Origin: Psychrobacter ciconiae
Lineage (GTDB): Bacteria > Pseudomonadota > Gammaproteobacteria > Pseudomonadales > Moraxellaceae
Assembly (NCBI RefSeq): GCF_904846055.1
Contig: NZ_CAJGYV010000001.1
Location: 124,001 to 188,000 of the forward strand
Reading direction: 5' to 3'
DNA length: 64,000 nucleotides
The notes under the pieces are model-generated. The model did not search any database and was not told the origin of the DNA. It saw only the letters and a program-made list of their open reading frames with translations. The translations under genes and the position numbers were made by a program. Positions within the stretch are counted from its first letter, which is position 1. The number at the start of each line of letters is the position of its first letter. This document shows positions 1 to 64,000 of this stretch, one piece after another.

Positions 1-1202
1 CCTTCTATATTGCTAGCAATGGCGTTGTCACTTTGATGCTCAAAGCTATTTTGGGTGGTCTTTTTACTAAAGACCCCTTTGTCTACGGTTTTGCTCGCCG
101 TGCTTAGGTTTTGAGTGTGACGACCCTCAGTAAAGTTAATATTGTTGCCAGCTTTAATGCCAACCGCGCCTAAATCACTGCTGATTTGAGTGGCTGTGCC
201 GGTGACATTATTACCCGCTTTAACGATGATGTCACTGCTACCCGTAAGGTTGCTGCCAACATCACGGGCTTCGCCTTGCTTATAGTAATTGTTGGTATCC
301 CCAATACTATTGCTTTGATAGCCCACATTGACGGCATTAAGATTGATGTCCCCTTTGCTGTCAATCACGCTGCGGCCGCCTTGGTTGGTCAATTGAGCGC
401 CGCTAAAGGTGGTGTTGCCGCCAACGCTTGCGGCGAAAGTCGTCAATGGGTTGCCGTCAGTATCTGATTGACCCTTTAGGCCATCGCCAACATAAATACT
501 GGCAATTTGAGCCATGCCCGTACGTGAGCCATTGCTGGCGCCTTTAACCGATTCGGTGCTATAGGTGAGGCTTTGGTGGTTAAAGTTGCCGCCAACGTTA
601 AGCTGCATGGCGCTGCCAGCATGTAAAGCTGAGCTTAAGTTATTCAAATCGTTTTGAGTGCTGATTTGAACAAAGTTGCCTTTGATAAGACCGCCATTTT
701 CATTGGTGAGGTTGTTGGCACTGATTTTAACCTGTTGATGACCGACGATATTGCCTTGGTTGCCAAGATTTCCTGACAGCTGCAAGTCAATACGGTCTGC
801 AGCAATTAAGTTGCCGGTGCCATCAATTTGACCTACCGCTTGACGGGTGTAGACTTTAGGGACTAACACGCGCTGGATACTGCCATCAGCTAAGGTGATA
901 TTTTGTTGTACCAGCCAGACGATATCTGTGGTCAGCCTTGCAACTTGTTCAGCGGTTAAGGCAATGCCAGGGCGGAGGCTCAGGGTCTGCGCGGCAATAA
1001 GTCCTGAGTCCATCAATCCTTGAAATTGGGCGTCCTGATCGCGATAGTTTCCTAGATAGTAGCGACCGGTGAGCATCATGATTTGGTCACGGACGTACTG
1101 CTGCTCATAATAGCCATCGCCTAGGCGCTTTTGAGTGAGGGTAGGATCAAGTTTAAGCCGATCTAGCATGTAGCTTGATGACAGCCAGTTTTTATCAGTT
1201 AG
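1..1202 (-). pseudogene. TpsA/FhaB-type adhesin, C-terminal part (separated from its N-terminus, runs off the window)
   Basis: On the minus strand one frame stays open from about 1202 to the window edge and encodes haemagglutinin-repeat sequence. It includes a conserved block just after the break (NWLSSSYMLDRL, then TQKRLGDGYYEQQ and ALTAEQVARLTTDIVWL) that is typical of large FhaB/CdiA-like exoproteins, followed by Asn/Gly-rich beta-helix repeats. It has no start codon of its own. It is the direct continuation of the ORF at 1436-4933, from which it is separated by a small IS605-type element. Excising 1203-1480 would restore one frame reading DPAFAN then LTDKNW. The effector or toxin C-terminus, if any, lies outside the window, so adhesin and contact-dependent-inhibition CdiA cannot be told apart. 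Confidence 0.8.
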
Positions 1203-1480
1203 TGCCGTAAAACCATGCCGTTCAGGGCGTGGATATCAGGCATTGCTATGATTTGGTATGTTTGCTAATATGAGGTTGTTGCGTTGATTCAGCCAGTAGG
1301 CTGGCGTGACATGGTAACACCCTAAATACCTCCTAGTTTGTGGCGTGTCTTTTGACAATCCTAACGGTAGCCACAATATTAGAATAAGACCTAAGCATCA
1401 TGGTATTAGCAGAGGTCGCGGTCGGGCTTGACCGTCTAGCTGTAGGAATCCCCTCTCTTTAGAGAGGGGAGGAAGTCAAA
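1203..1480. mobile_element. Non-autonomous IS605/TnpB-type element (~278 bp) inserted in tpsA
   Basis: The left end (from about 1204, GCCGTAAAACCATGCCG, then a GGCGTGGATATCAGGC segment) and the right end (1426-1480, GGTCGGGCTTGACC hairpin, GGAATCCCCTC, then GTCAAA) match the ends of the tnpB-carrying element at 18272-19506. The roughly 185 bp between the ends do not resemble tnpB. The terminal hairpin has changed on both arms relative to the larger copy (CTCTC/GAGAG versus CTCAC/GTGAG), so the fold is conserved while the sequence is not. The exact ends are uncertain by a few bases; 1203-1480 is chosen because its removal restores the tpsA reading frame. Confidence 0.75.
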
Positions 1481-4400
1481 GTTGGCAAAGGCAGGATCGG
1501 TTTCAATTAAATAACTGGCTTTGCTGTCAGGATTGATGCCGTACAGGCTGCTGTTTGGTAAGGTCGGCGCATCGCTGCTGCTGCGAATCTCATCGGTTGG
1601 CGCTTTAGTGATTTGTTGGCTGACCGCATTTTCGACATCATGAGCAATGACGGTTTTATCTAGGTTTTGATCTAAGATCGGTAGCTGATAAGTGTCTATT
1701 CTTTCAGGCGCCTCAATATAAGCACCTAAGTTGTCTGTTACAATTTTATGTTTGCTGCCTGTCAGCCCTGAAGATTCGACATGCCGGTAAACCACGTTAC
1801 CATCTTCAATATACTTGGTCTTAAACCCTTGCAGATCTGATTCGCCGATATGGTTTACCGTATCACCAGTAACTAAAAACCCTTCACCCAGTCCAAGCTG
1901 ACTTTTATCATTGTTAAGCTGATTTCCTCGTAGGGTAATGACGCCACCTGCGATGATTCTAGAGGGGTCTGAGATGACCGTTTTATCCTCAGTGATGCGC
2001 TCATTGAAATTAAAAATGTAGAAATCTTCACCACCGCTTGCCCCTAATGGCTGATTGGTTGCGATAACGTAAAGATCTTCTTTATCAAGTTTTTTATCAT
2101 CGCGTAGCTCTACTTCGCTTTCATCATATTTCTTACCCTCTTTACTGTCTGCATACTGATATTTATTCTTATTCTCTTCGATAGTAAATTCTTGAGATTC
2201 AAAGTCGGCATTCACATTATGAAGGACATCGGTGCTGATGGTCATATCACCGACAGATTCAATAGAAGCGCCTTTATTAGTGACGGTAGCGGCGCGGCCT
2301 GTCGCCTGCATATTGGCATCTAAGCTGCCACCAATATGCAGATCACCATTACTAAGCAGTCGCGCTTGACCATTAAAATCGGTATTAAACTGACCCGCGC
2401 GCCCCTGATTGGGATTATTGTTTAGGGTAGTGACGCCGATATCAAGACGCGCTCTTGCTGCAATGATGGGGGCCGTCTGCTTGCTATCGGGCGTGTTGTT
2501 TAGGCTGGCGGCTGCTATGGCGACATGATCGCCGTAGATACGGCCGCGGCTGCTGTTATTGACGTTATTATCGGCTTTTAGATACGTATTGATGCCATTA
2601 ATCAGTCCCTGATTGTTAATATCGGTTTTTGCGGTTAAGGCAGTGGCGCCATTACTGATAAGCTCAGCGCCTTTTTGATTGTCAATACGCTTTGCTTGAA
2701 CGGTCAGCCCATTTTGCCCAGATAATTTGCCGCTGTTACTAAAGCGGCCTTGCGTCGTTAAGGTAAGATTGCCTGCTTGAATATCATCACTGCTACTATT
2801 AATGGCGATATCATCAAAGACGTTGATGTCAACGCGGTTCACGCCGATGATCGTGCCATCAGTATTGCTCAAGCCTTGAGCGTTAATTGTCAGATTTTTA
2901 TCGCTTTGAATACGACCTTTAGTGTTAGTCAGATTGCCACGGTTATCAAGGGTGATATTTTCTTGACTGCTAAGCACGCCTTTTGTGTTATCAAGCGCTA
3001 AGCTTTGCGTGGTTATGGTGCCGTTAGCTTGTATGGGGCCTTGGGTGTTATCAATCTGATTGTGCGCGTTAAGAGCAATATTACCTAAAGCTGCTATAGT
3101 GCCTTGGTTGTTGTTCATTTGATCGGCTGAGGTAATGGCAATATCTTTAGTCGCCGTAATCTGACCATTTTGGTTATCAAAGGTTGCCAACTGCCAATCG
3201 ATGTTCTCAAGCTGCAAACGGCTATCGGTATTGGTAAGACTGCCATTATTAGCCATATCTAAGCGATTGAGCGCTAAGCTTGATTTGCCTTGATTTACTA
3301 CGGTGTCGGCGGCAAGGTTAATGTTGCTATTGGCATATAAACGGCCGGTATTGGTAAAGCTTTGGGTATTAATACGGCCATTTTGAGTGATTATAGGAAG
3401 CGGTTCAGACGTAGGATCAGAGGGCGCACTACCGGTCATGGTATCAACCGTACTGCCATTGTTAGCCGTTGTAGGCGGCGTTTTGGTAGGAATTACTGTG
3501 GGCGGAATACTGGCGTCAGCATATAAATTTTGACCGATAATGCCGCCTTGTTGATTAACCAAAGCACTGGTATTAATCGCCAACTGACCACTGCCAGTTT
3601 GCAGTAATTCACCGCTATTGTTTAGAGCGTTAGCCTTGATATCAAAGCTACCAGATGAGATCTCACCTAGGTTATCGATAGCGCTTATTTGCTGTAAGCT
3701 TAAGGCACCTTGGCTACTGATGACACCGCTGTTAGTTAAGGTACTGCTATTTAGCGTGGCGGCATCACGAGAGCTGGCAATTGTCCCTAGGTTATTAATG
3801 CTAAAGCCTTTGGTTGCGATATCAACCTTACCTTGGTTAGCAATCAGGCTTCCTGAATTGGTCAAATTACCATGACTGTCAAGCTTTAAGCTGCCTGTGC
3901 TTGCAACGATGCTACCGGCGTTGGTGACGCCCATGCCTTTTTCGGTGCCAATCAGTCGTATTTTTCCGGCATACATGCCGCCAAGCGCTGAGACGTCTAA
4001 GGCGGCGCCGGTGGCTTGATTGTCAAGGTTGGCCGCGCTTTTTGGGGTGATAACCGTGGCTGCAGCATCAGGCTCATAGCTGACTTTATTGCTACCGGTG
4101 ATGACATCTAAATTGTTGGCATAAATCGCAGCATTAATTTCAGAGGTTTTAGCGATGATTTGGGTGTAGTTAGCGCCAGTAGTGTCTAATCCGTTGCCAT
4201 CAATACGAACCTTACCGCCTGTTACGTCAAAGCCGGTAAGTTTGCCTTGATCCATCAAAGCATTACCGGTGGTGAGTGTGGTTCGCGCAGCATTGATAAA
4301 TCCGCAACCTGAGCAGCTGATTCCTGCAGGGTTGGCAATCACAAGCTCAGCGTTACCGCCTGCAATTTCGGTATAGCCGGTAAGACGGCTTGGGTCACTT

Positions 4401-4933
4401 GAGTTGACTTCATTTAAAATAACGCGGGCTTCACCGCGAGCAAGGTAGGGGTTGCCCTCAATCCATCCGGCAAGCTGGGTTTGGGCGTTTTTTCGGCTGT
4501 TGTTGATGATGGCGCCATCAGAGCCGACATCAAATTGACTAAAGACGTTACGCGATACCCCAGCGGCGCTGGGGCTTTGAATATTGATTTGCGTGGTGCC
4601 ATTTGCGGCGCTTAGAATTACTGCTTGCTGATTGGCCAAAGCTTGACGATCGGCGATGATGGTTGTGGTATCGGCATGGACGTTTTGACTGATTCCGGCG
4701 CTACTTACCACGAGGGTGGCAAGCCCTAAGGCAAGTAATAGTTGCGCGCGCAGCGTTATCAATCGGCCGCCGCGATAGTGGCTATTGGTTTGGGGAGCAC
4801 CTGCTACTTGGCTTATGTTACTGCCACCTTGAGCAGGATTTCTTGTTTTTCCTTGAGCGCGCGCTGCTTCTGAAACCACCTTGAGCATTCCACGTGCTTT
4901 GTTAAAGATAACTCGGTAGCATTGAGCGTTCAT
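1436..4933 (-). pseudogene. TpsA-type filamentous haemagglutinin/adhesin, N-terminal part (interrupted)
   Basis: Secreted exoprotein of a two-partner (type Vb) secretion system. Residues 1-30 (MNAQCYRVIFNKARGMLKVV...) are an extended signal peptide region, and a hydrophobic signal core follows at about residues 62-80, ending ..NVHAD. The TPS recognition domain follows, with a Gln-Leu-Ala-Gly-Trp-Ile-x-Gly-Asn-Pro stretch and NPAGISCSGCGFIN. Then come beta-helix repeats rich in Asn, Gly and Leu. The last ten or so residues (FLPSLKRGDSYS) are not adhesin sequence; they are read from the right end of the inserted IS605-type element, which supplies the stop. The protein is thus cut off at about 1,150 residues. 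It lies 94 bp downstream of the tpsB remnant, the usual B-A order. Confidence 0.85.
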
Positions 4934-5027
4934 GGGGATGTCCTTTAGGGAAAACGGCTTTAATGAGAAGCGTAAAACAAGACGGTTAAGAGGGTAGGGC
5001 AGCTGCCATCGGCGGGAGGTTATATAT

Positions 5028-6542
5028 TTAGTATTGCCAACCTAAGCTAAATCCTGTCACCCAGTCTTTGTCGCTGAAACGATCCGGCTGAGCTAGGGGG
5101 TATCCTGCAAATAAGTCATAGCTGGTTTTTATAGGCGCCACATAGCCTTTGACGCCAACGACGCCGCCGATTAGGTGGTGACCTAGCAAAAGGTCGTCTT
5201 GCTCATTTTGGTCAAGCTTGACGTAACCTGCGTCAATGCCGGTATAGATGGCGTGGGGCTTATCGCCAAGATAGGCGCTGATTTCTTGTCTTAGCAGCGC
5301 CCCATGATCGCCACTTAAGCTGCGATTACCATCAAAGCCGCGAACGCTATAGCGGCCGCCAATAACAAAGCGCTCACTTGGCACTAAGGCTTGGTTGGCA
5401 TATTGACCTTTAAAGGCGGCATGATAATTGAGCGCTTTATCAGCAAGCTTGATGGGCCGGTTGATGTCAATGCTGGTTTTGATGATACCGGCACGGGCGC
5501 TGCCTTCGTTAAATAAGGCTTCAGGTGGGCTTAGGGCATTAAGCGCACCTGTGCCGCGCTGATATATGATGTCGCCAATCCATTGCGATTTGCCAATGAC
5601 CGTTTCGTAGCCAATTCCTGCTTTATATCCTGCTATTCGGCGACGCTGAACGTCAATTTCGGTGTCATCGATGTAGTTATTTTGCTTTTTGGTAAAGCCG
5701 CCTGCTTTGAGGTAGGTTTGGCTGTGATTGTCACGATGAATCAGATGATTGATGGCAGCTTCTGTGTTGTAAGACTCTCCGCTGTAAACATAATCTTGAT
5801 TGGCGCCTGCGATGGTTTGGTCATAGTTGTAGCCGCTATGAGTTAGGGTCAGCTGAGTGTTATCAATGGGCAATACATAACCGATGTTATAGCCCCAGCT
5901 GCCGTCATTTTTGTCATTGCCGCCATCAAGATCATGGTTGTAAGATAGGTATAACAAGTCGTTGTGCCACGTTGGGTTATCAAGGGATAAGGTGATATTG
6001 CCTTGATAGGTGCCTGTGCTGTCTTGGCCTGAGTCGTCAATTGTGGCAGATAAGCGCCAGTTTTTGTTTTGGCGCCAGTTGACTTGAATGTCACTGTAGC
6101 CAGGATTTGTAATACGGCGGCTTGGGGCGATTGCGAAATCTGCGTCCGCTGTTGGCACACGTTTGAAGTTTTCAAGCGCCTGCTCAATATCACGAATGTT
6201 AAGCAGGTCGCCTGAAATCATTGGCATGGCGGGTGCAAAGTTGGCAGGGTTGCCTTGAGCATCGGTGTAGATGGGGCGCTTGGCTTTGATGTCGAGGGCT
6301 TCAATTTGATCAATTCGTCCTGGAATTACGGTGAGCGCAAGTTTTCCTGAGTTAAGGTTTTGATTTTCAATGACGACCCTTGTTGTCACGTAACCTTTTT
6401 CAATAATACGGTTTTGAACGTTGGTGACCAGTTGGTTGATGTCATTGACCGATAAGCAGCGGCCAAGAATTGAGTCTTTTTTTGCGATAAATGGAAGTAA
6501 AGCAAAGTTAAATGTGGCGCTTGATTCCCCAGTGAGATAAAG
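5028..6542 (-). pseudogene. TpsB/ShlB-FhaC-type outer-membrane transporter, 5'-truncated
   Basis: The protein matches TpsB transporters that export the TpsA partner. It has a POTRA-like region (ILGRCLSVNDINQLV, then IIEKGYVTTRVV and the VIPGRI segment) followed by a C-terminal 16-strand barrel with FVIGGRYSVRGFDG, the conserved loop-6 VRGF/Y-type motif. The frame is open only to 6542, where a TAG (6543-6545) stands just before LYLTGES, inside the POTRA fold. There is no signal peptide and no plausible start with a ribosome site. A GTG at 6389 is the first common start codon but sits in the middle of the conserved KGYVTTR motif. The gene therefore seems to have lost its signal peptide and first POTRA strands and is probably dead. 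Confidence 0.8.
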
Positions 6543-6556
6543 CTAACTAAATTGCT

Positions 6557-6751
6557 TCAGGATTGTTGCATTTCCTCAGAATGTTGAGTCTGCGACAATA
6601 CTGGGTAGGGCAGTTCATTAGTAACAACAGCTCCTGTGCCTCCAAGTATCATATATAGTGCTATGTAGCCAACTTTTTCTAATTTAGGTCTTTCAAGACA
6701 TTTTTTTGGTGTCGAGTTACAAGCAAAGATCGTTCTATTTCGAGCCTCCAA
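6557..6751 (-). pseudogene. Possible remnant of the 5' end of tpsB (signal-peptide-like ORF)
   Basis: A 64-codon ORF immediately upstream of the tpsB remnant, in another frame. Its second half has a hydrophobic stretch (YIALYMILGGTGAVV) followed by a polar Gln/Glu-rich tail (LSQTQHSEEMQQS). That is the layout of a TpsB signal peptide and the Gln-rich stretch before POTRA 1. Only about 15 bp separate its stop from the open part of tpsB. A deletion plus frameshift linking the two is an inference; the similarity is weak and the ORF could be chance. Confidence 0.3.
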
Positions 6752-6759
6752 AGATATTA

Positions 6760-7140
6760 GAAGCTTTTCGATATCCTGATTAAATTTTATCGTATCTTTT
6801 CAGACTTAAATCTACCGAGATGCCAAGTAGGAACATTGTTAGAATTTGTGTACGTTCTTATCAGTGATATAGACTAATAGGCATCCAGAAGAATCATTGC
6901 TTTTACTTTAAACTTATTGTCACTTGATGGCGAATACTTCTGCACCTAGCGTAGTTCAAGCAAATTCGCATTAATAAGGAAGTCGGCTAAGCTACCAGCA
7001 ATCGATTGATGAGTGTTTTAGTTATTAGGTGATGATGAGCAGAACAAGTTCATCGAACAGATTAAGTCTAACTTATGAAGTTAATGTCAGGTAGCTTCAG
7101 TTTAACATAATATACATTATGCGAATAAGATGCTAATAAA
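6760..7140. other. AT-rich spacer without a recognisable gene
   Basis: Between the tpsB remnant and the small ORF at 7177-7326 nothing longer than short, unconvincing ORFs is seen on either strand. No tRNA-like fold or tandem repeat was noticed. It probably contained the original tps promoter region and decayed with the locus. Confidence 0.5.
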
Positions 7141-7142
7141 AC

Positions 7143-7168
7143 AAAGTGGCATTATCGCCACTTTTTTA
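7143..7168. terminator. Bidirectional rho-independent terminator
   Basis: AAAGTGGC (7143-7150), a 6-nt loop, and GCCACTTT (7157-7164) form a perfect stem followed by T residues on the plus strand. On the minus strand a T-rich tract follows the stem, directly after the 49-codon ORF at 7177-7326. Confidence 0.75.
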
Positions 7169-7176
7169 ACGACCGC

Positions 7177-7326
7177 TTACTTACAGTTATCCGTTAGATA
7201 ATCTTGCAACGACCCAATGCCATCTAACGTTACATCATTTATTTTGCAAGTGTCGCCATGGCAATCAACATCATAATCAACCTTACTGTCGTGGTTTAAT
7301 TGCGCGCTCACCCGATCGTATTGCAT
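7177..7326 (-). CDS. Small hypothetical acidic protein (49 aa)
   Basis: ATG at 7326, stop at 7177-7179. The product is 49 residues, acidic, with three Cys (DCHGDTC and a C-terminal DNCK) and many Asp residues. It is followed within 10 bp by a good terminator, and a long nested palindrome starts 21 bp upstream of its ATG. That boxed-in layout is the main reason to take it as a gene. The ribosome site is weak (GGA about 9 nt before the ATG). No family is recognised. The Cys/Asp pattern might bind metal, but that is speculation. Confidence 0.4.
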   Translation of the reverse strand: MQYDRVSAQLNHDSKVDYDVDCHGDTCKINDVTLDGIGSLQDYLTDNCK

Positions 7327-7346
7327 GGTATTTCCAATCGATATTA

Positions 7347-7397
7347 CAAATCGCTAATTGTGTAAAATTATTACAACACAATTGGCACGGCGATTTG
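7347..7397. promoter_or_regulatory. Nested inverted repeat, candidate operator
   Basis: CAAATCGC (7347-7354) and AATTGTGT (7356-7363) are mirrored by ACACAATT (7376-7383) and GCGATTTG (7390-7397). The inner arms are perfect with a 12-nt AT-rich centre. It sits between the 49-codon ORF (minus strand) and the lipoprotein gene at 7598, so it could be an operator of either or a folded leader RNA. Confidence 0.5.
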
Positions 7398-7597
7398 TTG
7401 TGCAATCGTTGAATTCAGGTTGGTTTATCACTCATTGAAAAATAAGGCTTTTTTGCCTAAATCCTCATCTTAAACAGCGCTGACTCAATCGGTCGATCTT
7501 TTTAGGACAAAAAGGCAAATTATCTAATAAATACTACAATTCAGATCGCAATTTTGATTATGATATCAATTAACCCCTTTATTATTAAGGACTTATT

Positions 7598-8242
7598 ATG
7601 AACACCTTAACAACAAAAAGACGTTTTAACCCTATCCTTATCGCTGTAATAAGCAGCGTGGTTTTGGTTGCAGGATGTCAATCTGAATCGGCGCTTGCAG
7701 CAAAGCCTAGCCCCTCAAAAACGCCTGCCACGCAAACTGAAAAACAACAAAGCCTTGTAAGTCAGGCAAAAGAGATCCAATCCGCGTTGGCTCGCGGTCA
7801 ATTTTCCAGCATTATCGATGATATTCACCCGACACGCGGCGTTCGCTTTTCGATGTATGGTTACGTTCAGCCTCAAAAAGACAAAGTATTTAGCCAAGCT
7901 CAGTTTGCCCAGTATTTAAAAGAGTCTAAAATCCGCTTTACTTGGGGCGAGCGCGATGGTATTGGCGATTTGCTTATCATTCCGCTGCCAACGTATTTAA
8001 ACGATTGGGTCAACGCCAAGACCTTTAATGATGCTGAAATTTTGGTCAATGCCTTCAAAGGTAGCGGCAACAGCATCAACAATATCAAATCGGTGTATCC
8101 AAACGCCGAAATTGTTGAGTTTTATTATAAAGGATCAGAAAAATACGATGGTATTGACTGGCGAGCGCTGCGCCTTGTGTTTGAAACCTATCAAGGCAAG
8201 CGTTATTTGGTTGCCATTGTCAATGATCAATGGACAGTTTAG
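7598..8242 (+). CDS. Hypothetical lipoprotein
   Basis: 214-residue protein with an N-terminal signal and lipobox (LVAGC, Cys at about residue 27), so it is probably anchored in the outer or inner membrane facing the periplasm. After a Ser/Pro/Thr/Gln-rich linker (residues 29-50) there is a folded domain of about 160 residues with aromatic segments (FSMYGYVQPQ, FTWGERDGIGD, VEFYYKGSEKYDGIDWRALRLVFE). AAGGA (7587-7591) six bases before the ATG is a good ribosome site. No family is named with confidence. The gene is monocistronic and ends in a terminator at 8289-8325. Confidence 0.75.
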   Translation: MNTLTTKRRFNPILIAVISSVVLVAGCQSESALAAKPSPSKTPATQTEKQQSLVSQAKEIQSALARGQFSSIIDDIHPTRGVRFSMYGYVQPQKDKVFSQAQFAQYLKESKIRFTWGERDGIGDLLIIPLPTYLNDWVNAKTFNDAEILVNAFKGSGNSINNIKSVYPNAEIVEFYYKGSEKYDGIDWRALRLVFETYQGKRYLVAIVNDQWTV

Positions 8243-8288
8243 GCGTGCTATTTCGCAAATTGATTTAAAAACTGAGCCATTAGTAATG

Positions 8289-8325
8289 AAAAACGCCCTA
8301 TTGCGATGTGATAAGGCGTTTTTTA
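8289..8325 (+). terminator. Rho-independent terminator after the lipoprotein gene
   Basis: AAAACGCC ... GGCGTTTT stem with a T-run, 47 bp after the lipoprotein stop codon. Confidence 0.75.
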
Positions 8326-8509
8326 TTTAAACCCTTCTAAACGTCGAGTGAGGGCTGCCAAAAGAGTCTTGTAATTTGCAATTTTGTTGATTAATACCGA
8401 AAAATTACAGAAAACTAAAGCAAGAAACGCTATATTTAACTGACAAATTCCAACAATTGCATAGAAAATTCGCCAAGGATTGGTGCTATTAAAGAGGTTG
8501 AATGTGGTT

Positions 8510-10714
8510 ATGGTCAATAACAATAAGGCAGAGGTTTGCGCTCAATATCAGCTCGCTGGCAGCGTTGATGAGCTTTGTCAAGCCGATAGTCGCTATCGCC
8601 CTGCGGCTGCTGGTGTTGGCGCTTGGCTTGATGAGATGAGTATGGATGCGCTCAATCACTTAAACGAGCAAGCCAAGAGTATTTTTTATCGAAAAGGGGT
8701 AACTTTTACTGTTTATAGCGATGCACAAAATATCGAGCGCATGATTCCTTTTGATATTATTCCGCGAATCATTGATTTTGAGGAGTGGCAACATATTGAG
8801 GCGGGCTGTCGTCAGCGCATCACCGCATTGAATGCATTTTTACATGACATTTATCATGATCAACGCATTATTAAAGCCGGTATTGTGCCGCCGGATTATA
8901 TTTATGCCAGTGGCTGCTATGAGCCTTGGATGGTGGGCATTGAGCTTGAGCGCCCGATTTACGCGCATATTAGTGGTATTGATTTGATTCGTGATGAGCG
9001 CGGTCAATTCTGTGTTCTTGAAGACAATTTGCGAACCCCCTCGGGCGTGTCTTACATGCTTGAGAGCCGCCATATCTCAGAGGCGCTGCTCAGTGAGGTG
9101 TTTTACCACTCCCCTGTTCTTGAGGTAAGCGACTATCCTCAAAGGCTCAAAGCTTGTCTTGCCAGCGCAACGAGTAAATTTGATCCACAAATTGTGATTT
9201 TAACGCCCGGGCGGTTTAATAGCGCTTATTATGAGCATGCGTTTTTGGCGCATGAGATGGGCGTGCCGTTGGTTCATGGTTATGATTTGGTGGTTGAGGA
9301 TGCCAAAGTTTATTTACAAAGCATTCGCGGAAAGGTTCAGGTCGATGTGATTTATCGGCGGCTTGATGATGACTTTATTGATCCACTTGGCTTTCGTGAG
9401 GACTCAGCGCTTGGCGTCACTGGTCTTATGAGCGCTTATCGCGCCGGCAATGTGGTGGTGGTCAATGCTCTCGGAACGGGCGTTGCTGATGATAAGAGCT
9501 TATATCCGTTTGTTCCTGATATGATTGAGTTTTATTTGGGTGAAAGCGCCATTTTACCCAATATCAAGACCTATCAATGCCGAAAGCCTGATGAGCTAAG
9601 CTACGTTTTGGATCACCTAGATAAGCTTGTGGTGAAAGAAACTCAAGGCTCAGGCGGCTATGGCATGCTGATCGGTCCGCAGGCAAGCGCTGATGAGATT
9701 GCCGCTTATCGGCAGCGCCTTTTGGCAAATCCATCCGGGTTTATCGCCCAGCCGACCATTAGCCTATCCACGTGTCCGACAGCGGTTGATAATAGCATTG
9801 CCCCGCGTCATGTGGATTTGCGACCATTTATTTTAAGTCATGGTGATGGGACGGTAGATATTGTGCCAGGCGGGCTGACTCGAGTGGCGATGGTTGAGGG
9901 GTCACTTGTGGTCAACTCCTCTCAAGGCGGCGGTATTAAGGACACTTGGGTGGTCGCCCCAACGCTTGATCGCAAAGACTCAGCCGATAGTTTGAGCCCT
10001 GCTAGAGCGCCTTATAGCGATTATCTCAATCACTATAGCCGAACTCAAGGCTTGCAAGACAGTCCGATTGATCGCAGCGACATCATTTTATTATTATCAA
10101 CCGCCAATTATTTGATTTGGCTTGGGCGCTATAGCGAGCGCTTATGCCATTATGACAGCCTCATGCGCCAATTGATTAACCATGAGCTTGATCAGCACCG
10201 GATGGTTCATTTGATTTGGCATTTAGGCTTTGATGTTGATTTGAAGCTGCCAAGCCCCGCCATGCAGCAGCAGCTGATTTATGAGCTTGAACAAAAAAAG
10301 ATCCCAAGCACCATTGCTGCGATTGAATCTAACGTTCAAGATGCCAAGGGCGTGATAGGAAATGACACGGCAGAGCTTTATAACCTGATCAAGCGTCTTG
10401 CCCATGCCGGCGAGTACCGAGCAGCCACCTTGCAGCTGAACGCTTGCAATGCAGCGATGAGTGAGGAGCATGAACTGGTGACCTGTTTTTGGCAATTAGG
10501 ACGCCATTTTGAGCAGCTTGAGCGGATGGTTTTGCTTAATGATACCGCCATCACCATCAGTCAAGAGTTTTTATATTGGATTGATAAACTGCCTAAAAAT
10601 ACCCGCTGGCAGGAGCTGACCCGCCTTGCCAATCAGCTGATCCAGTCCCAAGAGCGTTATGATTTTAATAAAATCAATCGCGCCTTTAGCGATATTTTGC
10701 AAGAGGGGATGTAA
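8510..10714 (+). CDS. Circularly permuted ATP-grasp / alpha-E domain fusion protein
   Basis: About 735 residues. The first ~480 match the circularly permuted ATP-grasp type 2 family (DUF404/DUF407), with characteristic segments IYHDQRIIKAGIVPP, VLEDNLRTPSGVSYM, VVKETQGSGGYGMLIGP and DLRPFILSHGDG. The last ~200 (from about SDIILLLSTANYLIWLGRYSER) match the alpha-E (DUF403) helical domain. These are often two separate genes; here they are fused. The family is predicted to ligate amino acids or peptides in ATP-dependent fashion, but the substrate is unknown. Start: an AAAGAGG at 8491-8497 is ideally spaced for a GTG at 8504 and acceptable for the ATG at 8510. The transglutaminase gene follows 4 bp after its stop and the Anbu protease comes next, so this is one operon. 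Confidence 0.85.
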   Translation: MVNNNKAEVCAQYQLAGSVDELCQADSRYRPAAAGVGAWLDEMSMDALNHLNEQAKSIFYRKGVTFTVYSDAQNIERMIPFDIIPRIIDFEEWQHIEAGCRQRITALNAFLHDIYHDQRIIKAGIVPPDYIYASGCYEPWMVGIELERPIYAHISGIDLIRDERGQFCVLEDNLRTPSGVSYMLESRHISEALLSEVFYHSPVLEVSDYPQRLKACLASATSKFDPQIVILTPGRFNSAYYEHAFLAHEMGVPLVHGYDLVVEDAKVYLQSIRGKVQVDVIYRRLDDDFIDPLGFREDSALGVTGLMSAYRAGNVVVVNALGTGVADDKSLYPFVPDMIEFYLGESAILPNIKTYQCRKPDELSYVLDHLDKLVVKETQGSGGYGMLIGPQASADEIAAYRQRLLANPSGFIAQPTISLSTCPTAVDNSIAPRHVDLRPFILSHGDGTVDIVPGGLTRVAMVEGSLVVNSSQGGGIKDTWVVAPTLDRKDSADSLSPARAPYSDYLNHYSRTQGLQDSPIDRSDIILLLSTANYLIWLGRYSERLCHYDSLMRQLINHELDQHRMVHLIWHLGFDVDLKLPSPAMQQQLIYELEQKKIPSTIAAIESNVQDAKGVIGNDTAELYNLIKRLAHAGEYRAATLQLNACNAAMSEEHELVTCFWQLGRHFEQLERMVLLNDTAITISQEFLYWIDKLPKNTRWQELTRLANQLIQSQERYDFNKINRAFSDILQEGM

Positions 10715-10718
10715 GCTT

Positions 10719-11528
10719 ATGATCACTTTACAAGTCAGCCACCAAACCAACTATTACTACGGCGCGCTTGCCCGCCGCAGTGTTCAATATATTCGCATGA
10801 CGCCATTAACGCTTGATCATCAAATCACCCACCGCTGGCATGTGATGCTGCCTAAAATCGCCATCGTCCAAAAAGACGGCTTTGGCAATGAGCTTTTGAC
10901 CTTGAGCCGCAATGAAACTCATGACAATTTACAAATTCAAGCCTCAGGGGTCGTTGAAATCAATCCTGATACCAAGCGCCTTCTTGATAATGAAAGCGTC
11001 CCTTATATGCTGTTTGTGGCAGCCACACCGCTGACGCAATTTGACGCCGCCATTTCGGAGTTTGCCGAGCCATTTTTACAAGATTTAAATCATTTATCTG
11101 TCGATGAGTCGCGTGATCGCTTAATTCAAATGGCTCAGCGCTTACTTGCCGTGATGCCTTATACTAAGAACATCACTCACGTCGGAACAACTGCCGCAGA
11201 AGCGTTTGCCACAGGCGGCGGCGTTTGCCAAGACCATGCCCACGTGTTTATTAGTGCTTGCCGAGCGTATCATTTGCCGGCGCGCTATGTGTCCGGATAT
11301 ATTTACGATGACAGCGGCAATCATATGGCAAGTCACGCTTGGGCGGAGGTTTGGCTTGAGGGCTACTGGTATACCTTTGATATTTCCAATCAGCGGTTTA
11401 CGCCAAGTCATCACATTTATATTGCCACAGGTCGTGACTACCGCGACGCCGCGCCCGTTCGCGGTATGCGCATTGGTGGCGGTTATGAGGATTTATACAG
11501 CCAAGTGCTGGTCAGCCGATTGTCTTAA
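10719..11528 (+). CDS. Transglutaminase-like cysteine protease (Anbu operon)
   Basis: About 269 residues. The N-terminal beta domain (Bact_transglu_N type, LQVSHQTNYYYGALARRSVQYIRMTP) is followed by a transglutaminase-like core with the catalytic Cys in GGGVCQDHAHVFISACR, His in ASHAWAEVWLEG and Asp in FDISNQRFTPSHHI. The active-site triad therefore looks complete. ATG 10719 is chosen over an upstream in-frame ATG at 10659 because AGAGGGG lies about 10 nt before it and the family starts at ITLQVSH. The gene is 4 bp after the ATP-grasp/alpha-E gene. Members of this family are thought to process or hydrolyse peptide linkages made by the ATP-grasp partner. Confidence 0.88.
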   Translation: MITLQVSHQTNYYYGALARRSVQYIRMTPLTLDHQITHRWHVMLPKIAIVQKDGFGNELLTLSRNETHDNLQIQASGVVEINPDTKRLLDNESVPYMLFVAATPLTQFDAAISEFAEPFLQDLNHLSVDESRDRLIQMAQRLLAVMPYTKNITHVGTTAAEAFATGGGVCQDHAHVFISACRAYHLPARYVSGYIYDDSGNHMASHAWAEVWLEGYWYTFDISNQRFTPSHHIYIATGRDYRDAAPVRGMRIGGGYEDLYSQVLVSRLS

Positions 11529-11594
11529 TGGTCTTAGCCGGTTGTTTTTAACGCTTTATTATTTTAATGATTTCGTAACCAAAGAGATTTTGTC

Positions 11595-12338
11595 ATGACC
11601 TATTGCGCCGCCATCCGCCTAAACCAAGGTATGATTTTTGCAAGTGATACCCGAACCAACGCTGGGGTCGATCACATCTCAACCTTTAAAAAGCTGTACC
11701 AATACGGCGTACTTGGCGAGCGCTTTATGGTGATTCAAACCGCAGGTAATTTAGCCACCTCGCAAGCGGTTTTCACCAAGCTTCAGCAAGCCATCGACCA
11801 GCGCCATGAAAGCAGCCTGCATACCGTCCTCACTTTATTTGACGCCGCGCAAATGCTGGGTGAATGTATGCGCGAGGTTACCGAACTTGCCAAGCGCGTG
11901 GCAGGCAATCCAAACAGCACCGCATTTACCAGCTCCTTTATGCTTGGTGGTCAAATCCACGGTCAAGCGCCTGAATTATATATGATTTACCCTGAGGGCA
12001 ATTTTATTCGTGCCACCCGCGATACGCCGTTTTTTCAGTTGGGCGAAAGCAAATATGGCAAACCCATTCTTGACCGCTCCATCGATTATGACACCGACCT
12101 TTATCACGCCGCCCAAGCATTGATGCTGTCGTTTGATTCCACCATTCAGTCAAACCTATCGGTCGGTATGCCCATTGATTTTGTGATTTATCATAATGAC
12201 AGTTTTACCATTCCCAACGTTCGGCGCATTGAAGAAGATGACGCCTACTACAACACCATTCGCCACCGCTGGGCAACGGCGCTTCGTGACACGCTTATGA
12301 AGCTTCCTGATTGCCCTGACGGCTACTGGCAAGGATAA
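11595..12338 (+). CDS. Anbu-type proteasome-like peptidase
   Basis: 247-residue member of the proteasome beta-subunit (Ntn-hydrolase) fold, Anbu (ancestral beta subunit / BPH) subfamily. The start MTYCAAIRLNQGMIFASDTRTNAGVDHI matches the family: Thr2 would be the N-terminal nucleophile after Met removal, with Asp at ASDTRTNAG as in proteasomal subunits. The central helices and SFMLGGQ and YPEGNFI strands are intact. It lies 66 bp after the transglutaminase gene, in the order known for Anbu operons. Its function in bacteria is unsettled; a role in peptide degradation linked to the ATP-grasp pathway is inferred from context. Confidence 0.88.
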   Translation: MTYCAAIRLNQGMIFASDTRTNAGVDHISTFKKLYQYGVLGERFMVIQTAGNLATSQAVFTKLQQAIDQRHESSLHTVLTLFDAAQMLGECMREVTELAKRVAGNPNSTAFTSSFMLGGQIHGQAPELYMIYPEGNFIRATRDTPFFQLGESKYGKPILDRSIDYDTDLYHAAQALMLSFDSTIQSNLSVGMPIDFVIYHNDSFTIPNVRRIEEDDAYYNTIRHRWATALRDTLMKLPDCPDGYWQG

Positions 12339-12345
12339 TTGAGCC

Positions 12346-13602
12346 TCAACTGCCAACCACAAGGCGCATCAACTGAGTGCTGATATAACCGCCGATTGTC
12401 CCCAGTGCGTAACCTAAAATCCCTAAAAACACGCCAACGGGAGCCAGTGACGGATGAAATGCGGTGGCGACAATCGGTGCTGAAGATGCGCCGCCGGTAT
12501 TGGCATTTGAGCCAACGCATAAGAAAAAAAACGGCGCTCGAATAAGCCTTGCGACAATAAAAACCATCACAATATGCAGGCTCATCCAAACAAAGCCAAT
12601 CAGCAGCAAGCGCCACTGCGAAATAATCCCCGATAAATTAATCTGCATGCCAATGGCGGCAATAAGGACAAAAATAAATACCGTGCCGATTTTGGAGGCG
12701 CCTACATGGTCAAGCCGGCGGACTTTGGTGAAGGAAAAGCCAACGCCAAGTAAGGTGATAATCACTACCATCCAAAAAAAGCTGCTGGCAAAGCTGTATT
12801 GAACCGCCCAGCGATACGGCGCAAAGAACGCCGCAATACGCTCCCCTAAAAAGTGTGCTAAGCCCACCATGGCAAAGCAAAGCCCAAACATCACCATCAG
12901 ATCATTAAGCGTGGCAGCTCTTGCATTATCCCGCTCATAGCTTTCAACCGCCTCAATGACTTTATCAATACTGCTCGTATCTGCCTTAAGCCAGCGGTCA
13001 ATTTTTTGATGGTGCTTGGCAAGGATTAAAATTAACAGCAGCCACCATGACGCATTGGTCGTGTCCACCAAAATCATCATCCCAAATAAATCATCACTAA
13101 CCCCAAACAGCTCTTTCATCGCCGCTTGGTTGGCAGCACCACCAATCCAGCTGCCCGCCACCGCTGAAAATCCGCGCCAAAGCGTGTCATCCACGAACAT
13201 CTCAGGCGCCGCCCATTTTGCCAAAACAAGGCTTATGGGACCACTGATAATAATCGCCACCGTTGCCGCTAAAAACATCGCAATAGCGCGCCAGCCTAAG
13301 CCTAAAATCTTAGGAACATCCATCGATAACGTCATAAGCAATAAGCTTGCCGGCAATAAGTACGTTGCCGTAAAGCCGTAAATCTGCGCGCCCACGCCAT
13401 CGGCAAACACCCCTAAGCTGTTGAGCGTCGCCGGAATAAAGCAGCACAGCACAATCCCTGGCATGAGGGCATAAAACCTACGCCAAAAAGTGCCTTTTAA
13501 ACCTTGGGTATAAAACACCACGCCAATGATCGCCATAATAATGCCAAAAGCGGCAGGCAAGCTATCAATACTGAATGCGGTAAAAGGCAGTTGGGCGCTC
13601 AT
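12346..13602 (-). CDS. DUF819 family integral membrane protein (YjcL-like)
   Basis: About 418 residues with ten or more hydrophobic segments, ending LGTIGGYISTQLMRLV. Conserved DUF819 features include SWIGGAANQAAM, ILVDTTNASWW and CVGSNANTGGASSAPIVATAF, which resemble the Gly/Asn-rich discontinuous segments of secondary transporters. The substrate is unknown. The start is placed at 13602 (MSAQLPFTAFS) since the preceding in-frame residues belong to no known family N-terminus; the ribosome site is weak. It is convergent with the Anbu operon, whose stop lies 7 bp away, with no terminator visible between them. Confidence 0.8.
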   Translation of the reverse strand: MSAQLPFTAFSIDSLPAAFGIIMAIIGVVFYTQGLKGTFWRRFYALMPGIVLCCFIPATLNSLGVFADGVGAQIYGFTATYLLPASLLLMTLSMDVPKILGLGWRAIAMFLAATVAIIISGPISLVLAKWAAPEMFVDDTLWRGFSAVAGSWIGGAANQAAMKELFGVSDDLFGMMILVDTTNASWWLLLILILAKHHQKIDRWLKADTSSIDKVIEAVESYERDNARAATLNDLMVMFGLCFAMVGLAHFLGERIAAFFAPYRWAVQYSFASSFFWMVVIITLLGVGFSFTKVRRLDHVGASKIGTVFIFVLIAAIGMQINLSGIISQWRLLLIGFVWMSLHIVMVFIVARLIRAPFFFLCVGSNANTGGASSAPIVATAFHPSLAPVGVFLGILGYALGTIGGYISTQLMRLVVGS

Positions 13603-13657
13603 AGCAGTCTCAAAGCTAAAAGCCGTCAGTATAATTAAGACCAAATCATGTCGCAAC

Positions 13658-13693
13658 AAAAAAGCCAAATCCGGTTCCAGATTTGGCTTTTTT
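13658..13693. terminator. Bidirectional terminator after the DEAD-box helicase gene
   Basis: AAAAAGCCAAAT and ATTTGGCTTTTTT form a strong stem around a ~10-nt loop. It is 41 bp after the helicase stop on the minus strand and separates it from the DUF819 gene. Confidence 0.85.
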
Positions 13694-13733
13694 GATATCG
13701 ATGATGGCTTGGTATTAAACCAAAACCTACCGC

Positions 13734-15362
13734 TTAAGAGGTGCGCTTACTGCGGTACATGCCAGCCGGTTTTGGGGCGCGGCGGCTTTGACGGTTCGGG
13801 GCGCCTGAGCCATCACGGCGGTTGTCACTGCTTCCGCGATTTGGACGCTCTGAGCGGTCGCGCTGACTTGGGCTTGCCGCACGATCCCCACGAGGTCTGT
13901 CTGATCTATCAAAACCTGACTCGCTTTTGCCTTGGCTGCTGCCTTGATAGGGCTTTTTGCCAAAACGGTTGGGTCTTTTTGCGCCATCAAATGGCTTTTT
14001 GGCACTGTCATCGCCAAAGCGCTCACGGCGGTTTTGTGGTCGGTCTTGGCGATCTTGACTGCCTTCTGACTTTCCTTCAAAACGACGAGGCTGGCTTGAA
14101 CGACCACGACCTTGACCAAAGCCGCCGCCACTTGAGCGACCGCGACCACGGTTTTTACCGCGACCTTTATTGTCTTTTGGAACGTACGCTTTTTTCGGCT
14201 CCATTCCCTCAATCACTGCCTCTTCCATTTTGCGGTCAAGGTAGCGATTGATGGCGATCAATTGCGGGCGGTCATCATGACTGCAAAGGTTGACGGCAAC
14301 GCCCGTACGCCCTGCACGACCACAGCGACCGATACGGTGAACGTAATCTTCAGTTTGGCGCGGCAAATCGTAGTTGATGACGTGCGAGAGTGCCGGAATG
14401 TCAAGACCACGAGCAGCAACGTCGGTGGCAACCAATACTTTACACTTACCATTGCGAACGTCTTTGACGATGCGGTTACGCTTGCCTTGTGGTAGATCAC
14501 CATGTAAAAAATTGGCTTTATGACCGTCATCGATAAGCGATTGCGCAAGCTTTTCAGTGCTACGCTTGGTCGCCGCAAAGATGATCACTTGGTCGATATC
14601 TGGCTGACAAATCACTTTGTCTAAGATTTTGTTTTTATGATCAAAGTCATCACAGTAATATACCGACTCATCAATGTGCGCCGATTCAACTTTGATTGAA
14701 ACGCGCTCAGGATTTTTGGTAAAGCTTGCGGCGATTTTGCCGACAGGACCATCCCAAGTCGCAGAACACATGATCGTTTGACGCTCATTTGGTGCGGCTT
14801 TTAAAATGTCATTAATGTCATCAGCAAAGCCCATATCAAGCATGCGGTCCGCTTCATCAAGAACCAATACTTCAAGGCTTGATAAGTCAACGCGACCGGC
14901 GTTAATATGATCCAAAAGACGACCAGGCGTTGCCACAATCACCTGAACGCCTTTTCGAAGGGCGGTGATTTGACCATTATAAGGCGCGCCACCAACCAGC
15001 GGCACACAAAATAGCCCGCGCATGTCTTTAGAGTAAAGGCGAACGCTGTCATGAACCTGCTGAGCAAGCTCGCGAGTTGGGGTTAAAATAAGCGCCTTGG
15101 TGACTTTGTTAAAAGTCGTTGAACGGCTTAATTTATCAAGCGTTGGAATCACAAACGCAGCAGTTTTGCCACTTCCGGTTTGCGCTGATAACAATAAGTC
15201 ACGCCCTGCTAAGGCAAAAGGAATGGCTTGCTCTTGAATAGGAGTTGGGTGTTGGTAACCGACGTGCTCAAGCGCGCTTAAAATTGGCTTGGCGATATTC
15301 AGATCAGCAAAGGTGATTTTAAATTGGTCTTGGGTTTGGTCTTGATTGATAAGGTCTGTCAT
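13734..15362 (-). CDS. DEAD-box ATP-dependent RNA helicase (RhlE-like)
   Basis: 542 residues. The helicase core has Q motif (HPTPIQEQAIP), motif I AQTGSGKT (residues 60-67), PTRELAQQ, GG, TPGRLLDH, DEAD in VLDEADRMLD, SAT, then the C-terminal lobe with ATDVAARGLDIP and HRIGRCGRAGRTG. The last ~140 residues are a basic Arg/Gly/Ser-rich low-complexity tail (GRGKNRGRGRSSGGG onward), usual for RNA binding in RhlE- and RhlB-type helicases. In cold-adapted bacteria these proteins unwind structured mRNA and help ribosome assembly and RNA decay. A 5' leader of up to ~380 nt precedes the ATG, suggesting post-transcriptional or cold control. Confidence 0.9.
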   Translation of the reverse strand: MTDLINQDQTQDQFKITFADLNIAKPILSALEHVGYQHPTPIQEQAIPFALAGRDLLLSAQTGSGKTAAFVIPTLDKLSRSTTFNKVTKALILTPTRELAQQVHDSVRLYSKDMRGLFCVPLVGGAPYNGQITALRKGVQVIVATPGRLLDHINAGRVDLSSLEVLVLDEADRMLDMGFADDINDILKAAPNERQTIMCSATWDGPVGKIAASFTKNPERVSIKVESAHIDESVYYCDDFDHKNKILDKVICQPDIDQVIIFAATKRSTEKLAQSLIDDGHKANFLHGDLPQGKRNRIVKDVRNGKCKVLVATDVAARGLDIPALSHVINYDLPRQTEDYVHRIGRCGRAGRTGVAVNLCSHDDRPQLIAINRYLDRKMEEAVIEGMEPKKAYVPKDNKGRGKNRGRGRSSGGGFGQGRGRSSQPRRFEGKSEGSQDRQDRPQNRRERFGDDSAKKPFDGAKRPNRFGKKPYQGSSQGKSESGFDRSDRPRGDRAASPSQRDRSERPNRGSSDNRRDGSGAPNRQSRRAPKPAGMYRSKRTS

Positions 15363-15760
15363 GAAGTTCCTTTGAGTTATCCAGTGAAGGTTTTCGGCAA
15401 TTGCGCCGAGTGCTTACCACTGATAACCGAACCTCAAAAGCACCCTTTAATTTAATAGGGCGAACTGTCGCTGTCGTATTTTGGTGGTATGCCGAGAGTC
15501 TTATCCGTGATGAGCAGCGTTTTAATCGGGCTTAATCCAAAGCCGCTGAAAACTTACTGATCATCAGTTATGCAATTGCAAGATAAGATATGAGTCAAAA
15601 GTATCAATTATACTTTTAAGCACAAAATCATCGGCAACAATTACTCATGGTCATCCTAGACCCAAAATCGCAGGCGATGTTATCAATCTCATAATCCACG
15701 CCGTATCGATTGATAATTTTAATCAAAAGCCAAAGCGTGGGAACGGATTATAGCAAAAAC
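15363..15760 (-). promoter_or_regulatory. Promoter and long untranslated leader of the DEAD-box helicase gene
   Basis: On the minus strand a TATAAT (plus strand 15748-15753) is a strong -10 candidate. If transcription starts near 15740, the leader before the helicase ATG (15362) is about 375 nt and holds no convincing gene. Long leaders are typical of cold-shock-inducible RNA helicase and cspA-type genes. No -35 close to consensus is seen, so other start sites are possible. Confidence 0.4.
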
Positions 15761-15804
15761 TATTCAATAACGCCAGAACTTATTTTTATAAGTAGTAAGT
15801 TAAA

Positions 15805-16872
15805 TCAGCTGATTTTAACTTCCGAGACAAACCTTGGCAGCTGCCATGCCCCGCCCGCCTCAATCAATCGGCAAAGTCCAGTCGTGCTGTCATGGCTTTT
15901 CGCAAATTGTCGACCTGTCCAAATCCACTCTTCTTGATTTAAACAATCGCCAATACCGCGACCTTTTTGAACGGCTTTGATTTTGCCATTGCTGTAATCA
16001 GTCGCCGATGTCGTCACTAAGACCGGTCTGTGCGGCGGCTTATCATTAATCACCCAAGCCCCTGAGCCGGCGTTATAAGCGCCCACCCAGCAGCTGTGGC
16101 GAACCAAAAGCTGGGAGCCGCTGAGCCTATTGACTTGCCATGAGGTGTCATCATCGATATTTGGGCAGCTGTCCCTCCAGTCTTTCATGCTGCCTTGAAT
16201 AAGTGCTTTTAGCTGTGACGCCTTCATACTAAACTTTTTATGGCGAACGTTTTTGGTGGGCTCAACCCAGCGTAACTGCGGCGCCGCCTTCGGGGGCAGC
16301 ACGCTTGAGTTGGGGCGACTATTGCCTTTAATAAAGGCACTTGGCGTTCCTACTCGACCTTGGGCTTCATCGGCTTTGAGCATCACCGCTCTTGCGCCTT
16401 TATCAGACAATTGCCAACGCGTGTTACGAAATACGACTTCAATTTTACTGTCGCCTGCCAGCGCATTAATCAGCGTCTCAACCTGTTTTTGGGTTAAATC
16501 AGCATCGCCTGAGCTGCTTGAAAATGGCTTGGTCACCCCTAAATCTTCGCCATTAACCACCAGCGAGATATTGTGACGATTGCCAAGCTGCATCAGCGCT
16601 TTTGAAGAGCTTTGCTTGCCGCCACCAATCTTTACTTTACCAATCACCCCAGCGTTAGCCCCCGCCTTACGAATCAGCAGCACTGATACCGGAAAATCAC
16701 TATTGCTTTCCTCTTGGTAGCCTGCAAGCCGGCACGTTCGCGTATTGTCACAAACCACCTGCCAATCTTGATTCGAAAACTCAACCGAAGGGGCAGCCAA
16801 GCTTGAGTTTGCCGCGGTTATCGTCCCAAAAGCCAACAGTAAAGGCGCCAACATATGCAGTTTTTTAGTCAT
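15805..16872 (-). CDS. DUF1176 domain-containing periplasmic protein
   Basis: 355 residues beginning with a cleavable signal peptide (MTKKLHMLAPLLLAFGTITAANSSLAA). The mature part matches DUF1176 proteins: an N-terminal half with QDWQVVCDNTRTCRLAGYQ and a C-terminal half with CWVGAYNAGSGAWVIN, CLNQEEWIWTGRQF and TTGLCRLIEAGGAW. Several Cys are spaced as expected for disulphides in the periplasm. The function of the family is unknown. The gene is monocistronic. Confidence 0.8.
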   Translation of the reverse strand: MTKKLHMLAPLLLAFGTITAANSSLAAPSVEFSNQDWQVVCDNTRTCRLAGYQEESNSDFPVSVLLIRKAGANAGVIGKVKIGGGKQSSSKALMQLGNRHNISLVVNGEDLGVTKPFSSSSGDADLTQKQVETLINALAGDSKIEVVFRNTRWQLSDKGARAVMLKADEAQGRVGTPSAFIKGNSRPNSSVLPPKAAPQLRWVEPTKNVRHKKFSMKASQLKALIQGSMKDWRDSCPNIDDDTSWQVNRLSGSQLLVRHSCWVGAYNAGSGAWVINDKPPHRPVLVTTSATDYSNGKIKAVQKGRGIGDCLNQEEWIWTGRQFAKSHDSTTGLCRLIEAGGAWQLPRFVSEVKIS

Positions 16873-17129
16873 AACAGTTCTAATGATTAAGGTAATAATA
16901 AAGCTGTGTAAGATATCATTAATAGCTTATTCATATTTAGTCAAATTCTGAATAATTATTAATAATGATGGAAATCAGTTGTTATAAAAATTTTACCGCA
17001 AAATTCTCTCACGGGCGTTTGCAAAAGTAATCTTAAGTTAATGAGGCTACTAAAATATGATTGCGCTGTAAAATTAATGACTATTTTGCTAAAAAAACAG
17101 TTTCAAATAAAGGTTATCGTCATTTAAGC

Positions 17130-17183
17130 GCAGAAAAACTGCTGTGAATTCAGTTTTTTAACGAGCATCAGCAGTTTTTCTGC
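17130..17183. repeat. 15-bp perfect inverted repeat with 24-nt spacer
   Basis: GCAGAAAAACTGCTG (17130-17144) and CAGCAGTTTTTCTGC (17169-17183) are exact reverse complements. It is 42 bp beyond the stop of yghU on the minus strand and may act as its terminator, though there is no clean T-run after it. The rest of the 350-bp gap up to 16872 is AT-rich and shows nothing else. Confidence 0.7.
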
Positions 17184-17224
17184 TTCTCAGTCATCAGTTA
17201 CAAATCGTGCTTTGGGCGGCTCAT

Positions 17225-18073
17225 TTATTCACTGATGGGCGTTAACTCAAGACTAAGACCACGTTTTACGGCAGGGCGATTGGCAATGCTTTGCGCCCAG
17301 CGTTTGACGTTGTTATAGTCATCTACTTGTAAAAACTCTCCGGCATCGTAAAGTTTGCCAAGCACCAGTTGACCATACCATGCCCAAATGATGATGTCAG
17401 CAATGGTGTAGCTGCTCTCGCCATCACCGCACATATATTCATTATTTTTCAGATGAATGTCAAGCACATCTAACTGGCGTTTGGCTTCCATGGTGTAGCG
17501 ATTGATGGGGTATTCAAGCTTTTCAGGGGCATAAGCATAAAAATGTCCAAAGCCGCCACCTAAAAATGGCGCCGCGCCCATTTGCCACATCACCCAAGAC
17601 AAGCAGTTGGCGCGGTCTTGACCGGCAGCACTTGGCACAAACTTATCAAATTTTTCTGCCAAGTATAATAAAATTGCGCCGGATTCAAAGATTTTTATCG
17701 GGTTTTTTGGATCAGAATAGTCCACAAGCGCAGGGATTTTTGAGTTTGGGTTAATCTCAACAAACCCTGAGCCAAACTGGTCCCCTTTTGAGATGTCGAT
17801 TTGGTAAGCGTCATAGTCTGCGCCTTGAATGCCGGCTTCTTTTAATTCTTCAAGCAAAATATTGACTTTCACCCCATTTGGCGTGTTGAGTGAGTACAGC
17901 TGAAACGGCGCTGTGCCCTTAGGAAGCGTTTGCTCATGGCGCGCGCCTGCCGTTGGGCGATTGATGCTTGAAAACTTGCCGCCATTATCTTTGTCATTGA
18001 CCCAAACTTTGGGCGGGGTATAAGGTTTTTGATTGTCTTGATGGTCAGTGTTTTGATTGTTATGGCTCATCAT
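17225..18073 (-). CDS. yghU: Glutathione S-transferase family disulfide-bond reductase YghU
   Basis: 282 residues. It has the YghU-specific N-terminal extension (YTPPKVWVNDKDNGGKFSSINRPTAGARHEQ), then a thioredoxin-like GST N-domain (FQLYSLNTPNGVKVNILLEELKEAG), the GSH-binding segment NPNSKIPALVDY with FESGAILLYLAEKF, and an all-helical C-domain (DIIIWAWYGQLVLG). YghU-type enzymes bind two glutathiones and reduce disulphides or peroxides in the cytoplasm. Length and motifs agree with the E. coli protein. A second ATG three bases downstream is an equally possible start. Confidence 0.92.
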   Translation of the reverse strand: MMSHNNQNTDHQDNQKPYTPPKVWVNDKDNGGKFSSINRPTAGARHEQTLPKGTAPFQLYSLNTPNGVKVNILLEELKEAGIQGADYDAYQIDISKGDQFGSGFVEINPNSKIPALVDYSDPKNPIKIFESGAILLYLAEKFDKFVPSAAGQDRANCLSWVMWQMGAAPFLGGGFGHFYAYAPEKLEYPINRYTMEAKRQLDVLDIHLKNNEYMCGDGESSYTIADIIIWAWYGQLVLGKLYDAGEFLQVDDYNNVKRWAQSIANRPAVKRGLSLELTPISE

Positions 18074-18271
18074 GTGCTCCTTAGAGGATTATCATAATAA
18101 TTTTAAGATGGTTTTAAGTTTGACGATTTTGGGAACGTTACACGCCCCAAACTCCTTACTATAAGCAATCCCTACCCATAAAAACTAGAGGCAGGCTGTA
18201 ACGATGACCAAAAGCGCTTTAACAAATCAATAGTTGCCGTTACTCGCCTGCCCTATATTTTTATCCCAAGT

Positions 18272-19506
18272 CGCCGTAAAACCATGCCGCCCTAGGCATG
18301 GATATCAGGCGACAGCCGTTGACGTATGAAATTGTTTGAGGCTTGCTAAAGCTCACTAAACCCAGCAAACTAAAACCATGAAAACACTCAAACTTCGACT
18401 GAAAGACAAACATGCCAAGCAGCTTAATCAATTAAGCAGCGCTGTTAACTTTGTTTGGAACTACGTCAATGAGTTGAGTTTTAAACACTTACAACGAACT
18501 GGAAAGTTTTTTAGTGCTTACGATTTAGCCGAATACACCAAAGGCTCAGGCGCTCTGCTTGGTTTACACTCGCAAACCATTCAAGCGATTAGTGAAACCC
18601 ATGCCAAAAGCCGAAAGCAGTTTAAAAAAGCCAAGCTTCAATGGCGAACCAATAACCCTAAAGCCAAAGTAAAAAGCTTAGGTTGGATACCGTTTAAAAA
18701 GTCAGCGATTAAGCATTTAGCCACACGCCAAAGCGGTAAAAAGGCGCTAAAATCAACCATTCAATTAAGCTTAGCCAAAGGTCAAAAGCTGATTGTTGAG
18801 TTGTTTGATAGCTACAATTTAGCATTGTATGACCTAAATACCCTTGAATTGGTTCAAGAAGCAAGAGGTAGATGGTATGCTTGTATCACGGTTAAAGCCC
18901 AAAATGACACCAAAGCCCAAAGCGGCACAGGTCAGATAGGCATTGATTTAGGATTAAAAGAAGCAGCGACAACCTCAAATGGTGACAAGCTTATTGTCAA
19001 ACAAACTCAAAAATGGGCGGCAAGATTGGCAACGGCGGGGCGAGCTAAGAACAAAAAGCGCGTAACCGCCATTCACGCCAAGATTAGAAATACCCGTAAA
19101 GACATCATTCATAAATTCACTACCAAGCTTGTGCGTAATAACGCCTTGATTGTGGTTGGTGACGTAAAATCAAAATCATTCACTTCCAAAAAAAACTAAT
19201 CTTGCCAAATCGACTTACGATGCAGGTTGGTTTGAACTCAAACGGCAATTGGACTACAAATGCAAGCATGCAGGTTGCCGTTTTGAGATTGTGAATGAAA
19301 GCTACACTACCCAAACCTGTTCAAGCTGTCGCCAAATCATTGACAGTAGTCCTAAAGGTAGAACAGGTTTGCGAATAAGAGAATGGACTTGTGAGTGCGG
19401 TGTCACTCAGCACCGCGATATCAACGCGGCAAGGAACATTCTTGCGGTCGGGCTTGACCGTCTTGCAGAAGGAATCCCCTCACTAAAGTGAGGGAAGGAG
19501 GTCAAA
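18272..19506 (+). mobile_element. IS605-family (TnpB-only, IS1341-type) insertion element
   Basis: About 1.23 kb. The left end from 18272 carries GCCGTAAAACC and a CCATGCC...GGCATGG hairpin. The right end carries a GGTC...GACC hairpin, a CCCTCAC...GTGAGGG hairpin (19477-19494), and ends near GTCAAA (19506). It carries only tnpB; no tnpA (Y1 transposase) is present. The same ends bound the small element at 1203-1480. Elements of this kind encode an omega RNA that overlaps the 3' end of tnpB and the right end, so the two right-end hairpins are probably part of it. Confidence 0.8.
18378..19491 (+). pseudogene. tnpB: TnpB (IS605 OrfB), frameshifted
   Basis: RNA-guided endonuclease family ancestral to Cas12. 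The first 270 codons cover the N-terminal helical and wedge regions and RuvC motif I (GIDLGL, Asp190). The reading then passes a run of eight A (19188-19195) and meets TAA at 19197. Sequence continuing the protein lies in the +1 frame (TNLAKSTYDAGWFELKRQLDYKC), followed by the zinc ribbon (CSSC ... CEC) and RuvC III (DINAARNIL). A one-base gain in the A-run would explain this. The usual RuvC II Glu is not obvious: the segment reads VVGDV where many TnpBs have a Glu. Probably inactive as encoded. Confidence 0.85.
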
Positions 19507-19558
19507 ATGACTCGCTTTAGCTGCTTGACTTATTTTCGAGACTGTAACGAGATTTTTT

Positions 19559-20935
19559 ATGACCACTTTAAGCCGCGCTCAGCATAAATATTTGCCTTAC
19601 GTTTTAGCCGTGGCGCTGTTTATGCAGATTTTGGATGCCACCATTTTAAATACCGCGCTGCCAAAAATGGCAGAAGCGCTTGGTGAGTCGCCGCTGAACA
19701 TGCAGTGGGCGGTCATCAGCTACGCCTTAACGCTGGCGATTTTTATCCCGATTAGCGGTTATCTGGCGGACAAACTTGGTACGCGAAAGGTGTTTTTAAG
19801 CGCGGTGGTGATTTTTTGTGTGGGCTCCCTGCTTTGTGCCCTATCGCCCAATCTGAACTTACTCATTGCCGCGCGCGTCGTTCAAGCGATAGGCGGTGCG
19901 ATGATGACGCCGGTGGCTAGGCTTATTTTGGTGAAGTCCTACCCAAGAAACAAGCTGTTAACCGTGATGAACTTTGCGGTGATTCCGGCGCTGATTGCAC
20001 CGCTTGTCGGACCTCTGCTTGGCGGCTATTTGGTTGAGCTTGCCAGCTGGCATTGGATTTTTTTAATCAATATCCCTATGGGGCTTTTGGGGCTGGTTTT
20101 GGGATTTAAATTGATTCCTGATTTGTTTGAGGCAACCCAAAATCTTGACTGGCAAGGGTTTTTATTGTTTGCCTTAGCGGCTTGCGGGCTGACTTTGGCG
20201 GTGGAGTTTGGCTCGCAAACGGGTCGCGGAACGCTTGGGCTGATATTGGGCGCAATTTCCATTATTTTACTTTTAATTTATGTTCGCTATGCCAAAAATA
20301 AAGCCGCGCCGCTGTTTCCTTTAAGCCTATTTGGCATTCGCACCTTTGCCATTGGCATCACGGGCAATTTATTGACAAGGCTTGGTATTAGCGCGGTGCC
20401 GTTTTTATTGCCATTGCTGCTGCAAGTGGTGTTTGGCTTTTCGCCCTCAAAAGCCGGCTGGCTTCTTGCCCCTATCGCCGTGGGCGCGATGGGGATTAAG
20501 CCTTTGGTCAGTAAAATCATTCAGCGCTTTAGTTACCGCAATGTTTTGGTGGTGAACACGCTTTTGCTTGGGGTTTTGATTATTATTTTGGCACAATTTA
20601 ACAACCCCGAGCACTGGCCGTGGTTTGTTCCTATTTTGGTGCTGATGGGCGCTTGCAACTCCATGCAGTTTAGCGCGATGAATACCATCACCATCGGCGA
20701 CCTAAAAGGCACCCAAACCAGCAGCGGCAACAGTTTGATGGCGGTCAATCAGCAGCTAGCCATCAGCTTTGGCATTGCTTTTGGCGCGGCGATGCTTAAC
20801 CTGCTTCGCGAGCGCTTCATGCTTGATACGCTCACCGCCTTTCAAACCACCTACTGGGTGCTTGGCGGCATCACCATCTTATCAGGGCTGTACTTTTTAA
20901 GGCTCAATCCTGAAGATGGTCGCGGTATGTATTAA
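19559..20935 (+). CDS. MFS drug-efflux transporter, DHA2 (EmrB/QacA, MdtD-like)
   Basis: 458 residues with about 14 predicted membrane helices. It has the DHA2 motif D1 (LDATILNTALPKMAEAL), motif A (GYLADKLGTRKVF) and motif C (PALIAPLVGPLLGGYL). The length is close to MdtD/YegB. It is an inner-membrane proton antiporter, probably exporting drugs or organic compounds; the substrate cannot be told from sequence. ATG at 19559 follows an ACGAGAT sequence. It starts 52 bp after the IS605-type element, so its original promoter region may have been displaced by the insertion. Confidence 0.85.
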   Translation: MTTLSRAQHKYLPYVLAVALFMQILDATILNTALPKMAEALGESPLNMQWAVISYALTLAIFIPISGYLADKLGTRKVFLSAVVIFCVGSLLCALSPNLNLLIAARVVQAIGGAMMTPVARLILVKSYPRNKLLTVMNFAVIPALIAPLVGPLLGGYLVELASWHWIFLINIPMGLLGLVLGFKLIPDLFEATQNLDWQGFLLFALAACGLTLAVEFGSQTGRGTLGLILGAISIILLLIYVRYAKNKAAPLFPLSLFGIRTFAIGITGNLLTRLGISAVPFLLPLLLQVVFGFSPSKAGWLLAPIAVGAMGIKPLVSKIIQRFSYRNVLVVNTLLLGVLIIILAQFNNPEHWPWFVPILVLMGACNSMQFSAMNTITIGDLKGTQTSSGNSLMAVNQQLAISFGIAFGAAMLNLLRERFMLDTLTAFQTTYWVLGGITILSGLYFLRLNPEDGRGMY

Positions 20936-20963
20936 TCCATGTATTAATCAAAGCCCTGTGCCT

Positions 20964-21011
20964 AAAAAAGCCGTTATTTCTCAAGCCAAAAGCATTGAAA
21001 AATAACGGCTT
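20964..21011. terminator. Terminator between MFS gene and bacterioferritin genes
   Basis: AAGCCGTTATTT (20968-20979) and AAATAACGGCTT (21000-21011) pair perfectly. Read on the minus strand it is followed by six T (plus-strand A run 20964-20969), so it terminates the bacterioferritin transcript and perhaps the MFS transcript as well. Confidence 0.75.
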
Positions 21012-21055
21012 AATCGCAATCATATCTAAAGTGGACTTATTTAGCGGCTTTAAGA

Positions 21056-21538
21056 TTAAGCGCTTGGCGCATCGCCCATCTGCGATTGGATGTAGTTTTG
21101 AGCGCCAATCTCATCAATTAAATAAAGCTGGGTTTCCGTCCAGTCCTCATACTCTTCATTGCCATCTTTTAGGCGAACCAGCAGCTTTCGCGACACATAG
21201 TCTTGGTGCGCCTCGCAAGTGGCGATGGCATCGGTGATAATGCCAAGCTTTTGCCGCTCAAGGCGCAAGTTGCAATCTAGCACCTCTGGAACATCCTCAC
21301 CAATATATAGCTTGCCCAAATCTTGCAAATTAGGCAGACCTTCAAGCAGCAGCACCCGCTCAATCAAGTCATCCGACCATTTCATCTCTTTGATGGACTG
21401 ATGATAAAAATTATCATTGAGGACTTGAAGCCCCCAGTGCCGCGCCATTCTGGCATGTAAAAAATACTGATTGATGGCAATCAATGACTGACCAAGCACT
21501 TTATTTAGTGCCATGATGACCGCTTTATCACCTTTCAT
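21056..21538 (-). CDS. bfr: Bacterioferritin subunit, haem-binding but ferroxidase-deficient
   Basis: 160 residues, full bacterioferritin length. Aligned with E. coli Bfr, the haem ligand Met52 is present, but the ferroxidase ligands are largely lost: position 18 is Ser, 54 is Trp, 127 is Asn and 130 is Tyr; only Glu51 and Glu94 are kept. It should therefore contribute haem sites and not oxidise iron itself. The neighbouring subunit (21615-22106) has the opposite pattern, so the two presumably co-assemble into a 24-mer iron store. The genes are 76 bp apart on the same strand. Confidence 0.88.
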   Translation of the reverse strand: MKGDKAVIMALNKVLGQSLIAINQYFLHARMARHWGLQVLNDNFYHQSIKEMKWSDDLIERVLLLEGLPNLQDLGKLYIGEDVPEVLDCNLRLERQKLGIITDAIATCEAHQDYVSRKLLVRLKDGNEEYEDWTETQLYLIDEIGAQNYIQSQMGDAPSA

Positions 21539-21614
21539 AACCTTGCTCCTACCTTTTGATAGTGATGATTTTGAAATAAAAACTGCTTTTCATTAAAAGT
21601 CATTGTTTAGCCGG

Positions 21615-22106
21615 CTATTGGGTCACCTCTGCCGGAACTTCTTTGATTTGACTTTGTAAGTAGTTTTTAATTCCCACCATATCAATCAAGCGCAGCTGCT
21701 GCTCAAGCCAATGCGCGTGGTCTTCTTCAGTATCCTCAAGCTGCAGCACCAGCATTTCGCGGGTCACGTAATCGCGCTCTTCTTCGCAAATGGCGATGCC
21801 TTTTTTCAGATGCCCTTGCACCTCGTATTCAAGGTCTAAATCAAACTTGAGCATCTCAGGAACGGTTTTGCCAATATGAATGTCATCAACTTTCATGTTA
21901 GGCGTACCACCAAGCATCAAAATTCGGCGGATGATTTGCTGAGCGTGCAAGGTTTCATCTTGCATTTCATGGTGAATGCGCTCATAAAGCTTGCCAAATT
22001 CCCATTCGGCGTACATTTCAGAGTGAATAAAATACTGGTCACGGGCAGCAAGCTCGCCGCCAAGTAAAAAATTAAGGTAGTCAATAACCTTTGGGCTGCC
22101 AATCAT
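21615..22106 (-). CDS. bfr: Bacterioferritin subunit, ferroxidase-competent
   Basis: 163 residues. Aligned with E. coli Bfr, the di-iron ligands are present (Glu18, Glu51, His54, the Glu at the 94 equivalent, and the EExxH-like segment DTEEDH near 127-130), but the haem ligand Met52 is Thr. This subunit oxidises Fe(II) for storage. It is first of the two in transcription order. A GGAG-containing ribosome site precedes the ATG at 22106. Split heme/ferroxidase bacterioferritin pairs are known in several proteobacteria. Confidence 0.9.
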
Positions 22107-22347
22107 CGTTTATTCTCCTTGATTATCTTAATCCAAACCTTTTAGGCGGCTAAATGTTCAAATAGCATAATTTAGAATCGCCAAAAGCTCTATAGTCGTA
22201 GTGTACCATAGAGCCTTGGGAAATCTTGTAACGATAATAACTAAGAATAAGATGCCAGTTGAGAACTATAATTAGCTAGAACAGAAATTAGCTAGAACTG
22301 AGACCGTTTGAAGGGAGAAGCAGCCGCTCGCAACATTTATAAAATCA

Positions 22348-22539
22348 CTAAACTGCGTAAGCTAGCCCTTCAAGCTTGGCATGGTGCTCGGTCAAGTAAT
22401 CATTGACCATCGGCTCACAGCAGCCGCAGCAAGTGGCGACATCAAGGGTGTCTTTTAAGCCGTTCATGGTGTCGATTCCTGAGGCAATCGCCGCTTTGAT
22501 TTGTTTTTCTTTCACATCATTGCAGATACAAACGTACAT
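22348..22539 (-). CDS. bfd: Bacterioferritin-associated ferredoxin
   Basis: 63 residues with the BFD-like [2Fe-2S] motif: Cys-x-Cys at the N-terminus (CICND) and Cys-x2-Cys in CCGCC. Bfd docks on bacterioferritin and passes electrons to its haem to release stored iron. It lies 240 bp upstream of the bacterioferritin pair, on the same strand. A Fur-like box overlaps its promoter region, fitting expression when iron is scarce. Confidence 0.92.
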   Translation of the reverse strand: MYVCICNDVKEKQIKAAIASGIDTMNGLKDTLDVATCCGCCEPMVNDYLTEHHAKLEGLAYAV

Positions 22540-22630
22540 AGACGCGCTCCTACCTATTTCTATATGTTGCGTGGTGCTGACTTCATCAAAGTTAAGTTAG
22601 GAATCAACACGTTATCTGATCATCTCTGTT

Positions 22631-22657
22631 TTAGTATAATAACGATAATTATTATTA
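22631..22657 (-). promoter_or_regulatory. Fur-box-like operator in the bfd promoter
   Basis: CGATAAT-T-ATTATTA (22643-22657) matches the 7-1-7 Fur consensus TGATAAT-N-ATTATCA at 12 of 14 arm positions. On the minus strand a TATACT (-10-like, plus 22632-22637) follows immediately. The site is about 100 bp upstream of the bfd ATG. Fur control of bfd is well known in other gamma-proteobacteria. Confidence 0.6.
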
Positions 22658-22838
22658 TTTACAATAGCTTTTTGCAAATAAAGTCATTATTTAACCCGTA
22701 TCACGAAACTCATCAGGCTTGATTCAATGATTTTTGCCGCTACCAAAAAATGCTAAAATAATTCCGTCCTTAGCGTGAATGGTCAAAAACCAAAAACATG
22801 CGATAGACGTTGTGACTTTTTTGTTGTGGAAGTGCGAT

Positions 22839-23153
22839 ATGTCCGAAGTTGTTAACATCCAGCCCATTGAGCTGTTTAAGGTGCTCTCAGACCCGACCCG
22901 ATTAAAGCTGTTTCAAATTTTATTCCAAAAAGAAGCGCGCTGCGTTTGTGAGCTGGTTGAAATGCTCGACCAGCCGCAGCCGACAGTGTCGCGGCATCTT
23001 AACCATCTTAAAAAACTGGGGATTTTAAGCGCTGTCCGTGATGGCACGTGGATGTGGTATCAGGTTGCCGATGATTTGCCCGCGTGGTGTGAGCAGATTT
23101 TGCAGACGACATATCAGACGCTCAACTGCCAAGGCTCGATGACCTCGGGCTGA
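22839..23153 (+). CDS. ArsR/SmtB-family metalloregulator
   Basis: About 104 residues with a winged helix-turn-helix: LFKVLSDPTRLKLFQIL, then CVCELVEMLDQPQPTVSRHLNHLKKLGIL and a wing (AVRDGTWMWYQV). The CVCEL sequence at the start of the recognition region is the alpha-3 site that binds As(III)/Sb(III) in ArsR proteins, and a further Cys (PAWCEQ) lies near the C-terminus. The ATG at 22839 (MSEVVNI) is chosen over the upstream in-frame ATG at 22779. No arsenic genes are adjacent; it sits between bfd and cysG, so its target is unclear. Confidence 0.85.
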   Translation: MSEVVNIQPIELFKVLSDPTRLKLFQILFQKEARCVCELVEMLDQPQPTVSRHLNHLKKLGILSAVRDGTWMWYQVADDLPAWCEQILQTTYQTLNCQGSMTSG

Positions 23154-23309
23154 TGGTGATTTTGTTATACCCTATTCCGAATCTTGCTAGATTTTGGTTA
23201 TTTTATTGGAATTAGGAATATACTAATGCCAATTTGCTAGGTGAGTGTCGGGGTTATACTGCCGCATAATGGTTGCTATTACGTGACTCATTCATTGGAC
23301 AGTAGGCTC

Positions 23310-24848
23310 ATGAACACCTTTCCCCTTTTTTTTAAACTTGAAAACCAACCCGTGGTGATTATCGGTGGCGGTGAGGTGGCACTGCGAAAAGCAGATTTGC
23401 TCAGCCGCGCTCAGGCGAATATCACCATCGTTGCCCCAAGCATTTGTGATGAGCTGACCGAGCTGTTAAGCGCTGACCGGCACCAGTTTATTTACGGCTC
23501 TTATCACGCCGATCATCTAACAGGGGCGCGAATTGTCATTGCGGCAACCGATGATGGGGCGCTTAATGAGCAAATTTATCACGATGCGCGCGCACGTAAT
23601 ATTCCGATCAATGTGGTGGACACGCCGCCTCTTTGTGATTTTATTTTCCCTGCCATTGTTGATCGTAGCCCGATTGTGATTGGCATCTCCTCGAACGGCA
23701 AAGCGCCGGTGCTCGCCCGCCTGCTTCGCGCGCGCCTTGAGACCTTAATCCCGCAGGGCTACGGCAAGCTTGCAGGGCTTGCCGGCGAGTTTCGTGATGA
23801 GGTGAAAGCCAAAATCCCAACGCTTAATGGCAGGCGTAAGTTTTGGGAGCGCGCCTTTGAGGGCAAGGTCAGCGAGCTTGTGTTTGCAGGCGATGAAAAA
23901 AAAGCCGCCAACATGCTCAAAGCTGCGCTTGATGATCCTAAGCCGCAAGAGATGACCCAAAATACCGGCGAGGTTTATATCGTTGGCGCAGGTCCCGGTG
24001 ACCCAGAGCTATTGACCTTTAAAGCATTGCGACTGATGCAGCAAGCCGACATTGTTTTTTATGATGCCCTTGTCTCCCCTGAAGTGCTTGACCTTTGCCG
24101 CCGCGATGCTGACAAAGTTTATGTGGGTAAGAAGCGCAGCAATCATGCGGTGGCGCAACTGGGAATCAATGAGCTGTTGATTCAGCACGCCCAAAACGGT
24201 CGACGCGTGGTGCGCCTCAAAGGCGGTGACCCGTTCATCTTTGGTCGTGGCGGTGAGGAAATCGAAGCTCTGCGCGCTCATAATATCCCCTATCAAGTCG
24301 TCCCAGGCATCACCGCGGCAAACGCGGCAGCAAGCTACGCCGGAATCCCACTGACCCACCGCGACCACGCGCAATCGGTGCGCTTTGTGACCGGCTATCT
24401 GAAAGCTGGCGAGCCCAACGGCAACTTTGAGAGTCTGTTAAATACCGATGAAACGGTGGTTTTTTATATGGGACTGCACTCGCTTGAGCGGTTAACGACA
24501 GGGTTAATAGATGCCGGTCGCGCCGCTCATACGCCAATAGCGATTGTCTCAAACGCCAGTCAGCCCAATCAGCAGGTGCTGACAGGAACGCTTGACAATA
24601 TCGTCCAAAAACAAGCCGAAGCTTGCCTGCCAACGCCGGCGCTACTTATTATGGGTGACGTTGTCGCCTTGCATCATGACTTGGCGTGGTACAACCAAAG
24701 CGGCGCGGCGGATGATAGCGGCAACTGGCTTCGCGGTGGTCGCGCAAATGTTGATGCCAGTCGCAAAAAAGACACGCAGGCGCATGCCCTTGCGATGATT
24801 GCCAATCAAAGCGCGCAGGAGGATATTGAATCCTTAGTTATTGGCTAA
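23310..24848 (+). CDS. cysG: Siroheme synthase CysG (trifunctional)
   Basis: 512 residues. The N-terminal part is precorrin-2 dehydrogenase/sirohydrochlorin ferrochelatase with the NAD site VVIIGGGEVALRKADLL and ISSNGKAPVLARLLR. The C-terminal part is uroporphyrinogen-III methyltransferase (VYIVGAGPGDPELLTFKA, LKGGDPFIFGRGGEE, VVPGITAANAAASYAGIPLTHR). It makes siroheme for sulphite and nitrite reductases in the cytoplasm. The start is ATG 23310 (MNTFPLFFKLE), matching the family; the in-frame upstream codons are not conserved. Confidence 0.95.
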   Translation: MNTFPLFFKLENQPVVIIGGGEVALRKADLLSRAQANITIVAPSICDELTELLSADRHQFIYGSYHADHLTGARIVIAATDDGALNEQIYHDARARNIPINVVDTPPLCDFIFPAIVDRSPIVIGISSNGKAPVLARLLRARLETLIPQGYGKLAGLAGEFRDEVKAKIPTLNGRRKFWERAFEGKVSELVFAGDEKKAANMLKAALDDPKPQEMTQNTGEVYIVGAGPGDPELLTFKALRLMQQADIVFYDALVSPEVLDLCRRDADKVYVGKKRSNHAVAQLGINELLIQHAQNGRRVVRLKGGDPFIFGRGGEEIEALRAHNIPYQVVPGITAANAAASYAGIPLTHRDHAQSVRFVTGYLKAGEPNGNFESLLNTDETVVFYMGLHSLERLTTGLIDAGRAAHTPIAIVSNASQPNQQVLTGTLDNIVQKQAEACLPTPALLIMGDVVALHHDLAWYNQSGAADDSGNWLRGGRANVDASRKKDTQAHALAMIANQSAQEDIESLVIG

Positions 24849-24936
24849 CATTTTGCAGGTTAAAAACCAACGATTAAATAACCTTTGTTTGTTTTTTTGA
24901 CTTATAATGAGAGATATGCTGTTAAAGGCGCATCTT

Positions 24937-25215
24937 ATGACCAAATCTCTTGTTATCGCCGCCGCTTTATTTGCAGCCACGCTCGTTTCTGCTGAAGCGC
25001 AAGTTTGCAAAGTCACCGACCCGACAACGACCAAGCTGAACGTCCGTGATAGCCCCTCGGGCAAAATCATCGGCAAGCTTGCTAATGGTCGCCTCGTTTA
25101 TATCACCGATATCGATTACGACGCTAAAGGCAGAGCTTGGGCACTGGTGTTTGATGTCAAAAACGATCGCTATTTGGGCTGGGTATTTCGCGAGTTTATC
25201 AGTTGTTATCAGTAA
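24937..25215 (+). CDS. Small periplasmic SH3-domain protein
   Basis: About 92 residues: a signal peptide (MTKSLVIAAALFAATLVSAEA) and one bacterial SH3 domain (LNVRDSPSGKIIGKLANGRLVYI, then GWVFREFISC). Two Cys flank the domain (VCKV and SCYQ) and could form a disulphide. Such single SH3 proteins often bind cell wall or partner proteins. An upstream in-frame ATG at 24907 overlaps a TATAAT promoter element (24903-24908), which favours 24937. A perfect-palindrome terminator follows. Confidence 0.8.
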   Translation: MTKSLVIAAALFAATLVSAEAQVCKVTDPTTTKLNVRDSPSGKIIGKLANGRLVYITDIDYDAKGRAWALVFDVKNDRYLGWVFREFISCYQ

Positions 25216-25217
25216 AC

Positions 25218-25249
25218 AAAAAACCACCGAACGTTCGGTGGTTTTTTTA
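25218..25249. terminator. Bidirectional palindromic terminator
   Basis: AAAACCACCGAACG and CGTTCGGTGGTTTT form an uninterrupted palindrome with A- and T-runs on either side, directly after the SH3-protein stop codon. Confidence 0.9.
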
Positions 25250-25324
25250 CGCTATCCTTTATCAGGTTAATTTTGCTAGAATATCTCCATCTCCTTTTAT
25301 GATTTTTAATAATAAGCCAAACTT

Positions 25325-26599
25325 ATGCTCAACAATCAATCGCAATTTTCTCAGCCGTTAAAAGTCCTTCATACCTCCGATTGGCATTTGGGGCGTAGGC
25401 TTTATGGTCGGGCGCGCTATGAGGAGTTTTCAAAGTTTTTGGCGTGGCTGCTTGAGACCATCATTCGTGAGAACATTGATGTTTTGATTGTGGCGGGCGA
25501 TATTTTTGACACCATGACCCCAAGCAATCAGGCGCAAACGCTGTATTTTGAGTTTTTGGGAAAGGTAAGTAAATCCTGCTGTCAGCATGTGGTAATTGTG
25601 GCAGGAAACCACGATTCGCCCTCGTTTTTGGACGCGCCAAAGCAGGTGCTTAAGTTTTTGGACGTTCATGTGATCGGAACGGCGTGTGACAACCCAAGTG
25701 ATGAGGTCATCACCCTTTGGGCAAGTGATGGCGCGCCGCAAGCGATCATTGCGGCTGTGCCCTACCTTCGTGACCGTGACGTTCGCCAAAACCGCACCGG
25801 TCAAAGCTTTGATGAAAAAGACGCCAATGTCATTGCCGGTATTTGCCAGCATTATGATTTGGTTGCCGCTGAGGCAAAATATCAGCAATCACAGCTCAAG
25901 CAAGATTTTTCAGCCCATGTGCCAATCATTGCTACGGGGCATCTATTTGCCGCTGGCGGCAGCACAACCGAGGATGACGGCGTTCGCAATTTGTATGTGG
26001 GAAACCTTGGCAAGATTTCAGCAGATATGTTTGATGATTGCTTTGATTATGTGGCGCTTGGGCATCTGCACGTGCCGCAATTGGTGGGCGGTCGAGACCA
26101 CATTCGCTATAGCGGGTCACCGATTGCGATGGGCTTTGGGGAAGCTCGCCAGCGCAAGCGACTTATTTTGGTTGAATTTGGTCAAGACGGTTTGACAATG
26201 ACACCTATTTTTGTGCCGCGCTTTCAAAAACTTGCGCAAATTCGCGGTGATTTGACCCAAATTCGCGCCGAAATCGCCGACTTTGCCGCCCAAAATGAGC
26301 CCATTTGGCTTGAGGTGGTTTATAGCGGTGATGCGTTGGTCAGTGATTTGCGCGAGCAAGTTACCCAGATGATTCAGGGGACGACTTGTGAGGTGCTAAA
26401 AATCAAAAACCCTAAATCCTACCATTATGCTTTAAAACAAGATTATGAGTTTGAAACTTTGCAAGATTTGGATGAAAGCGAGGTCTTTGAGCGCTGCCTT
26501 GAGGCGCATCAAATTACCGGCGACCAAAAAATTGAGCTTCGTAGTGCTTATGACAATCTCATGGCGCTGATGACCGAGCAAGACCGTTTTGCCGATTGA
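25325..26599 (+). CDS. sbcD: Exonuclease subunit SbcD
   Basis: 424 residues, Mre11-type metallophosphoesterase. Motifs in order: DWHLG (residues 19-23), AGDIFD, AGNHDS, and the GHLF/GHLH histidines, then the C-terminal capping domain. With SbcC it forms the SbcCD nuclease that cleaves DNA hairpins and processes palindromes and blocked ends. sbcC follows 45 bp downstream, so they form one operon. Confidence 0.95.
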   Translation: MLNNQSQFSQPLKVLHTSDWHLGRRLYGRARYEEFSKFLAWLLETIIRENIDVLIVAGDIFDTMTPSNQAQTLYFEFLGKVSKSCCQHVVIVAGNHDSPSFLDAPKQVLKFLDVHVIGTACDNPSDEVITLWASDGAPQAIIAAVPYLRDRDVRQNRTGQSFDEKDANVIAGICQHYDLVAAEAKYQQSQLKQDFSAHVPIIATGHLFAAGGSTTEDDGVRNLYVGNLGKISADMFDDCFDYVALGHLHVPQLVGGRDHIRYSGSPIAMGFGEARQRKRLILVEFGQDGLTMTPIFVPRFQKLAQIRGDLTQIRAEIADFAAQNEPIWLEVVYSGDALVSDLREQVTQMIQGTTCEVLKIKNPKSYHYALKQDYEFETLQDLDESEVFERCLEAHQITGDQKIELRSAYDNLMALMTEQDRFAD

Positions 26600-26644
26600 T
26601 CCCACATTTTAAACCCAAATTAAAACCCAGCAAAGGACCACCCA

Positions 26645-29600
26645 ATGCGACTGATTGAGCTGCGCCTCACCAACTTAAACTCTTTAAAGGGCAATTGGCG
26701 CATTAATTTTACCCACGAGGCGTTTATTAATGAGGGGATTTTTGCGATTACAGGGCAAACAGGCGCCGGCAAAACCACCATTTTAGACGCCATTTGCCTC
26801 GCGCTTTATAGCCAAACGCCGCGGCTTGGAAAAATCACAGGCAGCGCGAACGACATCATGACCCAAGGCACGGGCGAATGCGCCGCTGAAGTGGTCATTG
26901 AAATCGGCGGTCAGCAGTACTGCTGCTCGTGGTATCAGCACCGTGCTTATAAAAAAGCGGGCGGAAAACTTGCTGCCATCAAACATCAAATCAGCGAGCT
27001 GCCCTCTGGCAAAATCTTAGAAGATGCCACTTCAAAGACCGCGCCTTATATTCAAGAGTTGATGGGAATGGATTTTGACCAATTTACCCGCTCCATCATG
27101 CTGGCTCAGGGCAGCTTTGCCGCGTTTTTAAAATCCGACATTGCCAACCGCGCCGCCTTACTCGAAAAAATCACCGGAACGGCAATTTATGCCAAAATTT
27201 CCAAGCAAGTTTTTGAAAAATTCCGCGATGAAAAACATCAGCTAGAACGGCTTGAATCAAAAATCGCGCACCTGCCTGTCTTAAGCTTAGAAGATGAGCG
27301 GCAACTGTCGCAGCGGCTTAGCGAGTTGAGCGACAAACAATCACAGCGTAAAGCGCAACTGCAATCCCTAAACGAGCAGTGGCGCTGGCTCGATAACATT
27401 AGCACGTTAGCGCAGCAGCTGAACCAACACCAAAACGAGTTAAGCCATGCCAACCAGCAATTTGACGCCTTTGCGCCCGAAAATTTGCGCTTAATTGCCG
27501 CCAATCGCGCTTTAGAAATTGACAGCGGTTATCAAACCTTAACCCTCAATCGTCAGCAATTGTCAGCCTTGCTCCAAGAAAAGTCTGACCTTGATGCTCA
27601 AGTACCACAGCTGGTTGCAGCGCAAACTGCCGCCAAGCAAATACAGGCGCAATGCCTTGAGCAAGAAAAAATCGCTCAAAACGAGTATCAAGTTAAGCTG
27701 CCAATGCTAAAGCAAGTTCGGCAATTAGACAGCCAAATTTTGCAACTATCAAGCGCGCTTGCCGAGGATGCCTCTCGAAAATCGGCGCTGACTCAGCAGC
27801 TATCAAACCTTGAGGCGCAAATCAGGCGTCAGCAAATCGACGCTCATAACGCCAATGAGCGTTTGATAGAGGTTCAAAATCAGCTAAAATCGCAACCAGA
27901 CCCAAGCGACTTAATCAAAGATATCGACCGCGCGCAAGAGCTTCGCTGGCAGCTTGGCGAGCAGCTTGAGGCGCAAATTCAAGACAACGCCCAACAAGCC
28001 GCCCTAGAGCAAATCGCAAAGGAAGGCTCAGCGGCGCTTGGGGCATTGGCTAAAAAACGCAGTGAAGCGCAAGATCAAGCCGAGCGGCAAAAACAGCAAC
28101 TGCTTGATCTTGAAAAAAACATAGGTGAGGACAATCAAGAAACGCTGCAGCACCAGCGTTATCTTTGGGCAAATCGCCTTAAAAAGCTCAGCACTCTCCA
28201 AGAGCGATTGCAACATTTAAAAGACGCCAACCATCAAATAAATGTGCTTGTTGAGCAGCAATCCGCGCTATCGCCACTTATTCAAGAGTCATCAATGACC
28301 ATTGAGCAGCTGCAAGACGCGATTGACGCCGACCAAGCCACGCGCCATGACAAACAGACTCAATTGCAATTGCTACAAAAAGTCGCCAAGCTTGAGGATT
28401 ATATCACCGAGCTTGAGGCAGGCGTGCCCTGTCCGCTTTGCGGCGCCACCGAGCATCCCTATCAAAACGAGCACCCTCACCTTGCAGCGGCAACAAACCC
28501 ATCAAGCTCCCAACAATTGCAAACGCTGATCGCAAGCTTAGATGAGCGCATTTCCCGCCAGCAGCAGCAATTGTCTGACCTTCAAATCAAAATCGCTGAT
28601 TTGAACGCCCGCCTTGAGCATCAACATCAGCTAAAATCAGGGCTTTATGAGCAATCTTGGCAATTATTGAAAAAGCTAAACTCAGAATCGACCGAGCTTT
28701 TACCGCACGGCTTAAAAGTTGATGAAGCATCGCTGCCGCAATTGTTCGCACAAATATCAGCAAATCTTACCAAGCACCAAGCAAGCGACCAGCCAGCGCC
28801 GCTCGATGGCTCGCTGATTGAGCTTGGCTTTACTCAGCTTCATGATATTAAAATGACAATCGATACCAAACAAGCCGCAACGATAGCCGCCCAAGATGCC
28901 CTCGCCAAAAAAACCGAGGCAATCGAAGCAACGCGGCAAGCACTAAACGAGCAGCAGCAGCAGTTATTGCAATTCAACCAAGACCATCAGCAGTTAGCGC
29001 ATGATTTACGGCTCAACCAAAGCCACCTTGATCACAGCCATCACCAAACGTCCCAGCAGCGCGAGCACTTAATAGCGCTGATTGACAAATTTATCTTCCT
29101 AATCAATAAGCACCCTCAACGCCAAGGCTTTGATGCGTTAACCGCGCTTAAGCAAAAACTCGCCCACAATATCGCGCTGCAGCAGCAAGACTGCCGGCAA
29201 GCGCTGCTCGATTGTGAACAGTTCAATCAGCAGCTGTTGCAGCTTCAAGCTCAGTTTGTGGCAAATCATGACGCAAAACTGGCACTATCAGAGCAGCTGA
29301 CCACACTTAACGCCAACATTAAGGCGCAAAAGTCGCAGCTTCAACAAGACCAAAACACCCTAGCGGCAATGGAGCGCGTGATAACTGACAAGCAGCAGCA
29401 ACAGCAAGCTTGGCAATTGAGTCGCGAACAGTTATTTGGGGGCAACCCTGATGAGGAAGCCGCGCGATTGCAAAAAACTATCGATGACGCCAAAGCTGAC
29501 TTGGCAATTACGGAGCGTAAGCTTGATGTCATCAATCAGCAATTACAAACCATAAAGGATCAACAAGCAAAAACCAATGAGGCAATTGGTCGCCTCAAAT

Positions 29601-30505
29601 CAAGCTTGTTAAGGCAAGAAGCTGACTTTCAGCAAGCATTGATAGACGCCCAATTTAATGATGAAACTGACTTTTGCCAAGCATTATTGCCCAAACATGA
29701 GCGAGATACGCTCAATCAGCAAAAGCTTGCCATTGAGCAGACCCTAAGCCGCGCCAAATTACAATTAGATACCACCAAAACCGCGCTTGAGTTGGCACAA
29801 TCGCAAGCGCTCACCGAGCAAAGCTTGCCCGAAATTACCCTTCAAACAGAAGCGCTGCAAGCCGACTTTGATAATGCTTTAAGTGAGATTGGCGGCATTG
29901 GGCAAAAGCTTTTGGACAATGAGCAACAAAAAGCCGCGCAATCGGTGCAACTGCTAAACATTCAGCAGCAAAAAGAGAATTTGCGCGTTTGGCAGCAGCT
30001 TTATGAGTTAATCGGTTCCGCTGATGGCAAAAAATACCGAACCTTCGCCCAATCGCTCACCTTTGAGGTGATGATAAACCACGCCAATCAGCAATTGCAA
30101 AAAATGAGCAACCGCTACTTACTCGTTCATGACAGCGAGCAGCCGCTTGAGCTTAGCGTCATTGATGACTATCAAGGTGGCGAGATTCGCAGTACCAAAA
30201 ACTTATCTGGCGGTGAAGGTTTTATTATCAGCTTAGCGCTCGCCCTTGGACTTTCGCAAATGGCAAGCCAAAACATCCGCGTCGATTCGCTATTTTTGGA
30301 TGAAGGCTTTGGCACGCTTGATGAAGAGTCGCTAGATATTGCCCTTGATACCTTAACCGGACTTCAACAAGAAGGTAAACTGATTGGCGTCATTTCTCAC
30401 GTGAGCGCATTAAAGGAGCGGATTTTAACCCAAATCCAAGTCAAAAAACGCTCAGGCGGTATCAGTGTTTTGTCAGGTCACGGCTGTCAAGCGCTTGCCA
30501 GTTAA
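26645..30505 (+). CDS. sbcC: Exonuclease subunit SbcC (Rad50-like ATPase)
   Basis: 1,286 residues. Walker A GQTGAGKTT (residues 37-45), Q-loop region LAQGSFAAFL, then two long Gln-rich coiled-coil arms around a zinc hook CPLCG near the middle. The C-terminal half has the ABC signature LSGGEGFIISLALALGLS and Walker B LFLDEGFGTLD. It is the ATPase partner of SbcD. It is longer than E. coli SbcC (1,048 residues), the extra length lying in the coiled coils. The last gene of the operon. Confidence 0.95.
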   Translation: MRLIELRLTNLNSLKGNWRINFTHEAFINEGIFAITGQTGAGKTTILDAICLALYSQTPRLGKITGSANDIMTQGTGECAAEVVIEIGGQQYCCSWYQHRAYKKAGGKLAAIKHQISELPSGKILEDATSKTAPYIQELMGMDFDQFTRSIMLAQGSFAAFLKSDIANRAALLEKITGTAIYAKISKQVFEKFRDEKHQLERLESKIAHLPVLSLEDERQLSQRLSELSDKQSQRKAQLQSLNEQWRWLDNISTLAQQLNQHQNELSHANQQFDAFAPENLRLIAANRALEIDSGYQTLTLNRQQLSALLQEKSDLDAQVPQLVAAQTAAKQIQAQCLEQEKIAQNEYQVKLPMLKQVRQLDSQILQLSSALAEDASRKSALTQQLSNLEAQIRRQQIDAHNANERLIEVQNQLKSQPDPSDLIKDIDRAQELRWQLGEQLEAQIQDNAQQAALEQIAKEGSAALGALAKKRSEAQDQAERQKQQLLDLEKNIGEDNQETLQHQRYLWANRLKKLSTLQERLQHLKDANHQINVLVEQQSALSPLIQESSMTIEQLQDAIDADQATRHDKQTQLQLLQKVAKLEDYITELEAGVPCPLCGATEHPYQNEHPHLAAATNPSSSQQLQTLIASLDERISRQQQQLSDLQIKIADLNARLEHQHQLKSGLYEQSWQLLKKLNSESTELLPHGLKVDEASLPQLFAQISANLTKHQASDQPAPLDGSLIELGFTQLHDIKMTIDTKQAATIAAQDALAKKTEAIEATRQALNEQQQQLLQFNQDHQQLAHDLRLNQSHLDHSHHQTSQQREHLIALIDKFIFLINKHPQRQGFDALTALKQKLAHNIALQQQDCRQALLDCEQFNQQLLQLQAQFVANHDAKLALSEQLTTLNANIKAQKSQLQQDQNTLAAMERVITDKQQQQQAWQLSREQLFGGNPDEEAARLQKTIDDAKADLAITERKLDVINQQLQTIKDQQAKTNEAIGRLKSSLLRQEADFQQALIDAQFNDETDFCQALLPKHERDTLNQQKLAIEQTLSRAKLQLDTTKTALELAQSQALTEQSLPEITLQTEALQADFDNALSEIGGIGQKLLDNEQQKAAQSVQLLNIQQQKENLRVWQQLYELIGSADGKKYRTFAQSLTFEVMINHANQQLQKMSNRYLLVHDSEQPLELSVIDDYQGGEIRSTKNLSGGEGFIISLALALGLSQMASQNIRVDSLFLDEGFGTLDEESLDIALDTLTGLQQEGKLIGVISHVSALKERILTQIQVKKRSGGISVLSGHGCQALAS

Positions 30506-30553
30506 TCTAAACTGTGCCATGATAAAACCACAACACCTGCCAAGGGGATGGTT

Positions 30554-31627
30554 ATGATGACTTATTTTTATCATAAGCCTTTGATAATCATGGCGTTAAT
30601 TAGTACAGCTTTGGCAGTTGGCGCGCCGCAAGCTTTGGCTACCATCAGCTGCGCAGGCTACTTACCAAGCAGCTATTTTGCTAAAGTCGAAGCCCAGCCG
30701 CCCTTCCCTGCCAAGCTTGTGCTGCAACCAAACGGCAATCACAAACTGGTTCAGCAAAATAAAGTCCTCGCCATCGATTTAGAAAACCCTGAAATTTTTG
30801 CCAAGCGCGTTATCATTGCCCAAAAATCAGGAAAGTTTGGCGTCATCAATCGCGCCGGCAAGGTTATCGTACCTTTTGCTTTTGATAGCTTGACCACGGA
30901 TTTAGACATTGCCACAAGTTTTGTCGTCAGCCTGCAAAAAAATGGTCAAACCTACTTTGGCGCAATTGACCGAAACGGCAACTGGATTTACCCCAGCAGT
31001 CAATCAACGCCAAAAAGCGCCGTTAAATTTCCAAATCATGTCATCCAAAAATCAACCCAAGCGCTGATCACGCACGCGCATTATGACAGCCGCGCCGACC
31101 GTGATTATTTTTTGGTAAAAAAGCGCTCAAAACTGGGACTGATTGATGATAAAGGTCGCGCGGTGGTTCCATTAAAATACGACAGCTTGCAGCCGTTAAA
31201 CATCTGCATGGGAAAACCGCTATTATTAACCGCAACTGCCGCGCAAAAAACGGCGCTTATTTCGCAAAATCATAAAACCATCGTTCCTGCCGCAAAACAT
31301 CAAGGCTTTGAGATGCTCAATCAAGACATCTCGCCCATGCTGCTATTAAAAAATCGTTTGGACAGCAAAGGTCGCCCCATAAGCAGTCAGCTGATTGAGG
31401 AATCAGGGAAAATAAGGCTGACCTCAACCGCGCCTATCACCAAGCTTTTGTATCATCAACTGTATCAATTTACCCAAAATAAAAAGATTGGCTTTATCAA
31501 TTCGCGCGGCAACATCGTATTAAAACCGCAGTTTGACAAGATTGAAGACAACGGCGATGGCGTTTGGGTGCTCAAAAACGGTAAAAAAATGCCGCTAAGC
31601 GATTTTATTGACCTTGACCGCTATTGA
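30554..31627 (+). CDS. WG-repeat-containing exported protein
   Basis: About 357 residues with a signal peptide (hydrophobic LIIMALISTALAVGAPQALA) and WG-type repeats: KFGVINRAGKVIVPFAFDSL, then a FGAIDRNGNWIYP unit, KLGLIDDKGRAVVPLKYDSL and KIGFINSRGNIVLKPQFDKI. Such repeats build beta-rich binding surfaces; the ligand is unknown. AAGGGG (30542-30547) touches an ATG at 30548 but is well spaced for the in-frame ATG at 30554 (or 30557), so the later start is preferred. It ends in a terminator shared with the opposite gene. Confidence 0.78.
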   Translation: MMTYFYHKPLIIMALISTALAVGAPQALATISCAGYLPSSYFAKVEAQPPFPAKLVLQPNGNHKLVQQNKVLAIDLENPEIFAKRVIIAQKSGKFGVINRAGKVIVPFAFDSLTTDLDIATSFVVSLQKNGQTYFGAIDRNGNWIYPSSQSTPKSAVKFPNHVIQKSTQALITHAHYDSRADRDYFLVKKRSKLGLIDDKGRAVVPLKYDSLQPLNICMGKPLLLTATAAQKTALISQNHKTIVPAAKHQGFEMLNQDISPMLLLKNRLDSKGRPISSQLIEESGKIRLTSTAPITKLLYHQLYQFTQNKKIGFINSRGNIVLKPQFDKIEDNGDGVWVLKNGKKMPLSDFIDLDRY

Positions 31628-31656
31628 TTTTCACAATATATAGTTTAAATAGCTTC

Positions 31657-31688
31657 AAAAAAACCGCCTAAAATTAGACGGTTTTTTA
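31657..31688. terminator. Bidirectional terminator between convergent genes
   Basis: AAAAAACCG ... CGGTTTTTT stem with an internal TAG/CTA pairing, between the WG-repeat gene and the NAD-glutamate dehydrogenase gene. Confidence 0.8.
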
Positions 31689-31719
31689 TTATGCTAAGTG
31701 TGCCGTTTTACAAAGCCAA

Positions 31720-34700
31720 CTACTGATTTAGTGCGGCAATGTCATTTAAAATGACCAGCAGCATGGTGGTGGTTATGGTAAGTCCGGTCAGCTCGTCAAT
31801 TTGGGATTGAAGATTGCTAAGCGCTGATTGATTGCTGAGCTGCCACTGCTCAAAGGTCTGCTTGGGGTTTTCGGAGCTCAAAAGCTGCGTCATCAGCATT
31901 CGAAGTTGCCGCGACAGTCCCGAACTTAACGCCTGAACCGCTCGGCGCTCCCAAAGGCTGTCTTGGGGCAGCTTGGCGATTTGCGCCATCATCCAATCTA
32001 TTTTTAAGCACTGATACACCTCAAAGTATAGCGGCGCAATGGCGGCAACGTTCGCGTTATATTTTTCTGCCAATAACGTGGCGTCTAGCGCATCGGCGCG
32101 ATAAGGCATCATGGCAAAGGTTGCTGCTGCCGCGCTTGGGATGCCTTGGTCGATAAGGTCTTGGGTATCTTGGCTTAAATTGGCGGCAAAATGCTGCTCG
32201 ATAAAGCCGCCTTGTTTGACCAAGTCGCTAGCACTGGTTCCAAAGCGCGAAATCATATCGCTAACGTTTAGCTCATCGTTAAAGTTGCTTAAGAACCATA
32301 ACATTGCGCGAGATTGGAAATTGCGAAGTTTGATTTCAAGTTGCAACAGCGCTTTGGCAGAGACGATATTGTCAAGCGATTCAAGTATTTGCCAAGCTTC
32401 ACTGATGGCAAAAATATCGCGGGTGATGGCATAAGCGCGAATAATGCTGGCAAGACTTTGACCACTTTGCTCAAAAATTTCAAACACCGTTTCGATGCCT
32501 AAGCGGTTAACGATGCTGTTGGTCAAATAGGTGCTGATGATTTCGCGGTGCAAGGGATGCTGCTGCATTTCCTCAAAATAGCGCGTGACCAACTCGCTTG
32601 GGAAATATTTTTTTAATTCCTTACTAAAATAGGCGTCATCAGGAACGCTTGAGGCTAAAATATGGTCGTAAACCCACATTTTGCCATACGCCATGACGAC
32701 GGCAATTTCAGGATGACTTAAGCCCTCACCTGATTTTTGGCGGCGCGCGATTTGCTCATGGCTTGGCAAATATTCAATGGCGCGGTCAAGCCGACCCTCC
32801 ATTTCTAAATGCTCAATGATGCGCTGATGGGTGGCAAGATTAGCAGCAGCATTTTGCGCACTAAGTTCAATTGCTTGCGGCTGTAAGTAGTTTTGGCGCA
32901 GTACCAATTTTGCCACGCTGTCGGTCATTTTTGCTAATAGCTCATTGCGGTCAGTTTCGCTTAATTGACCTTTTGCCACGACATCACCAAGCAAAATCTT
33001 GATGTTGACTTCATGGTCTGAGCAGTTAACGCCCGCTGAATTGTCAATGGCATCGGTATAAATACGACCGCCATTTCGCGCAAATTCAATGCGACCTTGT
33101 TGGGTGAAGCCAAGGTTTCCGCCCTCGCCAACGATACGCGCTTGCAAATCTTCGCCATTCACTCGAACTGCATCGTTAGCGCGGTCACCAACATCGCTAT
33201 TGGTCTCATTTGCGCTTTTGACATACGTGCCAATACCGCCATTCCAAAGCAGATCGACTGGCGCACAAAGCAGCTTTGAAATCAGCTCGTTGGGCGTTAA
33301 TTGATCGGCATCAATGGCAAATGCCGCTTTCATCTCATCGGTGATGGTGATGGCTTTGTCCGCTCGGGAAAATACGCCGCCGCCTTGACTGATTAATTTT
33401 TTATCATAATCCTCCCAAGTGGAGCGCGGCAATTCAAACAGACGCTTGCGCTCTTGATAAGACGCCGCGCAATCAGGATTGGGGTCAATAAAAATATGCA
33501 AATGGTTGAATGCCGCAAGCAGCTTGGTGTGTTTGGACTGCAGCATGCCATTGCCAAACACATCGCCGCTCATATCACCAACGCCAACCACGCTAAAGTC
33601 ATCGCGGTTTTGAATATCACGACCCAGCATTCGAAAATGGCGCTTTACCGACTCCCAAGCGCCGCGAGCGGTGATTCCCATCGCTTTATGGTCATAGCCC
33701 ACCGAGCCGCCCGAAGCAAACGCGTCCCCAAGCCAAAAGCCATATTCAGCCGCCAGCGCATTGGCAATGTCGGAAAACTTTGCCGTCCCTTTATCGGCGG
33801 CAACGACCAAATATGGGTCGTCGTCATCGTGGCGGACAACGTCTTTTGGTGGCACGATGTTGCCATCAATAATATTGTCGGTGATATCGAGCATTCCGCG
33901 TAAAAACGCTTGATAACATGCTACGCCCTCGGCTAAAAAGGCATCGCGGTCACTGGCATCAACCTCTGATTTGACGATAAAGCCGCCTTTGGAGCCGACC
34001 GGAACGATGACCGCGTTTTTGACCATTTGCGCTTTGACCAGCCCCAAAACTTCGGTTCGAAAGTCCTCGCGTCTGTCCGACCAGCGCAGTCCGCCGCGAG
34101 CGACTTTGCCGCCGCGAAGATGAACCGCTTCCACTTTTGGCGAATACACAAAGATTTCAAACATCGGCTTGGGTTTTGGCAAGTTTGGAATGTCACTTGC
34201 CAAAAACTTAAAGGACAATCTATCTTTGCGCTTGCCGTTTTCGGTTTGATAAAAATTGGTTCGCGCCATGGCGTTAATTAAATCCAAATACCAGCGCAAA
34301 ATTTGCTCTTCATCTAAGCGCTCAACGCTTGCTAACTGCTCATTAAGGCTTGATTGCAACTTTTGTATCATGCTGTCGCGATTTTGCGCCGCTGGATTCA
34401 TTTTTGCGGCAAACAAATCAAACAAGTCAAGGCTGATGGCGCTATGTTTAATCAGCGTTTGTGTGATATACGCATTTGAAAAAGGTGCTTTGGCTTGGCG
34501 CATATATTTTGCCAGCGCTCGCAGCACGACGACGTCATAAGTATCCAATCTTGTGGTTAAAATCAGCTCGTTGAGCGCGTCATTTTCAACGCGACCTGAC
34601 CAAATTTCTTGCAGCGCGCCTTCAAATTGCGGCTGAACGACTGCCATATCGACGGTTTCGACATGGTCAAGAACCAATTCATAATCCTGAAGCCAAACTT

Positions 34701-35064
34701 TTGGGTCGCTTGTTAATTCATACGACTGCGCTTTAATCACTGACACGCCAAAATTTTCTAAAATTGGCAACACCTTGGTCAACATCAGCGGCTCATCAAG
34801 TCCAAACAGCTTTAAATGCAATCGGTTACAAGCTTCCGCCTCGCTTTGGTACAGATGCCAAATCAGCGCCTCATCGTTATTCAGCGCGGCAAGTTTTTGC
34901 AAATCTTGCGCTGCCACCGAACTGTCAAAGCGTTCATAATACGCCGCCGGAAGGTTTGGCAATAGCGATGTTGCCATGATATCGCGCTTGGCAACTGGCA
35001 GTTCACTTAAAATACGGTCGTGGTAAGCGGCGCGGCTTTGGTCGGACGATAGCGGATTTGACAT
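31720..35064 (-). CDS. Large NAD-dependent glutamate dehydrogenase (short, ~115-kDa class)
   Basis: About 1,114 residues. It has the catalytic core of bacterial large NAD-GDHs: AVHLRGGKVARGGLRWSDRREDFRTEVLGLVKAQMVKNAVIVPVGSKGGF with the substrate Lys, then FSVVGVGDMSGDVFGNGML, NGGIGTYVK and GEGGNLGFTQQGRIE in the nucleotide domain. It converts glutamate to 2-oxoglutarate and ammonia. The common 180-kDa class has ~1,600 residues with ACT-type N-terminal domains; this protein has a much shorter N-terminal part, like the known ~115-kDa class. ATG 35064 (MSNPLSS) follows AAAAAGG at good spacing and is preferred to 35082. No upstream coding remnant is seen. Confidence 0.88.
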   Translation of the reverse strand: MSNPLSSDQSRAAYHDRILSELPVAKRDIMATSLLPNLPAAYYERFDSSVAAQDLQKLAALNNDEALIWHLYQSEAEACNRLHLKLFGLDEPLMLTKVLPILENFGVSVIKAQSYELTSDPKVWLQDYELVLDHVETVDMAVVQPQFEGALQEIWSGRVENDALNELILTTRLDTYDVVVLRALAKYMRQAKAPFSNAYITQTLIKHSAISLDLFDLFAAKMNPAAQNRDSMIQKLQSSLNEQLASVERLDEEQILRWYLDLINAMARTNFYQTENGKRKDRLSFKFLASDIPNLPKPKPMFEIFVYSPKVEAVHLRGGKVARGGLRWSDRREDFRTEVLGLVKAQMVKNAVIVPVGSKGGFIVKSEVDASDRDAFLAEGVACYQAFLRGMLDITDNIIDGNIVPPKDVVRHDDDDPYLVVAADKGTAKFSDIANALAAEYGFWLGDAFASGGSVGYDHKAMGITARGAWESVKRHFRMLGRDIQNRDDFSVVGVGDMSGDVFGNGMLQSKHTKLLAAFNHLHIFIDPNPDCAASYQERKRLFELPRSTWEDYDKKLISQGGGVFSRADKAITITDEMKAAFAIDADQLTPNELISKLLCAPVDLLWNGGIGTYVKSANETNSDVGDRANDAVRVNGEDLQARIVGEGGNLGFTQQGRIEFARNGGRIYTDAIDNSAGVNCSDHEVNIKILLGDVVAKGQLSETDRNELLAKMTDSVAKLVLRQNYLQPQAIELSAQNAAANLATHQRIIEHLEMEGRLDRAIEYLPSHEQIARRQKSGEGLSHPEIAVVMAYGKMWVYDHILASSVPDDAYFSKELKKYFPSELVTRYFEEMQQHPLHREIISTYLTNSIVNRLGIETVFEIFEQSGQSLASIIRAYAITRDIFAISEAWQILESLDNIVSAKALLQLEIKLRNFQSRAMLWFLSNFNDELNVSDMISRFGTSASDLVKQGGFIEQHFAANLSQDTQDLIDQGIPSAAAATFAMMPYRADALDATLLAEKYNANVAAIAPLYFEVYQCLKIDWMMAQIAKLPQDSLWERRAVQALSSGLSRQLRMLMTQLLSSENPKQTFEQWQLSNQSALSNLQSQIDELTGLTITTTMLLVILNDIAALNQ

Positions 35065-35416
35065 AGTGGTGACCTTTTTCATCAGATTTTGTTTTTAATT
35101 ATTAAAAATAATTACACGAGTCGTTATCAAAATTAGCTTTTAATCTCAGATTTATTAAAAGTGAGCGTTAAGCTTTTGACCTAAGAAAGTGTAACGCAAG
35201 CCGGCATTTTAAGGGCGTTATTAACATCATTTCATGAATGGTTATAATGATGATAACCTTTATTAACAAGACAGATTACCATGCAAATCGCTGAATCATC
35301 TGCCGTTTTTAAGGGAATTTTGTTAGAATAATGCTCAACTCGTTTAGCGCTACTTTTTGCATCATTTTTTTGGCAGCGTTATCAATAGCAATATTACTCA
35401 TAAAGGGCAACTTATC

Positions 35417-36730
35417 ATGAATATTTTGGTTATCGGCTCAGGGGGTCGCGAGCACGCGCTGGCATGGCAATGCGCCAAAGACACGGCGGTTGAGCGCGTT
35501 TTTGTCGCTCCGGGAAACGCAGGAACGGCTTTTGAACCCAAATGCCAAAACGTAACGATTGAAAGTGCTGATAACAGTGACCCAAGCAACCACGGCGCGG
35601 TCATTGAGTTTTGCCAAAACAATGCCGTTGATTTGGTAATTGTCGGGCCCGAGGCGCCGCTCGTTCATGGCATTATCGACGCTTGCCGTGAAGCTAACAT
35701 TCAAGCTTGGGGACCTACCGCTTATTGCGCTCAGCTTGAAGGTTCAAAAACCTTTGCCAAAGACTTTATGCTAAAAAATAATATCCCAACGGCAAGCTAT
35801 CAGGGCTTCACCGATGCGGCGGAAGCAAAAGCTTACGTGGATAGCCAAGGCGCGCCAATTGTGATTAAAGCGGACGGCTTGGCGGCAGGAAAAGGCGTCA
35901 TTGTCGCAGAAACTGTAGCAGATGCTCATACTGCCATTGATGATATGCTTGCCGGCAACAAATTTGGTGATGCCGGAAGCCGAGTGGTGATTGAGCAGTT
36001 TTTAACCGGCGAGGAAGCCAGCTTTATTTGCATGATTGATGGCGATAACATTTTGCCAATGGCAACCAGTCAAGACCACAAGCGCGCCTTAGAGGGCGAT
36101 TTGGGCGCAAACACCGGCGGTATGGGCGCGTACTCGCCTGCCCCTGTCGTTAGCCAAGACGTTCACGATAAAGTCATGAGTCAAGTCATTGAACCGGTCG
36201 TTGCTGCTATGAAAGCTGACGGTCACCCTTACACCGGATTTTTATACGCCGGATTGATGATTGATGATAACGGCAACCCGTTTGTTATTGAATTTAACTG
36301 CCGCTTTGGTGACCCTGAAACGCAGCCAATTTTAATGCGCCTTAAGTCCTCTATCGTTCAGTTAATTAACGCCGGACTTGACGGTCAGTTGCCAAACAGT
36401 GCGGATTGGGATTCACGGGTGGCGCTTGGTATCGTGTTGGCATCAAAAGGCTACCCTGAATCGTCCTCAAAAGGCGATGTGATTACCGGATTGCCAAGCT
36501 TAGCGGCGGATAATGATGCGGTCAAAGTCTTTCACGCCGGAACTAAAGCCCTTGATGATGGCAGTATTGTCACCGATGGCGGTCGCGTGCTTTGTGTTAC
36601 CGCTTTAGCCGACAGTATTGAAAATGCTCAACAAGCCGCCCTTAGCACTATCGGCGCCATCAGCTTTGAGGGCATTCAATACCGCCGCGACATCGGTCAT
36701 CATGCCATTCGCCGTGAGCAGCATTGCTAG
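35417..36730 (+). CDS. purD: Phosphoribosylamine-glycine ligase
   Basis: 437 residues. N-terminal MNILVIGSGGREHALAW, the ATP-grasp core (GPEAPLVHGI, KTFAKDFMLKNNIPTASY, VIKADGLAAGKGVIVA), HKRALEGDLGANTGGMGAYSPAP and EFNCRFGDPETQP metal/ATP residues. It makes glycinamide ribonucleotide in purine synthesis. The start at 35417 matches the family and follows AAAGGG; 20 upstream in-frame codons are not conserved. Confidence 0.95.
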   Translation: MNILVIGSGGREHALAWQCAKDTAVERVFVAPGNAGTAFEPKCQNVTIESADNSDPSNHGAVIEFCQNNAVDLVIVGPEAPLVHGIIDACREANIQAWGPTAYCAQLEGSKTFAKDFMLKNNIPTASYQGFTDAAEAKAYVDSQGAPIVIKADGLAAGKGVIVAETVADAHTAIDDMLAGNKFGDAGSRVVIEQFLTGEEASFICMIDGDNILPMATSQDHKRALEGDLGANTGGMGAYSPAPVVSQDVHDKVMSQVIEPVVAAMKADGHPYTGFLYAGLMIDDNGNPFVIEFNCRFGDPETQPILMRLKSSIVQLINAGLDGQLPNSADWDSRVALGIVLASKGYPESSSKGDVITGLPSLAADNDAVKVFHAGTKALDDGSIVTDGGRVLCVTALADSIENAQQAALSTIGAISFEGIQYRRDIGHHAIRREQHC

Positions 36731-36757
36731 TTTGACCTGTTTTTGCAAGCTGTAAAA

Positions 36758-36789
36758 TAAAAAGCTCAGCTGCCGTCTGAGCTTTTTTA
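36758..36789 (+). terminator. Terminator after purD
   Basis: AAAAAGCTCAG ... CTGAGCTTTTTT stem-loop 30 bp after the purD stop codon. Confidence 0.85.
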
Positions 36790-36926
36790 GTGCTTTGGTG
36801 ATAATCGGTAACCGCCTGCGCTAACCGGTCATTTGTGTGCTACAATTTTGTCATTCGACTTGTATTGTTGGCCGAGCGCCTACAAGTCATTTACCATCTG
36901 ACCTTACTTGATGACTGATTATATTT

Positions 36927-38327
36927 ATGGCTCACAATCCGACCAAACCGCCTCATGATAAGCAATCGATTGACAATCTGAAAACCTCAGGATTTGAGCG
37001 CCGATTGTCCATTGCCAAAACGTCATTAAATATCGGTAGGCGTTGGGCAGGAAATAGCGTCTCTGGGCTATTTTTGGACAAAGACACCAAGGCGCGGCGT
37101 AACCAAGAATTTATGGAAGCCCAAGCCAAGTATCTGGCAGATGAGTTGGGCAAGCTTAAAGGCTCAGTCGTCAAAATTGGTCAAATGCTGGCGCTTTATG
37201 GTGAGCATATTTTGCCACCTGAAATCACCCGCGCCCTGCAAACGCTTAATGATGATACCGCAACGCTGCGTTGGGAGCGCATTGAACAAAATTTGCGCCG
37301 AATTTTGGGCGATAAGCTCAGTGATTTGGAGGTTGACCCAAATCCCATTGGCACCGCTTCCCTTGCCCAAGTTCACCGCGCCACCATCCGCGAAACTGGC
37401 GAGCAAATCGTCTTAAAGGTGCAATATCCTGGAGTTGCCGATGCCATCGACTCGGATTTGGCATTGTTTAAACGTCTGTTAAAGGTCAGTAATATTGTTC
37501 CGCAAACACGAGCACTTGATGCTTGGTTTGAGGAAATCCGCGACCTACTACACCATGAGGTCGACTATGAGGCAGAAGCGGCAACCACTGAGCGCTTTTA
37601 TGAGCGCCTAAAAAATGATCCGCGATATGTTGTTCCCAAAATCAACCGTTATTATTCAAGCCCAAGACTCCTTTGCATGACTTTTGAGTCGGGGGTTTCA
37701 GTAACTTCCCAAGCCTTAGAAGCCCTACCCCATGAGCGCCGAAACCAAATTGGTCAAGCGGCTATCGAAATTATGATGCAAGAGATATTTATTTGGGGGG
37801 AGATGCAGACCGACCCAAATTTTGGCAATTATTTGGTTCGGATTGCTAAAGATGATGATAGTGATCAGATTGATAAGCTTGTTTTGCTTGATTTTGGTGC
37901 CATTCGAACCTTTGATGCAGCACTTTTGACCATTGCTCGCAATTTATTGACGGCAGGCTATTATCATGATCATCAAGCGATGATGGCAGCGATGACCGGT
38001 TATGATTTTTTTGATACCATGAGCCCGAAAGTTAAGTCGGATGTTGCGGCGCTGTTCCTGCTTGCCACCGAGCCTTTTAGTGACCCTAATATCAATAAAG
38101 ACATCTCAGCGGACTGCTTGGATGATGAGCAGCGTTATGTTTGGGCAAACAGTCAATTGCACTCGCGTATTTCGGCGGCAGCGACCAAGGCGATGCAGTC
38201 TTTTGAGTTTAATTTACCGCCAAAAGAGTTTATGTTTATTAGCCGTAAGTTTATTGGGGCTTATACGTTTTTAACGGTGATCGATGCTCATACCGATTCG
38301 GCTAAGTTGGTGAAGATTTTCGTCTGA
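36927..38327 (+). CDS. AarF/UbiB (ABC1/ADCK) family atypical kinase
   Basis: 466 residues. It has the family KxGQ motif (LKGSVVKIGQMLA), the Ala-rich nucleotide loop (PIGTASLAQVHRA), the Lys of VLKVQYPGV, the catalytic-loop QTDPNFGNYLV and the metal-binding LLDFGAIR. UbiB-like proteins support ubiquinone synthesis, probably as ATPases bound to lipid or membrane. Whether this is the main UbiB or a paralogue is uncertain: there are no ubi genes nearby and the C-terminal membrane anchor typical of UbiB is not obvious. Confidence 0.85.
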   Translation: MAHNPTKPPHDKQSIDNLKTSGFERRLSIAKTSLNIGRRWAGNSVSGLFLDKDTKARRNQEFMEAQAKYLADELGKLKGSVVKIGQMLALYGEHILPPEITRALQTLNDDTATLRWERIEQNLRRILGDKLSDLEVDPNPIGTASLAQVHRATIRETGEQIVLKVQYPGVADAIDSDLALFKRLLKVSNIVPQTRALDAWFEEIRDLLHHEVDYEAEAATTERFYERLKNDPRYVVPKINRYYSSPRLLCMTFESGVSVTSQALEALPHERRNQIGQAAIEIMMQEIFIWGEMQTDPNFGNYLVRIAKDDDSDQIDKLVLLDFGAIRTFDAALLTIARNLLTAGYYHDHQAMMAAMTGYDFFDTMSPKVKSDVAALFLLATEPFSDPNINKDISADCLDDEQRYVWANSQLHSRISAAATKAMQSFEFNLPPKEFMFISRKFIGAYTFLTVIDAHTDSAKLVKIFV

Positions 38328-38364
38328 TTTGGTTTGGTAGTTAGGATAATTGTAACTCGATAGC

Positions 38365-38556
38365 TTAGATGAATAATGTGCAGTAAGGTTTGTTGTCTTT
38401 ATCAAATTCCTTACCAAGCAGCTTTATTGGCTTTAGTGTTTCTCCTCCATCGTCTGAAACCATAACTGTCATTTCTAGGTCTTCGAATGTTTTTAGCTCC
38501 TCGATAATTTGTGAGATGTTTTTTTCTTTATTTTCGCATTTGTTTTGGTTAGTCAT
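38365..38556 (-). CDS. Small hypothetical protein, AT-rich
   Basis: 63 residues from ATG 38556, which has an AGAGAG ribosome site 5-10 nt upstream; the frame extends further to 38631 with Lys-rich sequence that is probably not translated. The product is charged with a folded-looking second half (DLEMTVMVSDDGGETLKPIKLL, then GKEFDKDNKPYCTLFI). Its codon use is much more AT-rich than neighbouring genes, suggesting recent acquisition or weak selection. No family is recognised. Confidence 0.45.
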   Translation of the reverse strand: MTNQNKCENKEKNISQIIEELKTFEDLEMTVMVSDDGGETLKPIKLLGKEFDKDNKPYCTLFI

Positions 38557-38692
38557 GTTTCTCTCTTGGGTGTGTGGTTGAATCTTTGTTTTGCTTTTTA
38601 AGCTTTTTTTAGTTAGTTTTTTTTGATGCATTAATTTTTTACTTAGGCTATTGTTTAAACTTACTTTAAACTAACTTTGTATTTTAAAAGTT

Positions 38693-39340
38693 CTAACTTT
38701 CTTTAGGCAACCAATCATCAAAGCGCGTTTGATAACCGTTAGGTTTTATCATAGTAAGCTGCCAACAGGCTTCACCGCGCGCCAGATATTTTACCTCAAA
38801 ATGGGTTCGCTGACTGCTATCCGGCACACGCGCGCGCTCAACTTTTAATTGCCAAACATCGCGCGCTTGAGTCTCACTATTATCGATATACGCCTCAATA
38901 TTACTTGCTAAAACAATCTCCCCGCCCGTCTGTAATCGCGATAATAAAAACTCAAAAAATGGCATATTCAACCACTGCTGATTGGGATTGTGCTGCTCAG
39001 GATTTGGGTACAAAATAAATATCCTGCTTAATCGCTTTGGTGGCAGCGCAAACACTGTCCAAGCAATGGCATCAGCGTGAATGGCAGTTAAATTGGGAAG
39101 CAACTGCTGCAGAGCTGATTTTTCAAACGCCATAAATTTATTTTTGGTGCGTTCAATAGCGATTAAATGGCAATCAGAATGAGCAATAGCAAAGCTTAGC
39201 GCGTGTTTGCCGCGACCTGCCCCGATTTCTAAGGCAAGCGTTGCTTTTGTTGCCACCACTTCAGGAATAAAAAAATCGCGCGGTAAAAATAGCTTTTCGG
39301 GCAAAAAAGCGCGGCAGTGGCGATGGCTTAGCGTTGTCAT
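38693..39340 (-). CDS. TrmB-like SAM-dependent methyltransferase
   Basis: 215 residues with a Rossmann SAM site (LALEIGAGRGKHALSFA, then HLIAIERTKNKF) and TrmB-like order (ADAIAWTVF, FILYPNPEQHNPNQQW, FFEFLLSRLQTGGEIVLASNIEAY). In true tRNA (guanine-46-N7)-methyltransferases the fourth block reads like FPDPWPKKRHHKRR; here it is altered (LYPNPEQHNPNQQ), so this may be a paralogue with another substrate. Confidence 0.7.
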   Translation of the reverse strand: MTTLSHRHCRAFLPEKLFLPRDFFIPEVVATKATLALEIGAGRGKHALSFAIAHSDCHLIAIERTKNKFMAFEKSALQQLLPNLTAIHADAIAWTVFALPPKRLSRIFILYPNPEQHNPNQQWLNMPFFEFLLSRLQTGGEIVLASNIEAYIDNSETQARDVWQLKVERARVPDSSQRTHFEVKYLARGEACWQLTMIKPNGYQTRFDDWLPKES

Positions 39341-39456
39341 ATCAAGCCCTTAAAATAGATGGGTTTTGGCGTGTTGTCTTTTCATAATGGCGTGCTATTA
39401 TAACGGCTATTGCTTGCGGAAAACACCGCCAAAACCTTACTTATTTTTGAATGCTC

Positions 39457-39660
39457 ATGACTAATAACAACGCTAAAAACCACAACTCCCCCACCCCAAG
39501 GCAGTTTGCTTGCCCCAATTGCGGTAAAAAAACGGTTTGGCAGGACAATGCCTTTAAGCCATTTTGTAGTGAGCGCTGCAAATTGATAGATTTGGGTGCT
39601 TGGGCAAGTGAAGATTATCGCTTGCCTGCCGATACCGCGCCGTTTTCTGACGAGCTGTAA
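39457..39660 (+). CDS. yacG: DNA gyrase inhibitor / zinc-binding protein YacG
   Basis: 67 residues with the four zinc-ligand Cys arranged CPNCGK ... [14 protein letters not shown] and the conserved C-terminal acidic tail (ASEDYRLP). YacG binds GyrB and blocks DNA binding. Two ATGs six bases apart (39451 and 39457) are both possible starts. It precedes argD by 80 bp. Confidence 0.9.
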
Positions 39661-39740
39661 ACTACCTGATTGACCCTTTTAACTCAGCAGCTTACAGCTT
39701 GCCGTTATTGATTTTACCATTGCCAAATTAAGGACAATTT

Positions 39741-40928
39741 ATGTCAGCCACTTATTTAATGCCAACCTACAGCCGCCAACCTATCAGCTTTTCACGCGGT
39801 GCTGGCAGCTGGCTTTACACCAAAGACGACACCGCTTATCTTGACGCGCTGACCGGAATTGCGGTTTGCGGCTTGGGGCATTGTCATCCAAAAGTGACAG
39901 AGGCAATCTGCGATCAAGCAAAAACCTTGGTTCATACCAGCAATTTATTTGGTATTGACTGGCAAGAGCGCGCCGGCGAAGCGCTTTGTACGGCAGCAGG
40001 AATGGACAGCGTATTTTTTGCCAACAGCGGCGCAGAAGCCAATGAGGCGGCGCTGAAATTGGCACGACTTTTTGCGCACAATCAAGGCTTTAGCCGACCA
40101 AAAGTCATCGTGATGGAAAAGTCATTTCACGGTCGGACGCTCTTATCCTTATCAGCAACGGCAAACCCAAAAGCTCGTGAAGGCTTTTTTACCCTTGATG
40201 ACGACTTTATCCGCGTGCCCTTCGGCGATATCGAAGCCATCAAGCAAGCAGCTCACGACTGTGATGAGATTTGCGCGATTTTGGTCGAGCCTATTCAAGG
40301 TGAAGGCGGCTTAAATACCGCGGACAATGGCTTTGGTTATTTAGAAGACCTGCAAGCCGAGTGCGACGCCAATAACTGGCTGTTTATGATAGATGAGGTG
40401 CAAACGGGTAACGGTCGCACGGGTAAATACTTTGCTTATCAGCACAGCAGTGCAAAGCCTGATGTGTTAACCACTGCTAAAGGTTTAGGCAATGGCTTTC
40501 CGGTTGGCGCTTGTATGGTTCGGGGGCGCGCAGCTGACTTGTTTGGTGCCGGAAGTCACGGCTCAACCTATGGTGGAACGCCACTTGCCAGCCGCGTGGT
40601 TCATGCCGTTTATGATGAACTAAAAGATGGCAGTGTCATGCAAAATGCGGTGACTGAGGGCAACTTTATCGCCCAAACCATCAAAGACGAACTAAGCGGC
40701 TTTGATATTGGGTCACGCGGCGCAGGAATGATGATTGGTATTGTTTTACCTGAAAGCGCCGATTGCTATGCCCTTGTTGACCGCGCCCGCGACGAAGAAA
40801 AGCTAATTATCAACGTCACCGGTGGTCATGTGGTGCGCTTGTTGCCACCTTTAAATATGGTTCGAGATGAGAGCGAACAAGTGGTTGAGCGCTTAACAAG
40901 GTTAATCAAATCGACACTTAATGGCTAA
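39741..40928 (+). CDS. argD: Acetylornithine/succinyldiaminopimelate aminotransferase
   Basis: 395 residues, class III PLP aminotransferase. GIAVCGLGHCHP, FANSGAEANEAALKLAR, SFHGRT, DEVQTGNGRTGKYFAYQ, and the PLP Lys in TTAKGLGNGFPVGA, followed by THGSTYGGTPLA-like GSHGSTYGGTPLASRV. It serves arginine and probably lysine synthesis. AAGGACAATTT precedes the ATG. Length and motifs agree with ArgD. Confidence 0.93.
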   Translation: MSATYLMPTYSRQPISFSRGAGSWLYTKDDTAYLDALTGIAVCGLGHCHPKVTEAICDQAKTLVHTSNLFGIDWQERAGEALCTAAGMDSVFFANSGAEANEAALKLARLFAHNQGFSRPKVIVMEKSFHGRTLLSLSATANPKAREGFFTLDDDFIRVPFGDIEAIKQAAHDCDEICAILVEPIQGEGGLNTADNGFGYLEDLQAECDANNWLFMIDEVQTGNGRTGKYFAYQHSSAKPDVLTTAKGLGNGFPVGACMVRGRAADLFGAGSHGSTYGGTPLASRVVHAVYDELKDGSVMQNAVTEGNFIAQTIKDELSGFDIGSRGAGMMIGIVLPESADCYALVDRARDEEKLIINVTGGHVVRLLPPLNMVRDESEQVVERLTRLIKSTLNG

Positions 40929-40947
40929 TTTTTCAGCGTTTGGTATT

Positions 40948-40980
40948 AAAAAACCCCAAGATCAGCTTGGGGCTTTTCGT
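40948..40980. terminator. Terminator between argD and the LysR gene
   Basis: CCCCAAG-ATCAG-CTTGGGG stem flanked by A-run and T-run between convergent genes. Confidence 0.85.
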
Positions 40981-41008
40981 TTTTAGTCGTTCATTTTTAC
41001 ATTATCAA

Positions 41009-41911
41009 TCAACTGCTGGCATGAAAGTATTTTTTTAGCACTTCTAAGCAGCGGGTAATTTTTGCCGGCTGCTGATCGCGATTTAAGGTGACTGCGTACA
41101 GTACAAAGCTTGGCAGCTGATAACCGGTGAGAACTTCAACCAGCTCGCCATTTTCAAGCTCTTTTTTAATGTCCATTTCCATCATTCGTACCAAGCCGTG
41201 ACCTTCTTTGGCAAGGGTGGTTGCCATAAATACGTTGTTGGTGTGGATTCGCGAGCTAAGTTTGGTTCGTGTTTTTTTGCCGGTTTCAGTTTGCGTTAGC
41301 TCGATTTGATTGGCATCTTTCATGATGTCGATGCAAATTAGCTGATGATTACTTAAATCTTTTGGTGATTCGATTTTTTGATGACCGCGAAGGTATTGTG
41401 GTGAGGCGACTAGCAGTTGGCGGATGTCAGTTAGTGGATGATTGCTTAGGCTATTGTCATTAATGCTGGGGCTCATTCGGATGGCAATGTCGATGCGCTC
41501 ATCAATCATGTCAATATAACGGTTGTCAGCAAGAAAGGTGATGCTCAAATCATCGTGAGCCGCCATCCATGTTGAGAGCGCAGGCAAAATATGATTGACG
41601 CCAAGCTCAGGGGTGGTGGCAATTCGCAGGCTTCCGGCAAGCTCGTCACGCAGTTGGTTGACTTTGATGCGACCTTGTTCAGCGGCGCTCACCACATCTT
41701 TTGCTGCTTCATAAAAGCTTTCGCCCGCCTCGGTCAAGCTCAGCTTTCGGGTGGAACGGTGCAGCAAGACCACGCCAAGCTCATTTTCTAATGAGCGGAT
41801 TTGCTGGCTTACCGCGCTTGTGGTGATACCAAGCTCGCGCGCCGAACCACTAAATGAGCCGTGACTGACCACACTTGCAAACACCGCCATACCGCGAAGG
41901 TTATCTAACAT
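41009..41911 (-). CDS. LysR-family transcriptional regulator
   Basis: 300 residues. The N-terminal winged HTH (MLDNLRGMAVFASVVSHGSFSGSARELG, then TTSAVSQQIRSLENELGVVLLHRSTRKLSLTEAG) is followed by a periplasmic-binding-like effector domain (SLRIATTPELGVNHILPALSTWM). The subgroup is CrgA/DsdC-like by general pattern only; ligand and target are unknown. It is convergent with argD and separate from dnaX, and its upstream 200 bp are very AT-rich with no divergent gene to hint at its target. Confidence 0.9.
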   Translation of the reverse strand: MLDNLRGMAVFASVVSHGSFSGSARELGITTSAVSQQIRSLENELGVVLLHRSTRKLSLTEAGESFYEAAKDVVSAAEQGRIKVNQLRDELAGSLRIATTPELGVNHILPALSTWMAAHDDLSITFLADNRYIDMIDERIDIAIRMSPSINDNSLSNHPLTDIRQLLVASPQYLRGHQKIESPKDLSNHQLICIDIMKDANQIELTQTETGKKTRTKLSSRIHTNNVFMATTLAKEGHGLVRMMEMDIKKELENGELVEVLTGYQLPSFVLYAVTLNRDQQPAKITRCLEVLKKYFHASS

Positions 41912-42139
41912 ACTCTCACCTAAACTATTTTCAGTTTTTAATTTATCTTAACCATTATAACTTAGTTTAAGTATTATTTCATCTATTGATAAATTTGACG
42001 GTCGTTATCATTAAAAACAAAGTCTTTGATATCAAGGCATTACTCATAAGATAATTTTAATAAATTTGATAATTTTCGCTAAAAACTACCCTGAGAAACT
42101 TCGCTAACTCAAACTCAAACCTTTACTGTTTAGCAAACG

Positions 42140-42613
42140 TTAAGGGTCATGAAGCTCGATTTGGACAAGCTCGCCCTGCCCTTGCTCAGTTAAATAGTGC
42201 ATGACCGGCGATTTTAAAATCAGTGATTTTGCGGCAGCTTGAGCTTGAGCAAGGCGCTGATTTTTTCGTTGATATGGCGTATCATTTCTCATTGACATCA
42301 AATTTTCATCAAAAAGCAATTTAATGTGAGCGTTTGGAAATTGCTCATGTATTTTTTCTGCTAACTGATTAAAAGTAGTTTGCAAATGGCGGCTATCAAC
42401 CGCGGTATGAAACGTCGCCGCCCCGTGACATTCGCCTACCATGATGCCCTGCCGCGCCAGCGCCAATTCATCCGCAGCAAGTAGCCCCTCAGCGCGAGCC
42501 GATTGTAGCCAATAGTCCCATTTGTCCGGCGACCATTGACCGTTTAATTCTTGCGGCGGACAATGTAGCAGTTCGCGTGGGTCGTTCATTAATAACTGAG
42601 AATCATTTCGCAC
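42140..42613 (-). CDS. dnaX: DnaX tau-specific C-terminal domain (separated by frame disruption)
   Basis: The product has the polymerase III tau C-terminal region: LNGQWSPDKWDYWLQSARAEGL, LALARQGIMVGECHG, FHTAVDSRHLQTTFNQLAEKI and QAQAAAKSLILKSPVMHYLTEQGQGELVQIEL. In E. coli this part binds DnaB and the alpha subunit. It is in the same genomic frame as the N-terminal ORF (42770-44470) but is cut off from it by stop codons in the 12-bp repeat tract. The ATG at 42613 is just the first Met after the repeats; residues upstream (EPVRND...) are still in frame, so it is unlikely to be a true start. Confidence 0.8.
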   Translation of the reverse strand: MRNDSQLLMNDPRELLHCPPQELNGQWSPDKWDYWLQSARAEGLLAADELALARQGIMVGECHGAATFHTAVDSRHLQTTFNQLAEKIHEQFPNAHIKLLFDENLMSMRNDTPYQRKNQRLAQAQAAAKSLILKSPVMHYLTEQGQGELVQIELHDP

Positions 42614-42621
42614 CGGCTCAA

Positions 42622-42936
42622 GGTTCGGCTCAAGGTTCGGCTCAAGGTTCGGCTCAAGGTTCGGCTCAAGGTTCGGCTCAAGGTCGGCTCAAGGTTCGGC
42701 TCAAGGTTCGGCTCAAGGTTCGGCTCAAGGTTCGGCTCAAGGTTCGGCTCAAGGTTCGCTCAGTTCGGCTCAGGTTCGGCTCAAGGTTCGGCTCAAGGTT
42801 CGGCTCAAGGTTCGGCTCAAGGTTCGGCTCAGGTTCGGCTCAAGGTTCGGCTCAAGGTTCAGCTCTAGGTTCGGCTCAAGGTTCGACTCAAGGTTCGGCT
42901 CAAGGTTCGGCTCAAGGTTCGGCTCAAGGTTCGGCG
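42622..42936. repeat. 12-bp tandem repeat tract in dnaX (about 26 copies)
   Basis: The unit on the plus strand is GGTTCGGCTCAA; in the dnaX reading direction it encodes Leu-Glu-Pro-Asn. There are 26 units over 42622-42927 (306 bp, six bases short of 26 x 12). Units starting at 42682 and 42821 lack one base, and the pair at 42753-42772 lacks four (one each of G, A, G and A). Two others carry substitutions (42856 and 42880). In coding order the frame goes NLEP, then LSRT, then a frame with repeated TGA, and back to NLEP before the C-terminal domain. Confidence 0.95.
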
Positions 42937-44470
42937 AAACTGCTTGATTTAGGATTTGATCACTTTGATTTGCCGAAACCGTTTCGTTACTGCTTTGATG
43001 ATTTGCAAAAGTATTTGACGCTAAATTTGGTTCAGAAGCATCGGCATAATTTTCGCTAAAACTTTCCGGACCTATCCTGACATCTTCGCTACCATAAGAA
43101 AGCGTTTCAAAGCTTGGAGTCTCTAAATTATTATCGGATAAAGTTTCGTTTTGATTATGAATGTCAAAGTTATTTTGGCTTGCAAAATTTTCCGGCGCTG
43201 AATGCTCTGAATGCTTTAACTTTGCCGTTATCGCTAAATCATTCTCCGAGCGGCTTTGCTCATTAACACCCAATTGCGCATTTTGATTTTGCGCTGACTG
43301 ATGCTGTATAAAACTTTCGTCTTGAATTGGTTGCGACACACTAGGGGCAACATCAATCATTTCATCAAGACCAAGTGGTCGAAATGCCAATAGCCGTAAA
43401 ATGCACATTTCAAGCGCTTGCATCGGTGTATTAGCAAGCTTCATTGCCTCGCGCGCCTGAACAACGATTTCATAATACAACTGAAGCACGTCAGGTGACA
43501 TGGCTTGCGCAAGCTTGGTGATTTGCGCGGCTTGCACTTCATTGACGTTTAGCGCAACTTGGGGTAATAATTGAGTGAGCGCAAGCTGGTGCAACAACTC
43601 CGCTAAGCCATCAAACATGCTTGCCGAATCGACCATTTGCTGCCGCAACTGCTCAATGTGCCGTGCGACCGCAGCTTTATCATTTTGATAAATATCGGCA
43701 ATCAGGCGCACCAAATCCGCCGAATCAATCAGCCCAAGCATGGCGTTTACCGTCTCATCATCAAGATAACCTTGACCAAAGGCAATCGCTTGGTCGGTCA
43801 AGGATAACGCATCACGGACCGAGCCTTTTGCCGCATGAGCCAATTGCCAAAGTGCCGGCTGAGTGAACGAAATCTGCTCTTGGGTCAAAATATTGCCCAA
43901 ATGTTCGCTAAGTAAAGCTTGCTGCAATGGCCGCAATACAAACTGCAAGCAGCGCGAAATGATGGTAATCGGCAATTTTTGCGGGTCGGTGGTCGCCAGC
44001 AAAAACTTCACGTGAGCCGGCGGCTCTTCAAGTGTTTTTAGCAGCGCGTTAAAGCTGTGCGTTGAGAGCATGTGAACTTCGTCAATGAGGTACACTTTAT
44101 AGCGCCCCTGACTTGGGGCATAGGGCACATTGTCAAGCAGCTCGCGGGTGTCCTCAACCTTGGTTCGAGACGCCGCGTCAATCTCGATTAAATCGATAAA
44201 GCGACCTCGGTCGATCGCCACGCAGTGCTCGCAAACGCCACAAGGGGTACTGGTCACGCCCGTATCGCAGTTCAAGCACTTGGCTAAAATTCGCGCTATC
44301 GTCGTTTTGCCAACGCCGCGCGTTCCGGTGAACAAATACGCGTGATGCAGCCGGTTATAATCGATGGCGTTGATAAGCGCTTGAGAAACGTGCGACTGCC
44401 CGATTAACTCATGAAAGTTTTTTGGGCGATATTTTCGGGCTAATACTTGATATTGCGGCGTCATAGTCAT
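42770..44470 (-). CDS. dnaX: DNA polymerase III clamp-loader subunit DnaX, N-terminal (gamma-like) part
   Basis: 566 residues as encoded. AAA+ clamp-loader ATPase with Walker A GTRGVGKTT (residues 49-57), zinc ligands Cys66/77/80/83, Walker B LIDEVHML, sensor SRC motif (IISRCLQFVLRP) and domain III. After about residue 370 comes a long Asn/Glu/Ser-rich linker and then NLEP repeats that shift into LSRT repeats and stop at TGA 42770-42772. The translated product would resemble gamma without the tau C-terminus. Because tau is needed to bridge helicase and polymerase, the disruption is either real with recoding, or a sequence error in the repeat. Confidence 0.9.
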   Translation of the reverse strand: MTMTPQYQVLARKYRPKNFHELIGQSHVSQALINAIDYNRLHHAYLFTGTRGVGKTTIARILAKCLNCDTGVTSTPCGVCEHCVAIDRGRFIDLIEIDAASRTKVEDTRELLDNVPYAPSQGRYKVYLIDEVHMLSTHSFNALLKTLEEPPAHVKFLLATTDPQKLPITIISRCLQFVLRPLQQALLSEHLGNILTQEQISFTQPALWQLAHAAKGSVRDALSLTDQAIAFGQGYLDDETVNAMLGLIDSADLVRLIADIYQNDKAAVARHIEQLRQQMVDSASMFDGLAELLHQLALTQLLPQVALNVNEVQAAQITKLAQAMSPDVLQLYYEIVVQAREAMKLANTPMQALEMCILRLLAFRPLGLDEMIDVAPSVSQPIQDESFIQHQSAQNQNAQLGVNEQSRSENDLAITAKLKHSEHSAPENFASQNNFDIHNQNETLSDNNLETPSFETLSYGSEDVRIGPESFSENYADASEPNLASNTFANHQSSNETVSANQSDQILNQAVSPNLEPNLEPNLEPNLESNLEPNLELNLEPNLEPNLSRTLSRTLSRTLSRTLSRT

Positions 44471-44528
44471 CCAGTTTGGCGGCGATTTTGGCGTTAGATT
44501 AACGGCAATTAAGAACCGTTATTATAGC

Positions 44529-44558
44529 AAAAAGCCAGCTTTAATGACTGGCTTTTTG
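44529..44558. terminator. Terminator between lysS and dnaX
   Basis: AAAAAGCCAG ... CTGGCTTTTT stem-loop, 50 bp beyond the lysS stop on the minus strand. Confidence 0.85.
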
Positions 44559-44606
44559 GCAGGATTAGGCTTATTTTAAAAAGCTAAATACTTGCTTTTA
44601 TTGCGA

Positions 44607-46145
44607 TTATTTCTCGACTTTTCGGCGCATATGCGGGAACAAAATCACATCGCGAATGCTTGCCGAATCGGTAAATAGCATCACCAAGCGGTCAATACCA
44701 ATTCCCTCGCCTGCCGTTGGCGGCAAGCCATAAGATAAGGCTTCGATATAGTCCTCATCAAAGTGCATGGCTTCATCATCGCCAGCATCTTTTTCGGCGA
44801 CCTGACCGTGAAAGCGCTCGGCTTGGTCGGCAGGGTCGTTCAATTCACTAAAGCCGTTGGCAAGCTCGCGACCACCGACGAACAATTCAAAGCGGTCGGT
44901 AATCTCCGGATTGTCATCACTTCGGCGCGCAAGTGGCGAGGTTTCTGCAGGATATTCAGTGATAAAGGTCGGCTGACGTAATTGATGCTCCGCCGTTTCT
45001 TCAAAAATGATGGTTTGCAATTTGCCAACACCAAACACGTCTTTAACCTGCTGCTTTAATACGTTTTGTGCATAATCCGCCAAATAATCGCGGTTATTAA
45101 TTTGGCTCATGTCAAAGTTTTCAGCGTATTTGGCAATCGCATCAACCATCGATAAGCGCGCAAACGGTGCTTTTAAGCTAATGGCTTCACCTTGATAGGT
45201 GATTTCGGTCGTTCCCAAAATATCATTGGCAAGCTCGTTAAATAAGCGCTCGGTTAAGTCCATCAAGTCACGATAATCGGCATAAGCTTGATAAAACTCA
45301 ATCATGGTAAATTCAGGATTGTGCCGCGTTGACACGCCTTCATTACGGAAGCTTCTATTGATTTCAAACACTTTTTCAAAGCCGCCAACGACCAAACGCT
45401 TTAAATACAATTCGGGCGCAATTCGTAAATAAAGCGGCATATCAAGCGCATTATGATGAGTGATAAAAGGTCTTGCCACCGCGCCACCAGGAATGGGGTG
45501 CATCATGGGCGTTTCCACTTCCATAAAGCGCTCACCCAGCATAAATTTGCGAATGCCGCTGATCACCTGACTTCGAATAATAAAAGTGTTTCGGCTGGCT
45601 TCATTGGTCATCAAATCCAAATGCCGGCTGCGGTAGCGCGCTTCGATGTCAGCCAACCCATGAAACTTGTTTGGCATGGGGCGCAGTGATTTGGTTAACA
45701 GCTCTAAGCTTTCAATATGAACATACAAATCGCCTTTTCCTGAGCGACCAATATAGCCTGTAACGCCAATGATATCGCCCAAATCAAGCGATTTAATCAA
45801 GGCTAGCGTGTCCTCATCAAGCTCTTTTCGAGCAACGTACAACTGGATACGACCGCTCATGTCTTGGATAACAATAAACGCGCCGCGATTGAGCATCACG
45901 CGACCGGCAACTTGAACCTGAACCTTCTCGCCTGCCGCTGCCTTTGCCTCAATATCTTCTTTGCTGACGCCGTCAAACTGAGCTTGCAAATCTGCTGCAA
46001 AATCGGTGCGTTTAAACTGGTTGGGATACGGCTGCTTTCCTGAGGCTTTGATGTCGTCAAGCTTTGATTGCAACTGGGCAATCAGCTCGTTGGTTTCTTC
46101 AAGCGTGGGTTGGGCGGTCGGGTCTTGGTTGCTTTGCTTTGCCAT
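44607..46145 (-). CDS. lysS: Lysyl-tRNA synthetase (class II)
   Basis: 512 residues. N-terminal OB-fold anticodon-binding domain ([27 protein letters not shown]) and class II catalytic domain with motif 2 ([32 protein letters not shown]) and motif 3 ([19 protein letters not shown]). It charges tRNA-Lys. Downstream of prfA on the same strand, 111 bp apart. Confidence 0.96.
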
Positions 46146-46256
46146 AGTTATCTCAAGTTAATAGGTTATCTCAAAACTGTCTTAAAAGTAAAATTCGATA
46201 AATTATTATCATAATAAAATTTTAACGGTGGTTTTAAAGCGCTCAAAAAAAGCTAT

Positions 46257-47348
46257 TTAAGCGTCACCGCCAATACTTGCCATCAAGTCGGCTTGGTGCT
46301 CCCGAAGCAGCGCATCAAGCAGCTCGTCCAAGTCGCCTTCCATAATGGCATCAAGCTTATAAAGCGTTAAGTTAATCCGGTGGTCGGTCATTCGACCTTG
46401 CGGAAAGTTATAAGTCCGGATGCGCTCGCTACGATCGCCACTGCCCACCAAATCACGGCGGATAGAATCGGCAACATCAACTTGAGCTTGAACCTTGGCT
46501 TGCTGAATTTTTGAAATCAGCATTTTCATGGCTTTATCGCGGTTTTTATGTTGGCTACGCTCTTGCTGACATTCAACCACCGTTCCGGTTGGAATGTGGG
46601 TTAAGCGAACCGCCGAATCCGTGGTGTTCACGTGCTGACCACCTGCGCCACTTGAGCGAAAAGTATCCATTTTAATGTCGGCAGGATTTAATTCCACCGA
46701 ATCATCAATTTCAACTTCCGGCATCACCGCCACCGTACAAGCTGAGGTGTGGACGCGACCTTGGCTTTCGGTTTCAGGGACGCGCTGAACGCGGTGCGCG
46801 CCAGATTCAAACTTTAAGCGACCATAAACGCTGTTGCCAGAGACGCGGCTGATGATTTCTTTATAGCCGCCGTGCTCGCCCTCGTTTGCCGATAACACTT
46901 CCACCGTCCAACCTTGGGTCTGGGCGTATTTTTGATACATTCGAAACAAGTCGCCTGAAAAAATCGCCGCCTCATCGCCGCCCGTTCCTGCGCGGATTTC
47001 TAAAAACGCCGGAACTTTATCGTTCGGGTCTTTAGGCAGCATCATGACGTTGAGCGTTTCTTCCATCTGCGCGATGCTGTCTTTTGCTTGCTCGATTTCC
47101 TCTTGCAGCATTTGCTTCATGTCGCCATCAACGGTATCGCTCAGCATCTCATTAGCGTCAACAATATCAGCTTCGGCGCGGTTATAGTCTTGCCAAAGAC
47201 TGGTGATGTCCATCAAATCGCTGTGCTCGACCGACAAGGCACGAAACTGCTGGTTGTCGCTGATGACGTCAGGGTCAGACAGCAGCGCGGTGACCTCTTC
47301 GAAGCGATCGCTCATTTGATCAAGGCGCAGGCGTAAGGATTCTTTCAT
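46257..47348 (-). CDS. prfA: Peptide chain release factor 1
   Basis: 363 residues. The PxT codon-recognition motif appears in [23 protein letters not shown] and the peptidyl-hydrolysis GGQ motif in [20 protein letters not shown]. It terminates translation at UAA and UAG. The usual neighbours hemA and prmC are not adjacent here. Confidence 0.95.
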
Positions 47349-47585
47349 AAAATCGGTTCATTCTTGTTTAAAACAAAAGGCATTTAAAAATAGCTATTTA
47401 AAAACGAAAGAGCGATTATAGCAAATTTTTAAGTGAAAATTAACTTCGATTGCCAAGTTAATCTTGAAGGGCATCAATCCTGCCAAATTAACAAGTCACA
47501 AAAAAATAGCTAAGAACGATTACCCCATCCTTAGCTATCTTTATCAAAACGGCTCACGCCATTGGCAAAATACGCTTTTGCTTTG

Positions 47586-48731
47586 TTAAACCTTACGAAC
47601 CAAGACCGAACCGATAGAGTACCCTGCCCCAAACGAGCAAATCACGCCCAAATCACCAGACTGTAGCGCATCTTTGTAGCGGTGGAACACAATCATCGGG
47701 CTTGCTGAGCTGGTATTGGCAAATTCATCAATCACCATCGGGGCAATGGCTTTGTCAGCATCTTTACCAACAACCGAGCGCAAGATTAAGTCAATCATGT
47801 TGCAGTTGGCTTGATGAAGCCAAAGCATTTTGATGTCTTTTGGGGCGATTTGGTTATTTTGTAGCTGCTCGCTGATGATTTCCGACACTTTTGGACAAAC
47901 TTCACGGAATACTTTGCGACCATTTTGCAAAAATAACTTATGAGTCACGGGCTCTTTGATGTCAGGATACATCTCGGTGCCCGCCGCTAAAAACTCCGAG
48001 CGGTCCATAAAGCCGTACTCGTTTTTGATGTTGGTCGAAAACTGGGTGAACAATTTGGCGTTTAAAACTTCATAACCTTTTGGCGTGTCCAAATCTTCAA
48101 TAATACAAGCCGTTGCCACATCACCAAAGATAAAATGGCTGTCACGGTTGCGCCAGTTGAGATGCGCTGAGCTGATTTCAACGTTCACCATTGCCACACG
48201 TTTGGCAAGTCCAGTTTTGATGTTGCCTTCAGCCTGAGCGATACCAAAGGTCGCCGCGCTACAAGCGACGTTCATATCAAACGCAAAGCCGCCTTCCATG
48301 CCAATGGCATTTTGGATTTCGATAGACAGCGCCGGATACGTTCGCGGAAAGTTTGAGCAGGCAAGGATAATGCCGTCCAAGTCACTAGCTTCAAGTCCAG
48401 CATCTTTTAGCGCGTCTTTGAGCGCTGCTGTTCCCATTTCAGCTGCCACGGACAGCTCTTTTTCCATATCGCGGCGCGGAATGACCGGCGCCATAATTTC
48501 AGGGTCTAAAATGCCTTCTTTTTCGACCACGTAGCGCGATTTGATGCCAGAAACCTTTTCGATAAATTCAGCAGATGAGTGCTGAAGCGCCGTGCGCTCG
48601 CCCGCCTCAATTGCGCTTGCGTGTTCTTCGTTATAGTTATCAACGTATTTATTAAACGAGGTGACCAGCTCTTCATTGCTGATGCTAAACGGGGGAATAT
48701 AAAGACCGGTGCCAGTGATACAAGTGGTCAT
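47586..48731 (-). CDS. Beta-ketoacyl-ACP synthase III family enzyme
   Basis: About 381 residues, thiolase fold. The Cys nucleophile lies in FDMNVACSAATFGIA, His in LWLHQANCNMID and Asn in EFANTSSASPMI, so the catalytic triad is complete. It is longer than E. coli FabH (317), with an inserted segment after the N-terminal TGTGLYIPP strand (SFNKYVDNYNEEHASAIEAGE), like the alternative KAS III enzymes of Moraxellaceae and Pseudomonas. It probably condenses acyl-CoA or acyl-ACP with malonyl-ACP. AAGGAAG before ATG 48731 sets the start. Confidence 0.85.
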   Translation of the reverse strand: MTTCITGTGLYIPPFSISNEELVTSFNKYVDNYNEEHASAIEAGERTALQHSSAEFIEKVSGIKSRYVVEKEGILDPEIMAPVIPRRDMEKELSVAAEMGTAALKDALKDAGLEASDLDGIILACSNFPRTYPALSIEIQNAIGMEGGFAFDMNVACSAATFGIAQAEGNIKTGLAKRVAMVNVEISSAHLNWRNRDSHFIFGDVATACIIEDLDTPKGYEVLNAKLFTQFSTNIKNEYGFMDRSEFLAAGTEMYPDIKEPVTHKLFLQNGRKVFREVCPKVSEIISEQLQNNQIAPKDIKMLWLHQANCNMIDLILRSVVGKDADKAIAPMVIDEFANTSSASPMIVFHRYKDALQSGDLGVICSFGAGYSIGSVLVRKV

Positions 48732-49026
48732 GGTTTGCTTCCTTGTCGACAATTTGCGCGGCAAATGTTGCGATGCTTTTGTTAATGAGGGTTATAAAAA
48801 CGATTGCGCCGATTTAGTTGCTATTATTTTGGTAAAAAACATCTTAGTGAATAGCTGTAAACTAAACGGCAATACCCTTTATTATGCCTGAATATTATAA
48901 TTTATCTAATAGTTTGTTACAAATAATGTGCTTTGATGGAATTTACCAGAAACCCTCAGCAAAAATGCCCGTTGAGGTTATAATTTTAAGGGTAAATTTT
49001 GCAAGATTTGATAAGTTGACGCTACT

Positions 49027-49701
49027 ATGATTGAGTTGTTATTTGGGCAATATGCCGATTATCCCGCGGCGTTTGTTGCTCTTGAGCTGATTGCGGTCAG
49101 CTTTGGGGTGGCAAGTGTGCTGCTGGCATCACGGCTAAGTATTTTGGTGTTTCCGGTCGGAATTATTAGCACCGCCATTTTTGTGTATTTACTTTGGGAG
49201 TGGCAGCTGTTCGGCGATATGCTGATTAATGCTTATTATACTGCCATGAGTGTTTACGGTTGGCTCAATTGGTCAAAAAATCAAACCGCCACTCATGAGC
49301 CGCAAGTTGAACACATTCAAAAGCGCGATTTGCCATTACTTGCCCTTTTAGGCAGCGTGACGGCAGCCTTTGTCGGGGTGGTTTATTATTTTCGTCCTGT
49401 AATTAACAATCACTTTAGCTTTGAGGGCACAGCGCTTGGGCTTGATTTGTTCACTTGGGTCGATGTGACGGATATGCTGACGACGGCGCTATTTTTAATC
49501 GCCATGTGGCTGATGGCGCGGCGCAAGATTGAGCACTGGCTGGTTTGGATTGTCGCTGACAGCATCTCGGTGCCGCTGTATTTATACAAAGGTCTCACCT
49601 TTACTGCGCTACAATATGTGGTATTTACCCTAATTGCTATCAAGGCTTATTATGACTGGAAACAAAGCTTTGCCCGACAATCTGACCCAAATTACGCCTA
49701 A
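49027..49701 (+). CDS. pnuC: Nicotinamide riboside/mononucleotide transporter PnuC
   Basis: 224 residues with about seven membrane helices. It matches the PnuC family (VFPVGIISTAIFVYLLWEWQLFGDMLINAYYTAMSVYGWLNW, and later WIVADSISVPLYLYKGL). It facilitates uptake of nicotinamide riboside across the inner membrane, trapped by the kinase encoded by the overlapping next gene. Confidence 0.93.
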   Translation: MIELLFGQYADYPAAFVALELIAVSFGVASVLLASRLSILVFPVGIISTAIFVYLLWEWQLFGDMLINAYYTAMSVYGWLNWSKNQTATHEPQVEHIQKRDLPLLALLGSVTAAFVGVVYYFRPVINNHFSFEGTALGLDLFTWVDVTDMLTTALFLIAMWLMARRKIEHWLVWIVADSISVPLYLYKGLTFTALQYVVFTLIAIKAYYDWKQSFARQSDPNYA

Positions 49702-50233
49702 TACGGTCAAGACGGTCACCATTTTGGGGGCAGAATCTACCGGAAAAACCACGCTTTGCCAAGATTTGGCAGCAGCGTTTAACAGCCCGTTCGTTTTGGA
49801 GTTTATGCGTGAGTATCTGCAAAAAAAATGGGATGAGCTGCAATTAACCTGCACTTGGGAGGATTTAATCCCTATTACCCAAGGTCAAATCAACCTTGAA
49901 AATGCCCAAGCGAAAATCGCCGCGAAATCGGGCGGTTATTTATTTTGCGATACTTGCTTGTTTGAACTCATGGTGTATTCTTATTGGTATTATGGCGACT
50001 GCCCAAAAGCCCTTGAAGCGGCGGCGCTTTCTCATCATTATGATTTGGTATTGCTCACTTGTGTCGATATTCCTTGGGTTGCTGATGATCTGCGCGACAG
50101 TCCAAACGATCGCGATGCCATCAGTGATTTTTTTGAAATGATGCTCAATCGCTATCAAATTCCTTTTTATAACGTTGGCGGCAGTCGAGATAATCGGGTT
50201 CAGCTCGTTGCAACTTTGCTTGCTGAACGTTAA
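49652..50233 (+). CDS. NadR-like ribosylnicotinamide kinase domain protein
   Basis: 193 residues. P-loop GAESTGKTTL, then FVLEFMREYLQ, a FCDTCLFELMVYS strand and the VDIPWVADDLRDSPNDRD lid segment, as in the ribosylnicotinamide kinase domain of NadR. The NMN adenylyltransferase and HTH domains of full NadR are absent. It overlaps the end of pnuC by 50 bp (AAGG eight bases before ATG 49652), so uptake and phosphorylation of nicotinamide riboside are coupled in one transcript. Confidence 0.9.
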   Translation: MTGNKALPDNLTQITPNTVKTVTILGAESTGKTTLCQDLAAAFNSPFVLEFMREYLQKKWDELQLTCTWEDLIPITQGQINLENAQAKIAAKSGGYLFCDTCLFELMVYSYWYYGDCPKALEAAALSHHYDLVLLTCVDIPWVADDLRDSPNDRDAISDFFEMMLNRYQIPFYNVGGSRDNRVQLVATLLAER

Positions 50234-50335
50234 CCCAATCCTACAGACAATAACGTAAAAAATATTAATAATAAAAGTCCGGCTGTTTTCTAAAAGTAGT
50301 GTTCTTAAAATACCACTAAATGACGAGGTGACGTT

Positions 50336-50959
50336 ATGAAAACGATAATAAAAAAAACGCCGTTAAGCCAAGCGCTACTTTTAAGTATAGTAGCTTTGGG
50401 AATGAGCGCTTGCAAAGCGCCAACGAATAACATCAAACCGCCGCCAAACACTGGCAACGTAAATACCAGTCCAAAACCGCCAACGACCAGCCAGCCTGCG
50501 CTGTCAATCGCTTCATGGTCAAAGTCTGCGATTGACAACAGCCAAACGGACGCTATTTATCGTCAGGAATGGTCAAAATCACCAACCAAAAACACCTGCC
50601 CTATTCTTGCCCTCCCAAAAAACGCCAACGCTCAAATCCAAGGTCACAGCGTTCGCAGAGCTAACTTCTCAGGCGGTTGGGGGGTTGCTTATGATTTGCC
50701 AAACGAGCGCAGCGCTTATGGCGTTGCCAATGCAGGAATGCTGCAAGCCGGTGAGCAAGTCTATGACAATTGGCCTTATAATATCGTTTATCAAGATGGC
50801 AGCACCGTAGGCTACGGTCATGAAGGTGGCGACCCGTCAGCAAAATGGTTGGCTTATGTCGTCATTCCAGAAAATCGCTGTTTTTATAATGTTTGGAGCG
50901 CTCAAGGTCAGTTTCATTTAGAGCAGATGCTATCAGAGTTAAGGCAAGTTAAGCCTTAA
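50336..50959 (+). CDS. Hypothetical lipoprotein
   Basis: 207 residues with a lipobox (ALGMSAC, Cys at about residue 26), a Pro/Thr/Asn-rich linker and a conserved-looking domain (CPILALPKNANAQ, SGGWGVAYDLPNERSAYGVANAG, GYGHEGGDPSAKWLAYVVIPENRCFYNVWSAQG) with two Cys. Similar proteins are annotated only as hypothetical in Moraxellaceae. GAGGTG precedes the ATG. Monocistronic, with a terminator at 51088. Confidence 0.7.
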   Translation: MKTIIKKTPLSQALLLSIVALGMSACKAPTNNIKPPPNTGNVNTSPKPPTTSQPALSIASWSKSAIDNSQTDAIYRQEWSKSPTKNTCPILALPKNANAQIQGHSVRRANFSGGWGVAYDLPNERSAYGVANAGMLQAGEQVYDNWPYNIVYQDGSTVGYGHEGGDPSAKWLAYVVIPENRCFYNVWSAQGQFHLEQMLSELRQVKP

Positions 50960-51087
50960 TCTTCTTTAAGTTGATTTAGGTTTATTTTCTACTTAGGCTA
51001 TTTAAAAAAACCTTGAATAGGTTGACATCAGTATTTTTAATAAAAAACAATTTTAACGCCTAATAGCCTCTATCAATATCTACTGCG

Positions 51088-51124
51088 ATACACCAAGCCA
51101 CTAAACGGTTTGGTGTATTTTTTT
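51088..51124 (+). terminator. Terminator after the lipoprotein gene
   Basis: ATACACCAA ... TTGGTGTAT stem followed by seven T. It lies within the 310-bp gap before hmp. Confidence 0.85.
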
Positions 51125-51201
51125 GCTCAGATTTTGAGGTTTTAAAAATTATAAGCTTTGAAAATACTAGTTTCATCTTGCTATTTTTAAATAAACATTA
51201 T

Positions 51202-51224
51202 AAGATACATTTTAAATGAATGTT
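51202..51224. promoter_or_regulatory. NsrR-type operator upstream of hmp
   Basis: AAGATACATTT-T-AAATGAATGTT is an 11-1-11 inverted repeat matching the NsrR consensus AAGATGYATTT-N-AAATRCATCTT at 19 of 22 arm positions. It lies 47 bp before the hmp ATG. NsrR is the nitric-oxide-sensing repressor that controls hmp in many proteobacteria. Confidence 0.75.
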
Positions 51225-51270
51225 ATCCAAATCATCGTTAGTCATTTTTAATATTAATCAAGGAAACCTC

Positions 51271-52458
51271 ATGGCATCCCCAAAAACCCTCGCTATCGTT
51301 AAATCCACCGTTCCTGTTTTAGAAGAGCACGGAGGCGCCATCACCAGCGTTTTTTACCAAAATATGTTTGCCGAGCATCCTGAGCTTTTGGACATTTTTA
51401 ACGAAACCAACCAAAAGCTGGGGCGTCAGCAAACTGCGCTTGCCACCACGGTTCTTGCGGCTGCCAAGCATCTTGAGCATTTGGCGGTTCTGATGCCGCA
51501 AGTCACTGAAATTGGTCACAAGCACCGCGCCTTACAGATTTTGCCGGAGCATTATCCAATTGTCGGCAAGCATTTACTTGGCGCGATTAAGCAGGTCTTG
51601 GGTGATGCTGCTAACGATGACATCATCGAAGCTTGGCGCGAGGCTTATGATGAAATTGCTGAGGTATTTATCAGCGTTGAGCAAAAAATGTATGAAGATG
51701 CGATGTGGCAAGGCTTTGCGCCGTTTAAAGTGACTGACAAAACGCTCGTGTCAGAAGATATTGCCGCGTTTAGCGTTGTTCCTGTTGATGACACTATTGA
51801 GCTGAACAAGTTAAACTTGACCGCAGGGCAATACATCACAGTAAAAACCGACCCCAAAGACAGTCCGCATTTAGCGCTTCGTCATTACTCGCTTTGCTCA
51901 ACAACAACGGATAACGGCATTCAGTTTGCGGTTCGCCGTGACAACCGCAATGACCATCAAGGCTTGGTGTCAAACTATTTGCATGATTCAGTGGAAGTCG
52001 GCGATACGATTTTATTGTCCGCGCCTGCCGGTGACTTTGCGCTTGAAAAAGACCTCATTGAGCAAAACGACGTGCCACTTGTGCTTATCAGCGCAGGGGT
52101 TGGAGTGACGCCCGTATTAGCCATGCTTGAAACGCAAGTTGCCCAAAACCCAAATCGACCCATTGTTTGGGCTTATGCTTGCCAAAATGCGGACAATCAT
52201 GCCTTTAAAGCTCGCGTTGATAAGCTGCTAAATGCCGCAACCACGGTCGAGCGGCATATTTTCTACTTTGAAAGTAAGCAGATTTTGGATGAGGCTTGGC
52301 TTGCGCAATTGCCAAATCCTGCGGATATTTATGTTTGCGGTTCGATGCCGTTTATGGAAAGCATGATTGATGGCTTGATGGCACTTGAACACGGCTCAGA
52401 CTTTGTTCATTATGAGCCATTTGGTCCAAAAATGAGCTTACAGGTGTCGCAAGCTTAG
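51271..52458 (+). CDS. hmp: Flavohemoprotein (nitric oxide dioxygenase)
   Basis: 395 residues. Globin domain with proximal His (RALQILPEHYPIVGKHL region) and distal residues, then FAD-binding domain (LRHYSLCSTTTDNG) and NAD-binding domain (LVLISAGVGVTPVLAML, CGSMPFMESMI). It oxidises nitric oxide to nitrate. ATG 51271 (MASPKTLAIVKS) with AAGGAAAC upstream is the start; the in-frame extension to 51220 overlaps the NsrR-type operator and is not conserved. Confidence 0.95.
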   Translation: MASPKTLAIVKSTVPVLEEHGGAITSVFYQNMFAEHPELLDIFNETNQKLGRQQTALATTVLAAAKHLEHLAVLMPQVTEIGHKHRALQILPEHYPIVGKHLLGAIKQVLGDAANDDIIEAWREAYDEIAEVFISVEQKMYEDAMWQGFAPFKVTDKTLVSEDIAAFSVVPVDDTIELNKLNLTAGQYITVKTDPKDSPHLALRHYSLCSTTTDNGIQFAVRRDNRNDHQGLVSNYLHDSVEVGDTILLSAPAGDFALEKDLIEQNDVPLVLISAGVGVTPVLAMLETQVAQNPNRPIVWAYACQNADNHAFKARVDKLLNAATTVERHIFYFESKQILDEAWLAQLPNPADIYVCGSMPFMESMIDGLMALEHGSDFVHYEPFGPKMSLQVSQA

Positions 52459-52491
52459 TTGTAAAATCATAAGTTTTGAAACGATAAATTG

Positions 52492-52535
52492 AGCTGAATA
52501 TTTTTGAGCAAAGTCGAAAATATTCAGCTTTTTTT
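52492..52535. terminator. Terminator between hmp and the hemerythrin gene
   Basis: AGCTGAATATTTT and AAAATATTCAGCT pair perfectly, followed by a T-run. It lies between convergent genes. Confidence 0.88.
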
Positions 52536-52550
52536 GGTCAAAAAATAAAG

Positions 52551-53030
52551 TTAGCGACCCTCAGAAAAACGTTTCACGTTATCGTCACTGGCATCATAAA
52601 TGGCAGTTAACTGCGACTCGTTTAAATGCTGTTCAGCAAGCGGAAACAATTCGCGCTCCTCAAAGCGGATATGATCATATAGCCGCTCAGCCAATTGCCG
52701 AACTTGGGCAGCTTGGATCAGATCGCCTTTATTTTGAGCTGCTTGCAACGCCGTAAACAGCGAATCAAGCTCCTTATGATGCTGATTTAGAGTAGCTAAT
52801 GCCGATTTAACTTTAGGAACATCATCTTGATACGGTGATAATAACTTGGCTAACACATTATCTTCGACCGCAAAATGCGCGGTCATGGCGCTAAGGTAGG
52901 TTTCAAGCGCTTGCCAATGCTGCAAAATGTCGTCTGGCGCGTCAGAGCAGTTTTTAGCATGACGGGATAAGTTTAGCCCTAAATGGTGCTCTCGCGACAA
53001 GGGCTGCAATTGATGGGCGCGTTTCATCAC
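52551..53030 (-). CDS. Hemerythrin HHE-domain protein
   Basis: 159 residues, four-helix bundle with His/Glu ligands typical of the HHE cation-binding family: REHHLGLNL, MTAHFAVEDNVL, LNQHHKELDSL and RLYDHIRFEERELFPLAEQHL. Such di-iron proteins bind O2 or NO or repair iron centres. Its position next to hmp suggests a part in nitrosative stress; no clear NsrR site was seen before it. GGAGAGTG precedes the ATG region. Confidence 0.85.
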   Translation of the reverse strand: MMKRAHQLQPLSREHHLGLNLSRHAKNCSDAPDDILQHWQALETYLSAMTAHFAVEDNVLAKLLSPYQDDVPKVKSALATLNQHHKELDSLFTALQAAQNKGDLIQAAQVRQLAERLYDHIRFEERELFPLAEQHLNESQLTAIYDASDDNVKRFSEGR

Positions 53031-53089
53031 ACTCTCCTTGTTGTGGCTTTATTATCAGCTTAACAAATTTCAAAAGCTTTATCTTAGCC

Positions 53090-54016
53090 TTATTGCAAGC
53101 AGCCTTTGATAGGCATGACCGGCGGCGGTAAGTCTGTCTCGTTCAGCGCCTCTAACAAGTTAATTTCAATCGTTCGTGATAGCGCTTCAAGCGGTAAATG
53201 GTTCGCCTCAAAGCCAAACGGGTCGACAAGCTCTTCGCTCAAGGCATCAAGCCCAAAAAACGTATAAGCAACCAACGCGCAAATCAGCGGCGTTGCCCAG
53301 CCTAAGGATGACGCCAAACCAAACGGCAACATAAAGCAGTAAAGATAAGTCGTCCGGTGAACCAAGAGCATATAAGCAAACGGCAGCGGCGTGTTTTGAA
53401 TGCGCTCACAAGCGGCAAGCACAACGGTAATAGCGCTTAGCTGCTGATCGATATTTTGCATCATAAGCTCAGTGACCAAGCGCTTTTTACGGCTGTCGCT
53501 CAGTTTTTTGCCCAAAAGCCGCATGATAAAATCAGGCAGATTTTTTGATTCACGCATTTTTTGATGGTATTTTTCTTCGACAAATTTATCCACATCAGCC
53601 CACGGCTCAGTATCACGAAGCCTGTGCCTAAGCGCATGAACAAAGGCAATGTTTAGATAAACCATCTCTTTTTGCGCGTCCCTGCCTTCCTCAGATCGAT
53701 CGTCGATAAAGGACATAATTTGACGGGTAAAGCTGCGCGAATCAAAGACCAGCTGCCCCCAAAGTCCGCGCGCCTCCCACCAGCGCTGATAACTGGCATT
53801 GTTTCGAAAGCCCAAAAACAGCGACAGCGCAATCCCAAGTAAGGTAAACGGCGCGGTACTATAGCTTGAAAATGAGCTTGGAAACTCATGCTGAATCAAA
53901 GTAACCAAAGCGCTAATGGCGGTGATTAAGATAATTTGCGGGTAAGTGCTGGGCAGCACTGAACCGCGAAGGGCAAAAAGTAACGTAAAGGCACTCAGCT
54001 TTTGCCGGACAATCAT
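53090..54016 (-). CDS. Bestrophin-like anion channel family protein (YneE)
   Basis: 308 residues, with membrane segments near residues 20-40, 55-70 and 230-270. Conserved bestrophin features: FTLLGIALSLFLGFRNNASYQRWWEARGLWG near the N-terminus and PFGLASSLGWATPLICALVAYTFFGLDALSEELVDPFG near the C-terminus. Bacterial bestrophins form pentameric ion channels; the ion is not certain here. Confidence 0.88.
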   Translation of the reverse strand: MIVRQKLSAFTLLFALRGSVLPSTYPQIILITAISALVTLIQHEFPSSFSSYSTAPFTLLGIALSLFLGFRNNASYQRWWEARGLWGQLVFDSRSFTRQIMSFIDDRSEEGRDAQKEMVYLNIAFVHALRHRLRDTEPWADVDKFVEEKYHQKMRESKNLPDFIMRLLGKKLSDSRKKRLVTELMMQNIDQQLSAITVVLAACERIQNTPLPFAYMLLVHRTTYLYCFMLPFGLASSLGWATPLICALVAYTFFGLDALSEELVDPFGFEANHLPLEALSRTIEINLLEALNETDLPPPVMPIKGCLQ

Positions 54017-54142
54017 GACAATTTCCTAACGGCAAGAATTAATCAATAAATAAAATCACTTTAACCTGTGAATTTTACGCTGCTGATTATAACAAAGCTT
54101 ATGCTGAATCAAAGATTAGTTATGTGAATTTAACCTTTAGCC

Positions 54143-55918
54143 TCAAACCGCTTGCGGCAACGCCTCATGCTTAAGTCCTATCGCGCATGGCGTGCCGTTT
54201 TTATCGACCTCTTTGATAACCAATGACCACTCTTCATTAACAACGATCTTATCTCCTGCAACAGGGGACGTTTCCACATTTGCCATAACAAACTCAGCAA
54301 CGGTTTGTTGCCAAATGCTTGGGGCTTTAGATTTGTTAGGTTGTTTGGCTTCAGCTTTTTTTAAGTCCGCAAAAAACGGTAAATCGCCCAGTTTAACATT
54401 TGGTGACAATAACCAATCTCCATAAAACTCCTCAATGGCGCGCTTATCAAGCTTGGTGTCATTAAAAATTTGCGCAATTTGCCGAGCATAATCGCCGCGC
54501 ATGGCGTACCAAACGATGTCGCCAAAATGCAATACAGTGTCCTCTTCTACCTGAATTAAACGACCGCCGCGAATCAATGCAAATACAGCAATTTCATCAG
54601 GGCTAATACGCTTTGAAATCGCTCTAGGGTGGCGACCCATCGCAAACGCGCCGGCTTTTACCTCAAATTCGTAAAGCGTGATACTTTGAGTGTCAGACAC
54701 CCAAACTTCATGCTCTTCTTTGGGGTCATTATTGGTTGGGATACGAACTTTAAACCATCGCGCCATCACTGGAATGGTCGTTCCTTGCAAAATCAGCGAC
54801 AGCACCACCACCCCAAAGGCGATATCGAACAATAAAAACGCCTCATCAATCGCTGCCATCACGGGCAGTATTGCAAGCGTAATCGGTACGGCACCGCGAA
54901 GCCCTACCCACGAGATAAACGCAATCTCGCGGTCTTTAAACTTAAACGGTCGAACACTACTATACACGGCAATAGGTCTTGCCACCAAAATCATAAATGC
55001 TGCGATAGCCACTGAATAATGCCAAACATTAATCACGTTCGATGGCGTAACCAACAGCCCAAGCACCACAAAAAGCACCGCTTGTGACAACCAAGCAAAG
55101 CTGTCCATTACCCGAAGCACATGCTCAGTGGCTCGAACCTTTTGATTGCCAATAATAAGCCCTGCCAGATATACAGCCAAAAATCCACTTCCACCCAACA
55201 AATTGGTCGCCGCAAATACCAAAAGTCCTGCCGACAAAATCAAAATGGCGTACATACCTTCCGCCAAATGCACTTTTGGCAGCATTTTAGCCAAAGCATA
55301 GCCTGCCAATACCCCAACGCCAAGCCCAAAGCCTAACTGTTGAAGCAATAGCCCTAAAAAGCCGAACACCGTTTGCCCTGCAGGGTCAACATTGAGTGCA
55401 ATAAGTCCTGTGACGAGTAAAATCGCCAGTGGATCGTTCGCTCCCGATTCCAGCTCAAGCGTCGCCTGAACGCGGTCATTCAGTTTTACGCCGCCATTTC
55501 GCAGTAGTGAAAACACCGCAGCGGCATCTGTCGAGCCAACAATCGCCGCCATTAACAGCCCAACGCGCCAATCAACGTTGAGCAGCCAAGTAACGAACAC
55601 CCCAAGCACCAAAACGGTCGCCACCACGCCCCACGTTGCCAATACAATCGCCGGCTTAAGACCTACCCGAAACGACTGAATCGACGTTCGCAGCCCGCCA
55701 TCAAGCAAAATACAAGCAAGCGCTGCCTGACCGATAAAATTAGCAATATTATATTGTGAAAAATGAATCCCTAAAATACCCTCCTCACCTGCCAGCATTC
55801 CTACGACCAAAAACAGCAACAGCAGCGGCACACCAAGCCTTGCCGACAACGTGCTTGCCATAATGCTCGTAAAAATAAGTAATCCACCTACCAAATATAG
55901 GATATTTAACGTATCCAT
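54143..55918 (-). CDS. Potassium/proton antiporter (CPA1 family, NhaP2/CvrA-like)
   Basis: About 591 residues. Twelve or so membrane helices with the CPA1 core (LACILLDGGLRTSIQSF, GSTDAAAVFSLLRNGG, LELESGANDPLAILLV, GLRGAVPITLAI), then a cytosolic TrkA-C domain (ITLYEFEVKAGAFAMG) and a CorC/HlyC-like C-terminal domain. It exports K+ in exchange for H+. ATG 55918 (MDTLNILYLVGG) has a GAGG eight bases upstream and is preferred over the in-frame 55975. Confidence 0.9.
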   Translation of the reverse strand: MDTLNILYLVGGLLIFTSIMASTLSARLGVPLLLLFLVVGMLAGEEGILGIHFSQYNIANFIGQAALACILLDGGLRTSIQSFRVGLKPAIVLATWGVVATVLVLGVFVTWLLNVDWRVGLLMAAIVGSTDAAAVFSLLRNGGVKLNDRVQATLELESGANDPLAILLVTGLIALNVDPAGQTVFGFLGLLLQQLGFGLGVGVLAGYALAKMLPKVHLAEGMYAILILSAGLLVFAATNLLGGSGFLAVYLAGLIIGNQKVRATEHVLRVMDSFAWLSQAVLFVVLGLLVTPSNVINVWHYSVAIAAFMILVARPIAVYSSVRPFKFKDREIAFISWVGLRGAVPITLAILPVMAAIDEAFLLFDIAFGVVVLSLILQGTTIPVMARWFKVRIPTNNDPKEEHEVWVSDTQSITLYEFEVKAGAFAMGRHPRAISKRISPDEIAVFALIRGGRLIQVEEDTVLHFGDIVWYAMRGDYARQIAQIFNDTKLDKRAIEEFYGDWLLSPNVKLGDLPFFADLKKAEAKQPNKSKAPSIWQQTVAEFVMANVETSPVAGDKIVVNEEWSLVIKEVDKNGTPCAIGLKHEALPQAV

Positions 55919-55989
55919 CACCCCAGCCTCATCTAAATCTAATAACTCATCATTGCTCTTGGCACTCCTTGCCACTCTTATCCTTATTA

Positions 55990-56590
55990 TCTTGAGCTTC
56001 CCCTATCTTTTATACCACGTTTCAACACTTTGAAATGATTATTCCTCCAATTTTGGCAAAAAAATTTCAACAGCGACATCAAAAAAAATGATTTAAAAAA
56101 TACTAATTATTGTTGACATTCATAACTGATCCTCTCTCAGCGTAAAAAAGGCAGATTTTACCACTGAAAGCCAATATTCCCTTAAAAAATTCAAAAACCT
56201 TACTTTATTTTAAAAAAATAAATCCTGACTAAATGGTCAGTTATTATCAGCATAATCAAAAACTTACCTAAAATCAGTAGTGTAGAAACGCGGGGATCAG
56301 CACCCCCTTTATAAAATTGAGTGTTGTCCGACGTTTCAAAGTGTGATTTACTGTGACAAAGCTTTAACAAACTCCAAACAATTTAGAGATTTTCTTGATT
56401 GAAGAATTGATTTGAAAATGTACTAAAGCTTTATTTTTGGTTCATGTGACCAACTTTTACCACTGTTTTTAGCCATTAAAAACTTTCTTGTGACATCAAG
56501 TGTATCTTAACAGGACGCTAAGACTCATCTTGATAAGCCAAAACTTGCCACTTCACAAGAAAGCAACGACTGTACATAAGGGAGTACGAC
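55990..56590. other. ~600-bp AT-rich intergenic region
   Basis: No gene is supported between the antiporter start and the Tsx-like gene. Around 56280-56340 there is a locally GC-rich stretch (AAACGCGGGGATCAGCACCCCC) able to form a GGGG/CCCC hairpin, in an otherwise AT-rich sequence. A leader RNA or small RNA is possible but not shown. Confidence 0.4.
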
Positions 56591-56591
56591 T

Positions 56592-57422
56592 GTGCGTTTT
56601 GACTCATTAAACTTTGCCTCATCTGCTATCAAACCACTTGCTATGGCTGCGGTTGCCACTGTCGCGATTGCCGGCATGAGCAGCGCCCAAGCCAAAACTT
56701 TATTTAAAGATACCAGCATCACCGCCCTTTATGGCGACGGCTTTAAAATGGTACCGAATAATGAATCGGCCAATTTAACCACGATGACTCTTGAGCATGC
56801 CTCAACCCACGACTGGGGCGGAATCTTTGCGTTTGTTGACCGTCACCAAGGCGATCATTACGACCTAAAAGACGCTAATGGCAACGTGACTGGCTCTAAG
56901 CGTTATAGAGAAACCTTTGGTAAAGTCTCACCAAAGTTCAAAGTTGCATCGTTTAACGACAGTTTTATCAAACAAGTGAACTTAGCTGGCGTTTATGAAT
57001 TCAGCTCAAACAGCACCGGTTTTGGTCAAGATAACCTCTGGCTTGGTGTTGGCGCAGATTTGAACATTCCAGTTCCAGGAATCAAATACGCATCAGCAAC
57101 GCTTTATCACGCGTTTAATAATGCCGAAGCCGCAAGTGGTGCAAAAACTAAAGGCGATGATCAAAAAATCACCTTGACTTCAGCTTGGGAACGCGACAAC
57201 GTTTTAATCGACGGCTATGTGGATTTTGCATTTAACAATGAGTTTGATAATGTCAAAAACAGCATCCACTTCAACCCACAGATTAAATACAATATCCAGC
57301 CTATGCTTGGCATCGATAACCGCTTAGAAGTGGGTATTGAATACGATTATTGGAAAAATAAATTTGGTATTAATGACGTAAACCAAAGTGCAGTTGCAGG
57401 ATTGGTAAAATACCACTTCTAA
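56592..57422 (+). CDS. Tsx-like nucleoside-specific outer-membrane channel
   Basis: 276 residues with a signal peptide (AAVATVAIAGMSSAQA) and a beta-barrel of the Channel_Tsx family: YGDGFK near the start, MTLEHASTHDWGGIFAFVDRHQGD, VGADLNIPVPG, and a C-terminal aromatic residue (LVKYHF) as needed for BAM recognition. It probably lets nucleosides through the outer membrane. The start is GTG 56592 with AAGGGAG 8-10 nt upstream. Confidence 0.85.
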   Translation: MRFDSLNFASSAIKPLAMAAVATVAIAGMSSAQAKTLFKDTSITALYGDGFKMVPNNESANLTTMTLEHASTHDWGGIFAFVDRHQGDHYDLKDANGNVTGSKRYRETFGKVSPKFKVASFNDSFIKQVNLAGVYEFSSNSTGFGQDNLWLGVGADLNIPVPGIKYASATLYHAFNNAEAASGAKTKGDDQKITLTSAWERDNVLIDGYVDFAFNNEFDNVKNSIHFNPQIKYNIQPMLGIDNRLEVGIEYDYWKNKFGINDVNQSAVAGLVKYHF

Positions 57423-57502
57423 TCCTAAAAATATTTTTCAAAACTATTGACATCGTCAGAAAACCGCGTATAATACGCTGTCATCATCTGACGATGACTT
57501 AA

Positions 57503-57578
<76 letters not shown>

Positions 57579-57584
57579 AATTTT

Positions 57585-57618
57585 AAAAAAGCCTCACTTC
57601 AAAGTGGGGCTTTTTTTT
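57585..57618 (+). terminator. Terminator after tRNA-Gly
   Basis: AAAAAAGCC-CACTT ... AAGTG-GGCTTTTTT stem with a long T-run. Confidence 0.85.
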
Positions 57619-57710
57619 GTCCGATTTTTAAAGGCTTCAGCGTTTTTTGTCAAAATAACCTTTTGAGAATAGTTAAGTTTAGCTAATGAGTTAAAACTGC
57701 TGATTTTAGC

Positions 57711-57740
57711 CTAGTGCCCATTTGGTGCCCAAACCGTGCC
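57711..57740. repeat. Three spaced GTGCCC repeats next to tRNA-Gly
   Basis: GTGCCC occurs three times within 27 bp (57714, 57725, 57736), spaced at 11-bp intervals, i.e. one helical turn. They could be arm-type integrase or excisionase sites, or the decayed 3' end of an integrase gene read on the minus strand (GHGLGTKWALG, then stop). Confidence 0.4.
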
Positions 57741-57853
57741 CTACCTCTAAATCCCCAACTATTAAAACGACAACAACCTAATACTGGCAAATTTTAGATT
57801 TCATTTAAAATTGACCTTTATAATAGCTCGCGCTTTTCTATCTCCCTCGCTAT

Positions 57854-58072
57854 TTAATTATCTTTCGTTTCATCTGGAACGTATTTAAGAATATCTCCTG
57901 GATGAACTTCTAACACCTCACAAAGCTTATTTAAAGTATCAAATTCAATGCGAGTGGTTTCATCGTTATATATCCTATGTAATGTAGATTTGCTGATGTC
58001 TGTCATCCTAACTAAATCTGCTACACGTAGCCTTCTTTCAGCTAAAAGAATAGGTAAGTTACATAAAATCAC
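57854..58072 (-). CDS. XRE-family repressor-like regulator (small)
   Basis: 72 residues, almost entirely an XRE helix-turn-helix: LLAERRLRVADLVRMTDISKSTLHRIYND, then LNKLCEVLEVHPGDILKYVPDE. It is divergent from the excisionase-like gene, with about 120 bp between them holding both promoters. This is the arrangement of a CI-type switch of an integrative element. Confidence 0.8.
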   Translation of the reverse strand: MILCNLPILLAERRLRVADLVRMTDISKSTLHRIYNDETTRIEFDTLNKLCEVLEVHPGDILKYVPDETKDN

Positions 58073-58194
58073 AGTAAATTCCTTATTGGTGAGTAAAAAG
58101 TACTTGCCAATGACTACTTTTCTGTTACTATAGTATTCGTTGGCAACAACAAAGTATTTATTAAAGCTTATTTAATGCTTACTGGAGAACTATT

Positions 58195-58410
58195 ATGTCA
58201 CAGACGTACCTTACTACTCAAGAACTGGCTGAGCGCATCAAATACGATCCTCGTACCATCCGCAATCAGCTTAAAGACACGGTACTGATTGAAAACATTC
58301 ACTACATTCGCCCTTTTGGAGGTCGCAAGATCTTATACGTCTGGGAGCGAATCGAAGAGGATATGTGCAAACCTGTCATGAGCGCTATTAATGGGATGGC
58401 GCTGCAATAA
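58195..58410 (+). CDS. Excisionase-like / MerR-type HTH protein
   Basis: 71 residues beginning YLTTQELAERIKYDPRTIRNQLKD, a winged HTH like those of phage excisionases (Xis) that precede tyrosine integrases, then GIHY-like NIHYIRPFGGRKILYVWE. It has a GGAG ribosome site and is 26 bp upstream of the integrase remnant. Confidence 0.75.
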   Translation: MSQTYLTTQELAERIKYDPRTIRNQLKDTVLIENIHYIRPFGGRKILYVWERIEEDMCKPVMSAINGMALQ

Positions 58411-58436
58411 TATAAATTTAGAGAAGGAGACTAACG

Positions 58437-58928
58437 ATGGCAACAGTACGATCGCGGCGCGGCAAGCTATTTGTAGATTTTCGATATATGAATATGCGTT
58501 GCCGTGAGACAACTAATCTTACAGACACCCCCGCCAACCGCAAAAAACTGGCTAAGATTATCGAAAAGATGGAAGCTGAGATTACCTTGGATCTTTTTGA
58601 CTATTCTGCTTATTTTCCTAAAAGTGAGCGGGCTCAAGAAATGGCGATGCTTGCGGATCGAGCTCAGGCTTGCCTCAGTCGCAATCCTAGCTTTGCTCAG
58701 TTTGCCGGGCTTTGGTTTGATGAAAAGAAGATTGAGTGGCGACCAAGCTATCAACAAAAAACTCAGACCATCATTGATAAGTATTTATTGCCTTATTTTG
58801 GGGCTAAGGCGGTTCATTTGATTAAAAAAACAGACTTGCTCACCTTTCGTAGCTCCCTCGCCAAAGTGCGCTACGGTAAAGACGGTCAGTCAAGTCTGTC
58901 AGTAGCACGAATCAACCAGATCATGATA
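58437..58928 (+). pseudogene. int: Tyrosine-type site-specific integrase, N-terminal part (truncated by IS630)
   Basis: 164 residues as read: an N-terminal arm-DNA-binding domain (VRSRRGKLFVDFRYMNMRCRETT), a linker and the SAM-like core-binding domain (FAQFAGLWFDEKKIEWRPSY, YLLPYFGAKAVHLIKKTDLLTFR). The catalytic domain with the R...HxxR...Y residues is missing: an IS630 element starts within codon 164 and what follows the IS is not integrase. AAGGAG precedes the ATG. The element can no longer mobilise itself with this gene. Confidence 0.85.
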
Positions 58929-59842
58929 TAGCCAAATCGACCTAAAAATGTTATAAAATAAAATATCTTAACTGTCACCTCAATGAATCATGACCTATTC
59001 CTTAGACTTTCGCAAACAAGTGCTTAAAAGCTTAGCTAACGGCATGACCTTTGCTGAAGCTGCCGTATTTTATGACATCAGCCCGACCACCATTCAAAAG
59101 TGGAAGAAGCGGCTTCACAGCAAAACTACTCGCAATGTCACGGCACGAAAGATAACTGATGAGGCATTGCGTAAAGACGTTGAAGACTATCCCGACAGCT
59201 ATCATTACGAACGTGCTACGCGCTTGAACTGCAGTGCCTCAGGGATTTGTGAGGCGTTAAAGCGCTTGGGAATCAGCAAAAAAAAAGACCTTAGAACACC
59301 CAAACGCTTGCCCGATAAAAAGAGCTGAGTTTAACGCTAAGCTCCACTACTTCAAACAACAAGGCTTTCCCATCATCTATATGGACGAAAGTGGCTTTGA
59401 GCATGAAACGATAAGACCATACGGTTATGCCCCAATAGGTAAACTTTGTATAGATAGCTGCAACTGGCAAGGTAAAAAACGAACCAACGTCATTGGAGCG
59501 TTATACCAAAAGGTCTTGTTTGCGCTAGAATTCATTGCAAAGAACGTCAATTGGCGAGTGATTTATGATTGGTGCAAGTACAAACTGATTCCAAGCCTTA
59601 AGACCAAATGCGTGATTGTGATGGACAACGCATCCTTTCATAAAAACCGTCGCATTGCCAAACTGCTTAACCGTCATGGTCATCGCATCTTATGGCTACC
59701 ACCTTACAGTCCTGACCTAAACCCTATCGAGAATAAATGGGCTCAGGTAAAATTCTTAAGACAAGGTTGGATAGAAAATGACTTATCAAAACTGTTTTAT
59801 GATATTCATCCAAACCATAACTCTTTTAAAGTGAACTGACTA
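58929..59842 (+). mobile_element. IS630-family insertion sequence
   Basis: About 0.91 kb, flanked by TA (58927-58928 and 59843-59844), the usual IS630 target duplication. The ends read TATAGCCAAATCGACCTAAA and, reversed on the right, TATAGTCAGTTCACTTTAAA, an imperfect terminal inverted repeat. It carries the transposase in two overlapping frames. Confidence 0.8.
58990..59839 (+). pseudogene. IS630 transposase in two frames
   Basis: The first frame (58990-59328) encodes the N-terminal HTH (FRKQVLKSLANGMTFAEAAVFYDISPTTIQKWKKRL). The second (from about 59321, annotated Met at 59381) encodes the DDE domain: IYMDESGFEHE (first Asp), VIVMDNASFHK (second Asp), and LPPYSPDLNPIENKWAQVK (Glu). The switch occurs at the AAAAAG near 59317-59322 and needs a +1 (or -2) shift, unlike the common -1 programmed slip, so a one-base indel may be the cause. 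Confidence 0.8.
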
Positions 59843-60052
59843 TACAAAGCCACTGCTAAATGGTCGCTACTCTATGATCAATTAGAATACATTGGTAAAT
59901 ATCAACACCTGCATAGCTCTGAAGACGAGCAAGACAGTTATAAAAAAAGCTATCAAAATAGCTTTAACTTGCATACTGCCGATTCTAAAGCGCAAGCGAC
60001 AAGTATCACCCTCAACGATAACGAGATAGAGACTCAGCATGGCGACTCATAA
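59843..60052 (+). pseudogene. C-terminal tail of an unidentified gene cut by the IS630 insertion/deletion
   Basis: After the IS630 right end a frame remains open for about 68 codons (KATAKWSLLYDQLEYIGKYQ, later HSSEDEQDSYKKSY, ending IETQHGDS) and stops at 60050-60052, overlapping the ATG of the next gene (60039) by 14 bp. The overlap indicates translational coupling and a former operon. The fragment is not integrase sequence. It is too short to assign; an SMC-like or MukE-like partner is imaginable from the neighbours only. Confidence 0.5.
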
Positions 60053-61382
60053 TATATCTTCTGAGCAAGCTTACATGCCAGCAGCGGATAGCAAAAAAGC
60101 CACTAGGGCATTATTAGCTCATATCAACATTGCCACCCACGCCAGCATTGAACAAAGCGGGACGATTGATGATATTGCCAGCAATGAAAAAGCCATCACA
60201 GCCCTAACCAATAACAAGCTTGGCTTTATGATTGATGAGCTACACGGCTTTCAGCTATCAGGTGCAGTCACTCGCTATCTTCATCATACTACCCAAACCA
60301 GCAGACTACGTGCATCCAGTCAGACTCTAGCAGGATTAGTTGAAGAGCTTGAAAATAAGATTGAGACTTATCACACCTTGAAGCGGCGTGGTAGTAGTGA
60401 TGTTGATTACTTTGAAAGTGACATCAAAGAATGGGTAGTACAAATCATTGATGAGTTAGCACAAGCGACGTTGCACTTCTCCTATCAAGTGCATAACGTG
60501 CTTAACGTTATTGCTGATTTAGATATTCGTATCCATGAGAATGAGAACGCCCTAAAAACTATCGATAATTTAAACATTATTTTTCGTCACTTGAGTGTAG
60601 AGAAGCTTGCTAGGTTGGCGAGAAACGATGATTTTTTGCAGCCATTATTATTAAGATTGCTTAAATCTAAACTTGATCAATCCATTGCAGAGCTGATCCA
60701 AGCGGGTCATCAGCTTCGGCATAACTTGATGCAACTGCAACAAGACAAGCGCATACAAGCATTAAATCAAGAGGTTGATGACTGGTATCAGCATTTTACC
60801 AAGAATCCCACCTTTGCTCCTGATGTTAGCCTGACCATGCATGGTGCGCCTTGCTTTAATATCGCCCATCCGCTCAATCTGACCACCCATCCTGATCTAG
60901 ACGACCCTACCCATGATACCTTTATCTCTCAATTTGGAGAGCAAATAGCCAATCACTTAAAACCTTTATCTGGTCAAGATGATAGCGCCCTTACCGATAA
61001 GGACAATAAAACCCCCATTGATGATGTCAGTCAACAACAGACTCAAGTAGTGAGCATATCGCCATTTTACCAAGCGATAGAGCAATTCTTTGAAGCCTTA
61101 ACATCAATAGATGGCTTAGCAACACTATCTGGCATGCAAGCTTGGAAGACGTTTTTCGGCGATGCTAATAGTATAACTATCGATGATATAGAGATTACTT
61201 TAGAAGACTGGTTGCTCGGTCTGGTTAATCATTTTTATACTCATCAAAGTATTTTTGAGCCGAAGCTTGATTTGAGTTTTAAAGAGCGCGTGTTAGCGCA
61301 TTACACGGGTAATCATATCGTTGCAGATATCACAGTCAGTCATACAAATGCAATCTCCACTTTTGATGGTGACTTATTATGA
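60039..61382 (+). CDS. Unrecognised mainly helical protein in Toprim-nuclease operon
   Basis: 447 residues, predicted mostly alpha-helical. It contains a coiled-coil-like stretch at about residues 95-240 (SSQTLAGLVEELENKIETYH, ELIQAGHQLRHNLMQLQQDK) and a less ordered Asp/Thr/Gln-rich linker at about 290-345, before a C-terminal helical domain (FYQAIEQFFEALTSIDGLA, LEDWLLGLVNHFYTHQSIFEP). No catalytic motif is seen. Its stop overlaps the ATG of the Toprim-protein gene by four bases (ATGA), so the two proteins are probably made together. A kleisin- or MukF-like scaffold role is suggested only by layout and helical content. Confidence 0.6.
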   Translation: MATHNISSEQAYMPAADSKKATRALLAHINIATHASIEQSGTIDDIASNEKAITALTNNKLGFMIDELHGFQLSGAVTRYLHHTTQTSRLRASSQTLAGLVEELENKIETYHTLKRRGSSDVDYFESDIKEWVVQIIDELAQATLHFSYQVHNVLNVIADLDIRIHENENALKTIDNLNIIFRHLSVEKLARLARNDDFLQPLLLRLLKSKLDQSIAELIQAGHQLRHNLMQLQQDKRIQALNQEVDDWYQHFTKNPTFAPDVSLTMHGAPCFNIAHPLNLTTHPDLDDPTHDTFISQFGEQIANHLKPLSGQDDSALTDKDNKTPIDDVSQQQTQVVSISPFYQAIEQFFEALTSIDGLATLSGMQAWKTFFGDANSITIDDIEITLEDWLLGLVNHFYTHQSIFEPKLDLSFKERVLAHYTGNHIVADITVSHTNAISTFDGDLL

Positions 61383-62335
61383 CCCTTAAGCTGACCCGGC
61401 AAGAACAAAAGGTGATCGAGAAATTATTGATTGAACGTCCATCAAGACGTAAAGCTAATAAGACGCTATTGAAGTTAGTCGGGCAAGGATTTGGAGCATT
61501 AGCTGCCAACCATATCATCATCTACAACCAAAAAGACTTTGCTGATCTAGCAAAAGTCATCGACAAACTAAACATCGCAGATGATCTAAATGCGCCCAGT
61601 CAACTAAACGCTGCCTCTAATCGACTCGAAGTCGCTAAATATCGCACTGATGAAAAATGGAGCCAAGCTACAGTCTTTGCTCAGCAAATACTGATTGTGG
61701 GAATGGATTGCCCAATTCCATTATTAAAACCTAGCAGCAATGAAGCGACCCCAAATCCTGCTCAGCACACTGTTGATAAGTATGAGCACTATGATATGCC
61801 CGCGACCCCTATCGGCGTATTACCTTCGATGCAAACAGAGTTTTTGGATATCAATCGATTTAAAAAGCTAATCATTATTGAAAATGGACAGCTGATGACG
61901 CATTGGTGGCAGTGGCGCGATGACTTGCCTGCCAACTGGCAAAGTGCTCTATTGATCTATCGAGGTCATGGCGACAATCTGGCTTGGGTCTTAAGCATAC
62001 TGCCTATGTTGCCAGTTAAATGCGAGGTGTTATTAAGCTTTGATGTCGATTTATCAGGGCTTAGAATGATAAGTCGTTATGCACAACTGTGTTCTGCTAA
62101 AGTGAGTACTTTATTGCCTAAAACGGTTTTTGCATCGAATTCTACCATCCCGCCTTATAACCAGCCGCATAAAATCACTGAACAAATAGATGGCGCTCCT
62201 GTCTCTTCACTTCTAGAACCTCTACAGCCTTTTTATCAGCTATTGATCGATCATGATCTAGCACTGATGCAAGAGCATTTATGGCAGGACGCTACGGTCG
62301 AGTGGAGAGAGATTAAGCTGTCGAGTGATGGTTAG
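61379..62335 (+). CDS. Toprim-fold protein resembling JetD/MksG (Wadjet-type) nuclease
   Basis: 318 residues. The N-terminal ~65 residues look like a winged-helix (LTRQEQKVIEKLLIERPSRRK). The C-terminal half has the Toprim signature of topoisomerase VI A/Spo11-type and JetD proteins: IIIENG with Glu168, YRGHGDN at 194-200, and FDVDLSG with Asp222 and Asp224. These three acidic residues would bind the metal. JetD/MksG proteins cut plasmid DNA in complex with SMC-type partners. Here no SMC or KITE gene is present; the upstream part of the operon is lost at the IS630. The family assignment is by motif and gene context, not by a full alignment. Confidence 0.6.
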   Translation: MTLKLTRQEQKVIEKLLIERPSRRKANKTLLKLVGQGFGALAANHIIIYNQKDFADLAKVIDKLNIADDLNAPSQLNAASNRLEVAKYRTDEKWSQATVFAQQILIVGMDCPIPLLKPSSNEATPNPAQHTVDKYEHYDMPATPIGVLPSMQTEFLDINRFKKLIIIENGQLMTHWWQWRDDLPANWQSALLIYRGHGDNLAWVLSILPMLPVKCEVLLSFDVDLSGLRMISRYAQLCSAKVSTLLPKTVFASNSTIPPYNQPHKITEQIDGAPVSSLLEPLQPFYQLLIDHDLALMQEHLWQDATVEWREIKLSSDG

Positions 62336-62408
62336 CGCAAATGATTAACGCCTAGGCTATTTAAAAATGCGGTAATCATCCCAAACTTAAGACACTTAAT
62401 AAATAGAA

Positions 62409-62575
62409 TTAAGCTGCCTGATTGAGTTTCTGTATCGGCGTAAAACCGCCATTGCCCATATTCGGGCGTTCATGATTATAATGATATAGCCAATGCTCTG
62501 CCTGCTGTCGAACTTGATCTAAACTGGTAAACAGCTCTTGGTTTAGCCAATCATAACGCACCTTTTTTAGCAAGC
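62409..62575 (-). pseudogene. IS3-family transposase, C-terminal fragment
   Basis: The minus-strand frame reads KVRYDWLNQELFTSLDQ, then HWLYHYNHERPNMGNGG and FTPIQKLNQAA, followed by a stop at 62409. This is the end of an IS3-type integrase-domain transposase. Sequence upstream of the KVRYDW residues is unrelated, so the remainder of the IS has been lost. It marks the right border of the accessory region. Confidence 0.85.
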
Positions 62576-62647
62576 TTTCAACTGGACTGAATGTCGAGCA
62601 TTGGCACTTTATACCCACGCCTTACAGTATTGACACAACTGATGATA

Positions 62648-62694
62648 AATAAGCGCAAGCCAAGGAGAAGTTTTCACCTTGACTTGCGCTTATT
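62648..62694. terminator. Long hairpin terminator downstream of frmA
   Basis: AATAAGCGCAAG-CAAGG and CCTTG-CTTGCGCTTATT form an 18-bp stem with one mismatch, 32 bp after the frmA stop codon on the minus strand. Confidence 0.8.
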
Positions 62695-62725
62695 CTTAGC
62701 TAAAACTATGAGTTTCCAGGATGTT

Positions 62726-63847
<1,122 letters not shown>

Positions 63848-64000
63848 TTATCCTTGTTATGACTTTAATTGTGAGGTTGATTTTTACAAGCAAGAGTATG
63901 AGGTTACGATTGCAAAGGTGTCCTCGATGGTCTGACGTTACGATTTTACTGTTAAGCTTTGATCCGTTTGAGCGGTACCAGAAATTGTTTTTTTAGACTT

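What the first reader, a model, noticed from the sequence alone, without database searches (positions are those of the whole stretch)
42613..42936. dnaX is broken and then re-framed inside a 26-copy 12-bp tandem repeat
In coding order the repeats start as Leu-Glu-Pro-Asn. An 11-bp unit at 42821-42831 shifts them to LSRT, and the TGA at 42772-42770 stops translation. Further reading crosses several TGAs, then the 11-bp unit at 42682-42692 restores the original frame before the tau-specific domain (42140-42613). The total deficit over the tract is exactly six bases, so both ends share a frame. As written, only a gamma-like DnaX is made. Possible readings: indel errors in a hard-to-sequence repeat; a phase-variable length polymorphism that sets the gamma/tau ratio; or ribosomal slippage within the repeats. 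A variable repeat in an essential replisome gene is unusual in any case.
Basis: partly seen in the sequence, partly recalled or inferred. Interest (0 to 1): 0.82.

Follow-up and report, generated by a model that had tools for sequence, protein, structure and literature searches.

The report
Repeat-built linker in DnaX
A gene of the DNA-copying machinery carries a long run of 12-letter repeats that looks broken in this assembly; relatives show that such repeats are normal there and kept readable, so the break is most likely a sequencing error inside an otherwise unusual, length-variable protein tether.

Summary
A 322-bp array of a 12-bp unit (27.3 copies) lies in dnaX just before its C-terminal tau domain. 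Five of its 26 units are 10 or 11 bp long (six bases short in total). The frame breaks, meets TGA at 42772-42770 and returns before the tau domain.

Of 98 Psychrobacter genomes with the tau domain (this one included), 57 have a complete array in this linker. All 57 have units of 6, 12 or 18 bp and 54 are open. In 23 more the contig ends inside the linker.

Whole-unit gain or loss cannot shift the frame, so phase variation by copy number is excluded. No conserved slippery site was found. The two arrays over 300 bp, this one and P. aestuarii, have single-base indels only in their interior. The break is most likely a consensus error, though no raw reads were available.

What remains is a fast-turning coding minisatellite forming an acidic tether between clamp loader and tau domain. 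By one threshold it is present in 73 of 98 Psychrobacter, 7 of 20 other Moraxellaceae and 2 of 68 others of the order.

The parts
42770..44470 (-). dnaX ORF as assembled (566 aa): clamp-loader ATPase, lid, domain III, upstream linker, first part of the array
   Evidence: Pfam PF13177, PF22608, PF12169 all above curated cut-offs
42936..43390 (-). non-repeated part of the DnaX linker after domain III
   Evidence: from the end of the conserved N-terminal part to the array
42614..42935 (-). tandem array, 12-bp unit (coding strand GAGCCGAACCTT), 27.3 copies, Leu-Glu-Pro-Asn in the dnaX frame
42831..42841 (-). short unit (11 bp), first loss of frame
42772..42782 (-). short unit (11 bp)
42762..42771 (-). 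short unit (10 bp)
42751..42761 (-). short unit (11 bp)
42680..42690 (-). short unit (11 bp), after which the dnaX frame is regained
42770..42772 (-). TGA that ends the assembled dnaX ORF
42140..42613 (-). C-terminal tau domain of DnaX (157 codons), same frame as the dnaX start
   Evidence: found in 98 of 100 genomes of the genus, this one included; profile relation to DnaX C-termini of other Pseudomonadales

Best explanation
The tract is a coding minisatellite: an in-frame array of Glu/Pro-rich units that forms the linker (tether) between the clamp-loader part of DnaX and its C-terminal tau domain. It turns over by whole-unit gain and loss, which keeps the frame because units are multiples of three bases. 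In the living cell the frame is most likely open and full-length tau is made. The five short units in this assembly are most likely consensus errors left in the interior of an array too long for short reads to anchor. Shown: the array, its genus-wide presence, unit lengths, homogeneity, copy-number differences and open frames in relatives. Inferred: that the short units are errors, that tau is required here, and that the array acts as an extended acidic tether.
For: 1) Of 98 genomes with the tau domain (this one included), 57 have a complete array (TRF score 60 or more, 3 or more copies); units are 18 bp (44), 12 bp (10) or 6 bp (3); 54 of 57 are open. In 23 more the contig ends in the linker, 2 have an N gap and 16 have no array. 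2) The three broken ones are this assembly, JCM 18903 (Ion Torrent PGM, passages of PMC3974947) and P. glacincola BNF20 (Illumina mate pairs, passages of PMC5822837). 3) Two arrays exceed 300 bp: this one (322) and P. aestuarii (335). P. aestuarii has one lost and one gained base, both near its middle. Its source study describes short reads plus, for fragmented genomes, Nanopore hybrids (passages of PMC8546975). 4) Here the outermost 94 bp (upper end) and 66 bp (lower end) have no indels; all five short units lie among units 8-21 of 26 (chance 0.03, post hoc). 5) Units 7-26 hold no substitution but six missing bases, all in two-base runs; mutational decay should leave substitutions too. 6) 36 of 57 arrays are 100% self-identical. 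Of 25 genome pairs with N-terminal dnaX DNA at least 97% identical, 19 differ by at least one copy; without the two suspect drafts, 9 of 13 (pairs not independent).
Against: No raw reads were available and the sequencing method of this genome is unknown. The assembly is otherwise good (2 contigs, completeness 99.9). BNF20 does not fit the length argument: its array is only 154 bp, yet one interior unit is five bases longer than the rest. The two short units of JCM 18903 lie at the start of its array, not in the interior. A net loss of exactly six bases, restoring the frame, is what a functional gene might show, though one in three random sums does so. That tau is essential is recalled for E. 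coli and inferred for this genus. That P. aestuarii SC35 was among the hybrid assemblies is inferred from its single 2.78-Mb contig. 16 of 98 genomes have no array, so the array itself is dispensable.
Confidence: 0.82

Rival explanations
1. The short units are real in this strain: dnaX makes only a gamma-like product and the C-terminal domain is lost or supplied in some other way.
For: The sequence as assembled reads so, in a 2-contig assembly of 99.9% completeness.
Against: The tau domain is found in 98 of 100 genomes of the genus, this one included. Here its frame is open for 157 codons and it is 43-57% identical to the ten genus-mates aligned, so it shows no sign of decay. Pol III-tau contact matters in E. 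coli (passages of PMC11869525).
Confidence: 0.06
2. Phase variation: array length toggles tau on and off and so sets the gamma/tau ratio.
For: The array is long and copy number varies between species.
Against: All 57 complete arrays have units of 6, 12 or 18 bp, so unit gain or loss never shifts the frame. Phase-variable repeats described in PMC3711429 (passages) use homopolymers or units such as AGTC. Only indels not divisible by three could toggle it; among the complete arrays these were seen in four: three broken and one (P. aestuarii) that stays open.
Confidence: 0.04
3. Recoding: ribosomes or RNA polymerase slip inside the array, so tau is made from the broken frame, as proposed for the two-ORF dnaX genes of Chlorobium.
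For: dnaX is a known recoding gene, and a dnaX type whose tau needs recoding has been described (PMC3711429, passages; PMC5009743, passages).
Against: Several compensating shifts would be needed across five short units and seven in-frame stops. AAAAAAG occurs in 1 of 75 linkers not cut by a contig end, and a run of 9 A in 1 of 75. AAAAAAG is absent from the window gene, which has one AAAAAAC near its start. Most relatives with a complete array have it open (54 of 57).
Confidence: 0.03
4. On function, not exclusive of the main reading: the repeat is a neutral by-product of slippage in a floppy linker, with no role for its length or composition.
For: 16 of 98 genomes lack an array. Linkers range from 53 to 298 aa over 70 genomes. 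Units differ between lineages.
Against: 53 of 54 open arrays have no Lys, Arg or His and 54 of 54 are at least 15% acidic. Other Moraxellaceae have different units that also hold acidic residues. At the same threshold arrays are rare elsewhere in the order (2 of 68).
Confidence: 0.4

Closest known systems
E. coli DnaX tau/gamma
   Same: Clamp-loader ATPase, lid and domain III followed by a linker and a C-terminal domain.
   Different: No A_AAA_AAG frameshift site here; much of the linker is a tandem array; Pfam's tau domain V model does not match.
Two-ORF dnaX genes that need recoding for tau (Chlorobium type, PMC3711429, passages)
   Same: A dnaX whose tau part is cut off by a frame break at DNA level.
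   Different: There a conserved poly-A site in several species; here no such run, and relatives are open.
Phase-variable simple-sequence contingency loci
   Same: Tandem repeats inside a gene with a frame break.
   Different: Unit is a multiple of three, the product is not a surface protein, and there is no evidence of switching.
Coding minisatellites / intragenic VNTRs with in-frame units
   Same: In-frame units, near-identical copies, copy number differing between relatives.
   Different: Sits in a replisome gene and is found in the same linker with unrelated units in other genera of the family.

Membership tests
DnaX (clamp loader gamma/tau) | ATPase, lid and domain III of DnaX | tested here: met
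   PF13177 144.9 bits, PF22608 79.5, PF12169 77.5, all above cut-off
tau C-terminal domain (domain V) | C-terminal part of the same dnaX frame in relatives | tested here: met
   matches in 98 of 100 genus genomes, many in single open frames of 582-840 aa
tau C-terminal domain (domain V) | homology to DnaX C-termini of other Pseudomonadales | tested here: met
   profile of 52 DnaX C-termini finds the window domain at E 6.1e-6 in a set of 18 sequences; hhalign probability 91, E 1.2e-6 for the one pair
tau C-terminal domain (domain V) | Pfam PF12170 above its cut-off | tested here: not met
   no match in the window genome; two Acinetobacter relatives match below cut-off, E 5.1e-4 and 6.5e-4
tau C-terminal domain (domain V) | fold match to a solved tau structure | tested here: inconclusive
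   model pLDDT 86; no PDB match at E 0.001 or better, no tau entry among the 50 rows shown
tau C-terminal domain (domain V) | binding to Pol III alpha | not testable with these tools
   needs protein work
E. coli-type programmed frameshift dnaX | A_AAA_AAG slippery site in the linker | tested here: not met
   absent in the window gene; in 1 of 75 linkers of the genus not cut by a contig end
Phase-variable repeat locus | unit length not divisible by three, so copy number shifts the frame | tested here: not met
   12 bp here; 6, 12 or 18 bp in 57 of 57 complete arrays
Phase-variable repeat locus | frame differs among cells of one strain | not testable with these tools
   one genome per species held
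Coding minisatellite / intragenic VNTR | near-identical in-frame units with copy number differing between relatives | tested here: met
   36 of 57 arrays 100% self-identical; 19 of 25 close pairs differ by a copy or more, 9 of 13 without the suspect drafts G056 and G087
Coding minisatellite / intragenic VNTR | copy number differs within a species | not testable with these tools
   one genome per species held

The most novel reading that the evidence does not exclude
The DnaX linker of Psychrobacter and its family is an evolvable tether. Fast, frame-safe gain and loss of acidic repeat units resizes the connection between clamp loader and polymerase, letting lineages tune replisome coupling within few generations. 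Independent arrays with different units (6, 9, 12, 15, 18 bp) arose in the same linker because tether length or charge is selected.
Probability: 0.3. Interest if true: 0.7.

Novelty: new variant of a known kind. Interest (0 to 1): 0.42.

Why it matters
As a broken essential gene, the finding probably dissolves. It is also a warning: contigs end in this linker in 23 of 98 Psychrobacter genomes, and the longest arrays probably carry false frameshifts. What remains is a core replication protein whose tether is rebuilt by minisatellite turnover, with different units in different genera. It offers natural variants (linkers of 53 to 298 aa over 70 genomes) for testing how the clamp loader-polymerase connection works. 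I saw no paper on repeats in dnaX of this family in these searches, judged from titles and abstract starts: dnaX with Psychrobacter (3 papers), dnaX with tandem repeat and tau, dnaX with VNTR, dnaX with minisatellite, Psychrobacter with tandem repeats and coding (10 of 18 listed), dnaX with tandem repeats and Moraxella (none). The library holds open-licence papers only.

Tried and rejected
Slippery-site search for programmed frameshifting: nothing conserved. Pfam and PDB sequence search for the tau domain: no significant hit. PDB fold search: no convincing hit; the C-terminal profile comparison worked instead, though the Moraxella lacunata row fell below its inclusion line (E 0.011). Search for other long arrays in the same genome as an internal error control: none in the 464 kb looked at, so this control could not be made. 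Rfam over the window: one tRNA only. Paper searches for DnaX linker features gave none or three papers. Same-species strains could not be compared, as each collection holds one genome per species.

Full report
What is there. The window lies in a 2.48-Mb, 2-contig genome of completeness 99.9. Its genus-mates are Psychrobacter: contigs found by the genome search have the same lengths as named Psychrobacter contigs. On the minus strand, dnaX starts at 44470. Its N-terminal part carries the DnaX ATPase, lid and domain III. A 455-base non-repeated linker follows, then a 322-bp array of a 12-bp unit (42935-42614, 27.3 copies), then a 157-codon domain (42613-42140). Five of 26 units are 10 or 11 bp long. 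The frame changes at each, TGA at 42772-42770 ends the ORF, and the frame is back before the last domain.

What the last domain is. It is present in 98 of 100 genomes of the genus, this one included (G070 and G084 had no match). Pfam's tau domain V does not match it, and neither PDB sequences nor PDB folds (model pLDDT 86) gave a significant hit. But two Acinetobacter relatives match PF12170 below its cut-off (E 5.1e-4 and 6.5e-4). A profile of 52 DnaX C-termini from other Pseudomonadales finds the window domain at E 6.1e-6 in a set of 18, and aligns with the genus profile at E 1.2e-6. I call it the tau C-terminal domain; alpha binding is inferred.

Relatives. I examined the linker in all 98 genomes with a match. 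At a threshold of TRF score 60 and 3 copies, 57 have a complete array, 2 an array with an N gap, 23 a contig end in the linker (20 of these show array copies) and 16 no array. Unit lengths of the 57 are 18 bp (44), 12 bp (10) and 6 bp (3). The commonest encodes EPEPVV (26 of 54 open arrays). Most arrays lie within a few bases of the tau domain; three lie 177 to 523 bases away (G071, G068, G021). 54 of 57 are open. One of the 54 (G058, strain WY6) has a frame break further upstream in the gene. Another (G052, P. aestuarii) stays open although it has a lost and a gained base close together.

Turnover. 36 of 57 arrays are 100% self-identical by TRF, while consensus units differ between species. 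Of 25 genome pairs whose dnaX N-terminal DNA is at least 97% identical, 19 differ by at least one copy. Leaving out the 12 pairs with the suspect drafts G056 and G087, 9 of 13 differ. The pairs are not independent. This is the pattern of unit gain and loss with homogenisation.

Wider distribution. I fetched 20 linkers from two other genera of the family (6 of 6 listed for one genus, 14 of 20 for the other). Of these, 7 have an array of TRF score 120 or more with 9- or 15-bp units, such as VEN, LEN, INE/IDE, LNDES with QEIGN in one linker, and LTDDN. Of four named Moraxella loci, three show the same (M. lacunata, M. caprae, M. oblonga); two of these are the same contigs as unnamed ones. Two Acinetobacter loci had none. 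In 68 DnaX linkers from the order outside the family (28, 40), 2 reach the same threshold, both with 6-bp units, and one of these runs into a contig end. In Psychrobacter 73 of 98 reach it. Limits of this control: rows were taken from the top of a score-ranked list and not at random; one listed row near a contig start (G321) was passed over; and 5 of the 28 have a very short C-terminal part or run off a contig.

Why the break is probably an error. The frame is open in 54 of 57 arrays, and the three broken ones are suspect. JCM 18903 was read by Ion Torrent PGM (passages of PMC3974947). BNF20 was read from Illumina mate pairs (passages of PMC5822837). The third is this assembly. Of the 57, only this array (322 bp) and that of P. 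aestuarii (335 bp) exceed 300 bp. Both have single-base indels in their interior and clean ends, which is what would remain if short reads polished only as far as they could be anchored. The study behind the P. aestuarii isolate reports 150- and 250-base reads plus Nanopore hybrids for fragmented genomes (passages of PMC8546975); that SC35 was one of these is inferred. Among the 55 arrays of 275 bp or less, only the two suspect drafts have a broken frame. They do not fit the length argument themselves: BNF20 has one unit five bases too long inside a 154-bp array, and JCM 18903 has two short units at the start of its array (TRF reports no indel for the latter, so pairs of opposite indels elsewhere could have been missed). 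In the window array, units 7-26 have no substitution but six missing bases, all in two-base runs.

Why the other readings fail. Unit gain or loss of 6, 12 or 18 bases keeps the frame, so copy number cannot switch tau on and off. Recoding would need several shifts past seven stops. No E. coli-type slippery site is conserved (AAAAAAG in 1 of 75 linkers not cut by a contig end). Real loss of tau is unlikely, since the domain beyond the array is open for 157 codons and 43-57% identical to ten genus-mates.

What it may do. 53 of 54 open arrays lack basic residues and all 54 are at least 15% acidic. Glu-Pro repeats are expected to be extended (general knowledge). The C-terminal tau region links the clamp loader to polymerase and helicase through flexible linkers in E. 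coli (passages of PMC11869525). The array would then set the length of that tether. Whether length matters is untested, and 16 of 98 genomes manage without an array.

Verdict. The frame break is probably an artefact. The array is real, a coding minisatellite at an unusual place, recurrent in one bacterial family. I saw no paper on it in the searches named in Why it matters.

Noticed in passing
window 1436-4933 (-) and 5028-6389 (-): A two-partner secretion pair (TPS/ESPR protein and ShlB-type transporter); in the 1.2 kb upstream (6390-7597) the ORF selection kept no ORF of 80 aa or more.
   Followed up: no
window 31720-35082 (-): NAD-glutamate dehydrogenase of 1120 aa in which Pfam sees only the ACT3, HM3, catalytic and C-terminal parts; it looks like a short form without the usual N-terminal region (recalled).
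   Followed up: no
L183 / L242 (Moraxella lacunata): Two separate 15-bp arrays with different units (15.3 and 12.1 copies) in one DnaX linker.
   Followed up: partly
   Followed up: no
   Followed up: partly
L317 (G290) and L294 (G308), outside the family: Hexanucleotide arrays (16.5 and 15.8 copies) in DnaX linkers of other Pseudomonadales; the first runs to a contig end.
   Followed up: no
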